A stretch of DNA of 64,000 bases from Coemansia sp. RSA 487 (lineage: Eukaryota; Kickxellomycota; Kickxellomycetes; Kickxellales; Kickxellaceae). Of the stretch, positions 1-64,000 are shown piece after piece. The notes under the pieces were generated by a model. That model worked only from the letters and a program-made list of their open reading frames with translations. It ran no database searches and was not told where the DNA came from. The stretch's first letter is position 1; the number at the start of each line of letters is the position of its first letter. Where the stretch lies: the NCBI GenBank assembly GCA_027577595.1, contig JANBRJ010000048.1, positions 62,001 to 126,000 on the forward strand, given 5' to 3'. Position numbers and translations under genes: made by a program.

Positions 1-2
1 GG

Positions 3-98
3 AATGTCTTCAACAGCCTTTGCCGCCGATGGATAAAGCTTGCTGAAGCAGCGGCAAAGAAGTCCACGCGAGACTGCATAGCTATGGTGGTTCCTTGA
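3..98 (+). CDS. possible 3' end of a gene entering from the left
   Basis: A reading frame is open from base 3 to a TGA at 96-98. It gives about 31 residues, basic and alanine-rich, ending in MVVP. The codons are G/C-balanced like the real genes nearby, while the DNA after the stop turns AT-rich. It could be the last exon of a plus-strand gene whose body lies outside the window. It is too short to assign a family and could be chance. Confidence 0.25.
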   Translation, partial: NVFNSLCRRWIKLAEAAAKKSTRDCIAMVVP

Positions 99-576
99 AG
101 CAAGCACAGGTATCCTTGTTCTTAGTAGTGTCGTCATCGTTTCTAAACCGTATAAGTATAGCTGCTGGTTGTTATAATTGTTCAAATAAAATACGCAGTA
201 TGAAAATAGCTGAAGAAAGACAAAAAAGAAGTGATGCTGTCTGCATTCTAGATTGTATATTTATGAACGACCAAGCATCTGTTTGCTTTTTCAACTGTCA
301 GCGAGACAAGCATTTGTTTTTTTCTCACGGATTCCTGCATTGATATTACACAACCTGCACGCTTTGACCAGACAAAGATATCCAATCCCTATGCTGTGTT
401 TCGTTGCGCGTGATCGTGTGAAATTTGGTGCGGTTCTTCACTTTACCTCTTGCGATCTGTACATATGCTACAGATAAGGCTGCTCAGCCGTTATCAACGA
501 GAACCTGAACATTAATAAGGCTAGTCGGCTTCTGCAGCTTACAAACTGAATATGTGGATGTGGCTAAAACCACACG
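99..576. other. intergenic, no gene seen
   Basis: AT-rich spacer. The open frames here are short, with no recognisable domain or splice structure. It probably holds the 3' flank of whatever lies to the left and the 3' untranslated region of the JmjC gene. Confidence 0.5.
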
Positions 577-1956
577 CTAAAACCACATGCTAACGCTCAT
601 GCTAACACTGAGCGACCGCACATAGTGCCACCAGCGCGGCTACACGGAAAAGAAGCATGTAAATCGGAACTAGAACATTAGCATGTGCGTTTTCTATACG
701 AATCAGTTTGTTTCCTTCAGCCCATTACATGTACTTACTGGTACATAGAGAAGATCGCCTGGATTAACGACACACTCTAGATACTTGGCCTGTGCGAATA
801 GCGGAAACTGGCTATTGTCCGGTGAATCGACATCGACCTGGCTTGTGTTTGCCAGTTGAGAATCGTCCTCATACGGATAAAGACGTGCAGACTCATCGGG
901 ATTGAATAATCTAAAGTATTTGAATCCAAACACCTGTGCAAATAGATTGTCGTAGCTGTCGTAATGCAACGGAGACACTGTATTTCTAGGGCCAAGCCAA
1001 ATATTAACCTGAACATCATCGTCTGCCCTCGAACCCTCAGGATTCAACCTTCTGCATGTTTCTACTTGAGTATAGTCAGGCAGCCAGTAGTCGCGCTTTA
1101 GACGAAACGCCTGGTTCAACAGATCATGCTGTGCCAAGTACCCCGTTGCTCCTTGGTCGCTTTGGTTATTTGCAGAAGGGTAAATCACATTGTCCAGGAA
1201 CTCACCAAACGGCATCAGCTTCATGGTCCAGTCGCCTTGCGTGTAGCTCGACCCAAGCTCGACAGGCACAAGACGATGGTGTCCAACGGATTGTCGCAGA
1301 TACTCAAGGTTGCTCCACCGTCTACTATCTAGCGCTGGCCAGGACGATATTGCATTTTCGATTATAAATGGCTGGCATTTATCTGGGTCTGAAATCGTAT
1401 GCTGAAATGTCAAAATGTCCATATCATCCACAGAGTATCGCTTGATTGGATTTTGCAATTGGGGCAAGCAGTTAGGTGTGGTGTTTAGAATTGCAGGTTC
1501 TCTGGACTTAACAGCTATAGGGTGTATGTTTTCTACACATTCGGTTACTTTGTACATCCAGCGAAGGACGGCCATGGTAGGTCGACATGCAATTATTGCT
1601 TGATCAATATCGTTAAGCACAGACAGTTGCTGATCAGGGGATTTCTCGAAAAGTAAATACTCGAGACTCTCAACCAGAGCCAAAACAGCCAACATGTGCA
1701 CTCCGACAGGGTCCATATCATTCTCCTCTGCAGAACGGCCCATGACAATGCTATATAGCTGAGTAAACATCCGTTTGCCGTTCCTTGATGAATCGATGGT
1801 TCGGGTCTCTCGAGCATCGATATCAAGGCTATTATCAATATGCTCCATCAGCAACGAAACGTCTTTTATTATCGCCTGGTGAGTTTTTTGTTGGGCATAG
1901 CAAGCAACTTCGTTTTTAACAAATGACACCAGCTTTTTCAGCATATCAGCAGACAT
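577..1956 (-). CDS. JMJD5: JmjC-domain protein, JMJD5/KDM8-like
   Basis: Two exons: 1956-739 and 639-577, with a 99-bp intron (640-738, donor GTAAGT, branch CTAAT, acceptor GTGTAG). About 426 residues, the same size as animal JMJD5. Roughly the first 190 residues are a helical N-terminal region; the rest is a cupin/JmjC fold. The Fe(II)-binding HxD is in LHYDSYDN. The distal histidine is in WWHYVRSL, which only exon 2 supplies; without splicing the protein would end before it. GYLAQHDLLNQ and NTSQVDVDSPD closely match JMJD5 blocks. Family members are 2-oxoglutarate/Fe(II) oxygenases; human JMJD5 hydroxylates arginine, and its early assignment as a histone demethylase is disputed. The substrate here is unknown. 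The start is the ATG of MSADMLKK. Confidence 0.88.
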
Positions 1957-2140
1957 GATATAAATGGAAAATTTGGAAATACGAGAAAGAAAAAAAGAGG
2001 TATAAAGTTGTATTCTAGCGACATCCTGCCCAAGACAACTGCTCTAAAAGCCAAGATATTGCAATAAACAGGTCAGTCTCACGTGTTTCAAATCAAATAT
2101 ACTGTTGAACAAAGAATTCAAAAAAAGCTGAAAAATAAAG

Positions 2141-4843
2141 TCAAGCATAGGCCATTACTTCGGAGGAGTCGACATCCATCAAATCGACATTGTCGTTCTC
2201 CGCGTCATCAGCAAAATCGTCGTTATCGTCGCCAAAGCTGGCGAACACGTCTTGCATTGTGATGTCACCGCTCTCTTCCTTTTCAGCCTCAGTCTGCCGC
2301 TTTCCCTGCACAAGAAGATAGTCTAGGGTGTAATGGTTCTTATCGCAGGTGGTTCCAATGTCCTGGTGCAGGCGGGTGACACCACGTTGCAAAGTACGAA
2401 GAACCGGCTGTAGCGCAACAGACCTTGTTTTAACAAACATGCCGTGGTTTGATAGAAGCCCTGATATCCAACGCAGGTGGTATTCCAGCAGCTGGCTCGA
2501 TTCGACAATGTTAGCAATAAACTTGAGTAGGCGCTCAAGATAGGCTTCTGGAAAGTCCTTTGTAAGCAGAACAACATCCAAAGGCGGAATCAATTCGTAG
2601 ATTTCACGGATCAAGTAGTTCTCGTTCAGCCTAAATGCGTTGACCAGCGCTCGCAGATAGTCGCCCTTACGCGCAAGATCACGCACTGTATCGGGCGTCA
2701 CATCCTCGTCGAGCTCGTAGGGGTCAAAGACCATATTGTCGTCGAGCGAATAAATAAGCAGTCCTTCAGTTGACGCAGCCGCCCACTGACGACCCGTTGG
2801 AGAGAACCGAAGAGCACGTGTGCGCACCTCGGGCTTGAGCAGGCGGTTTGACTTGTCGCCCGACCTGACACCAGGAAGGCTTCTATCCGCGTGCTTCTCG
2901 GTGTCGCTGTCAATGCCATCAGAATCGATAAGGTCTGCTGGGCCAGCTTCGGTCATAAACTTGGAATTAAGTTTCTCTTGCACGCCATCCAGGGATTGGT
3001 TCTTTGAAATCTGGAACTTGCGCAAAAGAATCCCTGAGAGACGGTCGTAGAGACAAATGTACTTGCTGTTGCCTCCACCCAAAACGGCTGTGCCGTCTGC
3101 AGAGTAGCACAGGGTGCTAAAGTTCTTACCCGACGAGCTGTTTTCTGCTGTGCGGCGATCGTCTACTTTGCGACCGCCAGATATATCCCGCCTGCCTTCA
3201 ATGCTGCCCGTAGGCTCCGCCTTTGCAACATCCCAAAAGTGGATTTGGCCATCCAGCGTCGATGCACAGATCTCCTTTCCATCCGGCCTATATGCAATCG
3301 CCATTACTTCGTGGGTATGTGTCAGCTGCTCCACAATCTTTGACCGATCAAAGACGTCCCAAAGGCGCACTGTATTGTCCCAAGATCCTGAAGCCAACGA
3401 CAGGCCATCTGGGCGGAACGCAAGTGCGCTGATTGGACCTTCGTGGCCGCTGAGAACGTCCAGCAGCTTACCGGTCTGCATACTCCACATGTATATTTCA
3501 AACGTGTCTTGACAGCCGGCACAGACAATATCGCCGCTGGGATCAACAGCCAAGCTGGTAAACTGCACAGGCGTAGGCGACGTGAAAATGCGGAAGTTGC
3601 GGTAGCGCACAAGGTCATAGGCACGCACAGTGCCGTCAAGAGACGCAGAAAGAACGACCTGGCTTCCCTTCGTAAACTGTACAGCCGTCACAGCGCTAGT
3701 ATGCTCGGTGAAAGTTATAAAGCAATAGCCCGTAAGTGCATTCCACACCTTGAGCTTTGCATCGTCTCCGCCAGTAGCTACATATTGCCCGTCGCCAGAG
3801 TACGCGATGCACGACATGTCGTAAAAGTGGCCCTGCTGCTTGAGCACGTATGTCTCGCTTTGCCATTCCCAGACCAGGAGCTGGCCGAGCTTGGACGATC
3901 CAAATGCCAGCCATTCTCCTGAGGGGTTGATCGCAACGGTATTGATCTTTTTGCGCGAGATCGAAAGCGAGTGGATCTTGTTGAACTCGGGCATTTCCCA
4001 GATCCCAAAAACGCCGTTGGTAAGGCCGAGAACAAGCAGCTGTGTGCTAGGGTTGAATGCAGCACTCTGAACCTTTGCGTTCTGCATTGTATAGTGGCGG
4101 CTCTCGGTAAACCATATGGTACGCAGCAGATGTCCTTCTTCGTCACGCGGGAACTCACCAAACGTCAGATCTTCTTCAACTCCATGCGGTCTGAAACGTC
4201 TCACGCACACAGCGCCATCGACACTGACCGTGTAGATCGCACGCATGTCTTTCGAAAACCAAGAGCCAACGACTGCGTATCTATGCCCCGAAAGCGTCGT
4301 ATGTTCAAAGCCCTCGATCTTGTTGACCGAGAAGATTTTCGTGGTCATATCCTTTGAGGAGGTTAAAAAGAACCGCGAGTCTGGCGACCAGCTTATATGC
4401 GTGATATCGTCATAGTGGCCAGAGTATTTTCGGTGGAGCTCGAACGGCGCAAACTCACGGGTAAATCCAGGCGATCTCCACACCTCGATGTTGCGGCCAA
4501 GTCCAACGGCGAAGTACCTTCCATCTGGCGAAAACTGGATGTCGCGTACCTTATCTTTCAGATTAAAGTAGTTCAGGACAGTGCGTTTGCGGAAGTTGAC
4601 AAGAAGCGTTTGTCCAAGCTCATCGATCGAAAGCAGCAAGTTCCCGTTTGGCGATAAGACAATTCTCCGGATATCGCGCTTGTTCTCGAACGGAAGTGTT
4701 TCGGTTTTGTTGTTGACAAGATCAAACACTGTGACACGGTTACCCACAGGGCTCAGGATCGAGTTTCCATCGGGCGTGAACACGAGGTTGCCCTTTTTGT
4801 AGACAGTGCCGCAGAGGTTTGAAAACTTGAAACCAGTCTTCAT
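2141..4843 (-). CDS. PWP2: Periodic tryptophan protein 2 (UtpB, U3 processome)
   Basis: An intronless 900-residue protein. It begins MKTGFKFSNLCGTVYKKGN, typical of PWP2. Twelve or more WD40 blades span about residues 10-720 (for example SGSWDNTVRLWDVF), then comes the C-terminal helical Utp12-type region (GDYLRALVNAFRLNEN) and an acidic tail. PWP2/Utp1 is a core UtpB subunit of the small-subunit processome. It helps U3 snoRNA and the 5' external spacer organise early 18S rRNA processing in the nucleolus. Length matches the family (yeast Pwp2 is about 920 residues). It is divergent with SGT1 across a 441-bp spacer. Confidence 0.97.
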   Translation of the reverse strand: MKTGFKFSNLCGTVYKKGNLVFTPDGNSILSPVGNRVTVFDLVNNKTETLPFENKRDIRRIVLSPNGNLLLSIDELGQTLLVNFRKRTVLNYFNLKDKVRDIQFSPDGRYFAVGLGRNIEVWRSPGFTREFAPFELHRKYSGHYDDITHISWSPDSRFFLTSSKDMTTKIFSVNKIEGFEHTTLSGHRYAVVGSWFSKDMRAIYTVSVDGAVCVRRFRPHGVEEDLTFGEFPRDEEGHLLRTIWFTESRHYTMQNAKVQSAAFNPSTQLLVLGLTNGVFGIWEMPEFNKIHSLSISRKKINTVAINPSGEWLAFGSSKLGQLLVWEWQSETYVLKQQGHFYDMSCIAYSGDGQYVATGGDDAKLKVWNALTGYCFITFTEHTSAVTAVQFTKGSQVVLSASLDGTVRAYDLVRYRNFRIFTSPTPVQFTSLAVDPSGDIVCAGCQDTFEIYMWSMQTGKLLDVLSGHEGPISALAFRPDGLSLASGSWDNTVRLWDVFDRSKIVEQLTHTHEVMAIAYRPDGKEICASTLDGQIHFWDVAKAEPTGSIEGRRDISGGRKVDDRRTAENSSSGKNFSTLCYSADGTAVLGGGNSKYICLYDRLSGILLRKFQISKNQSLDGVQEKLNSKFMTEAGPADLIDSDGIDSDTEKHADRSLPGVRSGDKSNRLLKPEVRTRALRFSPTGRQWAAASTEGLLIYSLDDNMVFDPYELDEDVTPDTVRDLARKGDYLRALVNAFRLNENYLIREIYELIPPLDVVLLTKDFPEAYLERLLKFIANIVESSQLLEYHLRWISGLLSNHGMFVKTRSVALQPVLRTLQRGVTRLHQDIGTTCDKNHYTLDYLLVQGKRQTEAEKEESGDITMQDVFASFGDDNDDFADDAENDNVDLMDVDSSEVMAYA

Positions 4844-5284
4844 GAGTGCCTATACGATTTTATTCGAAAGAGTCGATGATATGTGTATATATAAAAAGGA
4901 CCAACAAAATAGACTATGAAGAAAGAAAAGGCTGCTTTCGAAGTGTGAAGCAAACGTTAAAAAGTGTCAACTGAAAAAAAATGAAAATTTGATCTCAAAA
5001 AAAAACAGGCATAACATTGATCTGATCGATGATTTGATCCGTGTTCACAAAACGCCCAAGGGCACAAAGAGTGACAACATCGCTCTTTGGCTCAAAGTTC
5101 TACGGCATTCTTTTGGAAAAGGAGGAAAGTACAAAAGGTATGTGCTTCTTTGGTTTGCTGCGTATAAAAAGAAAAGCGAACACTTCTTTCTCCAAGTTTT
5201 TATGTAATTTCTGTTCTACTGCTTACTTTTTTCATTTACAATCCCGCATTAAATTTATCCAACCTGTTAGCTGACAAGTGTAAA
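4844..5284. promoter_or_regulatory. divergent PWP2/SGT1 promoter region
   Basis: A spacer between two outward-facing start codons. It has A-rich runs on the PWP2 side and a T/C-rich stretch before SGT1. No single factor site is clear enough to name. Confidence 0.5.
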
Positions 5285-6349
5285 ATGTCGCAAAAGGCTG
5301 CAAGCAAGAGTGCCGCAAAGGCACTGTTTCAAAGGGCGAACGAGGCCTACTTTGACGACGAATTCGAACAGGCAGAGTCCCTGTTTACCCAGGCAATAGC
5401 ATCGGACAGCACCGTGGGCGACTACTACCTCAAGCGCGCCCTGGTTCGCAGAAAGCTTGAAAACACCGATGGAGCCGCCAAGGATGCGCGTAAGGCGGCC
5501 GACCTCACAGCAGACAAAACCGAATTTCTGCGTCAGTACTTCAAAGCTCTGCATCTGCACGGAAAATGGTCATATGAGCTGAAGCAGTATGACGATGCTG
5601 CCGAGTCTCTGCGCAAGGCTGCTCTGATTAACCCAACCCATGAGGAAGTTAAGGACCTTCTAGATAAGACGGAGCCTCTGACCACGCCCAAGCCTGAACC
5701 CGTTGCTAGTGTCCCAGCCAAGGAGCCATCAATAGAAGCTGCCGCAGAGGTTGTGCCAAAGCGCCCCCAGGTGCGCCACGAATGGTACCAGAACGACGAT
5801 TTTGTCATTATCGAGGTGTTCATCAAGCGTGTGCAAAAGGATGCTGCTAGCATCGAGTTTGACACAAAATCAGTGTCAGTGTCGGTGAAGATGCCGACTG
5901 GGTCCGAAAACAACTTTGAGTTCGAACCCCTTATGCATGACATTGTGCCGAGTGAGTCTGTCTATGAAGTTCTCAGCACCAAGATCGAAATCCGCATGAA
6001 AAAGGCTTCGGCTGGCCAAAAGTGGGACCATCTGGAGGAGTCAGAAGCACAGCAGATAGCAAAGAGCAACAAACTTAGTTCGCTTGGAACCTCGCGGCAG
6101 GGTATTTCGTGGGATTCCATTGCTGCAGATGCAGAGAAGGAGACAAAGGTCAAGCCCAGCGACCAGGGCGTCAACCAGCTGTTCCAGTCCATCTTCAAGG
6201 ATGCCGACGATGACACTCGCCGTGCGATGATGAAGAGCTACGTTGAGAGCAACGGCACTGCTCTAAGCACTGACTGGAAGAGCGTGTCCAAGGGCCCCGT
6301 CGAGACTGTTCCTCCTGCCGACACAATTGCAAAGCCCTACTCGAGATAA
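5285..6349 (+). CDS. SGT1: SGT1 co-chaperone (TPR-CS-SGS)
   Basis: An intronless 354-residue protein with all three SGT1 modules in order. TPR repeats lie at about 8-115 (ALFQRANEAYFDDEFEQAES). The CS domain is at about 165-250 and begins VRHEWYQNDDFVIIEVFIK. The C-terminal SGS domain contains SWDSIAADAEKE and NQLFQSIFKDADDDTRRAM. SGT1 is an Hsp90 adaptor needed for kinetochore assembly and SCF ubiquitin ligase function (it binds Skp1). Complete, with normal length for the family. Confidence 0.97.
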   Translation: MSQKAASKSAAKALFQRANEAYFDDEFEQAESLFTQAIASDSTVGDYYLKRALVRRKLENTDGAAKDARKAADLTADKTEFLRQYFKALHLHGKWSYELKQYDDAAESLRKAALINPTHEEVKDLLDKTEPLTTPKPEPVASVPAKEPSIEAAAEVVPKRPQVRHEWYQNDDFVIIEVFIKRVQKDAASIEFDTKSVSVSVKMPTGSENNFEFEPLMHDIVPSESVYEVLSTKIEIRMKKASAGQKWDHLEESEAQQIAKSNKLSSLGTSRQGISWDSIAADAEKETKVKPSDQGVNQLFQSIFKDADDDTRRAMMKSYVESNGTALSTDWKSVSKGPVETVPPADTIAKPYSR

Positions 6350-6881
6350 AATGGAGAAAACATGACTCGTTCAAGCACCTTTTTTTAATAAAAAAACTAC
6401 CAGTTGAACTTTCTATATTTTAATGTAAGCATCGCACGAGGGCTATCTAGCATTCCTCAATATTGTTGCTTTGGGCATCTAGATGCGCTTCCTCAAGCAC
6501 ATCACTAAACGGGAGGTAATGTGTCCTGCCATATATATATATATGCCTTGTAGCAATACAGCACGATGTCGAATACTGTAGTTTGCAAAACTAGCTGTGT
6601 TGAATAAGAAGGATGTGTCCAGATCCTCGAACAGAGCAGTTGTAATTGATATGCACGTGACTACTAATCTAATTTGACAAATTAGACTGTAGCCCTTATT
6701 TTTCTTATACGCGATTACGTGTTCACACAAACCAGCAAACGCAAGCATCTTCTCTGTTTCTTCTTGTCAACATATAAATACATTTCATTGCTTCCTTTCT
6801 TTACTTTATGTTTTTACCGAGTATTCTACCTACATCACAGATTTCAACATAAAAAAGCACTCTTAGAGCAAACAAGACATA
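6350..6881. other. SGT1-RPN11 intergenic region
   Basis: An AT-rich spacer with the SGT1 3' flank (AATAAA-like around 6387) and the RPN11 promoter. It contains a short TA microsatellite near 6532-6544. No gene is seen, and no PACE-type proteasome element (GGTGGCAAA) was found by eye. Confidence 0.5.
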
Positions 6882-7802
6882 ATGGATTTTCCACAGTACA
6901 TGGGAATGGGCGGGCAAGGAGCCGATTTGCACGAGACGCAAATACCAGACAACTCCGAAACGATCCAAATATCGTCTCTAGCGCTTCTAAAGATGCTAAA
7001 GCACGGCCGGGCTGGCGTGCCTATGGAAGTGATGGGGCTTATGCTTGGTGATTTCGTGGACGACTACACTGTTCGTGTAGTAGATGTGTTTGCAATGCCT
7101 CAATCAGGAACAAGCGTGTCAGTCGAAGCGATCGATGAGGCGTACCAGGCGGCGATGATGGAGATGCTGAAGCAGACGGGACGTGTCGAGTCTGTGGTTG
7201 GGTGGTACCATTCGCATCCGGGTTTCGGGTGCTGGCTTTCGAGCGTCGATATAAACACGCAGCAGGCGTTCGAGAGGCTCAATAGCAGAGCTGTAGCTGT
7301 GGTGGTTGACCCGATCCAGTCGGTTCGCGGCAAAGTTGTCATCGATGCGTTCCGCCTTATTAACTCGACTGCTGCGGTCACCGGTATGGAGCCCAGACAG
7401 TCGACGTCGAACATCGGACAGCTGCACAAGGCCAGCATCCAGGCGCTTGTCCATGGACTCAACAGACAGTACTACTCGATGGCCATTGATTACAGGAAGA
7501 ACGAGCTGGAGGAGAAAATGCTGTTGAACCTCAACAAGAAACAGTGGTCGCACGGAATGACGCTGAATAACTTTAGCACGCACTGCGAAGGAAACAAGGC
7601 GGCGGTTGAGAGCATGCTTAAACTAGCAGAATCGTATACCAAGTCGGTCCAGGAGGAGCAGAAGCTCACAGCTGAGGAGCTAAAGACCCGCCATGTCGGT
7701 AAGCAGGACCCGAAGCGGCACTTGCAGGTGACGGTCGAGGAAGTCATGGGCAACAACATTGTGCAGTCTTTGGGAACGGCAATTGACGAGCAAGCACTGT
7801 AA
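6882..7802 (+). CDS. RPN11: 26S proteasome deubiquitinase Rpn11 (PSMD14)
   Basis: Intronless, 306 residues. The MPN domain at about 27-165 carries the complete JAMM zinc site: the glutamate in [11 protein letters not shown] and [14 protein letters not shown] (HxHx7Sx2D). The insert and the C-terminal helices ([18 protein letters not shown]) match Rpn11. It is the zinc-dependent lid subunit that removes ubiquitin chains from substrates as they enter the 20S core. Very conserved and intact. Confidence 0.98.
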
Positions 7803-7994
7803 GCAAAACAGATCTGTTCTTGTTCTTGCTCCGCCTTGCCTTTTTTCCCCTTTACCGCCTTTTTCATAAAGTCCACAGTATTAAAAACATATAACAAACA
7901 TACCATATATTGCAGCAAATATGCTAAGGAAGGATAAATTGAATGGAAAAGAAGAAAAACTACAGAGCTTTGCGAACGTGTGGAATGTTATAGT

Positions 7995-8435
7995 TCAAGC
8001 CACTTGGTATGCTGGAGAATAACGCTGGTCATCGGTCAGCTTATCGACAGATAGGCGGTTGAGCTTTTCGAGAAAGCCCTGGATGTCGCTTTCACGCCGT
8101 TCGACTCTTGGCACACAGTCCTGGTTGGGGAACCTCAGGCGGCCCATTCTGCTGAGCGTCGATGCCAGCTGCGCAACTTGCATGTCGCGTTTTTTGGCGG
8201 ACGACAGAACAACTCGCTGGGACTGCATCGTTGCAGACGACTGCGACTGTGCGTGCCGCGAAAGAATGTCGTCCAGGTCTGACTCCCTCTGCTCGTGGCT
8301 GCATAGCTGTTTGTGTTCCTTGGCTGTGTTGGGCGACAGAAGCAACGCGCGAGAGTTCGTGGTTTCTACCGAAACAAGCGAGTCCTGGCTACAGGATGCC
8401 GACTCAATACCGGGGTATGCTGAAATCATTGCCAT
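7995..8435 (-). CDS. unknown 146-aa protein, NQD/RRES motif family (member 1)
   Basis: Not recognised. A serine- and glutamine-rich polar protein with no signal peptide or membrane segment. Near the C-terminus it has NQDCVPRVERRES followed by the helix-like DIQGFLEKLNRLS. The protein at 10527-11303 has a related block, NQDFTPQRVRRIES, also followed by short leucine/arginine helices. The two are on the same strand and separated only by an SDR gene, which suggests an old local duplication or two members of one small family. It converges with RPN11 (192-bp gap). Function unknown. Confidence 0.6.
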   Translation of the reverse strand: MAMISAYPGIESASCSQDSLVSVETTNSRALLLSPNTAKEHKQLCSHEQRESDLDDILSRHAQSQSSATMQSQRVVLSSAKKRDMQVAQLASTLSRMGRLRFPNQDCVPRVERRESDIQGFLEKLNRLSVDKLTDDQRYSPAYQVA

Positions 8436-9354
8436 GTAGGTTGGGTCTATGTGTAACTAAGACAGAGTACGGATATACAAATAAAGAATAAGTAAGGTTT
8501 TGAAGGTGCAATAAATGGGTGTTTACGGAGGAGAGAGTTTAGAAAATAAGTGTATGTCAAAAAGAAACAAAAATGAACTAGAGAGGAGAGAAGCACGATT
8601 CATGCGGGTTTGTTGACAAACTACTACACTGTGCAACCTGTGTAATCCGTGCAATCTGGGCATGTGGGAAAGCGACAAGGGCGATATAAAAAAGCGAGGC
8701 TTTGTTGTTAGCTAGGAAGTAAGCGCAAATCCTCGGGCTTTTAAACTGGGGAGCAAGCCAAAAAAGCCTCTCCACAAGAACACTTGCACTTTGCTGTCCA
8801 ACAACAAACAATGACCACAAGAGATGCAAATTGGATGCATGCCTTTTATTTGTTGACAGCAGAACGTCCCCCAAAAGGCAATGGCTCTGGCAGAGGGACA
8901 ATGCTCCTTGTACATGTCAGTTGTTTATTTGCATTTGTCGATGGCTGCATTTGGAACATGAACCTTCTGGTCTTGGTTCTGTGTGATGGGCTCAAGAAAA
9001 CAAAAAAGGACAACAGCTGCGTTGAGTCCTCCCACCAGCTATTAACGCAGCTACTTTTTTGTCTCCTAGAAGAGCAAGAAAAGGATGGAGGGAGCCCAAA
9101 CTGAAGCCAGAGTTTAATTAAGCCTTGTTCTACTGCACCAGGAGCGTGAGGTGTGTAGATAAAAAGAACAAGACCCACCCAGGAACAACGGCCGCTGGAT
9201 CCTTTCGTTGTCAGCGAGCTGCTCCCTGGCCTCCCCACATTTTCTGGTCTTTCCTGCTAGGATGCTCAGTGTGCAGTAAGCATGTGGTCCTTTGCTGTGC
9301 AAGACCCTCTTGCTTTCCATCCTCCACAATAGGATTCAGAAAAATGCGCTACAG
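8436..9354. other. intergenic, no gene seen
   Basis: 919 bp upstream of the small gene and downstream of the SDR gene. Open frames on both strands lack domain similarity or consistent codon use. It presumably holds the promoter of the 7995-8435 gene and the SDR 3' flank. Confidence 0.4.
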
Positions 9355-10308
9355 TCAGGCCAGTCCATACTTCTTTCGCGCCAGGTACTCGACAAGCGAC
9401 GGAGCCAGCGCATACAACGCAACGCTGATTCTATATGGCAGCGGTGTGACCAGCTCTCTTTCGCGCAAGGCGGCTGCACGGATGATCTGCCGAGCACATG
9501 TATGCGACGACATCTTGCCACGCTGGGACCCTGCAGCACTGTCGGATGACCCGTCAACAGCCGATTGGCGCAGATCAGTGGCCACAGTTCCCGGATACAC
9601 GATAGTGACAGCCACGCCAAGCCGGGAGTGGATCTCCATCCGCAGGGCACTAAAGTACCCAGACACTGCCTGTTTGCTGGCCGTGTAGAGCGAGCGCGTT
9701 GGGGCGGCAACCAGGGCCGCCATCGACGACACCACGACGATGCTGCCCTTAGCGCGTGCCAGCATCGGCAGAAACAGCCCTGCCACGGCTACGGGCGCAT
9801 GCAAGTTGACGTCCATTATCTGACGCATCATCCCATCCGCCCGATCCGCACACGCCTGGCCCACTATGATGGGTGGTGCGCGGGGATCTGTTGCCCTGGC
9901 CACGTCAATGTCCCAGAGCTCTGTTACGGGGCGCACAGATATCGCCCCTGCGTTCAGCACAAGATAGTCGGTCGCTCCGTCCCAGAGCTCCATTGCTCTG
10001 TCGCGTAGTGCGATTTGCGTTTCTCTCTCAGTAATGTCGCCAATGACCACATCGACTGCACTGGAGGCTGGCTGTGCAACGGATAGGCAGTCCTCGGCAA
10101 CCTGATCCAGCTCATATTTTCTTCTGGCACACAGCAGCAGGTGCGCTCCGCACCGGGCGTACTCTAGCGCCATGCTGCGCCCGATCCCCGACGACGCCCC
10201 AACTATAACAACCCGGCACCCAATGACGCTTGGCGTTGGCCGCATCCTTCGCAGAACCGTGTAGCTTACGACGCTGGTAACCAGCACTGTCGCTATCCAG
10301 GACAACAT
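9355..10308 (-). CDS. membrane-anchored short-chain dehydrogenase/reductase (DHRS7-like)
   Basis: 317 residues. An N-terminal hydrophobic helix (about 1-20, MLSWIATVLVTSVVSYTVL) followed by arginines suggests an ER or lipid-droplet anchor. A classical SDR Rossmann fold follows: cofactor loop GASSGIG (about 37-43), NAG (about 118-120), catalytic serine in SIVVVSSMAA, and the YTASK tyrosine/lysine pair. CARRKYEL after beta-2 suggests NADPH preference. The C-terminal helix ends KKYGLA. The layout resembles DHRS7/DHRS7B and yeast 3-ketosphinganine-type reductases; the substrate cannot be assigned. Complete. Confidence 0.85.
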   Translation of the reverse strand: MLSWIATVLVTSVVSYTVLRRMRPTPSVIGCRVVIVGASSGIGRSMALEYARCGAHLLLCARRKYELDQVAEDCLSVAQPASSAVDVVIGDITERETQIALRDRAMELWDGATDYLVLNAGAISVRPVTELWDIDVARATDPRAPPIIVGQACADRADGMMRQIMDVNLHAPVAVAGLFLPMLARAKGSIVVVSSMAALVAAPTRSLYTASKQAVSGYFSALRMEIHSRLGVAVTIVYPGTVATDLRQSAVDGSSDSAAGSQRGKMSSHTCARQIIRAAALRERELVTPLPYRISVALYALAPSLVEYLARKKYGLA

Positions 10309-10526
10309 TTTGTAACTATTAACAAAATCAAAAGACCGAAACAGATATTTTTTCTGACAAACCAGGCCACCACCAGCACTTCAAAGCCAAGCACAAGATT
10401 TTCGTTTTTTCCACAGAAGTTCAATGTTAGGGGAGGATTGGAATATGTTAAAAGTAAGACGAAAGAGCTGTCGCATACATTTTTGTCGTGTTGTTTTTTT
10501 AGAGGCTATTGGTAGTAGGCATGTTG

Positions 10527-11303
10527 TCAGGCGCATTGGCTGGCGGATGTTGCTGGGGACTGTTTGTGGAAACGCTGGTGCGCATCCATGGCCGGGTCAT
10601 CCATTTGCTTCAGCCTACCGATAGCATTGACCAAGAAGTTTCGCATCTGCTCCCTCGGATGCACCGCAGGCTGCTGGTCCGCCAAGTTGGTATCGCCGAG
10701 CGCATCGGCTTTCCTCAGGCGCGCAGCAATGTTTGTAAGGAACAGCTCGCGCGTGCGCTGCGGTGAAAGCTCGACGTGGTTGCTTCCATGGGCATCGCCG
10801 CCCAACGGGGATGTGGAGGAGGAAGGGGACGAGGAAGAGCCTATGCTGCCAGCGATGCGGTGCAGACTCTCGATGCGTCTGACCCTTTGTGGAGTGAAAT
10901 CCTGGTTTCGCATCCGGTTGGCGGTGAGCTTGTTTGCGCGGAACAGGATCTCGCCCAAGTCCACTTGCTTGGACGGCTGTCGTGGTGGTCGGAGCTGTGC
11001 ACATTGGCTGTCAAGCCGTCGGCGCCCCATCTGATCCAGCTGCGCGCATATAAAGTCGTCGCTGGTTCTGCGGCTGCTACCCCCACCGGAGGCAGGCAGG
11101 GGAGGTGGCGGCGCACTGGCTGCTTCGTACTCCAGCATGGTTGAGCTCACCCCACTGCTGGTGCGCTCGTCTTCTTCGTCAATGCTGCTGCTGTTCGCAG
11201 TACTTGTGCTTCGTGTGCTTTTTGAGTATTTGACAGGCGCTTTGCTTAAAACATGCTTTATGGATGCGGCCTTTTGCTGCTGATGCTCCTTGTACTTTTG
11301 CAT
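10527..11303 (-). CDS. unknown 258-aa protein, NQD/RRxES motif family (member 2)
   Basis: Not recognised. The N-terminal ~85 residues are disordered (Gln/Lys-rich, then Ser/Thr, then a proline run and glycines). Three degenerate units follow: NQDFTPQRVRRIESLHRI, VELSPQRTRELFLTNIAARL and VHPREQMRNFLVNAIGRL. All have the form [ST/H]P-[QR]-R-x(2-4)-hydrophobic helix-R-L. The first unit is close to the motif in the 146-aa protein at 7995-8435. No enzyme motif, signal or membrane segment. The proline-plus-basic/leucine repeats look more like binding motifs than a folded enzyme, which is inference only. Confidence 0.6.
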   Translation of the reverse strand: MQKYKEHQQQKAASIKHVLSKAPVKYSKSTRSTSTANSSSIDEEDERTSSGVSSTMLEYEAASAPPPPLPASGGGSSRRTSDDFICAQLDQMGRRRLDSQCAQLRPPRQPSKQVDLGEILFRANKLTANRMRNQDFTPQRVRRIESLHRIAGSIGSSSSPSSSTSPLGGDAHGSNHVELSPQRTRELFLTNIAARLRKADALGDTNLADQQPAVHPREQMRNFLVNAIGRLKQMDDPAMDAHQRFHKQSPATSASQCA

Positions 11304-12162
11304 TATAAAAATTATAGTATTTTGATGTGAGAATAAATAACAATAATAAAGTTTTTTTTTAGTAGCCAGCAGATATAGAAATAGAAGGAAATCGATTTGA
11401 TGAGCAGTTTAGGAAAGAAAAAAGTGCAAGTTTTAGGCGCTTTCGCAGAATAGGTAAACGAAAAAAAAGATATTTATAAAGCAAACAGTAAACAAACACA
11501 GAGACCATCAAAGAATGGCGCTCTGCTGTTGGGCTGTGGTCTTCGAATGAGAGCAGATAGAAGAGGGAGGATTGATGGGCAGGTGGTTCTTTATTTATTT
11601 ACTCGGAAAATAGGATTGACAACTTTAATCCAAGGTAGAGGAGAAAGGATCGCGCGTCTTTGGCTCCAACACGTGTTGGCTATTTTTGTTTTGGTGTTTT
11701 TTCTATAAATAAGGAATAATTCGAGTGTGAAGTGCATCAAATTATTGAACGATCTGCTGTGGGTTGTCATACTTGCTGTGTTCCCCCTCCCTCTGCCACA
11801 TTTATTGGGATCACAGCATTGTTTGAATTGTTTGGAACACTGGGATCCGCTGCAAAAAAACAAATAAAGGGTAAAGGCGCCATAACTTTTCGCACCAAAA
11901 GTTCCTAGATGGGAGATGCGCTTGTTCCCTGTTTTGTGGTCCACAGATACTAGCCGCTGTGCTGCTGATGTGCGAGTAGAAAAACTAGTAAATGCTGATT
12001 CGCGATGATTCGCTTGGATCAAGAAACTGTGATTACTCCACAAGCGAATATTTCAGTAAAAGCCTCTCGACTCTTTATCTCTTTTACTTTTATTTCAAAT
12101 GCTCTGCAACCTATTTTATTTTATTTATTTATTTAATTACTGACGCACAGTCCAATTTCAAA
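11304..12162. other. divergent promoter region, no gene seen
   Basis: 859 bp between the unknown gene (minus) and the aminopeptidase (plus). AT-rich with oligo-A/T tracts; nothing with coding character. An upstream in-frame ATG at 11992 exists, but the segment after it is T-rich and non-coding in character, so it is treated as leader. Confidence 0.45.
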
Positions 12163-13845
12163 ATGCTATCATTACAATTGCTTGGCAAGACATGCGGCGC
12201 ACTGGGCCTTTTGGCCAGCTCGGTTTCTCGGTCGCAGCCGCGCATGGCATTCAGCACGGGTAGAATCGTTAGAAGCAAGCAAGAAGCGATCAAGCACGGG
12301 CTAGTGGTTGGGATCTCGGGTGCACAGCACATGCTGTACGGGGCCGAAGCCACAGGATTGAGCACGGCGCAGCAGCAACAGATCGTGCGGCAAGTGAAAG
12401 CACTCGGGAACAAGACGCAGGCAGGCAGCGCACAGCTCGTGTTCCTAGAGGATCCTAGTAACGAAGGGAAGCACAGGCAAGTGGCTGTTGTCGGGCTGGG
12501 CGACAAAGTCACGGATGCAAAGTACACTGGCGAGATCGTGCGCACCGCCGTGGCCAACGGTGTGCGCCAGCTGTGTGGGCGCGGCAAGATCACCAATGTC
12601 GCTGTTGGCCCAATGCCCTGCCACCAGGCTTCGGCAGAGGGAGCCAAGCTGGCGCTCTACAAGTTTGATGCGTTCAAATCAAAGAACAACAGCGATGGTA
12701 CAGATGAAGCAGAATCCCCAGACGTGACGGTTACGCACATGGTGCAAGGCGAGTCGGCCGATGCTAGTAGCTGGAACGCCGGTGTCGTGTGTGCAGAGGC
12801 ACAGAACTTTGCGCGCGACCTGATGAACTCGCCGGCAAACTACATGACGCCCACGATCTTTGCCGACCGCGTCAAGACCGAGTTTGCAGGACTTTCGAAT
12901 GTCCAGGTCAACGTGTACGACAAGGCATGGGCCGAGACGCAGCGCATGGGCGGTCTGCTAGCGGTTTCGCGAGGATCGGATGAGCCCCTGCGATTTGTTG
13001 AGGTCATCTACACCGGCAAATCTGCAGGCTCGGACGTGCCGCTTGCGCTGGTCGGCAAGGGCATCACGTTCGATACCGGAGGCTACAGCCTCAAGCCCAG
13101 CCGCTTCATGGATATGATGAAGGGCGACATGGGCGGCGGCGCTACCGTTGTGGCCGCAATGCGCGCCATTGCTCAACTGCAGCTGCCTATAAACGTCGTT
13201 GCCACCGTCCCGCTGTGTGAAAACATGATCAGCGGCAACGCTACCAAAGTATCAGACGTCTACACTTCGCGCGCAGGCCTGACTGTCGAGGTCATGAACA
13301 CTGATGCCGAGGGCCGCATTGTTCTGGCTGATGCCCTGCACTACACGATAGAAAAACACAGTCCGCGCGCCATTGTCGATGTAGCTACGCTGACAGGCGC
13401 CATGGTCGTTGCTCTGGGCGAGCTCTACACTGGCGTATTCACCCCAAGTCCGCTGCTCTGGGACGCCATTTCGCAGGCCAGCGGATCCACCGACGAGCCC
13501 GTCTGGCGTATGCCGCTTCATGACCAGTGGGATGCCATGCTCAAGTCGCTTGTGGCCGATCTGTCGAACATTGGAAACAAATCCGAGGCTGGTGCATGTA
13601 CGGCTGCCGCATTCCTCCGCCAATTCGTTGCTGCCTCTGGAAAAACTAAACCGCTTGCCGACTCCTCCAGCGTTCTTCGCGACCAAAACAACGACGAGTC
13701 CATTCCTCGCTGGGCGCATCTAGATATTGCTGGCCCAATGGAGGCGTCCGCATCTTCTGGGTACCACCAGAAGGGCTTGTCCGGTCGCCCGACGCGCATG
13801 CTCATCGAGCTGGCACGGATCTTGTCCAAATCGCCACTCCCTTGA
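12163..13845 (+). CDS. M17 leucyl aminopeptidase
   Basis: 560 residues. The ATG at 12163 is chosen because it opens a helical, Arg/Ser-containing leader (MLSLQLLGKTCGALGLLASS) that looks like a mitochondrial presequence, with CAAAATG context. The N-terminal macro-like domain covers about 30-210 and the M17 catalytic domain about 240-555. Metal and active-site signatures are present: VGKGITFDTGGYSLKP, MMKGDMGGGA and NTDAEGRIVLADAL. M17 enzymes are di-zinc hexamers that release N-terminal leucine and other residues; some recycle Cys-Gly. Intact. It converges with the truncated kinase gene. Confidence 0.92.
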   Translation: MLSLQLLGKTCGALGLLASSVSRSQPRMAFSTGRIVRSKQEAIKHGLVVGISGAQHMLYGAEATGLSTAQQQQIVRQVKALGNKTQAGSAQLVFLEDPSNEGKHRQVAVVGLGDKVTDAKYTGEIVRTAVANGVRQLCGRGKITNVAVGPMPCHQASAEGAKLALYKFDAFKSKNNSDGTDEAESPDVTVTHMVQGESADASSWNAGVVCAEAQNFARDLMNSPANYMTPTIFADRVKTEFAGLSNVQVNVYDKAWAETQRMGGLLAVSRGSDEPLRFVEVIYTGKSAGSDVPLALVGKGITFDTGGYSLKPSRFMDMMKGDMGGGATVVAAMRAIAQLQLPINVVATVPLCENMISGNATKVSDVYTSRAGLTVEVMNTDAEGRIVLADALHYTIEKHSPRAIVDVATLTGAMVVALGELYTGVFTPSPLLWDAISQASGSTDEPVWRMPLHDQWDAMLKSLVADLSNIGNKSEAGACTAAAFLRQFVAASGKTKPLADSSSVLRDQNNDESIPRWAHLDIAGPMEASASSGYHQKGLSGRPTRMLIELARILSKSPLP

Positions 13846-13936
13846 TAGCGACCAAAATCATCCATGTCAACATCGTCTTATAGATAAAGTAGATAATGTT
13901 TTATTTGGCAGTGAAAATAAAAAAAAACCAAAGTTG

Positions 13937-14291
13937 CTAAACGCAAACACTCGTTCCCTTGAATGCATCCAGCAGCCGGTAGTAGTTCTTTTTCTTTGCC
14001 TCCTTAAACTCGGTGTCTGTGTCAAAGAGTGTAAAGCCAGAGTCTATGAAGACTGGCTGCCTATCTCCACCAGACTCGATGTTTCGGAGGAGTAGGTTTG
14101 CGCCGCGTACATCGCCGTGTGCAACTCCACGTTCGCAGATTGCACGGAGCGCCTTCTGGCATGCCTTCCTTTCAGCACTCGACAGCATCGTCAGAACCAG
14201 GCGCTGGTCCATTTCGGCAGGAGGCAAAAGTCCTCGCCCTCGATACACTCGATGACCGAGATTCCAACCAATTTCCCTTCAATAAGGCTAT
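13937..14291 (-). pseudogene. truncated fungal kinase-like gene (FunK1-type)
   Basis: Only the C-terminal part of a protein-kinase-like domain remains. The catalytic loop reads HGDVRGANLLLRN and the metal-binding strand VFIDSGFTLF; the tail ends at a TAG at 13937-13939. Upstream, kinase-like sequence (GISVIECIEGEDF) continues in a second frame around 14225-14275, so the reading frame is broken near 14236. The gene then stops at about 14291, where homology to the end of SEC23 begins, so the whole N-lobe is missing. The simplest reading is that the inverted duplication of SEC23 cut or replaced the 5' part of this gene. The HGDxRxxN pattern is common in fungal kinase-like families of unknown role. 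Confidence 0.65.
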
Positions 14292-14508
14292 GGCCATACT
14301 GGTCGACCGCATGTCGGTGCTGCGTTACGTCGTGTGCGGCCAGAACGGATCCCAGGCTCGCTTCTTGGCCGGCAAGCTGAATCCATTGACCTCATACAAT
14401 AACGCCAGTCAGTATGGCGGTGGTGGCGAGGCGGTACTGACCGATGATGTTAACCTCCACTCGTTCATCAAAGCCCTGAAAGAACTGGTTGTCAAGGGCA
14501 CTTCCTAA
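14292..14508 (+). pseudogene. duplicated 3' end of SEC23
   Basis: This encodes the last 71 residues of SEC23 (from about LVDRM to VVKGTS and the same TAA) on the opposite strand, as the outer part of an inverted repeat. It has no start region or promoter of its own and is fused to broken kinase sequence at about 14291. Ten base differences from the true SEC23 end all lie in 14292-14389; from 14390 on the two copies agree. Confidence 0.9.
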
Positions 14509-14852
14509 GCTCTTTTTGATATTAAAGATATTTATACGCTTAACGTTCTTTTTTTTTCGATAGTGGTCATTTTACAATTTATATGTGTAACCAGCTTACT
14601 CTCATATTTTTTACGTATACAAATGCACGCTGCATATATACATGTAACTGCATATATGGGTATTTTACACTTTGAGAGTTACACTTTGGATTACCGAATA
14701 ATTTGTTGTTTATTTACCCGAAAAACAGAGCATTTCCTTTTCTGGTATTTTGAATAGACTGCTTTTCCTTAGCGAATAAACATAAAAGTAAGAATCTATC
14801 CTTGGACGCAGTCTATTCCGCCCTATCCCCGTATATGCTAATGTGAAGACAG

Positions 14853-14890
14853 TTACTAAGCAACACCTAGTTTACTAAGCAACACCTAGT
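14853..14890 (+). repeat. two tandem 19-bp units
   Basis: Two exact copies of TTACTAAGCAACACCTAGT at 14853-14871 and 14872-14890. The mirror copy is at 15476-15513 in the right arm. Confidence 0.95.
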
Positions 14891-15125
14891 GTTTTGCTTG
14901 CGCGGCGCCACGTCACACTCGGAAAAAGTAATCATAGTCTAACTGCCAATGCTCTGCTGCTGCGTTTAAAGTGCAGCTTGCCAGTCGATAAACAAACTCT
15001 ATACATTGATCGAACTTACTATATGCTCTGTAAACCACTGGTAGGGAAATTGTCATGCCAGTTTTGAATATCCATCACAGGAATATGATATCATATTATT
15101 GATAAGCGATTTCTGCTATACTATA

Positions 15126-15330
15126 GACGCTAGGGCTGTTACGTAGGAGTATAATATATATTTAAAACAGAAACTAAGGATGACATGAGGAAACGGTATG
15201 AGTGTTAGGCTATTTTATAGCCGTACGCCACCAAGGATCATAACAACGTTCAGGAATCGCTTATCAATAATATGATATCATATTCCTGTGATGGATATTC
15301 AAAACTGGCATGACAATTTCCCTACCAGTG
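15126..15330 (+). repeat. interspersed repeat B, copy 1 (palindrome centre)
   Basis: The palindrome spacer (15116-15250) and the first part of the right arm match, with moderate divergence, the minus strand of 45142-44690. Shared blocks include GACGCTAGGGCTGTTA, GGAGTATAATATATATTT, CAGAAACTAAGGATGACATG and GTGTTAGGCTATTTTATAG. The TGTTA start, TATA-like box and length suggest a fragment of an old LTR-type element, but neither end nor a target duplication could be fixed, so the class is uncertain. The inverted-repeat breakpoint at 15115/15251 falls inside this repeat. Confidence 0.65.
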
Positions 15331-16074
15331 GTTTACAGAGCATATAGTAAGTTCGATCAATGTATAGAGTTTGTTTATCGACTGGCAAGCTGCACTTTAA
15401 ACGCAGCAGCAGAGCATTGGCAGTTAGACTATGATTACTTTTTCCGAGTGTGACGTGGCGCCGCGCAAGCAAAACACTAGGTGTTGCTTAGTAAACTAGG
15501 TGTTGCTTAGTAACTGTCTTCACATTAGCATATACGGGGATAGGGCGGAATAGACTGCGTCCAAGGATAGATTCTTACTTTTATGTTTATTCGCTAAGGA
15601 AAAGCAGTCTATTCAAAATACCAGAAAAGGAAATGCTCTGTTTTTCGGGTAAATAAACAACAAATTATTCGGTAATCCAAAGTGTAACTCTCAAAGTGTA
15701 AAATACCCATATATGCAGTTACATGTATATATGCAGCGTGCATTTGTATACGTAAAAAATATGAGAGTAAGCTGGTTACACATATAAATTGTAAAATGAC
15801 CACTATCGAAAAAAAAAGAACGTTAAGCGTATAAATATCTTTAATATCAAAAAGAGCTTAGGAAGTGCCCTTGACAACCAGTTCTTTCAGGGCTTTGATG
15901 AACGAGTGGAGGTTAACATCATCGGTCAGTACCGCCTCGCCACCACCGCCATACTGACTGGCGTTATTGTATGAGGTCGACGGGTTCAGTTTGCTGACCA
16001 AGAAGCGAGCCTGGGATCCGTTCTGGTCGCACACGACGTAACGCGGCACCGGCATGCGGTCGACCAGCATGGCC
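15251..16074. repeat. right arm of large inverted repeat
   Basis: The arm that contains the authentic SEC23 3' end (from 15858) and its downstream DNA. See 14292-15115 for the partner. It is probably the source copy, because SEC23 is continuous across 16074 while the left copy ends abruptly there. Confidence 0.95.
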
Positions 16075-18146
16075 TGGGCGTCATCGACGGGGGCCTCGAG
16101 CAGCAGCTTGAGGTTCTCGTACTCGGGCTGGTCATGGTAGCCGGCATTCCTCCACTCGGCAATGGTCTCTCCGTGCCAGATCAGGATGTGGAAGTACGTG
16201 TCGAGCAGCAGGATGACGTCCGGTTTCATCGACACCGAGTCCAAGTGCACAGGCGCAGGGGGTCCCTCGAATCCATACGACAGGAGCGGCGGCTGGATCA
16301 TGGTTAGCGAGTTGCTTGTGTCCTCGCGGAACAAGCAGTGGCGGTAGAAGGCGGTTTCGTCAGGCGAGCTGTTGAACACGTGCAGGAACTGCGAGCGCCT
16401 CAGGTAGTACATAAAGTGCGGGTACATTGAGAAGTTGTTGGGCAAGCGGAAGCTCGCCTGGTCGTCGCGCCGGTAGTCACCGAACTTCTGGCACAGGCGG
16501 ATCAACATGCGGTCGACCCAGTGCAGCACGCCAGCCAGCTCGTCGGCTTCGACCTTGAACACTGCAATGCGCGCCATCAAAACTGCCGCCGCCTCCTGGT
16601 CGAACGACGCAGGCACCTCAGGCGACGAGCCCTCGGCCCAGTTGCGTGCTATCGTCGTCACATGCATCCGGTACTGGCCGCTCGAGTGCTGGTACGTGGT
16701 GACGTACTGGATCAGACCCCTGCTGCCGGGCTGCAGTGCCTGGCTCTGCTGGTTGGCCACCTCAAAGTAGATGCCCACCGTGGTCTGCGGAGTGACTGCC
16801 GCCAGGCGCCATGCCGACGTGCTGCCAACTCCGATCTCGGTATCCGACACGATCGCTGTTTTCTTGTTGGCCGAGATGCCCGGCCCGATAAGACCGCATA
16901 CCTTGAGTTCCTTGGTCGTTTGCACCTCAAGTGTCGCGTTGAATCCCATGCGCAGCTGGTCCTGGTCGTCCTTGGCAAACACACGCTGGAATGACTGCTT
17001 GAAAATCGTCGTTACAAACGAGTCGGCAAGCACCATATGCCCACCCGTCCAGTTGACCAGGCACTTCATCTCTGCCAAACCCACTTGGTCCAGGCAGCCC
17101 GAGAAGATATCGACCGCGTGGCCAGCTGCCGCCGTGCGCTTCGCCAAGCCCTCGTAAAACTTGACAGCCTTGCGGTAGTACCTGCTCGTATCCTTTTCGA
17201 TGTCGTGGTGGCTGCGCATCGGCTCTCTGAGCTCGGGGCTGACAACCATGCCGGGGCCCTGGGTGGCCGGACCGCCGCAGAACATTATGATGCGTCCGCC
17301 GGCGTTGGGGAACGCCGACTCCATCATGCCTACGGCAACAGCTACCGCCGCACCCGTGCTACGCAGCGGGCGCTTCTCGTTGGGCACAGGCCATGGGTCG
17401 CGCTGCAGCTGCTCGAGGATGCTAGTCAGCGTGAACTCGCACTGCTCGACGGGCTGCACAAAACGGTCGGCACCATACGTCTGCTGCGGCGCGAACTGCC
17501 CAGGCTGCTGCTGCGCACCAGGCGGCTGGTTACGGATACCAGCCCCAATGCCCAGCATCTCCTGGATCTGCTTGACGTTGTAGTCCTTGGATCCACGGAA
17601 GACGTATGACTTGGGGCAGTCCTGGTGTCCAAGCTCATGGAGCTGCACCATTGTGCCGAACGTAATAAGGCCGACCAGAGCGTTGGGCGGCAAAAGCGAT
17701 AGCGCCAAGATAAGGCTGTCCTTGAGGGCCTTGAGCTCCTCCTCCTCAAGACAAGTGTCCACCACAAACATAAACACCGGCGGAATAGGAGACCTGCGGG
17801 ACAGCCCGTACTCGATGGTTGTAAACCGCGGGTGCAGCTCTGGCGGCAGGTTGTTTTGCGCAATATCCTTGTAATGGGGCGGGAACTGATTGCGCTGCAG
17901 ACAGAACGGGCAGATCCACAGCTTGCCGCGTACATCTATCTGGCAGTACGGATTGAGTACCGCGCGACAGGGTGCCTTGCACATAACGGGCTCATACATG
18001 ACTGGCGGGTAGTCGGGGCGGTCCTTGAGCAGCGTGTACAGTGTCGATACAGGAACGACACCGCGGGTGGCCTCGATTCGTGTGCTGGGGAGCACGTTCC
18101 ATGCACAGCGGACGCCGTCTTGGTCCTCGATGGCTTCGAAATCCAT
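15858..18146 (-). CDS. SEC23: COPII coat GTPase-activating protein Sec23
   Basis: Intronless, 762 residues. Starts [20 protein letters not shown]. In order: zinc finger ([13 protein letters not shown] ... WICPFCLQ, about 57-82), trunk domain with [19 protein letters not shown], beta-sandwich, helical domain, and C-terminal gelsolin-like domain. Sec23 pairs with Sec24 in the inner COPII coat and provides the arginine finger that activates Sar1 GTPase during ER vesicle budding. Length matches yeast Sec23 (768). A glutamine/proline insert lies in the trunk at about 208-220. Its last 72 codons and 3' flank are duplicated in inverted orientation next door. Confidence 0.98.
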
Positions 18147-18861
18147 AGCAATGAAGTAGTCTTTTTCTTTTGTTGTCGGAGAAAGGATGCTATTTCCTGT
18201 TCCTTTTTTTTACTCTGCTGGACAAGTAGAACGCAAGATGAAACTGAACAAAGAAAAAATAACAGCAGATGACAAAGAGCGAAAGCAAAAGATGAATTTC
18301 AAAGATGAGCCAGATCTCTTCTCTTGTTCTTGCAAATTCGCTACATGTTTTGTGCATAAAAATCGAGCTGTGTCCTTTAACGTGTGTTTTAAAAGCATCT
18401 AGCTCTGGCGTGCTCCCATTGGCTGTGCGCATAATGCTGTAAACAGTAGGATATCAACGCGACACAGGGGACAGCGGGGTCGCCAAAGGCATGTTTGTCT
18501 TGTCTGGCTCTTTGGCTGTGTTTGCTGGTCAATGGGTGCAAGGACAAAGAAAGGGGTTTTTAAACACAAGGAGATGCCAGTACTCTCTTTTTCTCCCCGT
18601 TATCTCAATTTTCCATTCTTCTTTTTTGACCTCAAGGATCTTTTTTGAAGATTTTTTTCCCACATATCTCTTCTTTGAGCAAGAAAGAGTCGGATATCCG
18701 CCTGAGAGAGGAGCAATAACGACCAAAGTGACAATAAATTAGACAACTGACTCTTTTACATCTCTTATATTTGTATTTTTCGTTTCTTCCAGTGTATTAC
18801 CACGCACACACACAACTAGTTTTACCACACTCACGCAAACCTCCTCAAATAAAAAACAGAG
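18147..18861. promoter_or_regulatory. divergent SEC23/GPI11 promoter region
   Basis: 715 bp between two outward-facing genes. Pyrimidine-rich tracts (18580-18665, 18750-18790) lie upstream of GPI11. No gene and no confident factor site. Confidence 0.45.
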
Positions 18862-19698
18862 ATGAGTGCCAGAAAGTCAACAAAGCCCACTGAAAGCAGC
18901 AGCAGCAGCAGCAAAGACAATAGCAAGGAGGTAGGCCCACTGCCAGAACACAAAAAATATCCGCTCGAAGCTAATGGCATCGAGCTGATGCTGGGGGGAA
19001 TGGCCAACGCAATGTCGCTGGTGACACCGCGCAAGGGGCTCAACATCTACGACAACCCAGTAAAGTATCTGAGCGCCACAGCGTCTGTTCTGTTCGGATA
19101 CTATGCGATCCTCGCATTCGCCGACATCTACTGCTTCAAAGTCGCCCAAAGACCCAACCGTATAAGCGTGGCAAGGCGGCTAGGCAAGATCGCAACAATG
19201 GGCGCTGCAACGTTTGCAGCTTCGCTAGTCCTCATGAGCGTGTTCATCCTGTTTGGCGCGCCTGCCGGATCACAGCACATGGAGACGTTGATGGCTGCAA
19301 TCAATTTGGCACTGCTTGCCATTACGCCGGCGATCCTGACGCTTAAGCCCAGCGTGGGCGCATGGCAGCGTGCGCTGCTCTCGCTCGAGCCCAATAAGAC
19401 GATTCCGGAGAAGTGGGCTTCGGGTTTCTTCTGGTGCACCATGGTTACTACGTGGGCGGCAGCGTACTTTGTCCCGATGGACTGGGGACGTCCGTGGCAG
19501 CGCTGGCCAATCCCTATTGTTGGCGGCGCTTTCCTTGGCAACCTTATCAGTCTATTGTATGTGGCACTGCGTTGCCTCATTATCCCCATTGCGCGTGCCG
19601 ATTTCCAGGACTCAGAGAACGAGAAGCGCCAGCTGGCGCGTGAGATGGGCATCCCTGACTCCACAGCCGACTCGTATCTTTCGAAAAAGACAAAATGA
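18862..19698 (+). CDS. GPI11: GPI-anchor ethanolamine-phosphate transferase subunit PIG-F/Gpi11
   Basis: 278 residues. A polar Ser/Lys-rich N-terminus (18 residues, serine run encoded by AGC repeats) precedes about six hydrophobic segments. The PIG-F signature is in the C-terminal half: PMDWGRPWQRWPIPIVGGAF. The tail is charged and cytosolic-looking (SENEKRQLAREM, SKKTK). PIG-F/Gpi11 is an ER membrane protein that stabilises the two enzymes (PIG-O/Gpi13 and PIG-G/Gpi7) adding phosphoethanolamine to GPI mannoses. Somewhat longer than the yeast protein at the N-terminus. Confidence 0.88.
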   Translation: MSARKSTKPTESSSSSSKDNSKEVGPLPEHKKYPLEANGIELMLGGMANAMSLVTPRKGLNIYDNPVKYLSATASVLFGYYAILAFADIYCFKVAQRPNRISVARRLGKIATMGAATFAASLVLMSVFILFGAPAGSQHMETLMAAINLALLAITPAILTLKPSVGAWQRALLSLEPNKTIPEKWASGFFWCTMVTTWAAAYFVPMDWGRPWQRWPIPIVGGAFLGNLISLLYVALRCLIIPIARADFQDSENEKRQLAREMGIPDSTADSYLSKKTK

Positions 19699-19780
19699 GG
19701 ATCAGAAACCAAAGTGCTTGATCTCACGGCGATGCTATTGCTTTAGGTTTTAACATTTCGATAAAGCTTCTAGAGTTTTT

Positions 19781-19844
19781 GCTTGGGCTTTTTTTTTGCT
19801 TGGACTTTTTTTTTTTTGCTTGGACTTTTTTTTTTTTTTGCTTC
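19781..19844 (+). repeat. tandem GCTTGGAC-plus-T-tract repeat
   Basis: Three units of GCTTGG(G/A)C followed by 9 to 14 thymines, ending in GCTTCCC, just after the GPI11 stop. It lies in the convergent 3' region with the oxygenase gene. Probably slippage-prone simple sequence. Confidence 0.85.
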
Positions 19845-19923
19845 CCGCCCCTCTATGTATTAAAGAATCTGCCACAATGAACGATGCTTTTGAATAAACG
19901 GTTTTAGAGTAAGTGCAGTGCAA

Positions 19924-22296
19924 CTAGATTGCAAACTTTGCGTGGCCAAATGAGAAGGGCACGGGCGACGGCAGCTGTGCAATCAGGATCTCCTGGAACG
20001 TTGCTGCGTCAAGCACAAGGAGGCAGCTGGCGATGCGCATGCTGTCAAAGAACACAGTGACCACGTACCCGTCGTCCTCCTTGTCGCTGCTGCGCGGGAC
20101 AAACACAGGCTCTGACGGGTGGCAATGCTTGCGCGACCATACCTTCGGTGCCTCGGTAGCGTCGGCGATATTCAGCTTGACCAGGCAGTTATACACGGTC
20201 GATCCAGCCGCCTGCGCGTAGGTCGGCGACCCTGGCCCCGCATCCGCGCCACGCAAGCGGTCGACATGGCTGACGCCGTACACGTACGTGTACCTTTTCC
20301 CAGAGAACGCTGGACCGATGCACGCGAGCTCCGCCGGCTCGCTGCGCAGAACCATCGGCAGTGCGGGCGGGATGTTTGCCAGCTGCGCTCCAGAGATATA
20401 GCGCTGCGCCTCCATCGTAACCCTTTGGAGCTGGTAACGCCTGATCTGTGCCGATGGGATCGCAAAGCCCGCATTGGCTTTGCGTAAGCTGTCGATGCGC
20501 AAACGCCGTAGGATCGTGTCGTCTTCATAGGCAATGCAGTCGATCGACACAGAGTCTGCTGCCGTCTCCTGCACAGCATTGATCTGGTGCAGCGCAAAAA
20601 ACGCAGGCGCCTTGTACGCGCAGTGCACGCGGCGGTACTCGCGGCTGATCACATAGAACAGCACATATTGCGAGCGGTCAAACTCCAGTGTCTCCAACAG
20701 AGAGTCGCTCCATCTGTATCCGGGTCCACCAACAGGTACTTCGTACGGGTATACAGGAACAATTATGTAGTCCTGGGTGATCGAAAAGCTGTGCAGCACG
20801 GATGCCTGTGCCGAAAATGTGGCCACCACGTATCCATTGGGATGTGCCTCGCTGATGGATACCACCGAGTACGTTGTTGAGCGGAACCCGACGTCTTGGA
20901 GCACAGTAAAGTGCTCGCGCGTGTCTGAGTCGTACTGCATGTGTGGGCTGCTCAGCGTGCATGCAAATGCTTTGTTGATGGCCTTGGTTTCGACAACTGC
21001 GCGTGGACGGAGATCGACAGGGTCGATGTTCTGCAGGGCACCCGTGTGGTTCGTGCAAACAATGTTCTGGCTCGACCCTTGCAGCGGGACAAAGAGCTGG
21101 ACGCTCTGGCTGCAACAGTCGCCCTCGGCGGTCGGGTGGTACGTCGGTCTGGGGATGAACTTTGTCAGCACGGTCTGGTTCGAGTCTGACATGTACAGCG
21201 AGCCCGGGTGCTTTGCATTGATCCCATGCTCGGATTGGATGCGGCCGGCCATGTGCTTGGCAATCAGGCGCGAGCGGTGGACGATGGTTTTGGCGTTTGG
21301 ATCAAAGGTGATCTTTGTGAGCAGCGGCAGTGCGTCCATCAGGTTCCCGAACGTGAACACCCGCGTCGACTGCTCAAGCTCGCCCTGCACGTTGTAGCTG
21401 ATGTCGAACCGTCCGGGCCCCACCATCACCAGGCTGCCGCGCAGCCCATCAGGGAAGCTGCCATTAAGCACACGCAGCTCGATCGGGTTGGGCGACTCGC
21501 GCGCGTTGTACAGCCCGCTGCGCATCGTCTCCATCTCTTCTGGCGAAACACACTTTTGCGCAAGCTGCTCCTTCTGCAGGCGCCGCTGCTCAGCCAGGCG
21601 GAAGCGCCGCCGGTTCTCCTCTTCTTGTGCCTCAAACGGATCGTCTTCCTCGGATTCGCTGACCTCTGCGATATCCGAGCGATTGGCTGGTGCCGTTCCC
21701 GGTGTTCTGTGGCTACCTTGGTTTGTCACCGATATCCTGCCGGCGGTGCTTTCAAAAGACACCCTCTTTGGCGTCGATACTGACGATGATGGACCCACGT
21801 CGTGCTCGCTGTCCTGCAGCGGATGCGATGTTGCTGGTAATTTGGACGACGTACGCATAATGCTGATTGCGTTTGGCGATAGCGGCCGCCTTCCCGGCGA
21901 ACGAGGAGCATCCTGTTTAGTGCCCTGGGCAGGGGTGTCGTCAGACGATACTTTTGTCCTTGGATTTGAATCTCCGCTGTTGCCTTCGGAAATATCTACC
22001 TCCTGCAATCCATCGGCAAGCATGCTATCAATTTGGCCCCTTTGATTCTTGGTGCTGCTGGTGTTGCTGGTGTCGCTCTTAGCACCAGTGTCCTTTTCGA
22101 CATTTGGAGTGCTGCCGGGCTCTGCTGCGACTGCGTCGTCGTTAGAAACCGCACCGTCTTTGGGGCTCTCCTTGGTACTGTCATCTGCTGGCGGAGCAGT
22201 ACTCACCTGTTGCTGTGTCTGTTCGCTTTCCGTGCTCTGCTCCACGCTTTCTTTCGCAGCCGAGCTGGCTGCCTTTGTTGGCTTTTTTCTGACCAT
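19924..22296 (-). CDS. carotenoid-cleavage-oxygenase family protein with long disordered N-terminus
   Basis: 790 residues. The first ~250 are low complexity (Ser, Thr, Glu, Gln, Asp; several acidic clusters such as SESEEDDPFEAQEEE). From about 255 the seven-bladed RPE65/CCD fold follows: NGSFPDGLRGSLVMVGPGRFD, KITFDPNAKTIVHRSRLIA, SPHMQYDSDTREHF, and near the end HCHPSEPVFVP then VPFSFGHAKF. Candidate iron-ligand histidines sit in the SPHMQYD, LHSFSI/ALHQ and final FGHAKF blocks. Usual members have PFGFHG at the last position, so the geometry may differ. Family members cleave carotenoids or stilbenes with non-haem Fe(II). Substrate and activity unproven. Confidence 0.8.
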   Translation of the reverse strand: MVRKKPTKAASSAAKESVEQSTESEQTQQQVSTAPPADDSTKESPKDGAVSNDDAVAAEPGSTPNVEKDTGAKSDTSNTSSTKNQRGQIDSMLADGLQEVDISEGNSGDSNPRTKVSSDDTPAQGTKQDAPRSPGRRPLSPNAISIMRTSSKLPATSHPLQDSEHDVGPSSSVSTPKRVSFESTAGRISVTNQGSHRTPGTAPANRSDIAEVSESEEDDPFEAQEEENRRRFRLAEQRRLQKEQLAQKCVSPEEMETMRSGLYNARESPNPIELRVLNGSFPDGLRGSLVMVGPGRFDISYNVQGELEQSTRVFTFGNLMDALPLLTKITFDPNAKTIVHRSRLIAKHMAGRIQSEHGINAKHPGSLYMSDSNQTVLTKFIPRPTYHPTAEGDCCSQSVQLFVPLQGSSQNIVCTNHTGALQNIDPVDLRPRAVVETKAINKAFACTLSSPHMQYDSDTREHFTVLQDVGFRSTTYSVVSISEAHPNGYVVATFSAQASVLHSFSITQDYIIVPVYPYEVPVGGPGYRWSDSLLETLEFDRSQYVLFYVISREYRRVHCAYKAPAFFALHQINAVQETAADSVSIDCIAYEDDTILRRLRIDSLRKANAGFAIPSAQIRRYQLQRVTMEAQRYISGAQLANIPPALPMVLRSEPAELACIGPAFSGKRYTYVYGVSHVDRLRGADAGPGSPTYAQAAGSTVYNCLVKLNIADATEAPKVWSRKHCHPSEPVFVPRSSDKEDDGYVVTVFFDSMRIASCLLVLDAATFQEILIAQLPSPVPFSFGHAKFAI

Positions 22297-22758
22297 TTGA
22301 AGCCACTGTTTGTCAAATTATTATACGTATTTATAGAGACAAAGCTGATAACAAACTCTGCTTCAAACAAATTTTTTATGGTAAAAGTATAGAAATTGAC
22401 AACCAGAAAACAAATAGAAAAGAAAACAAAGTAGCTAAAAAATCGAAGAAAAACGTCAGTGAACCACACTTGCATGCATGTGTTTGTTGAGCATAGTTTT
22501 CAGTCATCCTGTGTTTCAATGGCTGATGCTGCTGCGAGATACTCTGGACAGAGAGTGTGGCTGGCTCGATTTAGCTCTTGTGCTTAAGCGATCAAGGTCA
22601 AACAGCAACACCATTCGTCAGCGGTCACGAAAAGCATGTTTGCTTTCAAAATCCCACTGCTAGTATCACGAAACCTTTCTCTTTCCCGACTGCGCAAAAT
22701 AAAATTACCTTTTTTGTTGTTGCAATTCAAACTAGAAAAGCACTCGCCAGAACAAAAC
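22297..22758. promoter_or_regulatory. divergent oxygenase/MCM8 promoter region
   Basis: 462 bp between two outward-facing starts. An in-frame ATG at 22636 precedes the chosen MCM8 start, but the 41 residues it would add are basic and serine-rich and not conserved in type. No clear regulatory motif. Confidence 0.4.
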
Positions 22759-25611
22759 ATGGATCGGATAGCAGCAGGGACAAAGCGGCCAAACGCGTCC
22801 CGACGCGAAGAGCTTTCGCATAGCCGGATGGCCCGATATTGGTCGCTCTATTTCCCTCGCCAGGACATCAACATAGCAACGAAAGAGTGCCTGGACGACG
22901 TGCGGCGGTTCGCCAGCTACCTGCAAGAGCATCCTGAGTCCTTCAGCATGGAGACCGACGCATCGTGCCTGTTCGACTACCCGGTGCTGGTGCAAGCCAG
23001 CCCGGTACCCGGGTTTGCCGACCGCATCTTCAACGAGCCCGAGCACCTGCTGAACTGCCTGGGGCTGGCCGTGTGCTGCGTGCTGAGCACCGAGTACGGG
23101 TCCGACGCCGAGCACATCCTGGGCGACCACCGACTGCACATCCACTTGCTGCACCACGAACCCATAGCACACATGAAGACGCTAAAGTCTAGCCTGGTGG
23201 GCAAGCTGGTTACTGTGCGCGGCACAGTGGTGCGCACGTCGCCGATCAAGCCGCTGCTAGTGCAGGCGCAATTCATTTGCCAGCGGTGCGGCGGCTCACA
23301 GATTGTGAAGATCGTCGAAGGAAAGTACGAGACACCGACAAAGTGCCAGACACAAGGGTGCAAGAGCCGCGTGTTCGACGTCGACCGCCGTGTCGGAAGC
23401 GCTACGAGGTCGGTTGACTGGCAGCAGGTGCGCATCCAAGAAAAGATCAATGACGATCCGCGGGACCCCGGGCGTGTGCCACGCAGCATCGATGCAGAGC
23501 TGCTCAACGACCTGGTCGACTCGGTTGTCCCTGGCGATGTCGTCACCTGCACTGGTGTTGTGAAGATCATGCTGTCCGACGAAGGGAAGGGGAAGGGTCG
23601 TCCAAACACGCTCTACATTCTGTATCTGGACGCTGTGGCTATCAGCAAAGTGGGAGGCGGCGGATCAGAGGGCGGTGGTGCATCGGCAATGGCTGCGTCG
23701 CCTGAGGACGAGATGACAACCAAGGACGGCATCCATTTCTCGAGCAAGGATTTGCAGTTTATCCGCGAAGTCTACAAGGAGCCCAAGCTGTTCCGCCTTC
23801 TGGTCAACTCGTTCTGCCCAGGCATCTTTGGCCACGAGATGGTCAAGGCCGGAATCATGCTTGCGCTGTTTGGCGCGCGAAAGCGATCAACCGGCAACCG
23901 CGATGGAATAAATATCCGCAGCGACTCACATGTGCTTGTGGTTGGCGACCCAGGGCTTGGCAAATCGCAGATGCTGACAGCAGTTGGGCAAATTGCCCCA
24001 CGCGGCGTGTATGTCTGCGGAACGAGTGGGATATCGACCAGCGGCCTGACCGTGACGCTTGTGAAAGAGCAAGGGTCTGGCGACTTTGCACTCGAGGCAG
24101 GTGCCTTGGTTCTCAGCGACATGGGCTGCTGCGCGATCGACGAGTTTGACAAGGTTGGCTCAGAGCACAATTCTCTGCTCGAGGCCATGGAGCAACAGAC
24201 CATCAGTATCGCCAAGGGCGGCCTTGTATGCAGCCTTCCAGCACGCACCAGCGTCATTGCCGCTGCAAACCCGGCAGGCGGCCACTACAACAAGGCAAAG
24301 ACCGTTTCCGAGAACCTCAAAATCAACAGCGCCCTGTTGTCGCGGTTTGATCTGGTGTTTATCCTCCTCGACAAACCTGACGAGGACATGGATCGGTTTC
24401 TGTCGGAACATGTAATGTCACTTCATTCAGGTTCTGTTGACCGGTCGCAGCGCGCTGCCACGCAGCCACAAAGGCCCCCAGACGCGACGAGTCCCGACCC
24501 TGACGATGTCTTTGGCACAGACAGCAACGCCAGTCTCAAGAAATGGCTGTGTCTGCAGCCTGGCGAGAAACTCGATGCCATTCCGCCGCCGCTGTTGCGC
24601 AAGTACGTGGCATATGCGCGCAAGTACGTGCACCCGCAGCTGTCGCAGGCAGCGAAGCAGCGATTACGCGAGTTTTACCTGGAGCTGCGCAAGAGCCATC
24701 GCTCGATCGACTCGATGCCCATCACCACAAGACAGCTCGAGGCCATGATCCGGCTCGCCGAGGCGAGAGCTCGTGCCGAGCTTCGCGAAAGCGTAACCGA
24801 GAACGATGCCAACAACGTCATTGAGATCATGCGGTACAGCCTTTTCCAGACGTATGAGGACGAGGACGGTATTCTTGACTACAGCCGCTCGCAGATGGGA
24901 ACAGGCGTCAGTCGCACCAGCGACATTAAAAGGTATGTTTCTTCTTTGCTGCCTTGCTAATGCTGATCTGTGCCTAGCTTCTGGCGCACAGATATTGTCT
25001 ATTTTTCTTGACTGATGATAATGATGACATGTGATCAAAGTGGCGAAAAGCACCTCTCATACATACGACATGTTTGGTTTCGCATTTGCGCTTTTCGCGT
25101 AGTATATGGCAACTGCATGGCTCCACATTGCATTACATTACATGGTTAGGATGTAATTAATGATTTCTCTCTGTTTTCCACACAACTGCATCGTGCCTTT
25201 CCTCCTCGAGGACACTTCAGTTCCACCGAGCCCAGTTTCTCTATCTGTGCCAAAGTGAATCAGCAGTAACACCGTGCTATGTGCAAAGCTCTGTGCATGC
25301 CACATGCGCATCATACAAGCCAACCACTGTTATTGTCCCCTCCTCACCTATTTTATACCAGAAAAAAGAGGAATTGCTAATATTAAATGCATTAATTCCG
25401 TCATTTTTCAACACTGGCTAGGTTTGTCGCACGATTGCACAGAATCAGCGAAGAGACATACAACAATATATTTACGTTCTCCATGATGCATTCGATTGCG
25501 ACAGAAATTGGGATGCGCTTTAATAATTTCCAAGACATCGTTGACAAGCTCAACAACCAAAACTTTATCATCAAAAAGGGACCGAAATCATACCAACTGA
25601 CAACATTCTAA
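22759..25611 (+). CDS. MCM8: MCM8 DNA helicase
   Basis: Exons 22759-24932 and 25422-25611, with a 489-bp intron (donor GTATGT, acceptor GGCTAG). The splice joins ATTAAAAG to GTTTGTC in phase and restores the conserved C-terminus (RISEETYNNIFTF ... IIKKGPKSYQLTTF), very close to the animal MCM8 end. 787 residues. The N-terminal OB fold has a zinc finger, CQRCGGS ... CQTQGCK. The AAA+ core has Walker A GDPGLGKSQ, Walker B CCAIDEFDK and the arginine finger LLSRFDLVF. A winged-helix domain ends the protein. MCM8 acts with MCM9 in homologous recombination and crosslink repair, not replication licensing. Most Dikarya lack it. Confidence 0.93.
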
Positions 25612-25743
25612 GTCATGTTTAGCTTTTGTCCGCCAGCTCCCGCAATCTAGTTAGTTGTCAGTAGTTATTAAGTTGAAAAAAATAAATGTATCAATACATA
25701 GCACCACCAGCCGCTCACTCATTCTCAATCGTGTGCTATTCGT

Positions 25744-26793
25744 TTACACGAGTCGCAAAGACAGAACTGAACGCACATCGTCGGTAAAGCGAAGCGCATC
25801 CAGAAGGGGTAACAGATCCAGCAGCGCCTCATCCTTTGGATCGCTGTTTATCCACGGCTGTATGGGTATGCCGTTTGTTGGGTTGATAAAGTATGACAGC
25901 GGGGAATTGTCGACAAGCACAATCTGCGACAGGTCAGGGTCGACGTATGCCAGATCCTTGGCATAGCTCGAGTCGTAGGGAATGCAGGCCTCGCGGAAAT
26001 ACCTTCCCGAAATGAACTTTCCCTGGACATCCAGAAGATCAATGACCGGGTCTGCGTACTCGGCCAGCGATGCCGTGAATACAACCACTTTGTACCATTC
26101 GCTGACTTTGCGCAGAAAGAAATCAACATGTGGGCGCTTATACACATAGTAGAGACATGCGACCTTGTCGATGACAACCTCTATGCGGTGGTGTGCGCGA
26201 TACGAGCCCTGTGGCGATGAGTGGATCAGTGTTTCGTCAAGATCCAAAACGAGCGTCTTCTTTTTCAGGCTACGCGTAACCAAACCACTACTGCCACCAC
26301 CGCCACTGCTGTTCCCTCCGCCAGCTGCCCCCGTCATAGATACGGGTGACCCGTGGCTGATTTGGCCTGTGGCTCCTGCTTCAGCTACGTATGCGCCAAT
26401 ACTGGATGTCGTCGACGACGATGCTGCGGATGATGCTCTTCTGCGCCGTAGTGCGGGCAGTCCAAGCAGCTTTTGCTGCTGCCAGCTAAGTGCAGAAAGG
26501 GTTGGAAACTCGTGATCCACAGCACCAGCCTGTGGCGCCAGGCTGGGCGACGATGAAGCCGCAGACGACTCCCGCCTGTGCTTTCTTTTAGGGCTGCTGT
26601 CTGTAGCAGAGGCTTTATCGGATATAGGCTGGTATGTATCGCTGACCAGGTTCTGTGGCTGAGGCAGATGCGCAAGTAAAGAGTCTAGATACGGTATGCT
26701 CTCCAGGAGCCCAAACAAAAGCGTGTAGACGTACAATAGTCCAAAGTAAAGTACTGAAAACCGTCGGCTACCTTTGCGCTCTTTGATAGTCAT
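25744..26793 (-). CDS. NEM1: Nem1/CTDNEP1 (Dullard) phosphatase
   Basis: 349 residues. A hydrophobic stretch at about 13-30 (VLYFGLLYVYTLLFGLL) is the ER/nuclear-envelope anchor. A Ser-rich linker runs to about 175. The FCP1-like phosphatase domain has the catalytic DxDxT in LVLDLDETLIHSS, KRPHVDFFLRKVSEWYKVVVFTAS, and IVLVDNSPLSYF with the second aspartate pair. Nem1 with Spo7 dephosphorylates the phosphatidate phosphatase Pah1/lipin and so controls nuclear-membrane and triglyceride synthesis. Complete. It converges with MCM8 (132-bp gap). Confidence 0.93.
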   Translation of the reverse strand: MTIKERKGSRRFSVLYFGLLYVYTLLFGLLESIPYLDSLLAHLPQPQNLVSDTYQPISDKASATDSSPKRKHRRESSAASSSPSLAPQAGAVDHEFPTLSALSWQQQKLLGLPALRRRRASSAASSSTTSSIGAYVAEAGATGQISHGSPVSMTGAAGGGNSSGGGGSSGLVTRSLKKKTLVLDLDETLIHSSPQGSYRAHHRIEVVIDKVACLYYVYKRPHVDFFLRKVSEWYKVVVFTASLAEYADPVIDLLDVQGKFISGRYFREACIPYDSSYAKDLAYVDPDLSQIVLVDNSPLSYFINPTNGIPIQPWINSDPKDEALLDLLPLLDALRFTDDVRSVLSLRLV

Positions 26794-29700
26794 TGTTCAG
26801 GTGCTTTTATTTTCGTGTGCTCGCAAGCCCATGCAAACCGTCTGCGACACGCCAAGCCCTTTTGTTCAGCTTTATTCGCAGTAATTAAAGGGGTAATAAA
26901 GCAGAATAATAGCAGAGACGAAAAGGAAAGAGAAAAGTGGCGAAATCTGCGTTTACAAGATAAAATAAAGTCTTAAACGGGCTGGCAAGGTTGGTGAGAG
27001 CGTAATCCAAGCTGACGACAAAGGTGGCCTTTGGTAATTGAAAAACACACTACCTATTGTCTTTAGAATAGCAGTAACAACAAAAGATGCGACAAACATG
27101 TACTGCTGGCTGATTTCTGCTAGAATGCAGTAAAAGTCGAGCTCATAAATTGCAAGTAAGGAGCACAAGCTTTGAAGGGGTATAACAATGGTCGGGAAAA
27201 TATATGGCCAACTGTCCGAAATGGGTGCTGTGGAGGAAAAAGAGGGAGGAGAGGGATTGCTTGTCAGCCGAACGCAGCCAAGAAAATAAGAATAGAGAAT
27301 TGGCCAGCCGAAATAGCAATTAAGTGTAGGAGTGACTAGATAAACAATAAAACACTAACATTTGGTATAAAAAGGAAGCAAACGGGCGCGGCAGCCAGAG
27401 CCCCAGCCATTTTGAAATTTCGGAGGGCACTAGTCATCGTGCATATTATGGGCAATGTGTCCAATGGCATATTTTCATCTATTGATATGGGCTCTTTCAT
27501 GCTATTCGGCTTTTTTGTCGTAACATTTCGATATGGCAAAAGTGCTTGTCTGGACATGCCGAGCAAGAATGACAACAGGCAAGCAGGAGGGGATAAACGA
27601 CATTGTTGTTGTTGCTGTCCTCTCCTCCCCTTTTTTCAGCCTTTAGTGTTCTTTCAGAACCAAAAGCAGACAATGAGGCAATTCGTGACCAGCAAACATC
27701 TGGTGAGCAACAAACACAGTAGGAAAACAAACGGCACGGCGGTTTCTTTCTAGTAGAAGCTGCAGAGTCGTCCGAAATGCATGTGTGGTGCCTACAAAGC
27801 GCGTAGGTCTCTGATTCACATCGGCTGCCACGGACTTGACATTTTCTGCTAGATGATGCCATGTGCCTTTTTATTCTGCTTACTTTGTATGATATTGGAT
27901 CTACGAAGATGGAGGCGTCGCATACACATGCCTGTATATACATGTCTGTATACTGGGTATTGGGTGCTGGAATTTCCATTGTACTTGGTCAAGTGGATGC
28001 CAAACAAGCTTGTGGTTTAGCACAAGCAAAAGAGACGCGACATGTCATAGCAACAAACACGAGAGACAGGCTACGTACCAAGAAGAAGGATATATTCAAG
28101 AACTATGGCCATTCAGCAATGTGCCTTGGTGTGGAGGAGGGAGGGCTGAAGACATGTGGCTCTGCTATTTTTCGAGTAGGAAAAAGGGCCGAGCACCATC
28201 GCAAAAATGAGCAACCACCTTGTCAGCATTTGAGGACATGTTAATCTGTCTGTTAGTGGCTGCCCAAACAGGAATTGGCAATGCGCATTGGATGTCAGCA
28301 GACGCTGGGCCACATTTATATTTCTTTGAGAAATCCTACAATATTTGCCACTCATTTCTGTATACCACATGCAGCGTGCTGCGTGTCTCTGCTGCCGCCT
28401 TTGCGCTTTGCCGCGTGCGTGTGGCTAAATCATTATTTTTTCGCATTCTTTTCCGAATGGCCATGTTGGCTTGGCTCTGTGTCCAAAGCAGCACTGTCAC
28501 TCGTCTGCGAATCATACCAAAAACCCCTGTTGAAAAAGAGGGAGAGATTTGTCCACCAAACTGAGCAGGTTAATTGACAAAAAATGAAATCTCTCTTTGC
28601 TTCTCTCTTTTCTCATCTTGGCACTTTCTGCTGCTCCATCGGCCAACCCACATACTCTATACAATCTGATGCGCTTCCTTTTTGTCTTCTAAACATCCAA
28701 CCAGCATAGTTATTAATCTGTTTATTTTTATGAACTCTTCAGGCTTTTAATTCTGTTCTAGGTATCTGTTGTATTTACTTATATCATCGGGTATTTCCTT
28801 CTTTCCTTTTTATAGCTAGGCGACTGTGCTCTCAGTTGGCTTGTCGTTCCTTGTCCAACATTTTTCGGTAAAAAAAAGCTTTACGATACTCTTATTTTTT
28901 GTTCCTTTTGTGGGGACGACTACTTTTTTCTTCTTTTTCGTGACCAAAAAAGGGTCTTGTGAGCCATCGCCTTTTTTAGCTCCCTTTTATCAATCGGCAG
29001 TAACAGCAGAAGCCTCTTTGCCTTTTCGCTTGCTCTCCGTATCTGGGGAGACGCCTTTTTTTATACGTTCTAGCTCTGGGATTCAAGGGTCCCACCACTC
29101 CCATCTGTCAACTGCTGCCGTCTTTAATTCCGGACATCCAGAAACAACAGAACGGCTGTAGTGTTCAGGCTTTCTTAATTTTTCCTCATCTCTTGCGTCT
29201 TTCCCCCCTTATTTTCATATTTTGCGTTTTATATACCAGGCCCTTTTCTTTTTTTTTGTAAGAATCTACTCCATTCATATCTCTGGCCACTCTCTGTCCG
29301 GCTCACAAACAACACCCACCTACCAGCATAAACTATAACGGTGCTCTGCAAGCATTTCTTGCAGGTGAGGATCAAAAACAAAGCATTCACAGCTCTGTCA
29401 CAACCTTGTGTTGTTTTTTTTTCTCTATCACACGTCCTGCGCCGCCTCTTGCTTCTGCATTCTGTAGAAAAGAAAAAGTCTGCAAGTGTGCTTGCAGCTC
29501 AGCAGGCTTCTAGACCAGTCTACTCAGCCCATTTTTGGCCACTTGCTGCTTTTTGTGCAGGAGACGAAAGCTAAAACCAAGCAGCAGGCTTTTGGTTCTC
29601 TCCACTTACATCGACCCAAGCTTTCCAGCACCCTGGGATCTGCCTCCGCTAAAAAAGACCACAAGCCTGGCCAGACCACAGAATCCAACAAAAAGGAAAA

Positions 29701-29958
29701 GGAGTATTATCGCTTCCTGGCTATCTCTCTAGCCTGCAAGAAAAAGGGAAAAGAGCTGCTTTGTCAAGCCATCTTTTTTGGCTCTCAGTTTTATTGGGCT
29801 CAAAGCCCCTGGAATCGCATAAATAATCGCATTTCCGTTTCAAACTTTCTTGCTCTTATTTTTTTATCTCTCCTGCTCTCCTCTTTACTTTATTATTCTT
29901 ATTCATCCATCTCCTCCTTTTATCCCCCTTTATCTATATCCCCTGACTTTGTTCTTTG
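26794..29958. other. 3.2-kb non-coding region between NEM1 and the REC-PDE gene
   Basis: Both flanking genes point away, so this is a shared upstream region. It is unusually long for this compact locus. The last ~1.2 kb (28700-29950) is rich in T/C tracts, typical of a long fungal promoter and 5' leader. No domain, tRNA or repeat was recognised; several short open frames look like chance. Confidence 0.4.
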
Positions 29959-32900
29959 ATGAGGTTCAGCAGCGTCATCCGGGGCCGCAACGGCTCTGGA
30001 AGTAAAGGCGGCGATCGTGCCAAAGCGTCGCCAGTACCAAAAACGCAGCCTCCGCCAACATCAGGGCAATTATCAAAAATTGAAGCAGTAGTGCCGTCAT
30101 CTACTACAAAGGCGGCATCGCCCCGCAATCTCAGCTCCAGCACCGCCGTTACAAACAACACATCCACAGTCGCGCCAATGCACATGTCGCCTAGCAGTTG
30201 CACAGTTCTGATCGTCGACAAGCGGTTTCTGAAGGGTGTCTACTACACAGCGTCGTCGGGAAGCCCAACGATGCGTGGTGGCCCAGCTCTCGACGATGTT
30301 GTGTTTGTGCAAGAGCTTTTAGAGATATATGGACAAGGTATGTTGCCAGAAACATTGCGGACACGCAATAATAGCTATGGCCAATTTTTTGCATGTTGTC
30401 GAGGAAGGAATGGTTTTTTTGATTTCTTGTGCTCGACTGGCTGCGTTGGATTGCTTGTGCGCATATGGAACAAGCTTGTTACCTTAGCCACAGGAAAAGG
30501 GGAATGAGGCTAAGAAAGCACAGTATATACAGTGCAGCTTTGTATTGGCTTGCCATCTTTGGTCTAGAGCGCTCCTCTGATTTGGCCGCTGCCGCTGTTA
30601 CCCAATAATCCAGCTGCCCCTCCCGCTGCCTGCCCTTGTGCTCTTATTTGCCGTAGAAGCGGGTTGGCTACGTCAATGTGCATTTTTGAAAGTCAGTTTT
30701 TACGTTGAGCTGAGCCATTTCGTTGTTTTTCTTTGTATTTCTGCTCTGGACGATGTAGTTGTGGCGGTGTTGTCTGGAGACACGGCATTGCGATGGATCT
30801 TTAACCACACGGGAAACAAAGCAATTATCGTTCTAATCGACGTGGACGAGACGTATAATCGCGACAAAGACGACGATGACAGTGGCAAAGACAGTCTGTT
30901 CTGTGGCCCCATCTACACACCCCCCTCCAGCCCCCAGGATCACCAGCAGCAGCAGCAGCACCATAGTAGCCAGTGCCGTCAGCGGGATTCTGGCGTTGAC
31001 AAGGATGTCTCTGAATCGCAGGATTCAGGGCCGTATGGTCTTGCACTGCTGCGCGTCATCGCACACTACGTGGCTATCGGCGTGTTCCGAAATGTTGCTC
31101 CTATAGGTAAGCAAGGCAGAATGAGCAATTCTTCTCCCATGCCACACACGCGTGTGGCGCGTACCATTCACTTTCTCACCGCGCACAAGCGCAGCGGTGC
31201 CATTTCTCTTTGCCTCCATGTATGTCTTTCCGTGTTCTATCCGAGTGGATGATGTCCAGTGTGTGTCGTAAATGGCTACACCAACACTTGCGCAGATTGT
31301 GGGCAAACAAAAGCAATAGCAGTAATGTGCTCAAGTAAGCCACAGGAAAATGCACGGCATCAAGCCCCAGCGGCTGCTTCTAACAAGATGCCGGGCAATT
31401 ATGCGCACATACATGCGCCGCACTCAGTCGAACGTTTCTCTCGCCATAACCGGGCCTTGTGTTCAGAACACAGAACCAGCTCTTGGCGCCATTCTATTCT
31501 ATTTTTGTTCCCATGGGTGTGGTGTCATTATGCGTCCGGTTCTAAAACATGCGCACTCTTCCTGCTACAGCCATTCGTCCATTATTCACCTGCCCCGGCC
31601 AATACCTCATCAATAGTGCTTTCCTGCTTTCCTGCTTTCCTGCTTTCCATCTGCGCCATAAACGGGAGCCGATTCTCTCCTCTGCCCACGGGCGGGTTGG
31701 CCTCTGAATTGATCAAGGACAGCTTTGTCTGGCGCAGGCAGGACAGAAACAATGCACAACATTGCAAAGATTTTTTTACTGCCTCCGAAGCCAAGAGCAA
31801 AAAAGAAAAAGCCACAGGCTACTGAGCAGGAAGCGCTGAGTGTGAACGCAGAGCATATTTCGCTCCACAATGTCAAAGCACAGAATGTCGCCATTTACTT
31901 TGCATGAGCCGTGCTGCAATCCGATTTCCTTGATCTACATATCCCACATACACAGAATGTCTGGTTCACTGCAGAGCATCGCCACCACACTGCGAAATCC
32001 ACTGCCCTTTTATTACGGGCTTTTTTTTTTTTGCCAAACACTGGTTTTCTTTTTCTTTCTGCGTGAATCCTTGTTGAAGCATATGATCTCGAGTTACAAA
32101 GCCTGCTGTTTCTTTCTTTGTGCCAGGCCAACCTTAAATTCCCGCAAAAAGCTACAAGCAGAAATCCCGACTTTTCCTCCAAACATCGATAGCTCCTCTC
32201 GCCACCATCCACCACACTGGCAATGCTCCTGCAGGCAAATCCTGTTTTCTTTCTCCGGCGGCGCTTGCGATCGGCGCTGCCACTCCTACATATTCATACA
32301 TGTCTGCTCTCTTTATTTTTCAGTCTCGCTTTGCGCTTTAATGGAACGCTAATTGGACATTGCATTTCAATAGCTGCTCCTCGCTTGTGCTCACACTGGA
32401 ACTGGACGCAAATCGCGCTTGAGCTTTTGTTGTGTCTGGATGTCCCTTTGCTGCTTTCATTATACAATTGAGAACCGCTTTGAATCCATCCTTTTCTGGT
32501 TACGCCAAACAAGTGTCATCTTTCAGACATCCTATTGTCTTTACGAGCGGATGTCTTGCTAAAATGGTTAGCTACCTTATCCTGCTCGCTCTTTGTCCAG
32601 CAAAAGCGCCGTTCTCTCCTCCACTTGCGCATTGATGCGGAAAACAGAGGCTTATCTGACACCAACTCACCACACCCAAGGTTTGGCTTGTGGTTGTTTT
32701 CTTTGTTTTGAGAACGGCCGCAGAGGCACATGCTCCTATTATTTGCCGAAACATAGCGACGCCTCCATTTTCACCTGGATGCATGCATATATAGAGTGCG
32801 GGGGTCAAACAAAAAAATAGAGGCGTCTTTCTTTTGGCTTGGTTTCTTTGCCGCTTGTGCCAATTGCCCTTTGTCCAAAAAAGAAGGCGGGATTGTGACA

Positions 32901-35470
32901 GCTATTTACTCCTAAAGAACCCATCCTCTCTTTGTACCGTTTTTGGAGTGGGAATATGCACTTTATCCATTCCCAGCAAAAAAAAAATAAATGTCTTGCC
33001 TTTTTTGATGACGGTATTTCTTGCCGTCGTATAAATAATGCCTGTCTGTCATACCTTCTGCGCACGCTTGTTTCCCCCCGCCACAAAACAAACCTTCTTG
33101 CAAGCGCTTTCACAATACGTAACCAAACGATTTTCTTTGTGTTCTTCTGTAACTAATCGGGCCAGCTCTGCTTCCGTTGTCTCCTACTCTTTTTGCTCTT
33201 GTTTTATCCTATCTCATATATATACTACCTATTGCGTGAACAAACGCTTTCACGCCAACACCACAACGCCCCCGCCTGATCGCTCCGCTTCAACAACATT
33301 TGACATGGCATCCGCACAACTGGCACCATCGGTTTCGCACAACCTGCGGAATCCAATTCTCGACCGTGCTCGCGACGCCGACCCACTTCTCTCCTACTAC
33401 AAACGCCGGAACTCTGTCCACAACATCAACTACGCGCACTCTATTCGTGCAACCCGCACACAACCGCATCCCAGCGCATCGCAATCTGTAGCAATGAGCT
33501 CGTCGCACGACCCAAACTTTATGCGCCAGGCTGCTGGCATTGGTGCCATGAACTACCTTGTAAAGCCGATATCCGCGGAAACAGTTCACAGTTTGTGGCT
33601 CAATGTCTTTTCGTGTCGCACGCACAACCAGACAACTGCAGCCGTTGCTGCTGCTGCTGTCGCGCGGAGAAGCGTCAGCGGGATGACCATCGACGATAGG
33701 GCCTCACAGACAGCAAACAGCGCAGCCTTGCTTGCGCATAACGAGAGCTGCGGCGATGCCAGTACGCTCTCTCCACAGCAGTCGATATTCCAGCGGCGGA
33801 TACGCACAGACACAATCAACGGCGCTTCCACGGCTGACGCCCGCAACGCCTCTTTTGAAGAAGACTTTATTCGGCAGTTTGTCCCAGCCATCTCGTCCAC
33901 GCTGCCAACAACCAGCGCCAGTGGCGGGGCTGACGACTATCTCGACGACTGCAACGAGGAACTTGAGCACGAGTTTATGACTAGCTCGCGCATCGAGAAT
34001 TTGCGCATGCACCTGCTGGACTGGTCATTCTGCCCCTACGAGATGGACAGCCAGGATCTGATTGACTGCATCGTGATCATGATCATGGATAGCGCCGCCT
34101 GCGTCGACTTGAAGCTGCGGATAAGCCGTGTGCGCAAGTTTGCGTCGATTCTAGAGTCCGCGTACTACGACAACCCTTACCACAACTTCCACCACGCAGT
34201 CGACGTTACCCAGTGCACGTTCTACATCCTGCACACGCTCGGCCTGTTCAGCAAATCGGGCTACAGACGGTCGTCACTCCGCTCGCCGGCAGACGCGTCG
34301 TTCCCGCTGCGCAGCATCCTCCGCCCAACAGACACAATTGCACTTGTTGTCGCGTCCCTCTGCCACGACCTTGGCCATCCTGGGCTCAACAACGCCTTTA
34401 TGGTTCGCGCCCATACCCAGCTGGCGGAGGTATACAACGACCAGTCCGTGCTGGAGAACTTCCACGCTGCCTGCTTCTCGATGATAATGTCGTACTTCTT
34501 TGCCGACTTTGGCTTCTCGAACGGCGCATGCTCCGAAGACGAAGGCGCAAGAGATCCTGCCAATCCTTCCGCCGCACCGCCAAACCACTTTTTGTTTGAC
34601 TACGAGGAGTTCCGGCGGGTAGCCGTCCACGCAATCCTGGCAACCGATATGGCACGGCATTTTGAGTTTATCGGCAAGTGCAAGGCGCAGCACGAGCGGT
34701 TCAAGTCCAGATCGAACCTGCCGATGACACTGCAGCAGCATGAGGCCGAGAGGGCGCAGCTGGCTGCCAGCATCCTCAAGTGCGCAGATATCAGCAATAT
34801 TGTCCGGCCATTCAACATCTCGCAGCGCTGGACACGCAGGCTTAACAAGGAGGTCACGCTCCAGGGCAACATCGAGGAGTCCCTTGGAATGTCGCGCACC
34901 ATGGTTGTCGATATGGAGAACGTGCCTACGTCGCAGATTGCCTTTTACGAGACCTGCGGACGGCCGTTGTTCAACGCCGTTGCCGATCTTGTCCCGGAGC
35001 TGCGGTTCATGGCCGACCAGCTGGAGAACAACATCCGCAACTGGGGCTTTATCAAAAACAACCAGCGCGTGCCTGAAGTCCCGTACGGGCTCAAGCACTC
35101 GTCGACCTTTGAGCTCAGCATCAGCACACGCGCCGGCTCGACGGACTCTGCGCCTGACTTTCTCCAAAAGCGCTCGTATGCAACAAGCAGCATTGCGCCA
35201 GCGGCAAGTGTTCCGTTCGACATATCGACCACCACGGTAGAGAACGAGCATCTGGCTTCCTACACACTCCACGCCAGCGACAGCATCGATAGAATGGCTA
35301 CCGGTGATGATCTTTCCGCAACGACACGGCAGGTGCTATCATCTCACGACAGCAGCGACAGTGGCAAATTGGTAGCAGATGGGCTGCTAGCAAACGACAG
35401 TTCTCTAGAAATGCCTGCTCATTTGTATGTTTCCACAGGCGTACTTTCTCCCTCGCAGAGCCAGCACTGA
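29959..35470 (+). CDS. response-regulator receiver fused to cAMP phosphodiesterase (RegA-like)
   Basis: Modelled exons 29959-30337, 30759-31106 and 33492-35470 (introns of 421 and 2385 bp; donors GTATGT and GTAAGC, acceptors TGTAG). All phases agree, giving 901 residues. After a disordered start, a receiver domain spans exons 1-3: TVLIVDKRF (strand 1), VVAVLSGDTALRWI, the phospho-acceptor-like aspartate in VLIDVD, a ~70-residue acidic/poly-Gln insert, GLALLRVI, then MSSSHDP and GAMNYLVKPIS with the conserved lysine. Class I phosphodiesterase motifs follow from about 470: HNFHHAVDVTQ, CHDLGHPGLNN, ILATDMARH, ILKCADISN. The layout matches Dictyostelium RegA, in which a phosphorelay activates cAMP hydrolysis. 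The strand-1 acidic pair is reduced, so phospho-control is uncertain. Confidence 0.8.
31107..33491 (+). other. 2.4-kb intron with a possible internal start for a short PDE isoform
   Basis: This intron interrupts the receiver domain and is by far the longest modelled here. Most of it lacks coding character and is T/C-rich. Its last part is different: from the ATG at 33305 a frame runs without a stop into exon 3 (33305-35470, 721 residues), with good codon use and the phosphorylation-like RRNSVHN. A second promoter inside the intron could therefore make a phosphodiesterase without the first two thirds of the receiver. Alternatively, two genes overlap here. Confidence 0.5.
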
Positions 35471-36103
35471 ATCTCCTCCAGCTAAACAAAAGACAACAAA
35501 ACAAAAGACGACAACACAAGCTGTGTGCTGCTGTCTCTCTTTTGTCTTTATATTATTCCTCTTCCCCTTCTCTCCTGCTGAGCTCTGTACACTTCTTTTC
35601 CTTTCCTTATCCTGCCTGCTATCATGCGCGCGACGGGGTTCACACATCCTCTATGTGGCTGGATTAAAACGTAGCAAGCAAGGGAGAGAGAGGACTTGCT
35701 TAGTGGCAAGAAGGATGAAAAAGGGAGAGACTCCCTCCTCCTTTACTCGGACAAGTTGTTGCAACACATGTACATTTTTTTACAAGCAACATCCAGACAC
35801 GTATAAAAAAAGGTCCCTTGCAAGCAGCAATATTTTAACTACTCTCCCCTCTGGCATCGCAGCAAAAACATTTCGTTAGGCATTATTCCTTCAACATTTA
35901 CATTTATTTTAAACTATTTCTTTACGTCGTTTCTCCTTTTCTTTTAATGTTCTATCAAAGTACATTTTCTTTTTCCTGTTGTTAACATGTTTCAAAAAGT
36001 TAAAATAATATATCCCTGCGAGCTGTGTCTTAAAAACATTTGGAGCCCCACACAATATTTATGTCGTTTACAGATAAATAAACACTTTCTCAATGGTTGA
36101 TAC
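35471..36103. other. convergent 3' flanks, no gene seen
   Basis: 633 bp between the converging REC-PDE and EMC2 genes. T/C-rich, then AT-rich with AATAAA-like signals near 36073. Nothing coding. Confidence 0.45.
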
Positions 36104-37264
36104 TCAAAGCTTGAGCCATGCTTCCAATGTCTTTTTCATCGCATTGCTGGATCCAGAGTAAATAGCGAGAAGTCGTTCGGTGGCGAGCTGCGATAAGCGC
36201 TCAAGTGTGGCCTTCTGCGGGGCGTTATCGATCTTGAACTGGTGGCTAGAGCCTTTAGATTTGCCCGACGCACGCGAGGAGATATCCAGGATGCGATCGG
36301 CGGTGAGTTTGACACCGTAGAAGCCGCGCACGTTGTCTGTGGATAGCTCGACAACACGCAGGTACTCTTTGAGCGCAATATCAAGGTTGCCCATGGTGTA
36401 GCTGATCTCTGCGTAGCATAGGTGGAAGTAGTGGTTAGCCGGCTGTTGCAAGATGACCTCCTCGACACAGAATGCAGCTTGCGAGTAGAGATGTTGGTCC
36501 ATGTAGAGGTGCATGAGTTCCAGCCACGCTTCAAAGTCGTTTCCATGCGTGTCTAGATAGGAGACCAGTTCCTGGATCGCCTGGACATTCTGGCCTTGCG
36601 ATTTGAGCAACGCAATGAGCCGCTTGTTTGCAAGCACGTTGGTTGCGTCCTTTTCGAGCATCTCGTCGTACAGCTGCTTGGCCTCATCTGGGTGCCCGGT
36701 GGCCTCGCTGACTAACCCATATAGCCGCTTGACGCGCTGGGACTCTTCCCCAAATCGACTGTGTAATATCGCCAAAACTGCCTATCCAATACATAACGCA
36801 ACAGAAGATATAAGCTGTGTTGTCGGTTCAATATATACAATGGTGCTTGCTGTCGATGCTAACTAGACAGCAGTAAAAGAGTTTAATGTGCTTTTTTTGT
36901 ACCTTTGCAACATCGATCTGGCCCTCGTCAATGGCAGCGAGAAACACCTGCTCGTACACGAGCCACACTACAATAGAAATGGAACGTGAATAAACGTTAT
37001 CGTTGCTTTCCTCGCAATAAAGAAACACAAGGTCCAACGTTGCTGTGCATTCTTGTTAGTAAATTCAAAACTTTATTGTTCAGCGAGATGAAGAGACGGT
37101 TTAGCAAATGCAAGACATCGCTCCTTTTCTATAAACGTACCCTCATCGCCTGCTTGGGAAATTGCCCCTTTGTTGAGAAGCGGTTCCGAAAGCTTCAACA
37201 CCTCAAAGGGCCGACGTTCGGAGGACTGTCTTATTTCCGAGAGAAGCTTTAACGAAGCGCTCAT
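36104..37264 (-). CDS. EMC2: ER membrane protein complex subunit 2
   Basis: Three exons: 37264-37141, 36967-36903 and 36781-36104 (introns 173 and 121 bp; donors GTACGT and GTACAA, acceptors TGTAG and GATAG). Phases close exactly, giving 288 residues against 297 in human EMC2. The first splice creates AGDEVWLVYEQV, matching the conserved ..DIWIIYEQV block; the second joins DVAK to AVLAILHSRFG. TPR repeats fill the C-terminal two thirds (GNDFEAWLELMHLYMDQ). EMC2 is the cytosolic scaffold subunit of the EMC insertase, which places tail-anchored and multispanning proteins in the ER. Without the two upstream exons the protein would lack its first 62 residues. Confidence 0.92.
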
Positions 37265-37595
37265 TGTTTGCTTTTTTAAAAAAAACGATTGAGGATAATA
37301 AAAATAAAAAGAACAAAAATTCAGACAAAAAATGTGTAAAGAGAAAGTTTGGCCATGATGAAATAGAAAAAAATACGAACGAACTGGCTTTCTTTTATTC
37401 TTTTAATTCACGATCTCTGATCACGCATGGCTTTTTTGATGGTTTCTTTGATGTTGAAAAGTTTACAAAAAATGCATTTCACTCTTGCTCTCTTTTGCAA
37501 TTCGTGTATCTCTATTATTTACTTTGTCTTTTGATCTGCCTTGTTGTTGCTGTACAAGCACTTGCGCAACAAAAGAGAGTTATCTTAGCTGAACC
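37265..37595. promoter_or_regulatory. divergent EMC2/MIP1 promoter region
   Basis: 331 bp between two outward-facing starts. AT-rich, with oligo-A runs near 37275-37330. No specific site named. Confidence 0.45.
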
Positions 37596-40500
37596 ATGCT
37601 GCGAAGCCAAGGCAGAGCCATGCTTGGCAGCCCGTGGCTGCGCAATGCAATACAAACATGTTATCACTGTTATACAGCCCACACATACACACGAATATGC
37701 CGACAGTATGTTAGTACCACAAGCAAGCTAACAAAACAGGACACGCAGGATCGAGAGCTAGAGCGCAAAAACGAGTTAGACATCACAATGCTTGCGCCGC
37801 AGCTGCGCAAGAGTGTGTTTGCGAAGCCAAGCTTTGAGCCTGCGACGGATATGCAAAAAAGGATATCTATAGACCATCTAAAGTCACAGGAAGTGTATGG
37901 CAAAGAGTCAGAACCAGTCGAAATGGCTGATTTTACCCCGCCCAAGCTGGTCGGGTCGTCGATTGACGAGCATTTTCGTAATATAGGCGAGATTGTCGCA
38001 GAGCCATATCTATCGATGGCAAAGCGGTTTGCCGCAATACCGGATGACAAGATGCCCAAGATGCCATCGGCAAACAAATGGCTTAATAGGTCCGGGTGGA
38101 CGCGGTATGGACCCGACGGCGAAACACGCAAGGTTGTTGCGCCAGATGCGGAGGACGATGTGTTGGTGTACGATGTTGAGATCCTTGTTCCCGACGCGCC
38201 ATATCCGATTATGGCAGCGGCTGTGTCGCCCAATGCCTGGTACATGTGGGTGTCGCCGTACTTGACGGGCGACTCTTCGCGCAACCGCCACCTGATTCCG
38301 ATGATGCATCCGGGTCAGCGCAAGCCGCGCCTTACAATCGGGCACAACGTCGGATTCGATAGGGCACGCATCCAGGAAGAGCGGCTGGCCAAGCGGCCTC
38401 CTCTGGGCTTCCTTGACACGATGTCGCTGCACGTATCGAGCGGCGGCCTATGCAGCCAGCAGCGGCTCTACTGGATGCGATACTCGCGCGCGAAAAAGGA
38501 AAATGATAAAGAGTATTTACAGCTCAACGCCGACACAGGAAAGTTCTTTGACGTCAGCTCCCTCAACAGCCTGAAGGAGGTTGCGCGCCACTACTGCAGC
38601 ATCGATGTGGATAAGGCTCAGCGGGACATGTTTGTCGTTGGCTCGTTGAAGGACATTTGCGAGAACTTTGCCGCCCTGGCCGAGTACTGTGCAATGGATG
38701 TCGATGTGACACGCAAGGTTTACACCAAAGTGTTCCCGGCGTTTTTGAAAAAGTGCCCGCATCCGGTGTCGTTTGCCGGGATGGTCACGATGCTTGAGGG
38801 CTACCTGCCAGTAGATCGCTCGTGGCCAGAGTACATCTGTAAGAGCGAGGAGCTGCTGAAAGAACTCAGCGGCGCAGTTACTTCAAAGCTGCGTGATTTG
38901 GCCGAGGACGCGCTGAAATCAGAGTCGCCCATGGACGACCCATGGCTCAGGAACCTTGATTGGACCGTTGAGCCGCAAAAGTTTACCAAGCCAAAGTTCA
39001 AAGCCGATGGCTCGTACGCAAAGAACGGCGAGCCACGGCCATACACAAAGCAGCTCCTGCCCGGATTCCCGCAATGGTACCGTGACATTTGGGACAAGAA
39101 ATTCAAGCGACCGCACATTACCGTGCGCACACGAATTGCGCCGTACTTGCTAAAATTAAAATGGCTTGGATACCCGCTTTACCACTCAAGCATGTATGGA
39201 TGGGCGTTCCGCGTTCCGATCAACGACTACAACATGTCAATAAACAACGAATCGGCGGACCTGCAGCTCCCTTCATTCAAGGGCATGCGCGTTCTTGAGT
39301 TCCCAAGCAACCCAGACGATCCCGAGTATGAAAAAATCCCGGCGGAAGACAGCAACAGGGCGTTCTATTTCAAAGTACCGCATCCTGATGGCGAGTCCGC
39401 TAATTGCGGCAACCCCTTTGCCAAGTCATACCAGACCGCGATCGAGGATGGCACGCTGTCGTCGGCCTACCCGATGGCCAAGCAGGCGATGGAAATGAAC
39501 GCGATGTGCTCGTACTGGATCAGCGCGCGTGAGCGGATCAAGTCCCAGTTTGTTGTTTGGGATGGCGATGCCGAGGACGCGTTTACTGGCAAGCCGCTGG
39601 GTTTAGGGCTTCCCGAGTCCGACGATTCCGACACGAACTCGGAGTCGGGGCCGGCGGGAGTTATTCTCCCTATAGTTGTGCCAATGGGGACAATTACCAG
39701 ACGCGCAGTTGAGTCAGCGTGGATGACAGCGTCCAATGCCAAGGCAAACAGGCTGGGGTCTGAGCTCAAATCCATGGTGCGGTGCCCCAAGGGCTACCGC
39801 TTTGTCGGTGCCGATGTGGACTCGGAGGAGCTGTGGATCTCGGCGCTGATCGGTGATTCACAGTTCCGGATGCATGGCGCCACAGCGTTTGGCTGGATGA
39901 CTCTGCAAGGGACGAAGGCTGAGGAGACGGATCTTCACTCGAACACCGCGCGTATCCTGGACATTGGTCGTGGAAGTGCCAAGGTGTTTAACTACGGTCG
40001 CATCTACGGCGCCGGCGTCAAGTACGCGACCACTCTTTTGCTTCAGTTCAACCCCGATATGACCGAAGCCGAGGCGGTAGAAAAGGCCGAGCAGCTCTAC
40101 GCATCGACAAAGGGTAAAAACATGCGCAACAAGCGGGCGTTTGGGCGGGCGTTCTGGTACGGCGGTACCGAGAGCTACATGTTTAACAAGCTTGAAGCCA
40201 TTGCAACGTCGGACGATCCGCGGACGCCGGCGCTTGGGTGCGGTATTGCTGATGCGCTGAAGAAAAACGTGGCCGGCGACCGGTTTATGACATCGCGCGT
40301 GAACTGGGTTGTGCAGAGCTCGGGTGTCGATTACTTGCACCTTTTGCTTGTATCGATGACATATTTGTCACGGTGCTACAATATCGATATGCGTTTTGTC
40401 ATCTCCGTGCATGACGAGGTTCGATACATGGTTTCCGAGCGCGATGTCCCGCGGGCAGCGCTGGCATTGCAAATATCCAACCTTTGGGTCAGATCCCTAT

Positions 40501-41009
40501 TTAGCTACCGGCTAGGCATGGAAGATCTCCCGCAGAGCGTGGCATTCTTCTCTGCTGTCGATGTGGACCATGTTTTGCGAAAGGAAGTCGACATGGAGTG
40601 CATCACGCCAACAAACCCGACTCCAATTCCCCCAGGCGTCAGCTACAGCATCAAAAATATACTTGATCTGACAAATGGCGGTAGCCTGGATCCCCCACAG
40701 AACAGCGACAGCACTGACCAGCCAACAAGTTTGGTCGATCATTCGCTTTTTCCGATATTGAAGAACGTAAAGGTACAAAAGCCCAAGAATAGCAGGGCTA
40801 TGGAGCTCCTGCCCAGCATGTATGAAAACAAGCCCGATTACCTTTGGCTTACCGCGCAGATGTTAAGCAGCAGTACGGAGATCAATGCCTTGCTGGTTGA
40901 AACGCAGCATGCTATGAAAAAATATCGTTATTCGCACCCTGCAGCAAAGCATTATAAAAAGACTGCTGGATATACGGAGACCAGATGTGTACAAAATAAT
41001 TCAAAGTAA
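37596..41009 (+). CDS. MIP1: mitochondrial DNA polymerase gamma
   Basis: Intronless, 1137 residues. The first ~50 are Arg/Ser/Thr-rich without acids (MLRSQGRAMLGSPWLRNA), a mitochondrial presequence. The exonuclease domain carries VYDVEILV (motif I), GHNVGFDRARIQEE (II) and YCAMDVDVT (III). The family A polymerase motifs are VGADVDSEELWIS (A), RGSAKVFNYGRIYGAG (B) and ISVHDEVRYMV (C). All catalytic acidic residues are present, so it should be proofreading and active. It replicates and repairs mitochondrial DNA. It converges with TAF12 (163-bp gap). The C-terminal ~120 residues beyond the palm are poorly conserved. Confidence 0.97.
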   Translation: MLRSQGRAMLGSPWLRNAIQTCYHCYTAHTYTRICRQYVSTTSKLTKQDTQDRELERKNELDITMLAPQLRKSVFAKPSFEPATDMQKRISIDHLKSQEVYGKESEPVEMADFTPPKLVGSSIDEHFRNIGEIVAEPYLSMAKRFAAIPDDKMPKMPSANKWLNRSGWTRYGPDGETRKVVAPDAEDDVLVYDVEILVPDAPYPIMAAAVSPNAWYMWVSPYLTGDSSRNRHLIPMMHPGQRKPRLTIGHNVGFDRARIQEERLAKRPPLGFLDTMSLHVSSGGLCSQQRLYWMRYSRAKKENDKEYLQLNADTGKFFDVSSLNSLKEVARHYCSIDVDKAQRDMFVVGSLKDICENFAALAEYCAMDVDVTRKVYTKVFPAFLKKCPHPVSFAGMVTMLEGYLPVDRSWPEYICKSEELLKELSGAVTSKLRDLAEDALKSESPMDDPWLRNLDWTVEPQKFTKPKFKADGSYAKNGEPRPYTKQLLPGFPQWYRDIWDKKFKRPHITVRTRIAPYLLKLKWLGYPLYHSSMYGWAFRVPINDYNMSINNESADLQLPSFKGMRVLEFPSNPDDPEYEKIPAEDSNRAFYFKVPHPDGESANCGNPFAKSYQTAIEDGTLSSAYPMAKQAMEMNAMCSYWISARERIKSQFVVWDGDAEDAFTGKPLGLGLPESDDSDTNSESGPAGVILPIVVPMGTITRRAVESAWMTASNAKANRLGSELKSMVRCPKGYRFVGADVDSEELWISALIGDSQFRMHGATAFGWMTLQGTKAEETDLHSNTARILDIGRGSAKVFNYGRIYGAGVKYATTLLLQFNPDMTEAEAVEKAEQLYASTKGKNMRNKRAFGRAFWYGGTESYMFNKLEAIATSDDPRTPALGCGIADALKKNVAGDRFMTSRVNWVVQSSGVDYLHLLLVSMTYLSRCYNIDMRFVISVHDEVRYMVSERDVPRAALALQISNLWVRSLFSYRLGMEDLPQSVAFFSAVDVDHVLRKEVDMECITPTNPTPIPPGVSYSIKNILDLTNGGSLDPPQNSDSTDQPTSLVDHSLFPILKNVKVQKPKNSRAMELLPSMYENKPDYLWLTAQMLSSSTEINALLVETQHAMKKYRYSHPAAKHYKKTAGYTETRCVQNNSK

Positions 41010-41172
41010 CGATTTTTTAAACCTGCTACACTAGAAGGCATATTTAACTTTAATGTATCGATATAATCTGGACAACAATTATGCAATTTTCCTCTTTCAA
41101 TACGAAATGAAAACACGGAAAGGAGAAAACATTATAAATTACTACACAAACGCGTCGCATCATGTCAACGCC

Positions 41173-42414
41173 CTAGTCAAACTTGCGAATATTTTTGGCG
41201 TTGGTGATGGCGTTAAGCTTCTCCTGGTGCGTCTGCGAGACCGTGGCCTTCCTGACAGATCTAATCTCCTCGGTAGAAAAGCCTGGGATGCGGATATTCC
41301 AGTTGCGTTCGAGATGCAGCTGAAGGTCCCTGGCCTCGAGCGTGTCGGATTTCCTGTGCTTTGCAAGCTGGCACGCAAACGACGTTACAGACTCGATAAA
41401 TTCATCGGCAATGTCGCAAAGGATGTCTTCAACTTCAGGCTCTAGACGCTCGGTGGGGTCGATTTCGCTGACAAGCTCTTGAATCTTGCGTTTCGAAAGT
41501 ATGCGTGAGCCGCTGTCCAGATCCACCGGCCCACTTTGCCTGGTGCTTTGCGTTGCCACATGCGCAAGCGCACTGGACAATGCTACATGCGTAGTGTTAG
41601 GGTTTGTCACAGGCATTGGCGACGGAATACCGCTGCTGATTGTGGAGCTATGCTTTGGCTTGGCACCAAGCACATTTGGAGTCAGTGGCGTCGATGCTGG
41701 CGTGCTTGGCGACACCGACAACATCGATCTTGAAGCATTGTCCGACACAACCGACTGCCTCTTGAGGGTTGATGAATCTTTAGCGCCAAAGAAAGTGGCC
41801 TGTGCTGTCGGGTTGCTGGAAAGAGCTTGCTGGAAAGACATGCGCATAAAGCCCTGAACCTGTTTCACGTGGTTATCGAGGGCTTCGGCTTCTTTCTCTA
41901 GCCTGCTTCGCGCATCAGAATCGGTGATCCCGTCCTTTATTTGCTGAACAACAGCAAGATGCGCTCTGATCTTGCTGGCCTCTGAAGTAATGTAGGAAGA
42001 AGCTTGTGCGGTGTTTTCAATATGCGGCGATCTAAACTCCGCAGGCACCGGAATGAGGTCCAGCATATGGTTAGTGAATGGTACATTGTTGTCTGCGTCG
42101 CGCTTGAGAACAGGGTGGTTCTCGATAATGTTGCGCATTTGCTGCATCATCGCTGGACTCAGCACTATTCCGCTTTCGCGGGGTGTTGGTGGTTCCTTTG
42201 CTTTGCTTCTGGCCGTGCCGCCTGAAGAGTTAGCATTGCCGGTGACTGCAACCGATGATGTGGATGTTGGTGTGGCTGGCTCCTTGTCCTTTGCCTTTGT
42301 ACGATTTTTATTGGTTACTGTAGAAGAGCTACCAACAATGGGGCTGTTTTGGGACGACGCTGCCTTTGGGCTGCTACTTTGGCCGCTGTTGCTGTTGTTT
42401 GTATTTCCCGCCAT
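41173..42414 (-). CDS. TAF12: TFIID/SAGA subunit TAF12
   Basis: 413 residues. A long Ser/Thr/Asn/Pro-rich N-terminus (about 1-300) is followed by the histone-fold domain at about 308-385: [35 protein letters not shown], split by the family's loop, then [23 protein letters not shown]12 forms an H2B-like pair with TAF4 in TFIID and with Ada1 in SAGA. The fold is complete. The disordered N-terminus is normal for fungal members. Confidence 0.94.
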
Positions 42415-43121
42415 GTGTTTTAGTAAAAATATGAAGCTTCAGCTATAAAAACAACTTTTTCGTAAAAATAAACTAATAATAAAGGTGAAATAAAACAATG
42501 TGTAGAAACAAAAGCTCTGCGCAGAAAATGGCCACATACGCAGAAAATATTCAGGTCTTCAGAATACTTATGCTATATTATGGTTTGTACATCGAAAATA
42601 ATGTGACCTAATTTTTTCGCAATATGAAAAATTGTACTTTTTAGAGGAAAGAAGACTACTGCGGCTTTTACAATAATTGTTAGTATTTTCAAGAAGACAT
42701 GGGTTTAGCAAAACGAAACTAAAGCTACTCATCTTTATTTGCAATAAACAACCCGGCTCTTATAACCATACCAAACACTACAGCAATTGAACTAGATAAT
42801 TGGAAAGCATACATTGTATGGAGGGTATCCTAAACTATACAGCTATAATGCCAGTAGGGAAGATATAGCCCACCAAATCTGCCTCACTACATTAAATCAA
42901 CTTCTGATGATTGCAAAGCACTGGAAATTGTAATACATTTGCACATTCAAACCATAGAACATGGAATCCGCACCAATCTTCAGTGAGCATCACCAAAAGT
43001 TGGGGTAGATGCTAAAGGAGATTTCAGTACAGACAAAACCCCCTATCCATTTTTATTATGTTTTGTGATGATGGCTTGTGGTTATAACTTGGCTTGTAAG
43101 ACATTGAGCTAAGCCTGTAAT

Positions 43122-43226
43122 ATGATAAACTCTCATCAGAGGGTTTATCATGTTGCCAGGAAGCATAAAATATATGCTTCCTAATTGATTATGTTAAATG
43201 CTTTTACAGCTTTTTATAGCTGTAAA
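43122..43226. repeat. three consecutive stem-loops
   Basis: Stem 1: ATGATAAAC (43122-43130) with GTTTATCAT (43143-43151). Stem 2: GGAAGCATA (43159-43167) with TATGCTTCC (43173-43181). Stem 3: TTTACAGCT (43203-43211) with AGCTGTAAA (43218-43226). Each stem is 9 bp and perfect. Confidence 0.85.
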
Positions 43227-43362
43227 TTCTGTTTTGTCTGGGAAATAAATACCAATTATTGTTATGAAAGATTATCCAAAGTAATACAACATGAAAAGAA
43301 ACACTATTTTATATATTCTGCTCTTGTGAACCAGGGCATCTCAGTATTCATCACAATGCTAT

Positions 43363-43615
43363 TGTGACGGATCTACCATGGATCCAGGATAAAATAACAC
43401 AGAGCAATTTATAGATGTTTGCTTCTTGTTCCTCAAAATAATAAAAATGAGAATCCCTGCCTTTCCTTTGAAAGGCAATGACCACGAGAAATGTTACCCT
43501 TATATGTAACAGAGAGCTGTTACGTATAGTGCACCATTGCAGTGTTAACATTTATTGGCTGTGCAAACCCATGACAACGGGCCAATCTTACATACGACAG
43601 CATACTAGCGTGACA
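43363..43615 (+). mobile_element. solo LTR, copy 1 (gypsy/chromovirus-like ends)
   Basis: 253 bp, starting TGTGACGG and ending GCGTGACA, flanked on both sides by the 5-bp target duplication GCTAT (43358-43362 and 43616-43620). It contains GGATAAAATAACACAGAG near the start and two internal stem-loops. It aligns end to end with 44841-45090 at moderate divergence, so both are old, probably not very recent. No internal region lies nearby. The orientation follows the TG...CA convention and TATA-like box. Confidence 0.88.
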
Positions 43616-43619
43616 GCTA

Positions 43620-43874
43620 TCAGCTAGGAGAATTTGGTGGAGCAGGAGGTGTAGGTTTAGGTTTAGGTTTGCCACTTTGCTTAGGTATATTGTACTTTAA
43701 TAAATTACCACAGATGTTTTCATTGTGAGCTCCTTTTTTGACAATTCTGATTTTGCCATTTATTTTTAATACAGCCATGTTGACAGTGGTATTAGCTGAG
43801 TGAATTGGATGGTCATCTCTTCTGATTATTCTGTATAATAATGCTAGTTTGCTTGCTTGTCTACTTTTAATAGT
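43620..43874 (-). pseudogene. orphan coding-like fragment with proline-rich C-terminus
   Basis: An open frame on the minus strand with no good start. It has protein-like content (LALLYRIIRRDDHPIHS, NMAVLKINGKIRIVKKGAHN) and ends in a KPKPKPTPPAPP tail and a TGA at 43622-43620. The target duplication of the adjacent solo LTR touches the stop codon. Family not recognised. It may be the last exon of a decayed gene. Confidence 0.3.
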
Positions 43875-44452
43875 TTAATAGGTTACAATTGTTTGCAGAA
43901 GTAGTTGTAGATACGCTATAAAATAGTGTCATTAGAAACAATTCATAAAAATGGCAGTATTTGGTCTTTAAATACGCATGACACAACACACAAATAAGCA
44001 ACCATTTATTAAATAAAAAATGGTATTATACCCAGTCTCTTGTTTTCCCATGAAATATTACATGGAGTAAAGTAAACTTGACCATGTCCATTTGCACAAA
44101 AAAGCACATTGCTAGAAAGTGAGAAACATCAAGTCGCAAATTGGGGCTGTGGGAATAATTTTTGCTATGCCATTAGGAAATTGGCAATAATACACTTACA
44201 TGTTGGGTAGAAATTAGCAAACAAACGATGCCCACTAATTGATCGATAAAGTGGTGACTATACTAGCTAATACTTCCAAGCAGGAAACATGGCCGCGTTT
44301 TTGCTGAACCAATCTGGTCTGAAAACCACGTGATATTTACCAACTGTCTATCGGCACCCCGAGATCCGTGAAGTGTTACCAGAATGCTTCAACAATAGTT
44401 CCCATGGTAAAGAAGATTAAAATATCCACAAAAATACTTTTATATAGTAGCA

Positions 44453-44509
44453 TTTGCAGGAATCGAGCTGCACAGCTCGATTCTTGCAAATAGAACGACT
44501 TGGTCGTTC
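44453..44509. repeat. two adjacent hairpins
   Basis: Stem 44453-44470 pairs with 44473-44490 (18 bp, one imperfect pair, 2-base loop, core AATCGAGCTG/CAGCTCGATT). Stem GAACGAC (44493-44499) pairs with GTCGTTC (44503-44509), loop TTG. Confidence 0.88.
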
Positions 44510-44689
44510 ACTTAGTTAGAATTGATGACATTGAGTTTCGTAAACATAGTTTATCTTATTGATAATTCACTATAAACGAAAGCGAATATAAACGATACCA
44601 TACATTCGCATCTGGTAATTATCTCAATCAAATCACCAGATCTCGTATGCAAAGCGGACTGACCAACGGATATACACGAGTCTATCCAG

Positions 44690-45142
44690 GCAAGGTACGA
44701 AACTGTCATACCAGCTTTGCATACAATAACAATATATATGATGTCGTATTCTTGATGGATGATTTCTGAATGATGCCATGATTCTTGGTGGTTTACGGCT
44801 ATAAAATAGCCTAACACTCATATCATTTCATGTCATCCTTTGTAACACTTTTGCCATGGACCCGGGATAAAATAACACAGAGTAATTATTCGATATCTTG
44901 TTCCTCAAACTAGATATAAGAAGAAAAATCCTTGCCTTCGGGGGAAGGCAATGACCCACGGGAAATGCTGCCCTTATATGTAATAGGGGGCTATTACATT
45001 TAGTGGACTATTTCATTGTTAGCGCTTAGTGGCTGTGCAAACCCATTGTCATGGGTTTGCCTCGCATACGACACTCACACTAGCGTGACATCCTTAGTTT
45101 CTGTTTGAAATATATATTATACTCCTATGTAACAGCTCTGGC
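44690..45142 (-). repeat. interspersed repeat B, copy 2, interrupted by a solo LTR
   Basis: Read on the minus strand from 45142, it matches the palindrome centre at 15126-15330: GGAGTATAATATATATTT, CAGAAACTAAGGA, GTGTTAGGCTATTTTATAG, then a diverged stretch. The match is broken exactly by solo LTR copy 2 and its target duplication. Ends not resolved; similarity fades near 44690. Confidence 0.65.
44841..45090 (+). mobile_element. solo LTR, copy 2, nested in repeat B
   Basis: 250 bp from TGTAACAC to GCGTGACA, flanked by the 5-bp target duplication TCCTT (44836-44840 and 45091-45095). Same family as copy 1. Removing it joins CATGTCA to TCCTTAGTTTC, which is exactly the sequence found in the palindrome copy of repeat B. 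That confirms the insertion and shows it is younger than repeat B. It has three stem-loops, two of which copy 1 shares. Confidence 0.9.
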
Positions 45143-45710
45143 GCCAATAACGCAACAGAAACATACCAAAATAACGATAACACTTACACATAAACTGGAC
45201 TTTGTTTTTAGAAACCCCCAGCAATTTGTATGTAAAGATTGGAAGGATTAAATTACTGGTGGGTTTCTCTTTTCCTCAATTGTGATGCTCTAATATGTGA
45301 TATCGCCTCAAGTTCCAAATATTTGCTGTAAATCTAGAAAGAGAGGAAGAAGTCAGGCAATGTCTAAATTATGAGGTATAAAGTCGGAAATCCAGCTATT
45401 AATGAAATAACTAGAAATTAGCAGCATAAACGCGTTTGTAAATTGACCACTTGCCCATTTCATTTCTATATTTACAAGGCTAAAATTACTACCAAGGGCA
45501 AGAATATCTTTGTTGTAATATAGAAATCTTAAGGTGCTATGAAAAACAGTATGCCATGCATGTTTAAAAACAGGAGCTATAGTTTTTCAGAAACTATAAA
45601 TGTGGAGCTAGCTAAACAAGCAGTTATAGTATAAAATATCCTCTAAAAGGGACACTGTTTAATCCGCACACTTCCACATGCACGAGCCCCTTGGCTTGTT
45701 TATAACAGCT

Positions 45711-45848
45711 CTAGCGTCTGTTTTGTGATGGTGGTGGGGTAGGAGGTGGGGTAGGGTATGGGTTGGGATTTGGGTTGCTGTTAAGCTTTCCACCACCAGA
45801 AACTCCACTACGGGCTCTTTTGCTGTTGCTCTGCGATAGGTGGGGCAT
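45711..45848 (-). CDS. possible small or partial ORF with proline-rich tail
   Basis: A 45-codon frame from ATG 45848 to TAG 45711: a basic/serine start (MPHLSQSNSKRARSG), glycines, then an NPNPNP and TPPPTPPP tail. The tail style resembles the fragment at 43620-43874. A CTGCAG-like acceptor just upstream could make it a terminal exon. No family recognised. Confidence 0.25.
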   Translation of the reverse strand: MPHLSQSNSKRARSGVSGGGKLNSNPNPNPYPTPPPTPPPSQNRR

Positions 45849-47023
45849 TTTATCGAAATTCTAATAGAAATGAGGTTTCTCAGATGTCAATGGCGTAGCC
45901 TGCAATATATATTGGTGCTAATTCTTTGGAATTGTATGTGGGTCTGTTGTGAATGAATTATGTGAAAATTAAAACGTTTGGCGCCAGAATGCATGCGATT
46001 TATATATGCCTGGGATAGTGTAGTAACAAGTACAATATTTGTTAAAATATTTTGCATTGTAGTTGGGTGTGAACATCTAGAAACCGATTTAACATCCCCA
46101 GAACTGCGTTCAAAGTAAATCTAGAACAATAAATGCATATCAGAAATGTTTACCTACTCTATGAAATATAGAGTGTGGTTTATAAATGTATCAGTAATCT
46201 TTAAATGTTTCACATTCTCATTAGATCACTCTTTTAACATCTGACAGCAACTAAAATGGGAATTATTATGCTGCGTATTGGTTTATTTTACTCTAATGTA
46301 TCATGTTTTCATTTATTTTTTTACATGATATATTTTTGTAAGCTTCGTCCTAATTTATGTTTCTATTTCCATCTTGTTTCATTTAATTTAATCTATTTAT
46401 ATATCTTTTACTAAAGCTGTGACATTACTGGTCCATATATGTTATTATCTGCGCCTATATGTTTTAATTGAATGACAGTCTAAGATTACAGCCCACATAT
46501 ATGTTTCTAGAATGCTTATACCTTAAATTGCAAGTGTATTCTTGCCAATATATTTTTACGAAAGCGGTTTCTGGTTATTTACTTTTAGGATGTGCTAACA
46601 TATTGCTACACCAAAACTTTTTATATCTACTCTATTGTAACAGTATTTGCACTCCAATAATAGAATTTTCATTTCTGATGGCCAAATGTATGACTTTTGA
46701 CTGAGAGGCTCAACATTATATTTGGACTGCGCCTTTGCATTAGTAATGATTAAGCGCACTAATCAACTGTTTTTATTCTAGTGGGAATTGGCACATTATT
46801 ACCAGTGTGCTTTCTGGTGGGTTCTTTTCAGTAATGCGTTATAGAAGACAGAAGCCTCTGCTGTAGATTTAAAACGTTATTGCAACGTCACTAGTAGCTA
46901 GTAAACGTTGTAAATTTTGATTATCCAATATTTAATTTATTGACCATAGAAACACCAACAAACTAAAATACGATACACTAGCCATGACAACACGAGCTGC
47001 ATTTATGCTTTCGCTGTCTTTTT

Positions 47024-47242
47024 CTAAGTCGACTTTCTCTTCCTATTATTAACCTTGTTTATTTTATTTGCATTGGAAATACTGCTTGAAGCTATAGGCT
47101 CGTTGATTATGGCAAATGATGGATACTTGTCTCCAACTCTAGCGGTATAATATTCACTTTCCTTTAAAGCCGAGCGTTCTATTGCTTCTCTCAGACTAAT
47201 TCTGGTATTGCTATTTTTCTTAGCTTGTTTTGTGTCGCTCAT
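47024..47242 (-). CDS. possible small protein, unknown
   Basis: 72 codons beginning MSDTKQAKKNSNTRISLREA and ending in a basic NNRKRKST tail. The composition (polar, helix-like middle, one Lys/Arg-rich end) looks more like a protein than chance in AT-rich DNA. No domain, no neighbour link. It could be one exon of a larger gene. Confidence 0.35.
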   Translation of the reverse strand: MSDTKQAKKNSNTRISLREAIERSALKESEYYTARVGDKYPSFAIINEPIASSSISNANKINKVNNRKRKST

Positions 47243-47767
47243 TCTTGCATACAGCTATCGTTTGTCGTTCGAAAGCTCGAAAAGGGTATGATATAATATT
47301 CCTGAACAAACAAAATGCTTTTTACGAAAACCAAACGATGAAATAAAAATGTGAAGGAGTAGGGCCTGAGGAGTGTTTGGATTTTTATACACTTTATGTG
47401 TACACGGCGTATGTAACCAAATATATGGCGATTAACACATTTTCTTTTACAAAATTCGAAAGAAACAAGACATATTTGACTGAAGGTGCCTTTGGCTGTT
47501 TTGTACAAAGCCATGCAATAAAAAGGATTAAAAATGCTAAAAGAGACAGAAAGCTGTCAGAAGGAGCCGCCATATAGTACGTAGCAATTTTTTTTATGAA
47601 GTCAATGACGACATATTGTGTATTGTCACGGGAGGGGCATTTTTTGCACTGGACGCCAGAACACCTACCCCCTCCACTTCACTCGCAAACTGCACGTGCT
47701 TTGTTTTATATTAAAGCTAGTTGCCAATAGTATACAAGTGATAGAAATTACTCGAAAGGTATCTTTC

Positions 47768-48958
47768 TTACATTACAGACCAGAGTGCTAAAGTGCTCGA
47801 GCCAGTAAAGCACTCCATTAGATGTGGGTTAAACGCACAGACTCCAATGGCACTACCGTCTTGATGCGTTCCATCCCAAACGCCCACCGGTGAAAGCGGC
47901 ACCGATGACTTTGTCTCCACGTCTCTTATCCTCGAAATATCCCAAAATGTCACACTACCATTGTTGCAGCCAGCTATAACAGTCTTTCCATCTGGCGTCA
48001 TTGTCACCTGCTGGCCAAAATATCCCTGCTGCATCCTCTTGGATGCCAGTGGGTCGTCTCCTTCATCGTGTATGTAAGATTCGTCTGTGCTGCTGTTGGG
48101 AGTCACAAGGGCAAGGCTCAACCGATGCTCCAGCGAAAATGCATCAACAATTCGGCTCAACCCATCGGCCATTGCAACAAGAATATGGTCGCCAAACGGT
48201 GGCACAAATTTGACACCAGCGACAACAGATGCCAGGCTGTTTCTCTCCGTATTTTGTAGCACCTCAGGAACCAGCGATGCTGTTTTAAACGGACCGCGCT
48301 TCATTTCGCGTACATCAAACATTTGAATTTCTGAGGATGCCAGGGCAACAGCAATAACATTTGCTGACGGGTCATACGAAGCCGCAATACCAAGATCGTT
48401 TACGCTACAGCGGTTGCTGTTCACAGTCAGCACCGGATGCACGGTGGCAGCGGGGTCGGCTGTGCTCAGATCCCAAATTCTCACAGTTCCGTCTAGCGCC
48501 GCAGACAACATTGTTGAGCTTCCATCGGGTGATCGCTGCAAACTGGTCACACGACCCGAATGGCCGACAAAGTATCTGATAAACTGGTTTGTTTCGTACG
48601 AAAGGTATCTGACAATATCGTTGATTTTTGTCGACGCGTACGCAACGCATCCTGGCTGTTTCGTGAATTGAGCCAGGCTGCACCCGTATTTTTTGCTATA
48701 CGATACGCGGTCGCGTGTGCCTTGGGCGCAGTTGTAGATGCGCAGGCTTTCGTCTGCGCTTGTAGTTATGCACCGAGTGCCTGTCGGATCGTAATCCAGC
48801 GAAGTAATGGGCGCCTTGTTGTCCTTGAACAGCTTGGATATGTAGAACTCGCCTATAGACTTCTTTGTCAGCACCGTCTTTAATGGGTCGCTGCGAAGAA
48901 CGGATAGAGTCTGTGTGCTGTACTCTTCCATAGCCATATTTCTAACGACTGCAACCAT
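47768..48958 (-). CDS. SWD2: WD40 protein Swd2/WDR82 (COMPASS and CPF)
   Basis: About 396 residues from the first ATG (48958); MAMEEY at 48937 is another possible start. WD40 repeats run through the protein. Swd2-specific blocks are present: the start of the propeller APITSLDYDPTGTRCITTS, KKYGCSLAQFT, IRYLSYETNQFIRYFVGHSGRV and ALDGTVRIWDLS. Swd2 is shared by the Set1/COMPASS H3K4 methyltransferase and the cleavage and polyadenylation factor, linking Pol II CTD marks to chromatin and termination. It is longer than yeast Swd2 (329) because of extra loops around 215-300. Confidence 0.9.
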   Translation of the reverse strand: MVAVVRNMAMEEYSTQTLSVLRSDPLKTVLTKKSIGEFYISKLFKDNKAPITSLDYDPTGTRCITTSADESLRIYNCAQGTRDRVSYSKKYGCSLAQFTKQPGCVAYASTKINDIVRYLSYETNQFIRYFVGHSGRVTSLQRSPDGSSTMLSAALDGTVRIWDLSTADPAATVHPVLTVNSNRCSVNDLGIAASYDPSANVIAVALASSEIQMFDVREMKRGPFKTASLVPEVLQNTERNSLASVVAGVKFVPPFGDHILVAMADGLSRIVDAFSLEHRLSLALVTPNSSTDESYIHDEGDDPLASKRMQQGYFGQQVTMTPDGKTVIAGCNNGSVTFWDISRIRDVETKSSVPLSPVGVWDGTHQDGSAIGVCAFNPHLMECFTGSSTLALWSVM

Positions 48959-49321
48959 CAATGCGCACAAACAATATCTACAGTACGAAAAACATTAAAC
49001 AAGAAGCGGCAATAATTTGAAAGCTGTCTGTGCTTCTTTCCAAGGCGTAGAAAGACGCGTGGGAGAGATTGAACGCGCCCAGTCGCCCATCTTGTCCAAT
49101 GCTGGGACTTTAGGGGTAGATGCCACGTGCACCCAATAACTGCGATGCATGTTTGAGTCAATCCAGAATACCATCAAAAAAATTGGCTGGATCGCAACTC
49201 AGTTCTTTTTCCTTTTCCGCTTTTCTTTATTTTGTGCTATTTTCCTTCGCTATTCACCTATTCACTTCTAACCAGTGTCTTGTAGCACAGCTGGTGGAAA
49301 GCAAACGTAACGAAAGATAAA
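48959..49321. promoter_or_regulatory. divergent SWD2/CHCHD5 promoter region
   Basis: 363 bp between two outward-facing genes, T/C-rich before the CHCHD5-like start. No specific motif named. Confidence 0.45.
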
Positions 49322-49681
49322 ATGGACCAAACGCTCGATGAAGTAAGCACGCACTGCAGCGATGAAGTGCAGGCGTTCGCTAGCTGCGTCGAAACCAATG
49401 AGAAAACGTGGAGGGTCGACTGCGCTGATCTCCGTAAGGCACTCACCAAGTGCTCGGACAAAAACGTAACGCTTATGCAAGTTGTAAGGCTCAACTGCCA
49501 GCCGATCATCGACAGATACACAAACTGCTTGAACAAAAACAGCGAGAACCCAGAGACGTGCATAGACTCCATGCGTGATCTGTACGAATGCACAGAAGGT
49601 GTGGGACAGATGATGGAGAAGATGAACCAGCTCAAAAACAAGCACCGCGGGGATTCCGGAAAGCCCAGCGTTGTCGAGTAA
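49322..49681 (+). CDS. MIX14: twin CX9C intermembrane-space protein, CHCHD5/Mix14-like
   Basis: 119 residues with four CX9C motifs in two pairs: CSDEVQAFASC, CADLRKALTKC, CQPIIDRYTNC and CIDSMRDLYEC. Two coiled-coil-helix-coiled-coil-helix units in one chain are the mark of CHCHD5 (yeast Mix14/Mic14). Such proteins lack a presequence and are trapped in the mitochondrial intermembrane space by Mia40/Erv1 oxidation. Exact role unknown even in yeast. All eight cysteines are intact. Confidence 0.87.
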   Translation: MDQTLDEVSTHCSDEVQAFASCVETNEKTWRVDCADLRKALTKCSDKNVTLMQVVRLNCQPIIDRYTNCLNKNSENPETCIDSMRDLYECTEGVGQMMEKMNQLKNKHRGDSGKPSVVE

Positions 49682-49812
49682 AACAAGTTTTTACATGTTT
49701 GAAGTAAATCGATTGAGAAAAGATAAAAAAGTACAATACAAAGTTACAAGCAAGAAAAGATGACATAAGAAAGCAGGCGGCAATATTTTTGATTTTGATT
49801 TTGTTTTCGAGT

Positions 49813-51741
49813 TCAGGTCGCAGCACCCTTGGCGGTGGATTCGCCGTGGTCCAAAACATTGGGCTCCAGCATTGTCCGGAGATCATTAGCATGTTCAACG
49901 GCGTTGCGGCTGCGCGACAGGTACAGATATGCGTCGGTTCCCACGCCTTCCATAGAGACAAGATCCAGATCTCCACCAAAGTACCGAGCAATTTGCCGTG
50001 TCATTGGCAGCCCCTCGCAGACGCCAAACAAGGGCATGTCGGCTGTTCTGTTCATAAAGGTGATCGAGCTCAACGCACTGTCCTTCACTGCCTTTCTTTT
50101 TGCGCTATCGCTAGGGACTGGATCCATAGTAGCTGCTGCCACTGCATCATTGGCATCTCCAGAGTTTCTGTCTCCTGTTGTTCCAAGATAGGACCATATG
50201 GCATCCACACGGGACAAAGGAATGCCGCCTCCTTCATCTGAAACCTTAAAGGCCACGTCCTCTTCGCCGCTCGACATGACCAGTTTGACTACAGGAAGGT
50301 GCGGTGGAGAGTGCTTGGCTTTGTGGTTCTCGACAGTGGCTCTCAGTGCGTTTTTCAGGAGCTGGAAAAGCATGCTATACAGGTAATGTGGTACGTATGT
50401 GGTTGTGACGGTTGGTGTAGGCGCAATGATCTTTACCAGCGGCGCAGAGAACCCGTAGTGCTGCTCGCAGACGGCACGAGCGTCGTGCGCAGCCTTGTTG
50501 GCGATCTGTAGCGGCTGGATGATCTGCACGAGGTTGTGGCCAAAGTCGTGGATGGCTACGTGATCCTCAATGAGCAGCTGCGTCCCCAGGTTCATCGAGT
50601 ACAGCCAGTCAAAGAACCTGCGTGTCTGATTTTCTGCGCACCGCCGCGTGCCATCTGTGATCCACAGACGTGGGTTCCTGCAGGATGGCTCGTCGCAAAA
50701 CTCGGCGCACACTCTGTTTGGCGACCACTTCTGTGGCGTGATTAGCTGAGACACCGATAGGGGGTCGGCTTGCATAGGAGTAAACCCTGTAGACGGGGCG
50801 GACCATTTGGCGGGATCCGTCATCTCCATCTCGCCACTGGGGGCCAGGTACGCCATCGGCGCAGACAGATTCGGATATGCCAGCGTTGATGAGAAATAGT
50901 GCTGTTGCTCGCTTTTTTGCGTGCTGGCTGCTGGGAGCAGAAAGCCCGGAACAATGGCAGGATCTCTGGCGTTCACGGCAGTCGATAGGCTCCTTAGTCC
51001 CTCAGCCAGCGTCCACATGTTGAATCTGTACTTTCTTTTAAGCTTGCGCAATGTGTCGACAAACTGCTCGTTTGTTCCGGGGGTTTTGGGCTCTGGAGTT
51101 TGGTCAACCAAGAGAGAAAAGTCATCCACGTAATCGGCCATCAGGGTCTTGAATTGCGACACCTCTTGGATCCTGTACGGCGACGGATTTTGCTTCAGTC
51201 CACTGATCGTCTGGCTAATGCGCACGGGAAGCTCGCGGTACAAAAAGCCTGCGGTCAATCGAAATGCAGAAGCCCCTGCCTTGCTGTCGCTGTTCCTATG
51301 CTTCAGCAGATGCCTAACACAATATAGCATACATAATGTTGGTACAGGTTAGTATGGAGTCAAATGGGTCAGCAGGACATTGCTTGTTCGGGAAGGAATA
51401 AGCTGCTCAGGTCAGCTGTGTCAACAGAGTTTACAAGGAACATAAACAAATAGTTCCCTGTTCAGTATATGCCCAGCGCAAAAGTGGCTGCCAATGTATA
51501 TTGAGCCTCGTTTTTTTCTTTCTTCGGGTTTTTTTTACCTTCCTGCAGTGTAGTACTGGCTCAGCTACAACATTGATAGATAATGATCACACGTAAAAGA
51601 TAATTGTAATGTTAGAACCACGCTTCAGCCATCTTTGCCTGGGAAAGGTGAACTAAACAGCTTGTGTTTACCTACCGTAAGCTTTGTCATGTCCTTGGAG
51701 GCAAAGCTCCTAAACAGGTCCTTTGGCGCTTTGGAGCCCAT
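49813..51741 (-). CDS. mitochondrial dehydrogenase kinase (PDK/BCKDK family) with a micro-exon
   Basis: Modelled exons 51741-51676, 51564-51539 (only 26 nt) and 51313-49813 (introns 111 and 225 bp). Phases close, giving 530 residues. The micro-exon supplies LSQYYTAGR, making KLTLSQYYTAGRHLLKH, which fits the BCKDK/PDK N-terminus (..LT....YAGR..). The helical bundle has YRELPVRISQTISGLKQNP. The GHKL ATPase has N-box NALRATVEN, G1 DEGGGIP, and ARYFGGDLDLVSMEGVGTDAYL. The usual GYGYG before LP is VCEG here. These kinases phosphorylate and switch off pyruvate or branched-chain keto-acid dehydrogenase E1. The start codon is uncertain; the frame also continues up to 51894. Confidence 0.82.
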
Positions 51742-52259
51742 CCTCGGCTGTGTTTGAGTAGCAGAAAAAAGTTCTTGTTTTCTAGCGTATCTGTATGCAG
51801 TTGCACATATCCATACAAGAGTAACGAGAATAAGAAGAGAAAAATGTAAAAGCGATAAAGACAAAAGCAAGAAAAAAAGAGTCACAATCGACATTCATGA
51901 TGGGTTTTGCCCTCCTCGGAATCTTGTCTACCGCATTTGTACGTCACAACCCCTATTGGCTCCAAAAAACAAGTAGAAGCGGAACGTATTTTCGCATGGT
52001 TAAAAGTTAGAGTCGATGATTGGGATGTTTGGCCTCTTTCCTTTTCGTACCCCCTTCCCCCAAGTCTTGTGCCCGTAAATCGCACGTGGGTCCTGATTCG
52101 GATGGTGCTTCCTTTTGTGACATCATGACTTGACTGCTTGCTGCCTCCAGCAAGGAAATATTCCACCCAGCAATATCTCACAGCATCAAGGCTAAAGCCA
52201 CCATGTTAATAAAATATAAAACCAGTGGGTATGCTACACAAACTAGTCAAAACAAAGGC
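51742..52259. other. intergenic, kinase promoter and fumarylacetoacetase 3' flank
   Basis: 518 bp. T/C-rich before the kinase gene (51810-51890). Nothing coding seen beyond a possible extension of the kinase first exon. Confidence 0.4.
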
Positions 52260-53573
52260 TCAGCAAAAACTCAAAGTCTTGGCCGGCAAGATCTGGCCGA
52301 TACATTTGCCAAACCCAACACGGTGCCCGCCAGGCGTCTGGCAGAACGCGCTAAGCCTGATGACGTCGCCATCCTCAATGAACTTGCGTGTCAGCCCTGA
52401 ATCGCCGAGCCTGATGTCCTTCTTTCCCGACCAGCAGAGCTCTAGCATCGATCCAAAGCTATCTTCGGTGGGCCCGCTGATCGTTCCGGTTCCGCACAGA
52501 TCGCCGGGCTGCATGTTACATCCGTTGATGGTATGGTGCGCAAGCTGTTGCTTCAGCGACCAGTACATGTACTTGAGATTCGATTTGGTAAGCTGGTAAA
52601 AGTCGCCTTCGCCCTTGGGCTGGATATGCACCTCCAGCTGGATGTCGTATCCCGAACCAGCAGGGGACCCGCCAACTGCGCTGCTGTCGCGCAGGTAGGG
52701 CAGAGGCTGCGGGTCCTGCTTTGGCTGCACTACGCGGAAAGGCTCGAGAGCATCCATGGTCACGACCCAGGGCGAGATTGTGGTTCCAAAGTTCTTACCC
52801 AGGAAGGGGCCAAGGGGTACGTACTCCCACGCCTGGATGTCGCGGGCACTCCAGTCATTCAGCAAAACGATTCCAAAGATGTTGTCTTCTGCTTGCTGCA
52901 GCGTTAGCGGTGTGCCAAGGTCGTTTCCTGGTCCGACAAAGAACCCCATCTCCAGCTCGTAGTCCAAGCGCAAGGACGGGCCAAACACAGGCGGCTTTGT
53001 CTGATCTGGCCTGCGTTGTCCGTTGGGACGATGCAGGGGAGTTCCCGAAACAACAACGCTGGATGCGCGTCCGTGGTATCCAACAGGCAAATGGGTCCAG
53101 TTGGGCATCAGCGCATTGTCCTTGCCACGGAACATGATCCCCACGTTGGTAGCGTGCTCGCGCGAAGCATAGAAATCCGTATAGTCGCCAATCCGGGCAG
53201 GCAGGTGCATCTTTACCGAGTCCATCGATACCAGCACGCTGCTCTGCTTGTTGTTGTTGGTAAGGGTTTTGCGTGCAGAGTTGTTCTCGTTTGCCAAAAA
53301 GTCTTGGAGAGCACAGCGAACGGCCTGCCACACAGGTCGCCCAAGTGCCATATAGTCATTGAGATGAGGCTGTGCAAACACTGTGCCATCAAGCGCTTCG
53401 ATATGCTTGAAAAGCCCGGTATCTGCAAGAGTGCTCATATCCAGAACCTGATCCCCGATAGCCACTCCTACCTGAGGAGCTCTTCCGTCGACAGAATATA
53501 TCCCAAAAGGCAGGTTAATAACCGAGAAATCGCTCTCGGGATCCACCCTGACAAAAGTACACTCTGCTACCAT
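52260..53573 (-). CDS. FAH: fumarylacetoacetase
   Basis: 437 residues from the ATG at 53573. The N-terminal SH3-like domain (about 1-115) is followed by the FAH catalytic fold. Metal and active-site residues are visible: DYTDFYASREHATNVGIMFRG (Asp ligand and catalytic His), LDYELEMGFFVG (Glu ligands) and LLNDWSARDIQAWEYVPLGPF (Asp ligand). It hydrolyses fumarylacetoacetate to fumarate and acetoacetate, the last step of tyrosine breakdown. Other pathway genes are not in the window. The frame continues upstream, but the added residues lack homology, so the MVAECTFVRVD start is preferred. Confidence 0.96.
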   Translation of the reverse strand: MVAECTFVRVDPESDFSVINLPFGIYSVDGRAPQVGVAIGDQVLDMSTLADTGLFKHIEALDGTVFAQPHLNDYMALGRPVWQAVRCALQDFLANENNSARKTLTNNNKQSSVLVSMDSVKMHLPARIGDYTDFYASREHATNVGIMFRGKDNALMPNWTHLPVGYHGRASSVVVSGTPLHRPNGQRRPDQTKPPVFGPSLRLDYELEMGFFVGPGNDLGTPLTLQQAEDNIFGIVLLNDWSARDIQAWEYVPLGPFLGKNFGTTISPWVVTMDALEPFRVVQPKQDPQPLPYLRDSSAVGGSPAGSGYDIQLEVHIQPKGEGDFYQLTKSNLKYMYWSLKQQLAHHTINGCNMQPGDLCGTGTISGPTEDSFGSMLELCWSGKKDIRLGDSGLTRKFIEDGDVIRLSAFCQTPGGHRVGFGKCIGQILPAKTLSFC

Positions 53574-54430
53574 TGCTAATAGAAAATAGATATCGATACT
53601 CTGTCGCTGCTGCGTTTGTGTTGAAAATAAGAGAAAAGATTTTATACTAGTAATAAATCTTTTATATAATAAACGAAAGTAAAGACAAAAAGGATGTTGC
53701 TTTCTTGAAGACCAGGGAGAACCAGAAACAGCGGATGACACTTTTTTCGGAATATTTTCTCCCACGGTCAGTCGTGGGAAAAAAGCGCGGTGTTTGGAAA
53801 TAGCCTTTTGCCTGTACTTAAACAAAAAAGGCAAGAGCACTTCTTAAACTATTAATGTAAGCATTAGCAGCCACCTTGCTCTAGAAAAGACAATGGATAT
53901 CTTTGATGAAGCTTTATAAATCTAATTACTTTTAAGTAAAAATCTGTATACATGCCTCATGACATAAACACACAAGCACCGCTCAAAGCTTGTAATGAAG
54001 TATAAAAAAAGGGAAACCATATAAAGGACACATTCTTTATTTCTTTGAGCATGCCTTGTCACTAAAAAGGCGCGTAATGTGTGTTTTAAGTAAAGAAACA
54101 ACTCTAGCTTTTTACAATCAGCACCGACAAAAAATAAAAGAAACTACAAGTGTTGGTTTACTCAAACAAAGAGAGATCTGCATTGTTAATGGCAAAAGGA
54201 GCAATGTGCAAAAGAAAAACAACACCTTTTGTGACATTTATCTATCCAGTGGGTTATAAAAGTTTTTGTCTGTGCTTTGGTCAGCTACTTTAATAATTTG
54301 AATTTCTCTTTATCCTTCACCCAAGATATTATTAATTTGTATATCATTGTGAACACCATATTTTTATTCTTAATAATTTTGTATATATTTTTATATTCAT
54401 CTTAGTCACCTTCAGAACACTATCGAAAAG
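53574..54430. other. divergent intergenic region with a hairpin
   Basis: 857 bp, AT-rich. A perfect CCCACG/CGTGGG stem with a 6-base loop lies at 53761-53778, inside TTTTCT/AAAAAA flanks. A weaker TTGCCT/AGGCAA pair follows near 53806-53834. No gene supported; a 67-codon frame at 54056 lacks protein character. Confidence 0.45.
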
Positions 54431-55054
54431 ATGTCTAGTTCATCAGAGGGTCAAACTGAATATGAAAGAGGAGTCGCATGGGCAGTAAAAATATCACAGC
54501 AAAGCTTTCTTATACGTCTTTTATACCTTGCAGGCTACAAGTTCACACTTATATACTATATCCTTATAGTTGGACTATGCGGTGGTGCAGTTGGGTATTT
54601 CTGCGTGGTCCAGATGACAAACAATGATGCTAATTACTGTCGATACAGTAATAGCACATTGAATGGTATAGCTTATTTTGCCAGGGGGATAGTTATATTA
54701 ACACTTATATCCGGAATTTTTCTGCTACTTGGTGACCGTCCTACAGATTTGAGTAAACATTTTAATGAACCTAATTTTACGAAGAGATTCAGATACCGTA
54801 AAAGAAACCAATTTCAACGAATTAGAATACATAGGGTACTTATCCTTTGTATGTCCCTGCTTCTTTGCATCGCTGTACTCAGCAACGATGTGGTTGTTTG
54901 GTATGTCTTTTCTTCGGAGGGATTTAAATATTTATCAGGCAGAGGCGCACAGGGGTTCTACGCAGCTGCATGTGTCATGACTCTTTTTTTTATTATGTTT
55001 TACCTTGTGCACGGTGGAAGAACCTACAAGCCTAACCATTCAAGAATCCAATAA
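54431..55054 (+). CDS. orphan four-helix membrane protein
   Basis: 207 residues, not recognised. A polar N-terminus (about 35 residues) precedes four hydrophobic helices at about 39-63, 80-101, 134-163 and 172-195, with a basic loop between helices 2 and 3 (FTKRFRYRKRNQFQRIRIHR) and a polar tail. Two cysteines and an NST sequon sit in the first loop (NDANYCRYSNST). By the positive-inside rule the basic loop is cytosolic and both ends are on the same side. Codons are more A/T-ending than in neighbours, suggesting a young or lineage-specific gene. The AAGATGTCTAG start context is good. Confidence 0.7.
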   Translation: MSSSSEGQTEYERGVAWAVKISQQSFLIRLLYLAGYKFTLIYYILIVGLCGGAVGYFCVVQMTNNDANYCRYSNSTLNGIAYFARGIVILTLISGIFLLLGDRPTDLSKHFNEPNFTKRFRYRKRNQFQRIRIHRVLILCMSLLLCIAVLSNDVVVWYVFSSEGFKYLSGRGAQGFYAAACVMTLFFIMFYLVHGGRTYKPNHSRIQ

Positions 55055-55419
55055 TGCTCCAGGGCAATGATTAGTGCAGCACTGATTATTGCTGGCATGC
55101 GAGTCCTGGATCTTGCCAAGTTTTTCCATATACCAAATCTAATTATGTTTCTATTCTATTTTTTTCTTTGCAAGTCCTTTAGTGGCATTTTTGTTGTTTA
55201 AAAAATAAAGTGAAAACATAAAGACACAAAAATAGAAGAGTAAAAAAGGTATGCCTTCAACATTTCTCCCCAGCATCCACAACCGATACATGTGACATCC
55301 AAGACTGCAAAGCCGCCTCTCCGATCCGACTGAAAACAAAGAAAGGGAAAATAAAAATAATAGATGGCATGGTGTTTTCCAACATTGGAGAAAGCTTTCA
55401 AGCAAAAGGGCGCACCCGT
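55055..55419. other. convergent 3' flanks
   Basis: 365 bp between the membrane-protein gene and PP1. AT-rich, with AATAAA near 55203. Nothing coding. Confidence 0.45.
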
Positions 55420-57007
55420 TTAGCGACGCCGCCCGCCTCTAGGCTTCTTCTCTGCAGGCTTTAGAATCTGGAATGAGCACATCAGGGTGTCATCTACTGA
55501 CATCATCGCACCAGCATTATCAAACTCTCCGCAATAGTTCGGAGCTGAAAACAGCGTGACCAGCTTGCGTTTTGCAAAGAACTCGTAGCCGTCCTCGACC
55601 ACCTGGTGGGCACGGCACACCAGGTCAAGATCGTGTTTTTGCAAAAACTTGTATACGACATCGGGGCCAAACGTAAACGACACGCCGCGGTCGTTTTGGC
55701 TCCACCCCTGGACGCCCTTATCCGGGTCCGACCACAAAAGATCGCACAAAAGCCCAGTGTCTGGCACATCGGTCGGGCGCATAATGCGCTTTATCTGGTC
55801 CATGCTGATCAGGTCAGGCGACAACCCACCATGCATCGAAAATATTTTCTCGTCGATGATAGCGGCAATGGGCAGACAGTTGAAGCAGTCGGTAAAGGTC
55901 TTCCACAGCTTAATGTTGTACCGCCGCTTGCACTCGTCGTAGAACCCGTAGATGCGGTTGATGCACGCCGACTCGTGGTTGCCGCGCAAAATGAAAAAGT
56001 TCTCTGGATACTTGATCTTGTATGCAAGCAGCAGGCATATTGTTTCGAGCGACTGCTTTCCGCGGTCGACATAGTCGCCCAGAAACAGATAGTTTGCTTC
56101 GGGTGGGAACCCGCCGTACTCGAAAAGTCGCAAAAGGTCGTAGTACTGCCCGTGGATGTCGCCGCAGATTTTGATGGGCGCCTCGAGCTCCAGAAGAACA
56201 GGCTGGTTGATCAGGATTTCGCGCGCCGTTACGCAAAGCCAGTGGATCTCCGTCTCGTGAAGCGCGACCTCCTTTCCGGGACGCGAACCGCGAACTAAAC
56301 AAAGCATCATCCCAAAGGCCACACGCACGCAGTAAGGAAACGCAGTAGCATAGAATAAAGAAAAAAAGAAACAGAGTTGCCCTTGTTAGAGTTTTTGCGT
56401 AGTCACTTGCGGTTTGTTTTTTTTTCCTGTCTCCTGCTATAGCTTATTTCTCGCTTAGTTTGTAAACATGCAAGGGATAGCAGTAAATAAGCAGGATGTA
56501 TACGCATGCATAGAAGCTCACAGCTCGACTATACGAAGCAGCAGCAGCAACGGCTTCAGCAAGCAGCCAACATTGTCCGCCTGCAGCAACAACAGCAACA
56601 GCACGAATGGAAATGTGCCTCAAGAGGCGCGACGCAAAATATTAGACGTGCTTTAACACAGCAAAGTTCCTCGTATTATTTTGAAGAACGATGAACAGTG
56701 CTGGTGTTTGGACAGCGTAGTAGTAAAGACACAGTGAAAGGAAGCAACGCCAAAGCCAAAGCCAAAGCTCCAGCCTGTGCTGCTTAGGCAGAGGCACATA
56801 AAAACTTGCCCGACTGCAATGGCAGAGGAATTGACGAGAAGCCGGATTGTTGTCATGAAAAATACGGATTGCCCAATCCGGCTTGTAAACAACTCCTTGT
56901 CAAGGAGAAAATAACAGCATGGACACCGAGGCATAAAAAAAGAGCTGGAACGTACCTTCCAAGAGACGCTGAATAATAGAGTCGACGCTTACACCTTCAT
57001 CCGCCAT
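55420..57007 (-). CDS. GLC7: protein phosphatase 1 catalytic subunit
   Basis: Exons 57007-56956 and 56294-55420 with a 661-bp intron (donor GTACGT, acceptor TTTAG). Exon 1 gives [17 protein letters not shown], joined in phase to VRGSRPGK as in all PP1s; total 308 residues. Metal and catalytic motifs are intact: [40 protein letters not shown], and [14 protein letters not shown] with the beta12-beta13 loop. It acts with many regulators in glycogen metabolism, mitotic exit and RNA processing. The tail is short and basic (KKPRGGRRR) and lacks the TPPR-type Cdk site found in many PP1s. Confidence 0.95.
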
Positions 57008-58527
57008 TTTCCGCACAAGAAATATAAATGTTTAAAGAGGAAAAATAGAAGGAAGAGTGTCTATGACAGAATAAAAAATCCAAGAGGAAGAGGCAGAAGA
57101 AAGGGAAAAGACAAGGGCCTGTTTTATCCAGCTCACTTTATATCCACTATGCTTACTGAATACGGGAATCGAACAACAAAGGGAATGCAGGCGAAATTTA
57201 TACGCAAGGAGGCAGCACCGACGAGCAAGTCAAAAGAGGCAAGAGTATAATGGACCAAGTAGGTGAGCTGGTAACGGGAAGATTAAAAAGAGAAGCTAGT
57301 GTCCAGAGGAAAATAAGAAAAAAGGTTTAGATTTGAGAAGAGTTGGTTGAAGACTTGGAAAAAATTGTGTGAGCAGAAAGAGTTTGCAGAAACACCATCC
57401 AATATTGGGGAATGTGTGTGTTTTTTTTTTCTGCAGGCGTTTGCTGAAAAAAAAAAATTCCACTCTGCTGTAGAGCGCAAAGCAAGCAAGCAGCGCGAGA
57501 GTATATGTTGGCCAGTGCTGTATCGCAAAGCGCTGGTAGGTATGAATAGGCTTGTCTCTGCCAAAAAGCTGACAAACCGTGTTTTTTTCTTCATTTTCTC
57601 TCAGAAAAACACTGCAAATTATCCACGCTGTTTACAAACGCGTGGAATCTCTTTTGGCACAATCGGATCACAAAATCGGATCAAGCGCATATCACAAGAC
57701 TTTTTCAGCCACACATGCTGCAAGCGAAAAGACAGCAGCGTACGATTGACAAGGCAAATCGAGCAAAGGAGCCACTGAGATTCGGGTCGCCAAAGGGAGT
57801 ATCTGGTCTGGCAGACCCTGACGCAGAAAAAAGAGATGGATAGCTGCTGACGGCATTGCGCATCATACAGGCGCGAAAATGCAACCATTTGAAGGCTTTT
57901 TTTGCTGCAGATTCTTTTGTCAACTGCGAGAATGGAGAATTCAGCAGCAAGCCCGTTTCATATAAAAGCTGCTACTGCCCACAGCTTGACTAACCCGCAA
58001 AAAGACGTGCTCTTCTTTGTCCTCTTTGGCACATTATATTTTTCTTTCTTTCTTCCTCTCTTTCTGTTGAGCCCTCCGATACTTTAAGCCAAAAAAGCGC
58101 TGTTCTCTTTCTCTTGTTTATTCGTATGCGCTCCTAACTGCATCCCTTTGAACAAGGAAACACTTCTCTGTAATTTTTTCCATTCATCTATTTCTTACTA
58201 ACGTGTCAACCTTTCCTTGTCAAGGAGAAATCTATACGATACGCCTTGGATTACTTGCGCAAGCGCAATTCCACTCAACAACGCCTATTTTCTCGAAATT
58301 GAAAGACAAAACTCTACCTGTTCTCGTGAGTTTAACGTATACAACAAGCCCTGTGTTTATCTTCAGCATATCCATCGCGACCAGCTCTAGCTCTGCAGAG
58401 AGAAAAAGCGGGAGAATTAGACAAGACCACGTCTGAGAGAGAAAAAAAAAGTATTCCTAGCCAGAAGTAAAGTGGCCTTAGTTTCCTTATATAATCTGGG
58501 TTTATTTGTTCTTCCTCCACTACTGTT
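57008..58527. promoter_or_regulatory. divergent PP1/VTS1 upstream region
   Basis: 1.5 kb between two outward-facing genes. T-tracts and pyrimidine-rich sequence (57950-58220) suggest VTS1 leader and promoter. A tRNA B-box-like GTTCGATTCCC (minus strand, near 57168-57178) has no supporting cloverleaf. No gene supported. Confidence 0.45.
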
Positions 58528-60117
58528 ATGATGTCTTCAAACGCGTCTTCCTCAGTTGCGACGTCGTCGGCAAAGAGCAGCATGGATCAAGCTAGCCGGG
58601 CTAGCACCGCCTCCGACCACTACCAGCAGCAGCAACAGCAGGGGTTCAGCCTTGCTCCACCGGTCGCACCATTTGCGGCAGGAAAGTCTGCACGCCCGGC
58701 AAGCGAGATATTTTTTGCCAACGCCCAGCATCCCTTGCCCGAGGCAAAGCACATCGACAGGTGGTTTGAGAGTCTTTCACAGTTCGAGGACATGCTGGAG
58801 GACATGGCAAAAGTGAGTCTGGACCCCGTGTTCAAGGACGAGCTCAATGCCATCGATCAATGGTTCTCCGTTCTGTCCGAACCCGAACGCACAGCTGCGC
58901 TGTACTCGCTCATGCAACACTGCTCCGATCTACAGGTGCGCTTCTTCATTACTATCCTTCAGCAGATGCTCAGAATCGATCAGGATCCAGAAGCGGCAGC
59001 GGAGGCAATAGAGAACTCGTCCGGCCAGAACACTGAGCGCCACTCAATTGCTGTGCAGGGCGCCTACGCAAAGCATCAGGCACAGCAGCCGCATTTGCAC
59101 CAGCAAGGCCCCATGCGTATGAGCTACGACGGTGCGCCTGTGTATACCGGGAACTCTGGACTGCGTGCCGGCAATGTTCCTGCTGCCTCGATGCTGTCGG
59201 GGTCACCTGGTTTGCAGCGCACTGCCGGCTGGGTCGGCAACAGCCATGCCAACCTGTCTTCTGACAATATTTTAGTTGGAAGCACCGGAAAGCTTGTTGT
59301 TGACCAGCAGAGACCAAGGAGCTCCAACCACGATGCTGACATCAGCTCGGACTGGCGTGCCGTGCGCGCAGGGTCTGGTAGTGCGGTTGGTAGCCCAACA
59401 ACAGACCAGTTCCCGCACCATCACCACCAACAGCAGCAGCAGCTAGGCATTGGTGCGGTTGGGTCATCGAGGCGCCAGAGCAGCAACCTGCTGGCGCAGC
59501 AGTCGTCGCTGACTCCGCGCGCTAGTATAGATATGGAGCCCAAGGACTTCCGCTGGTCGTCATTGACTGACAGCCTTGAACCCGTGGGAAACATGGGACC
59601 TGAGCATGGATCCGCTGCACTGACGCACATGCTGGAAGCAAACATGAACCGCACTAGCGGAATCGCGGCACGGCGCTCTGTCACCAACAGACTCAGTATT
59701 GCCGTGAAATCGCCGCGTGATACGATGCAAGTCCAGCAGCAGCACCAGCAGCATATAGCGGCCAGTCTAGCACAGCTGACGATGGGCACCAGTGGATCGA
59801 ACACAGCCTCGTCGCCACTGGCCGGCACATTTGCTCAGCAGCAGCAACAGCAACAGCATCAGCACCAAAACCGCGGACTGTACGTACCAAGTCCGGCTGG
59901 AAGCGGTGGTCGTATGCATGTATCATCCAACGGCAGTGCAGGAAACGCCGTGGCTCCGGGATCCGGCACGCCCACACGATCTGGATTCTCTAGAAACGTA
60001 TCGCATGGCAGCGCCACCAATGCAGGACACCATCTCAACCACCATCCAGTTCAAATGCAGGGAGCTCATTCGTCGGCAGGACCAAAAGCACAACAGCCAA
60101 TTCCACAGCCACCACCT

Positions 60118-60158
<41 letters not shown>

Positions 60159-60387
60159 AATAGTTGACCTTGAACTTGTCAAGGATATCCCCGCATGGCT
60201 CCGCAGCCTGCGCCTGCACAAGTACACAGACTGCTTTGCAAATATGAGCTGGGCTGATGTTGTCTCGCTCAGCGACGAGCAGCTGCAGGCAAAGGGCGTG
60301 TCTGCACTCGGTGCTCGCCGTAAAATGCTAAAGGTATTTGAGGCTGTGCAGGCAGAGGCCATCAAGACACAGCAAGCGGATGACTAG
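58528..60387 (+). CDS. VTS1: SAM-domain RNA-binding protein Vts1/Smaug
   Basis: 619 residues. The N-terminal conserved Vts1 block (about 75-155) reads HIDRWFESLSQFEDMLEDM and ALYSLMQHCSDLQVRFFIT. A long disordered centre is rich in Ser, Gln, His and Asn, with several poly-Gln tracts. The C-terminal SAM domain (about 550-615) has DIPAWLRSLRLHKYTDCF and KGVSALGARRKMLKVFEAV, carrying the lysine/arginine surface that binds CNGG hairpins. Vts1 recruits deadenylation machinery to mRNAs with Smaug recognition elements. Intronless and complete. Confidence 0.95.
60121..60156 (+). repeat. pure CAG repeat encoding poly-glutamine
   Basis: Twelve uninterrupted CAG codons in VTS1, just before the SAM domain, preceded by a CAA. 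Likely length-polymorphic between strains. Confidence 0.97.
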
Positions 60388-60612
60388 ACACGCCTTTGAA
60401 CGTTAAAGCCGTTTTTACTTTCTTTTTATCTATTACAATTTATCCGGCAGCTAACATGACTCAGCATTTTTGATCCTTTTATTTTGAAATAGCTGTACAT
60501 ATGATGAAAAAGGCAAGAAAAAGAGAAGCTGTAAGCAATCCTCACTAAATGTTGGTATGTTTCTTTGATGCAAGAGAAAATTAATAGCGTGTACAATGTG
60601 TATATGGGGCCC

Positions 60613-61722
60613 CTAAAGCTGCCAGCGGGCGATTTGGTTGAGTCTGTGCGGCACGGAAAGGGATGTTGATTTGAAGGCCAGTTCATAGAATGCAATATCC
60701 CACTGATTGAGCGAAGACTCGGTGACACATGGATCGCAGAGGAACGATTGGGCCAAGGCATCCAAGCGCTGAGCCATGTCAGTGGTAATGACCTTGTCCG
60801 TCTTCACATGCTTGCTGTAGTACGATAAGCTGATGTGGCCCATGCGCTTGCCGCGGATACGTGCTTGCGGAACCGCCGTCTGGATGGCGTCGATGATGTT
60901 GCGGAAGGCGTCTGGGGTATCCAGCGTCACCTGGACCTTGTGTGTGCCCTTGTGCGGGTAGTCCTGAACAGTAGCCACAGAGCCAACGGTGGGGACCTGC
61001 ACGCGAGCGGACTCGTCGAGAATGCTGGACACAAGGGAATGGACATGGCAAGCAATCTTGGTGATCAGCTGGCCGGATGTCACCACCGTAGGGTCGTCCT
61101 CGCTTTGTCCTGCCCCGTCAGAAATGTCAATGAAGCCGGTCATCGAGCTGTGCGGGTGGTACTGGTGAGCCTCTGTCGGCCCAATGAGCTGCGCCGACTT
61201 GCGAAGAAATCCCTCGATGGCCGTGTAGAGCGGGCTGCTGCGGCGGGGCTCCAGATAGATGATGCACTTGCGTGGTCCGCTTGTGCTGCACCAAAACGGA
61301 AGTGTGCATAGAGGCGAAGGCAGTGCAGCAGTATCATGCATGGCATGGCAGTTTCCCATGGCGCTGGTAGCCATGAAAGCGGCACTGTATGCCGATGATG
61401 CGGCCGATGCTTCCTCACTCTGCAGTAGTCTACGCGACGTTTCGGCAGCGGTTAGACTGTGGTTGTTTCTGGAGTGCAAAAAGAAGTAGGGTCTATGTGT
61501 ACCAGATATGCCCTCTTGAGTATCACTAGCCATTGCCGCGCTGTGGATGGTGTTCTGGGGGCTGCATGGCCAAGAGGGCTCGCTTAGCCGCGCAAAGGGC
61601 AGAGAAAACACATTTGCTGTGCGCGGAGCCGGGTAGAGCTGAGAGTACGAGGATGCTGGAGGTGGATGCGTCGATGTGGGGCTCTGCAAGGCAGCTGCTG
61701 ACGCTGTCATATCTGTGTGCAT
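60613..61722 (-). CDS. 2H-phosphoesterase-like protein
   Basis: 369 residues. The first ~145 are low complexity (Ser, Ala, Pro, Thr, His). A folded domain starts at about 150 with KCIIYLEPRRSSPLYTAIEGFL. It contains two H-x-[ST]-hydrophobic signatures about 110 residues apart: HPHSSMTGFIDIS and MGHISLSYYS, the pattern of the 2H/LigT fold (cyclic phosphodiesterases, 2'-5' RNA ligase family). Between them DTPDAFRNIIDAI looks like a fold helix. Such enzymes act on 2'-3' cyclic phosphates or 2'-5' bonds in RNA or nucleotides; substrate not assigned. The start is uncertain because the N-terminus is disordered; a later ATG is possible. Confidence 0.6.
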   Translation of the reverse strand: MHTDMTASAAALQSPTSTHPPPASSYSQLYPAPRTANVFSLPFARLSEPSWPCSPQNTIHSAAMASDTQEGISGTHRPYFFLHSRNNHSLTAAETSRRLLQSEEASAASSAYSAAFMATSAMGNCHAMHDTAALPSPLCTLPFWCSTSGPRKCIIYLEPRRSSPLYTAIEGFLRKSAQLIGPTEAHQYHPHSSMTGFIDISDGAGQSEDDPTVVTSGQLITKIACHVHSLVSSILDESARVQVPTVGSVATVQDYPHKGTHKVQVTLDTPDAFRNIIDAIQTAVPQARIRGKRMGHISLSYYSKHVKTDKVITTDMAQRLDALAQSFLCDPCVTESSLNQWDIAFYELAFKSTSLSVPHRLNQIARWQL

Positions 61723-62684
61723 GCAAAAAAGTATATTTATATATCAGGATGTGCGTGGGAAGCTCGCAAGGATGCCGCTAATGATAGGGAATGTAAGTGA
61801 GAATGACTGCTTGCTGACAAAAGTGTCCGCCGAGACCCAGGCAAGCCTGGCTGAAAATGGCGTTTAAATAGACAGCTTAGGAGTATGAGCAATGTGTGGA
61901 AAAAAAGGAATATCCTGAAATAACACGGCTGCAAGAAAGCAAAAAAAAAAACACAACCACAGCGGAAAGCGGAGGAATGTCGATGATGAGTCAAGTGGCA
62001 AAATAAAAATAACTTGAAAAGAAGCAAAAGGCAATAAAAGACAATTAGAAATAGAATTATTAGGCAGGTTTCCAGTCTCAAAACATGTGGCAGCAGAGGG
62101 AGGAAATGGGCGCTTTAAATACAAAACGGGGTGGTTTCTAAAGAACAGGAAAAAAACATCCGACACTTCTTATTCATCACAGTCAAATGTGAAGAAATGC
62201 CCCGAAAAGGGGGTAAAAGAAAAGATGCGCGCAATTGATTTTATCCACTCTCCACTGAATCAGACGATGATGTGCTGCATCCCCGCGCCAATTCATACAC
62301 ATACACAGTTCGCCGCCACCAGTACCTTTTTGCCTGATTCCTCTTTTCTCACGTTTTTGCTATCTGTGTTGCCAGCACATGTAAGCGTGCAGGTATACAA
62401 ACAAGACCCTTCCATAAAAAAGAGGTCCTTATTGTGTCTAAGCTTTGCAATCCTTGTTGAGCTGCAAAGGTTGCCTGTTTTTTAGATGTAGGAGAATATC
62501 GGAGAAAGAATAACCGAATTCCTCTATCTCTTCCCTACTGGGCATGTGAAAGAGAAAAGTGAATGTTTTTCTTTCTTGCCAGCTTACAATCAAGTGACAG
62601 CAAACAGGGGCTTCTCAAAAAGAGCAAAAAGTCTCCGAATATGCTGGTCTGTGCATTTTCCGCCAACGATCAGACGACCACTGC
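61723..62684. other. intergenic, no gene seen
   Basis: 962 bp between the 2H-like gene (start side) and the kinesin gene (end side). A-rich runs near 61940 and 62070; short frames only. Confidence 0.4.
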
Positions 62685-64000
62685 TCAAACAGGGCCCTGT
62701 TGCACAATTGACAACCTGTGCAGCTCTTTTGCCTCAACGATCTGCTGTGGCATTGCCATTATGAAAGGATTAGAAAAGTTAAAAAAAGAAAGAAAAAATA
62801 GAGTCGATGAATTTCACTGCTGTCATTAAATCTAACCGACTTGTTTTATTAGCTCACCTGCTGGCCATCCCACACAAGCTTGCGGATCTCAGCCCGCAGA
62901 TCAACCACCAGCTGCTGCTTCCGCGCCAGCACCTCGTCCAGCTTCTCCAGATACTCCATCGCCTCGTTCAGCTTGGCCTTGTCTACGCTCTCAAACTGTA
63001 TCCCGTCAGTCAGCCGCGTAACTACTCCAGTGCTGACGTCCATGTGGTATTTGTCAGCAAGCCCCTGCGTCTGCTGCTGCTGCCAGCTGCTTGAGCACAG
63101 ACTGCTTCCCTCCGCCTTATTCTTCGCCTGCTGCACCAGCTGCGCGTAGCTGAATGTCGTGTATCCGCTAATCAGCATTGTTTCCTCCTTGCATGCTTCG
63201 GTAGTCGATCTGATCTGTGCCCGATGCAGTTTGACAAACGTATCAACATCCGCAACCTTTAGCTGGTTCACCAGTACCCCTGATGATTCCATGTCATCCA
63301 TGCCGGCACTATTGCCGTGTGCCGAGTGGCTGCTGTCCGACGGTACACTGACTGCAGACGCATACGGCGACGTCATTGTGCTGCCACCCATTAGTCCGCG
63401 CTCGGTGCCATTGATGCTGCTTTGCGTGTTGGATCGCATCCTTACATCACGTCCGTCGTGGGTTGTGCTGCTGCTGCTACGCGACATCATCGGCACCCTC
63501 GATTCCGTGGTACTGTTAATGCTATCGCTCCTGCCCATATTTTCCAGTCTGTGCACATTCGACCCTATCACTTGGCGCATGCTAGTGTCGGGGCTAAGCA
63601 TCTCAACGTCGCGCGGGCTCATGTGGATGTCACTAGGGCTGGGTGTCTTTCTGCTGCGCATCATCATTTCAGATAGTTTTGATGGCGCTGTCCTTCTGTT
63701 TCCTACGCCTGGAGAATTTGGCATTCTCGCAGAGACAAAGCTCTTAGCAGCGGGCGATCCATAAGACCGCGGCGGAGACCGCACCACCGGCTGCCTAATC
63801 TCATCCATAAAGGCCGGCTGCTCGTCAAGAAGAGATGGAGCTTCCTCGCCGAGTTCCTGACCAAGAGCGTCATCCATTGACGGGCGCCTCAGATGCTGGT
63901 TTTGTTGCTGCTGCTGATGTACTGCAGACGGTTGATGATTTCTACGCAAGCCATATGTGGTCCTCGCATTGGAAAACTCATCGTCCACGCTGTTAAAGTC
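62685..64000 (-). CDS. kinesin-13 C-terminal part (5' end beyond window)
   Basis: The frame is open to the right edge, so the motor domain lies outside. The visible part is a long Ser/Pro/Met-rich linker (about 240 residues, with an SPRDVEM and several SP sites), then the conserved kinesin-13 tail. The tail reads DVDTFVKLHRAQIRSTTEACKEE, an insert, then YLEKLDEVLARKQQLVVDL. After KLVWDGQQ a GTGAGC donor (62857) probably starts a last intron to an acceptor CCACAG at 62745; the final exon 62744-62685 would add 19 residues ending in QQGPV. Without splicing the frame ends after VS. Kinesin-13s depolymerise microtubule ends. The assignment rests on the tail alone. Confidence 0.65.

Follow-up and report, generated by a model that had tools for sequence, protein, structure and literature searches.

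Does the gene at 29959–35470 on the forward strand of the window, the 64,000-nucleotide stretch of Coemansia sp. RSA 487 (contig JANBRJ010000048.1) analysed here, truly fuse a two-component receiver domain to a cAMP phosphodiesterase (PDE), and is the enzyme always made with that receiver? To judge from the sequence the fusion is genuine, and we consider it fairly probable that this is a receiver-PDE gene of the PDE2 family in Kickxellales with two starts, giving a long form that faces a histidine phosphorelay and a short form that faces protein kinase A (PKA).

Gene structure

Three exons on the plus strand (29959–30337, 30759–31106 and 33492–35470) join in frame into a 901-aa product without internal stop. 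Exon 1 encodes a disordered N-terminus and then receiver β1-α1, with VLIVD at aa 83–87; exon 2 encodes β2-α2-β3, an insert and α3; and exon 3 supplies β4-α4-β5-α5, a linker, the PDE and a tail. Both introns are GT-AG, the first (30338–30758) of 421 bp and the second, which belongs to the long form (31107–33491), of 2385 bp. The five receiver segments named in the original prediction (VLIVD, VLIDVD, GLALLRVI, MSSSHDP and YLVKPIS) were all found where it had placed them, and its in-frame splicing was confirmed. The same residue joins occur in three public Coemansia models (P0002, P0005 and P0007), the join across intron 1 being identical in all three, and the homologues of Mycoemilia and Basidiobolus, in which the same domain is continuous, further support the joining of the exons. 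The receiver part of exon 1 is present in those three models and also in P0039. The receiver exons are about as conserved as the PDE, with 31/32 residues identical to P0002 in β2-β3, 22/23 in α3 and 271/335 in the PDE. As had been predicted, a complete class I cyclic nucleotide phosphodiesterase follows the receiver (34178–35023, aa 472–753), PF00233 matching at E 8.6e-63 over positions 1–238 of its 238, i.e. the full domain. A known gene or RNA within intron 2 was ruled out, since a Pfam search of five of its ORFs gave nothing above the cut-off (best sub-threshold E 0.062) and an Rfam search of 28500–36500 gave no match.

The N-terminal half as a receiver

The receiver profile PF00072 matches the 901-aa product weakly (E 0.071, 13.7 bits vs a cut-off of 30.2) and over aa 239–275 only, and the half receiver of P0001 is likewise sub-threshold in Pfam (E 0.1). 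The proposed receiver thus failed the Pfam comparison, but it held in three others. With hhalign, the N-termini of zygomycete-grade fungi (20 of 22, leaving out P0036 and P0044) matched the receivers of other receiver-PDE proteins (18 of 19, leaving out P0133) at 99.4% (4.8e-21), whereas reversed control sequences reached 0.1–3.1%. A profile of 11 such segments matched solved receivers, among them plant ARR1 (2.4e-10) and CheY (1.1e-4). Finally, the AF2 model of P0002, which is 72% identical to the window protein, has five alternating strand-helix units, i.e. the (βα)5 fold of a receiver, and the mean pLDDT of its strand and helix blocks is mostly 86–94. In the structural searches, the VIA-align list was taken up by the PDE (residues 346–759), and the long Foldseek alignments to 6cpt and 6cpu (563–729 columns, rmsd >15) place both domains in one alignment.

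Distribution in fungi and relation to PDE2

The layout of Dictyostelium RegA, a receiver and then a class I PDE, is therefore supported in a fungus, as originally proposed. A fusion specific to this lineage was dismissed, receiver-PDE proteins being widespread in fungi. The two-component route to cAMP suggested for this lineage is better read as an architecture that is old in fungi. The accompanying statement that the well-studied PDE2 enzymes of fungi are without a receiver does not hold for the nine ascomycete-type PDE2 rows (eight named ascomycetes and P0045), which align to a degenerate receiver, reach 95–99% in profile comparison and, in the one ascomycete AF2 model, keep the receiver fold. 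In these rows the Lys is lost in 9/9 and the Ser/Thr in 5/9, and the ascomycete profile alone found no receiver by sequence among solved structures (one unrelated match, E 0.95). The basidiomycete P0054 showed no receiver on reading. Among the literature matches listed, none describes a receiver-PDE fusion in fungi, and one published table may list such fusions.

In a quick tree, computed without P0177 (an insect PDE9A) and P0196, both of which miss the anchor pattern, 25 fungal PDE2 rows form one branch (SH-aLRT 100) and the PDE of the window falls with them. That branch is placed weakly relative to the outside rows, Blastocladiomycota rows lie elsewhere, and the tree includes no named amoebozoan RegA and, because P0177 was omitted, no named animal PDE. 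The top Foldseek match is the solved enzyme 6cpt (717 alignment columns), and a full-length profile begins to match 6cpt only at chain residue 173.

The candidate phospho-acceptor pocket

The candidate phospho-acceptor of the window protein is Asp154 in LIDVD (30839–30841), with a further Asp at D+2 (aa 156). With Ser245 (33497–33499) and Lys267 (33563–33565), both in exon 3, the set of acceptor Asp, Ser/Thr and Lys is present. At the end of β1, D87 is followed by K88, a Lys in place of the second acid, so one of the two acids is missing, as is the Pro at D+4. The acidic pair is reduced, as had been noted, but this is not a local feature: the second acid is absent in 30/32 fungal rows, and kept in 17/19 of the other receiver-PDE rows. 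Asp at D+2 is found in 21/22 zygomycete-grade rows vs 0/19 of the other receiver-PDE rows, and the one zygomycete-grade row without it, P0040, is also the only one of the 22 with an acid at the second β1 position. The low-complexity insert that had been put at about 70 residues after the acceptor strand was recovered as 62 acidic and Gln-rich residues in the β3-α3 loop (30848–31033, aa 157–218); it is poorly conserved (27/62 identical to P0002 over aa 159–220).

The long-form receiver could also be a pseudo-receiver, a folded regulatory or dimerisation module from which phosphorylation was lost and of which the ascomycete enzymes are the end point, and we give this little short of an even chance. 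The missing second acid and the sub-threshold PF00072 match are in its favour, as is the loss of Lys from every ascomycete-type row, given that the one modelled kept the fold nonetheless. However, acceptor Asp, Ser and Lys are all retained in 6/6 Kickxellomycotina rows, and Asp and Lys together in 21/22 zygomycete-grade rows, which together with the prevalence of the D+2 Asp in the latter speaks against this reading.

A probable alternative start in intron 2

An ATG at 33305, inside intron 2 and not part of the original prediction, opens an alternative N-terminus of 62 residues (33305–33491, plus strand) that runs straight into exon 3. The predicted short protein of 721 aa (P0001) is without β1-α3 and hence without the acceptor Asp. 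Its N-terminus carries RRNSV (33404–33418), which fits the PKA consensus RRxS-hydrophobic, is found in the short form only and has no counterpart in exons 1 and 2. Among the 25 proteins P0001–P0025, 11 have the alternative N-terminus, three are long, and 11 start at β4 or later or are partial. RR[NK]S is present in 11/11 alternative N-termini (in three of them as RRKST, where T follows instead of a hydrophobic residue), and the three long models have no RRxS before β4. Since RRx[ST] arises in 4–13% of draws from shuffled N-termini, and is thus common by chance, and since the 11 proteins are related, only the retention of RRxS counts. A second RRxS motif, RRSSL (34265–34279), sits within a catalytic-domain insert that the two forms share, and RRxS[LM] is found at that site in 26/26 proteins P0001–P0026. 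The alternative start with a PKA site was found in Kickxellales proteins only; in the correct frame the short N-terminus had no Pfam match.

The codon score of 33305–33490 is +0.057, compared with −0.005 for exon 1 and +0.148 for exon 2, and that of the open frame directly upstream of the ATG is −0.393. None of the stop-free intron windows scored as high (0/440 on the plus and 0/279 on the minus strand; 719/719 beaten), although the codon background and the windows were drawn from the same intron, which biases intron scores downwards. The residue preceding the shared Ala is V in 10/11 and I in 1/11, which would fit a TAG acceptor preserved within codons. TATATATA (33217–33224, plus strand), 81–88 bp upstream of the alternative ATG, could conceivably be an internal promoter element.

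It is unlikely, in our estimate, that 33305–33491 is instead either an artefact, in which gene callers extended exon 3 upstream into open frame, or a cassette that the long form includes by splicing. The short N-termini are known from gene predictions, every short model being one, and the frame is open from 33035; yet the codon signal starts at the ATG and is missing from the open frame before it, and besides the constant RR[NK]S, 7/11 short N-termini share the start M-x-x-x-[QH]-[LIM]. No single public model set examined holds the long and the short form of one species together. Far less probable still is that exons 1 and 2 are a relic or a short gene of their own and the 721-aa PDE the sole product, since, even though 2385 bp is a long intron by fungal standards, 22/25 of the Kickxellales models P0001–P0025 are without exons 1 and 2 and the C. 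reversa model P0039 has them but no PDE, these exons provide the first half of a fold that exon 3 completes, and the two parts are joined in three public models and continuous in Mycoemilia and Basidiobolus.

Proposed mechanism and comparison with known systems

Under the two-start model that we favour, the fusion would have been inherited from early fungal evolution, this gene being the Kickxellales member of the high-affinity PDE2 family. The distal start would give the 901-aa long form, whose complete receiver may accept phosphoryl transfer from the histidine phosphorelay, or dock one of its components, and relay the change to the PDE; the source genome encodes HisKA, HPt and other receivers. 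The internal start in intron 2 would give the 721-aa short form, with the acceptor half exchanged for the RRNSV PKA site, so that cells could place cAMP breakdown either under the relay or under PKA feedback. Computation shows the fusion, the fold, the conservation and the coding signal of the short N-terminus, whereas we infer that both transcripts are made, that the receiver is phosphorylated and that PKA acts on the short form, as well as the direction of the effect. More tentatively, and in our view somewhat doubtfully, distal and internal promoters may impose two exclusive wirings, and in the receivers of this fungal family a metal-binding acid may have moved from the end of β1 to D+2 (DxD), with altered metal chemistry in the pocket.

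If correct, this would mean that fungal PDE2 enzymes are at root receiver-phosphodiesterases, with decay of the receiver in Dikarya, would tie histidine phosphorelay directly to cAMP in early-diverging fungi, and would offer a case of promoter choice exchanging one phospho-input for another on one enzyme.

Dictyostelium RegA shares the layout of an N-terminal receiver and a C-terminal class I cAMP PDE, but it retains the DD pair where the Coemansia receiver has D87-K88. RegA is described as being switched on when D212 is phosphorylated via RdeA (PMC11988041), and as occurring also in Acanthamoeba, Naegleria and Physarum (PMC5055082, PMC4758236). A predicted short form with a PKA site belongs to the Coemansia-type gene, and the passages cited describe none for RegA. 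Fungal high-affinity PDE2, of which the yeast caPDE2 (6cpt, 6cpu), the Candida albicans enzyme, is solved and reportedly may already have had its N-terminal domain described in the structure paper, shares one branch of the tree with the gene; the receiver fold is kept, in degenerate form, in the ascomycete model, and the Lys and Ser/Thr lost from all nine and from five of the nine ascomycete-type receivers, respectively, are both kept in Coemansia. In mammalian PDE4, alternative promoters swap the regulatory N-terminus between long and short isoforms, and a PKA site comes or goes with the swap. PDE4, however, works through UCR modules and has its PKA site in the long form, whereas in Coemansia the short form carries the PKA motif and the long form a receiver.

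Gene model and receiver identity

The long form of the gene lies on the plus strand in three exons (29959-30337, 30759-31106 and 33492-35470) separated by GT-AG introns of 421 bp and 2385 bp, and the joined exons give an open frame of 901 aa, whose C-terminal part, in exon 3, holds a complete class I cyclic nucleotide phosphodiesterase (PDE; PF00233, 8.6e-63). The top named matches of this protein come from Coemansia species, and the proteins P0002, P0005 and P0007 of other Coemansia carry the same receiver, with the exons joined at the same residues at the junction to the PDE, which supports the in-frame spliced fusion proposed in the original prediction. Identity to P0002 is high in b2-b3 (31/32), a3 (22/23), b4-a5 (39/44) and the PDE (271/335), and low in the N-terminal tail (18/78) and the insert (27/62); at the sequence level, the receiver exons are conserved as well as the enzyme part.

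The Pfam receiver model stayed below its cut-off on the N-terminal part (E 0.071, aa 239-275 only), whereas profile searches recovered the predicted receiver. A comparison by hhalign of 20 zygomycete-grade N-termini with 18 receivers of other receiver-PDE proteins gave 99.4% and 4.8e-21, a one-against-one E-value free of database calibration, so that the weight rests on four reversed comparisons (0.1-3.1%). A profile built from 11 such N-terminal segments retrieved solved receivers (ARR1 2.4e-10, CheY 1.1e-4), and the AF2 model of P0002 (39-sequence alignment) has five strands (73-78, 120-124, 142-148, 218-224 and 242-245) alternating with helices. Given these results and the exon conservation, we accept the N-terminal half as a receiver despite the Pfam failure.

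Active-site residues

Residues were counted in 32 fungal and 19 other receiver-PDE rows, hand-chosen from the matches. The 19 are mostly metagenome proteins, and since all 11 of those placed on the tree fall outside the fungal PDE2 branch, we call them non-fungal in that sense only. The 22 zygomycete-grade rows comprise Kickxellomycotina, Entomophthoromycotina, Mucoromycotina, Glomeromycotina and Calcarisporiella; species names are as given in the match lists, and their phyla are those to which we presume they belong.

Among the fungal rows the acceptor Asp is present in 28/32, the first b1 acid in 25/32, the Ser/Thr in 24/32 and the Lys in 22/32 (0/9 ascomycete-type, 22/23 of the remainder). 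The second b1 acid is found in 2/32, against 17/19 of the other rows, and an Asp stands two residues after the acceptor (D+2) in 21/22 zygomycete-grade, 1/9 ascomycete-type and 0/1 Blastocladiomycota rows, against 0/19. The one zygomycete-grade row lacking it, P0040, is in turn the sole member of the 22 to carry the second b1 acid. This pattern suggests that a metal-binding acid was relocated rather than lost, although the first b1 acid is missing in 7/22 zygomycete-grade rows, which speaks against it. The main rival to the regulation proposed below is a pseudo-receiver, which would fold and carry out no switching; beside it must be set the Kickxellomycotina, which keep Asp, Ser and Lys in 6/6 rows. 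P0044, a Massospora copy, has the acceptor Asp and the Lys, with Gln at the first acid and Ala at the Ser position.

Distribution among fungi

The search of fungal relatives found the same receiver-then-PDE order in several genera besides Coemansia, namely Mycoemilia, Dispira, Basidiobolus, Phycomyces, Absidia, Mucor, Rhizophagus and Calcarisporiella, and also in Catenaria, but there the PDE is placed elsewhere on the tree. In a tree built quickly, without bootstrap, from 54 PDE domains, 25 fungal PDE2 rows, ascomycetes and basidiomycetes included, share one branch (SH-aLRT 100), and the Blastocladiomycota rows fall elsewhere with weak support.

The contrast originally drawn with a receiver-less fungal PDE2 fails for ascomycetes, because nine ascomycete-type rows (eight named, and P0045) keep a degenerate receiver, which reaches 98.7-99.1% against the zygomycete-grade set and 95.0% against the other receiver-PDE receivers in profile comparison, and the AF2 model of a Lachnellula protein has the five strands and helices. 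Foldseek ranks yeast caPDE2 (6cpt, 6cpu) first for both AF2 models. Its alignments cover 563-729 columns at rmsd >15, compared with some 345-430 columns for the remaining PDE chains in the list; this suggests that receiver and PDE both align to caPDE2 in the models, a comparison that does not extend to the receiver alone. In P0054, a basidiomycete PDE2, no receiver is visible on reading.

A probable alternative start

The database lists a 721-aa protein, P0001, as encoded in the window, starting at ATG 33305 (plus strand) within intron 2 of the long form. This predicted short form is without b1-a3, including the acceptor Asp, and retains b4-a5. Among P0001-P0025, 11 have such an alternative N-terminus, 3 are long and 11 are partial or start at b4 or later; a search with the alternative N-terminus returned 23 proteins, the same 11, the same 3 and 9 starting at b4 or later. 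The short N-termini differ in length (25-63 residues) and sequence outside RR[NK]S, which occurs in 11/11, with V or I as the next residue in 8 proteins and T in 3. No RRxS precedes b4 in the 3 long proteins or the window's long form. A further RRxS[LM] in a catalytic-domain insert, common to both forms, is found in 26/26 proteins (P0001-P0026).

Codon scores, trained on exon 3, were +0.057 for 33305-33490 (exon 1 -0.005, exon 2 +0.148), -0.149 and -0.347 in its other two frames and -0.393 in the open frame immediately upstream. The score of 33305-33490 was reached by 0/440 plus-strand and 0/279 minus-strand stop-free windows of intron 2, the same intron supplying background and windows, which favours low intron scores. 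The sequence TATATATA (33217-33224, plus strand) might, very tentatively, be an internal promoter element.

Neighbours and phosphorelay components

The neighbouring gene, in convergent orientation, encodes an EMC2-type TPR protein (36107-36781, minus strand; PF22890 8.8e-22), and an RPE65-family protein of carotenoid oxygenase type lies at 19927-22317 (minus strand; 1.2e-64). The source's own assembly (17.8 Mb, 184 contigs) holds a second class I PDE gene, L013 (G000:C12, ~225579-226733, minus strand), whose single 780-aa open frame matches the catalytic domain in two pieces, so that the domain has a long insert.

A six-frame count of this genome, which can miss split genes, gave a single match each to HisKA and HPt (the latter at E 6.5e-5), together with three further Pfam-level receiver stretches, of which one lies in the open frame of the kinase, so that in principle a phosphoryl donor chain is present. 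A hybrid histidine kinase, L009 (G000:C14), has a 5396-codon open frame with, by eye, many similar HAMP-like repeats. The database protein P0048 (857 aa) has precomputed PDE, receiver and HPt annotations in one chain, read in the order receiver-PDE-receiver-HPt, so that a RegA-like enzyme carries a large part of a relay.

Proposed regulation and known systems

The choice of promoter would decide whether relay or PKA input counts. In the short form, PKA would phosphorylate the Ser of RRNSV (33404-33418), probably increasing cAMP breakdown as negative feedback, a direction that we infer. The low-affinity yeast enzyme Pde1 is presumably unrelated to the present PDE. According to PMC3479052 it is under positive PKA regulation, so there is precedent for PKA feeding back on a cAMP PDE in a fungus.

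Among the open-access literature matches listed, we found no description of a receiver-PDE fusion in fungi or of the alternative start; Table S4 of PMC8510515, on fungal response regulators that are unclassified and bear enzyme domains, may cover parts of the finding, as may the structure paper on caPDE2. In the long form, HPt-dependent phosphorylation of Asp154 would alter the receiver-PDE contact, by analogy with RegA, which is activated by phosphorylation of its receiver (PMC11988041).
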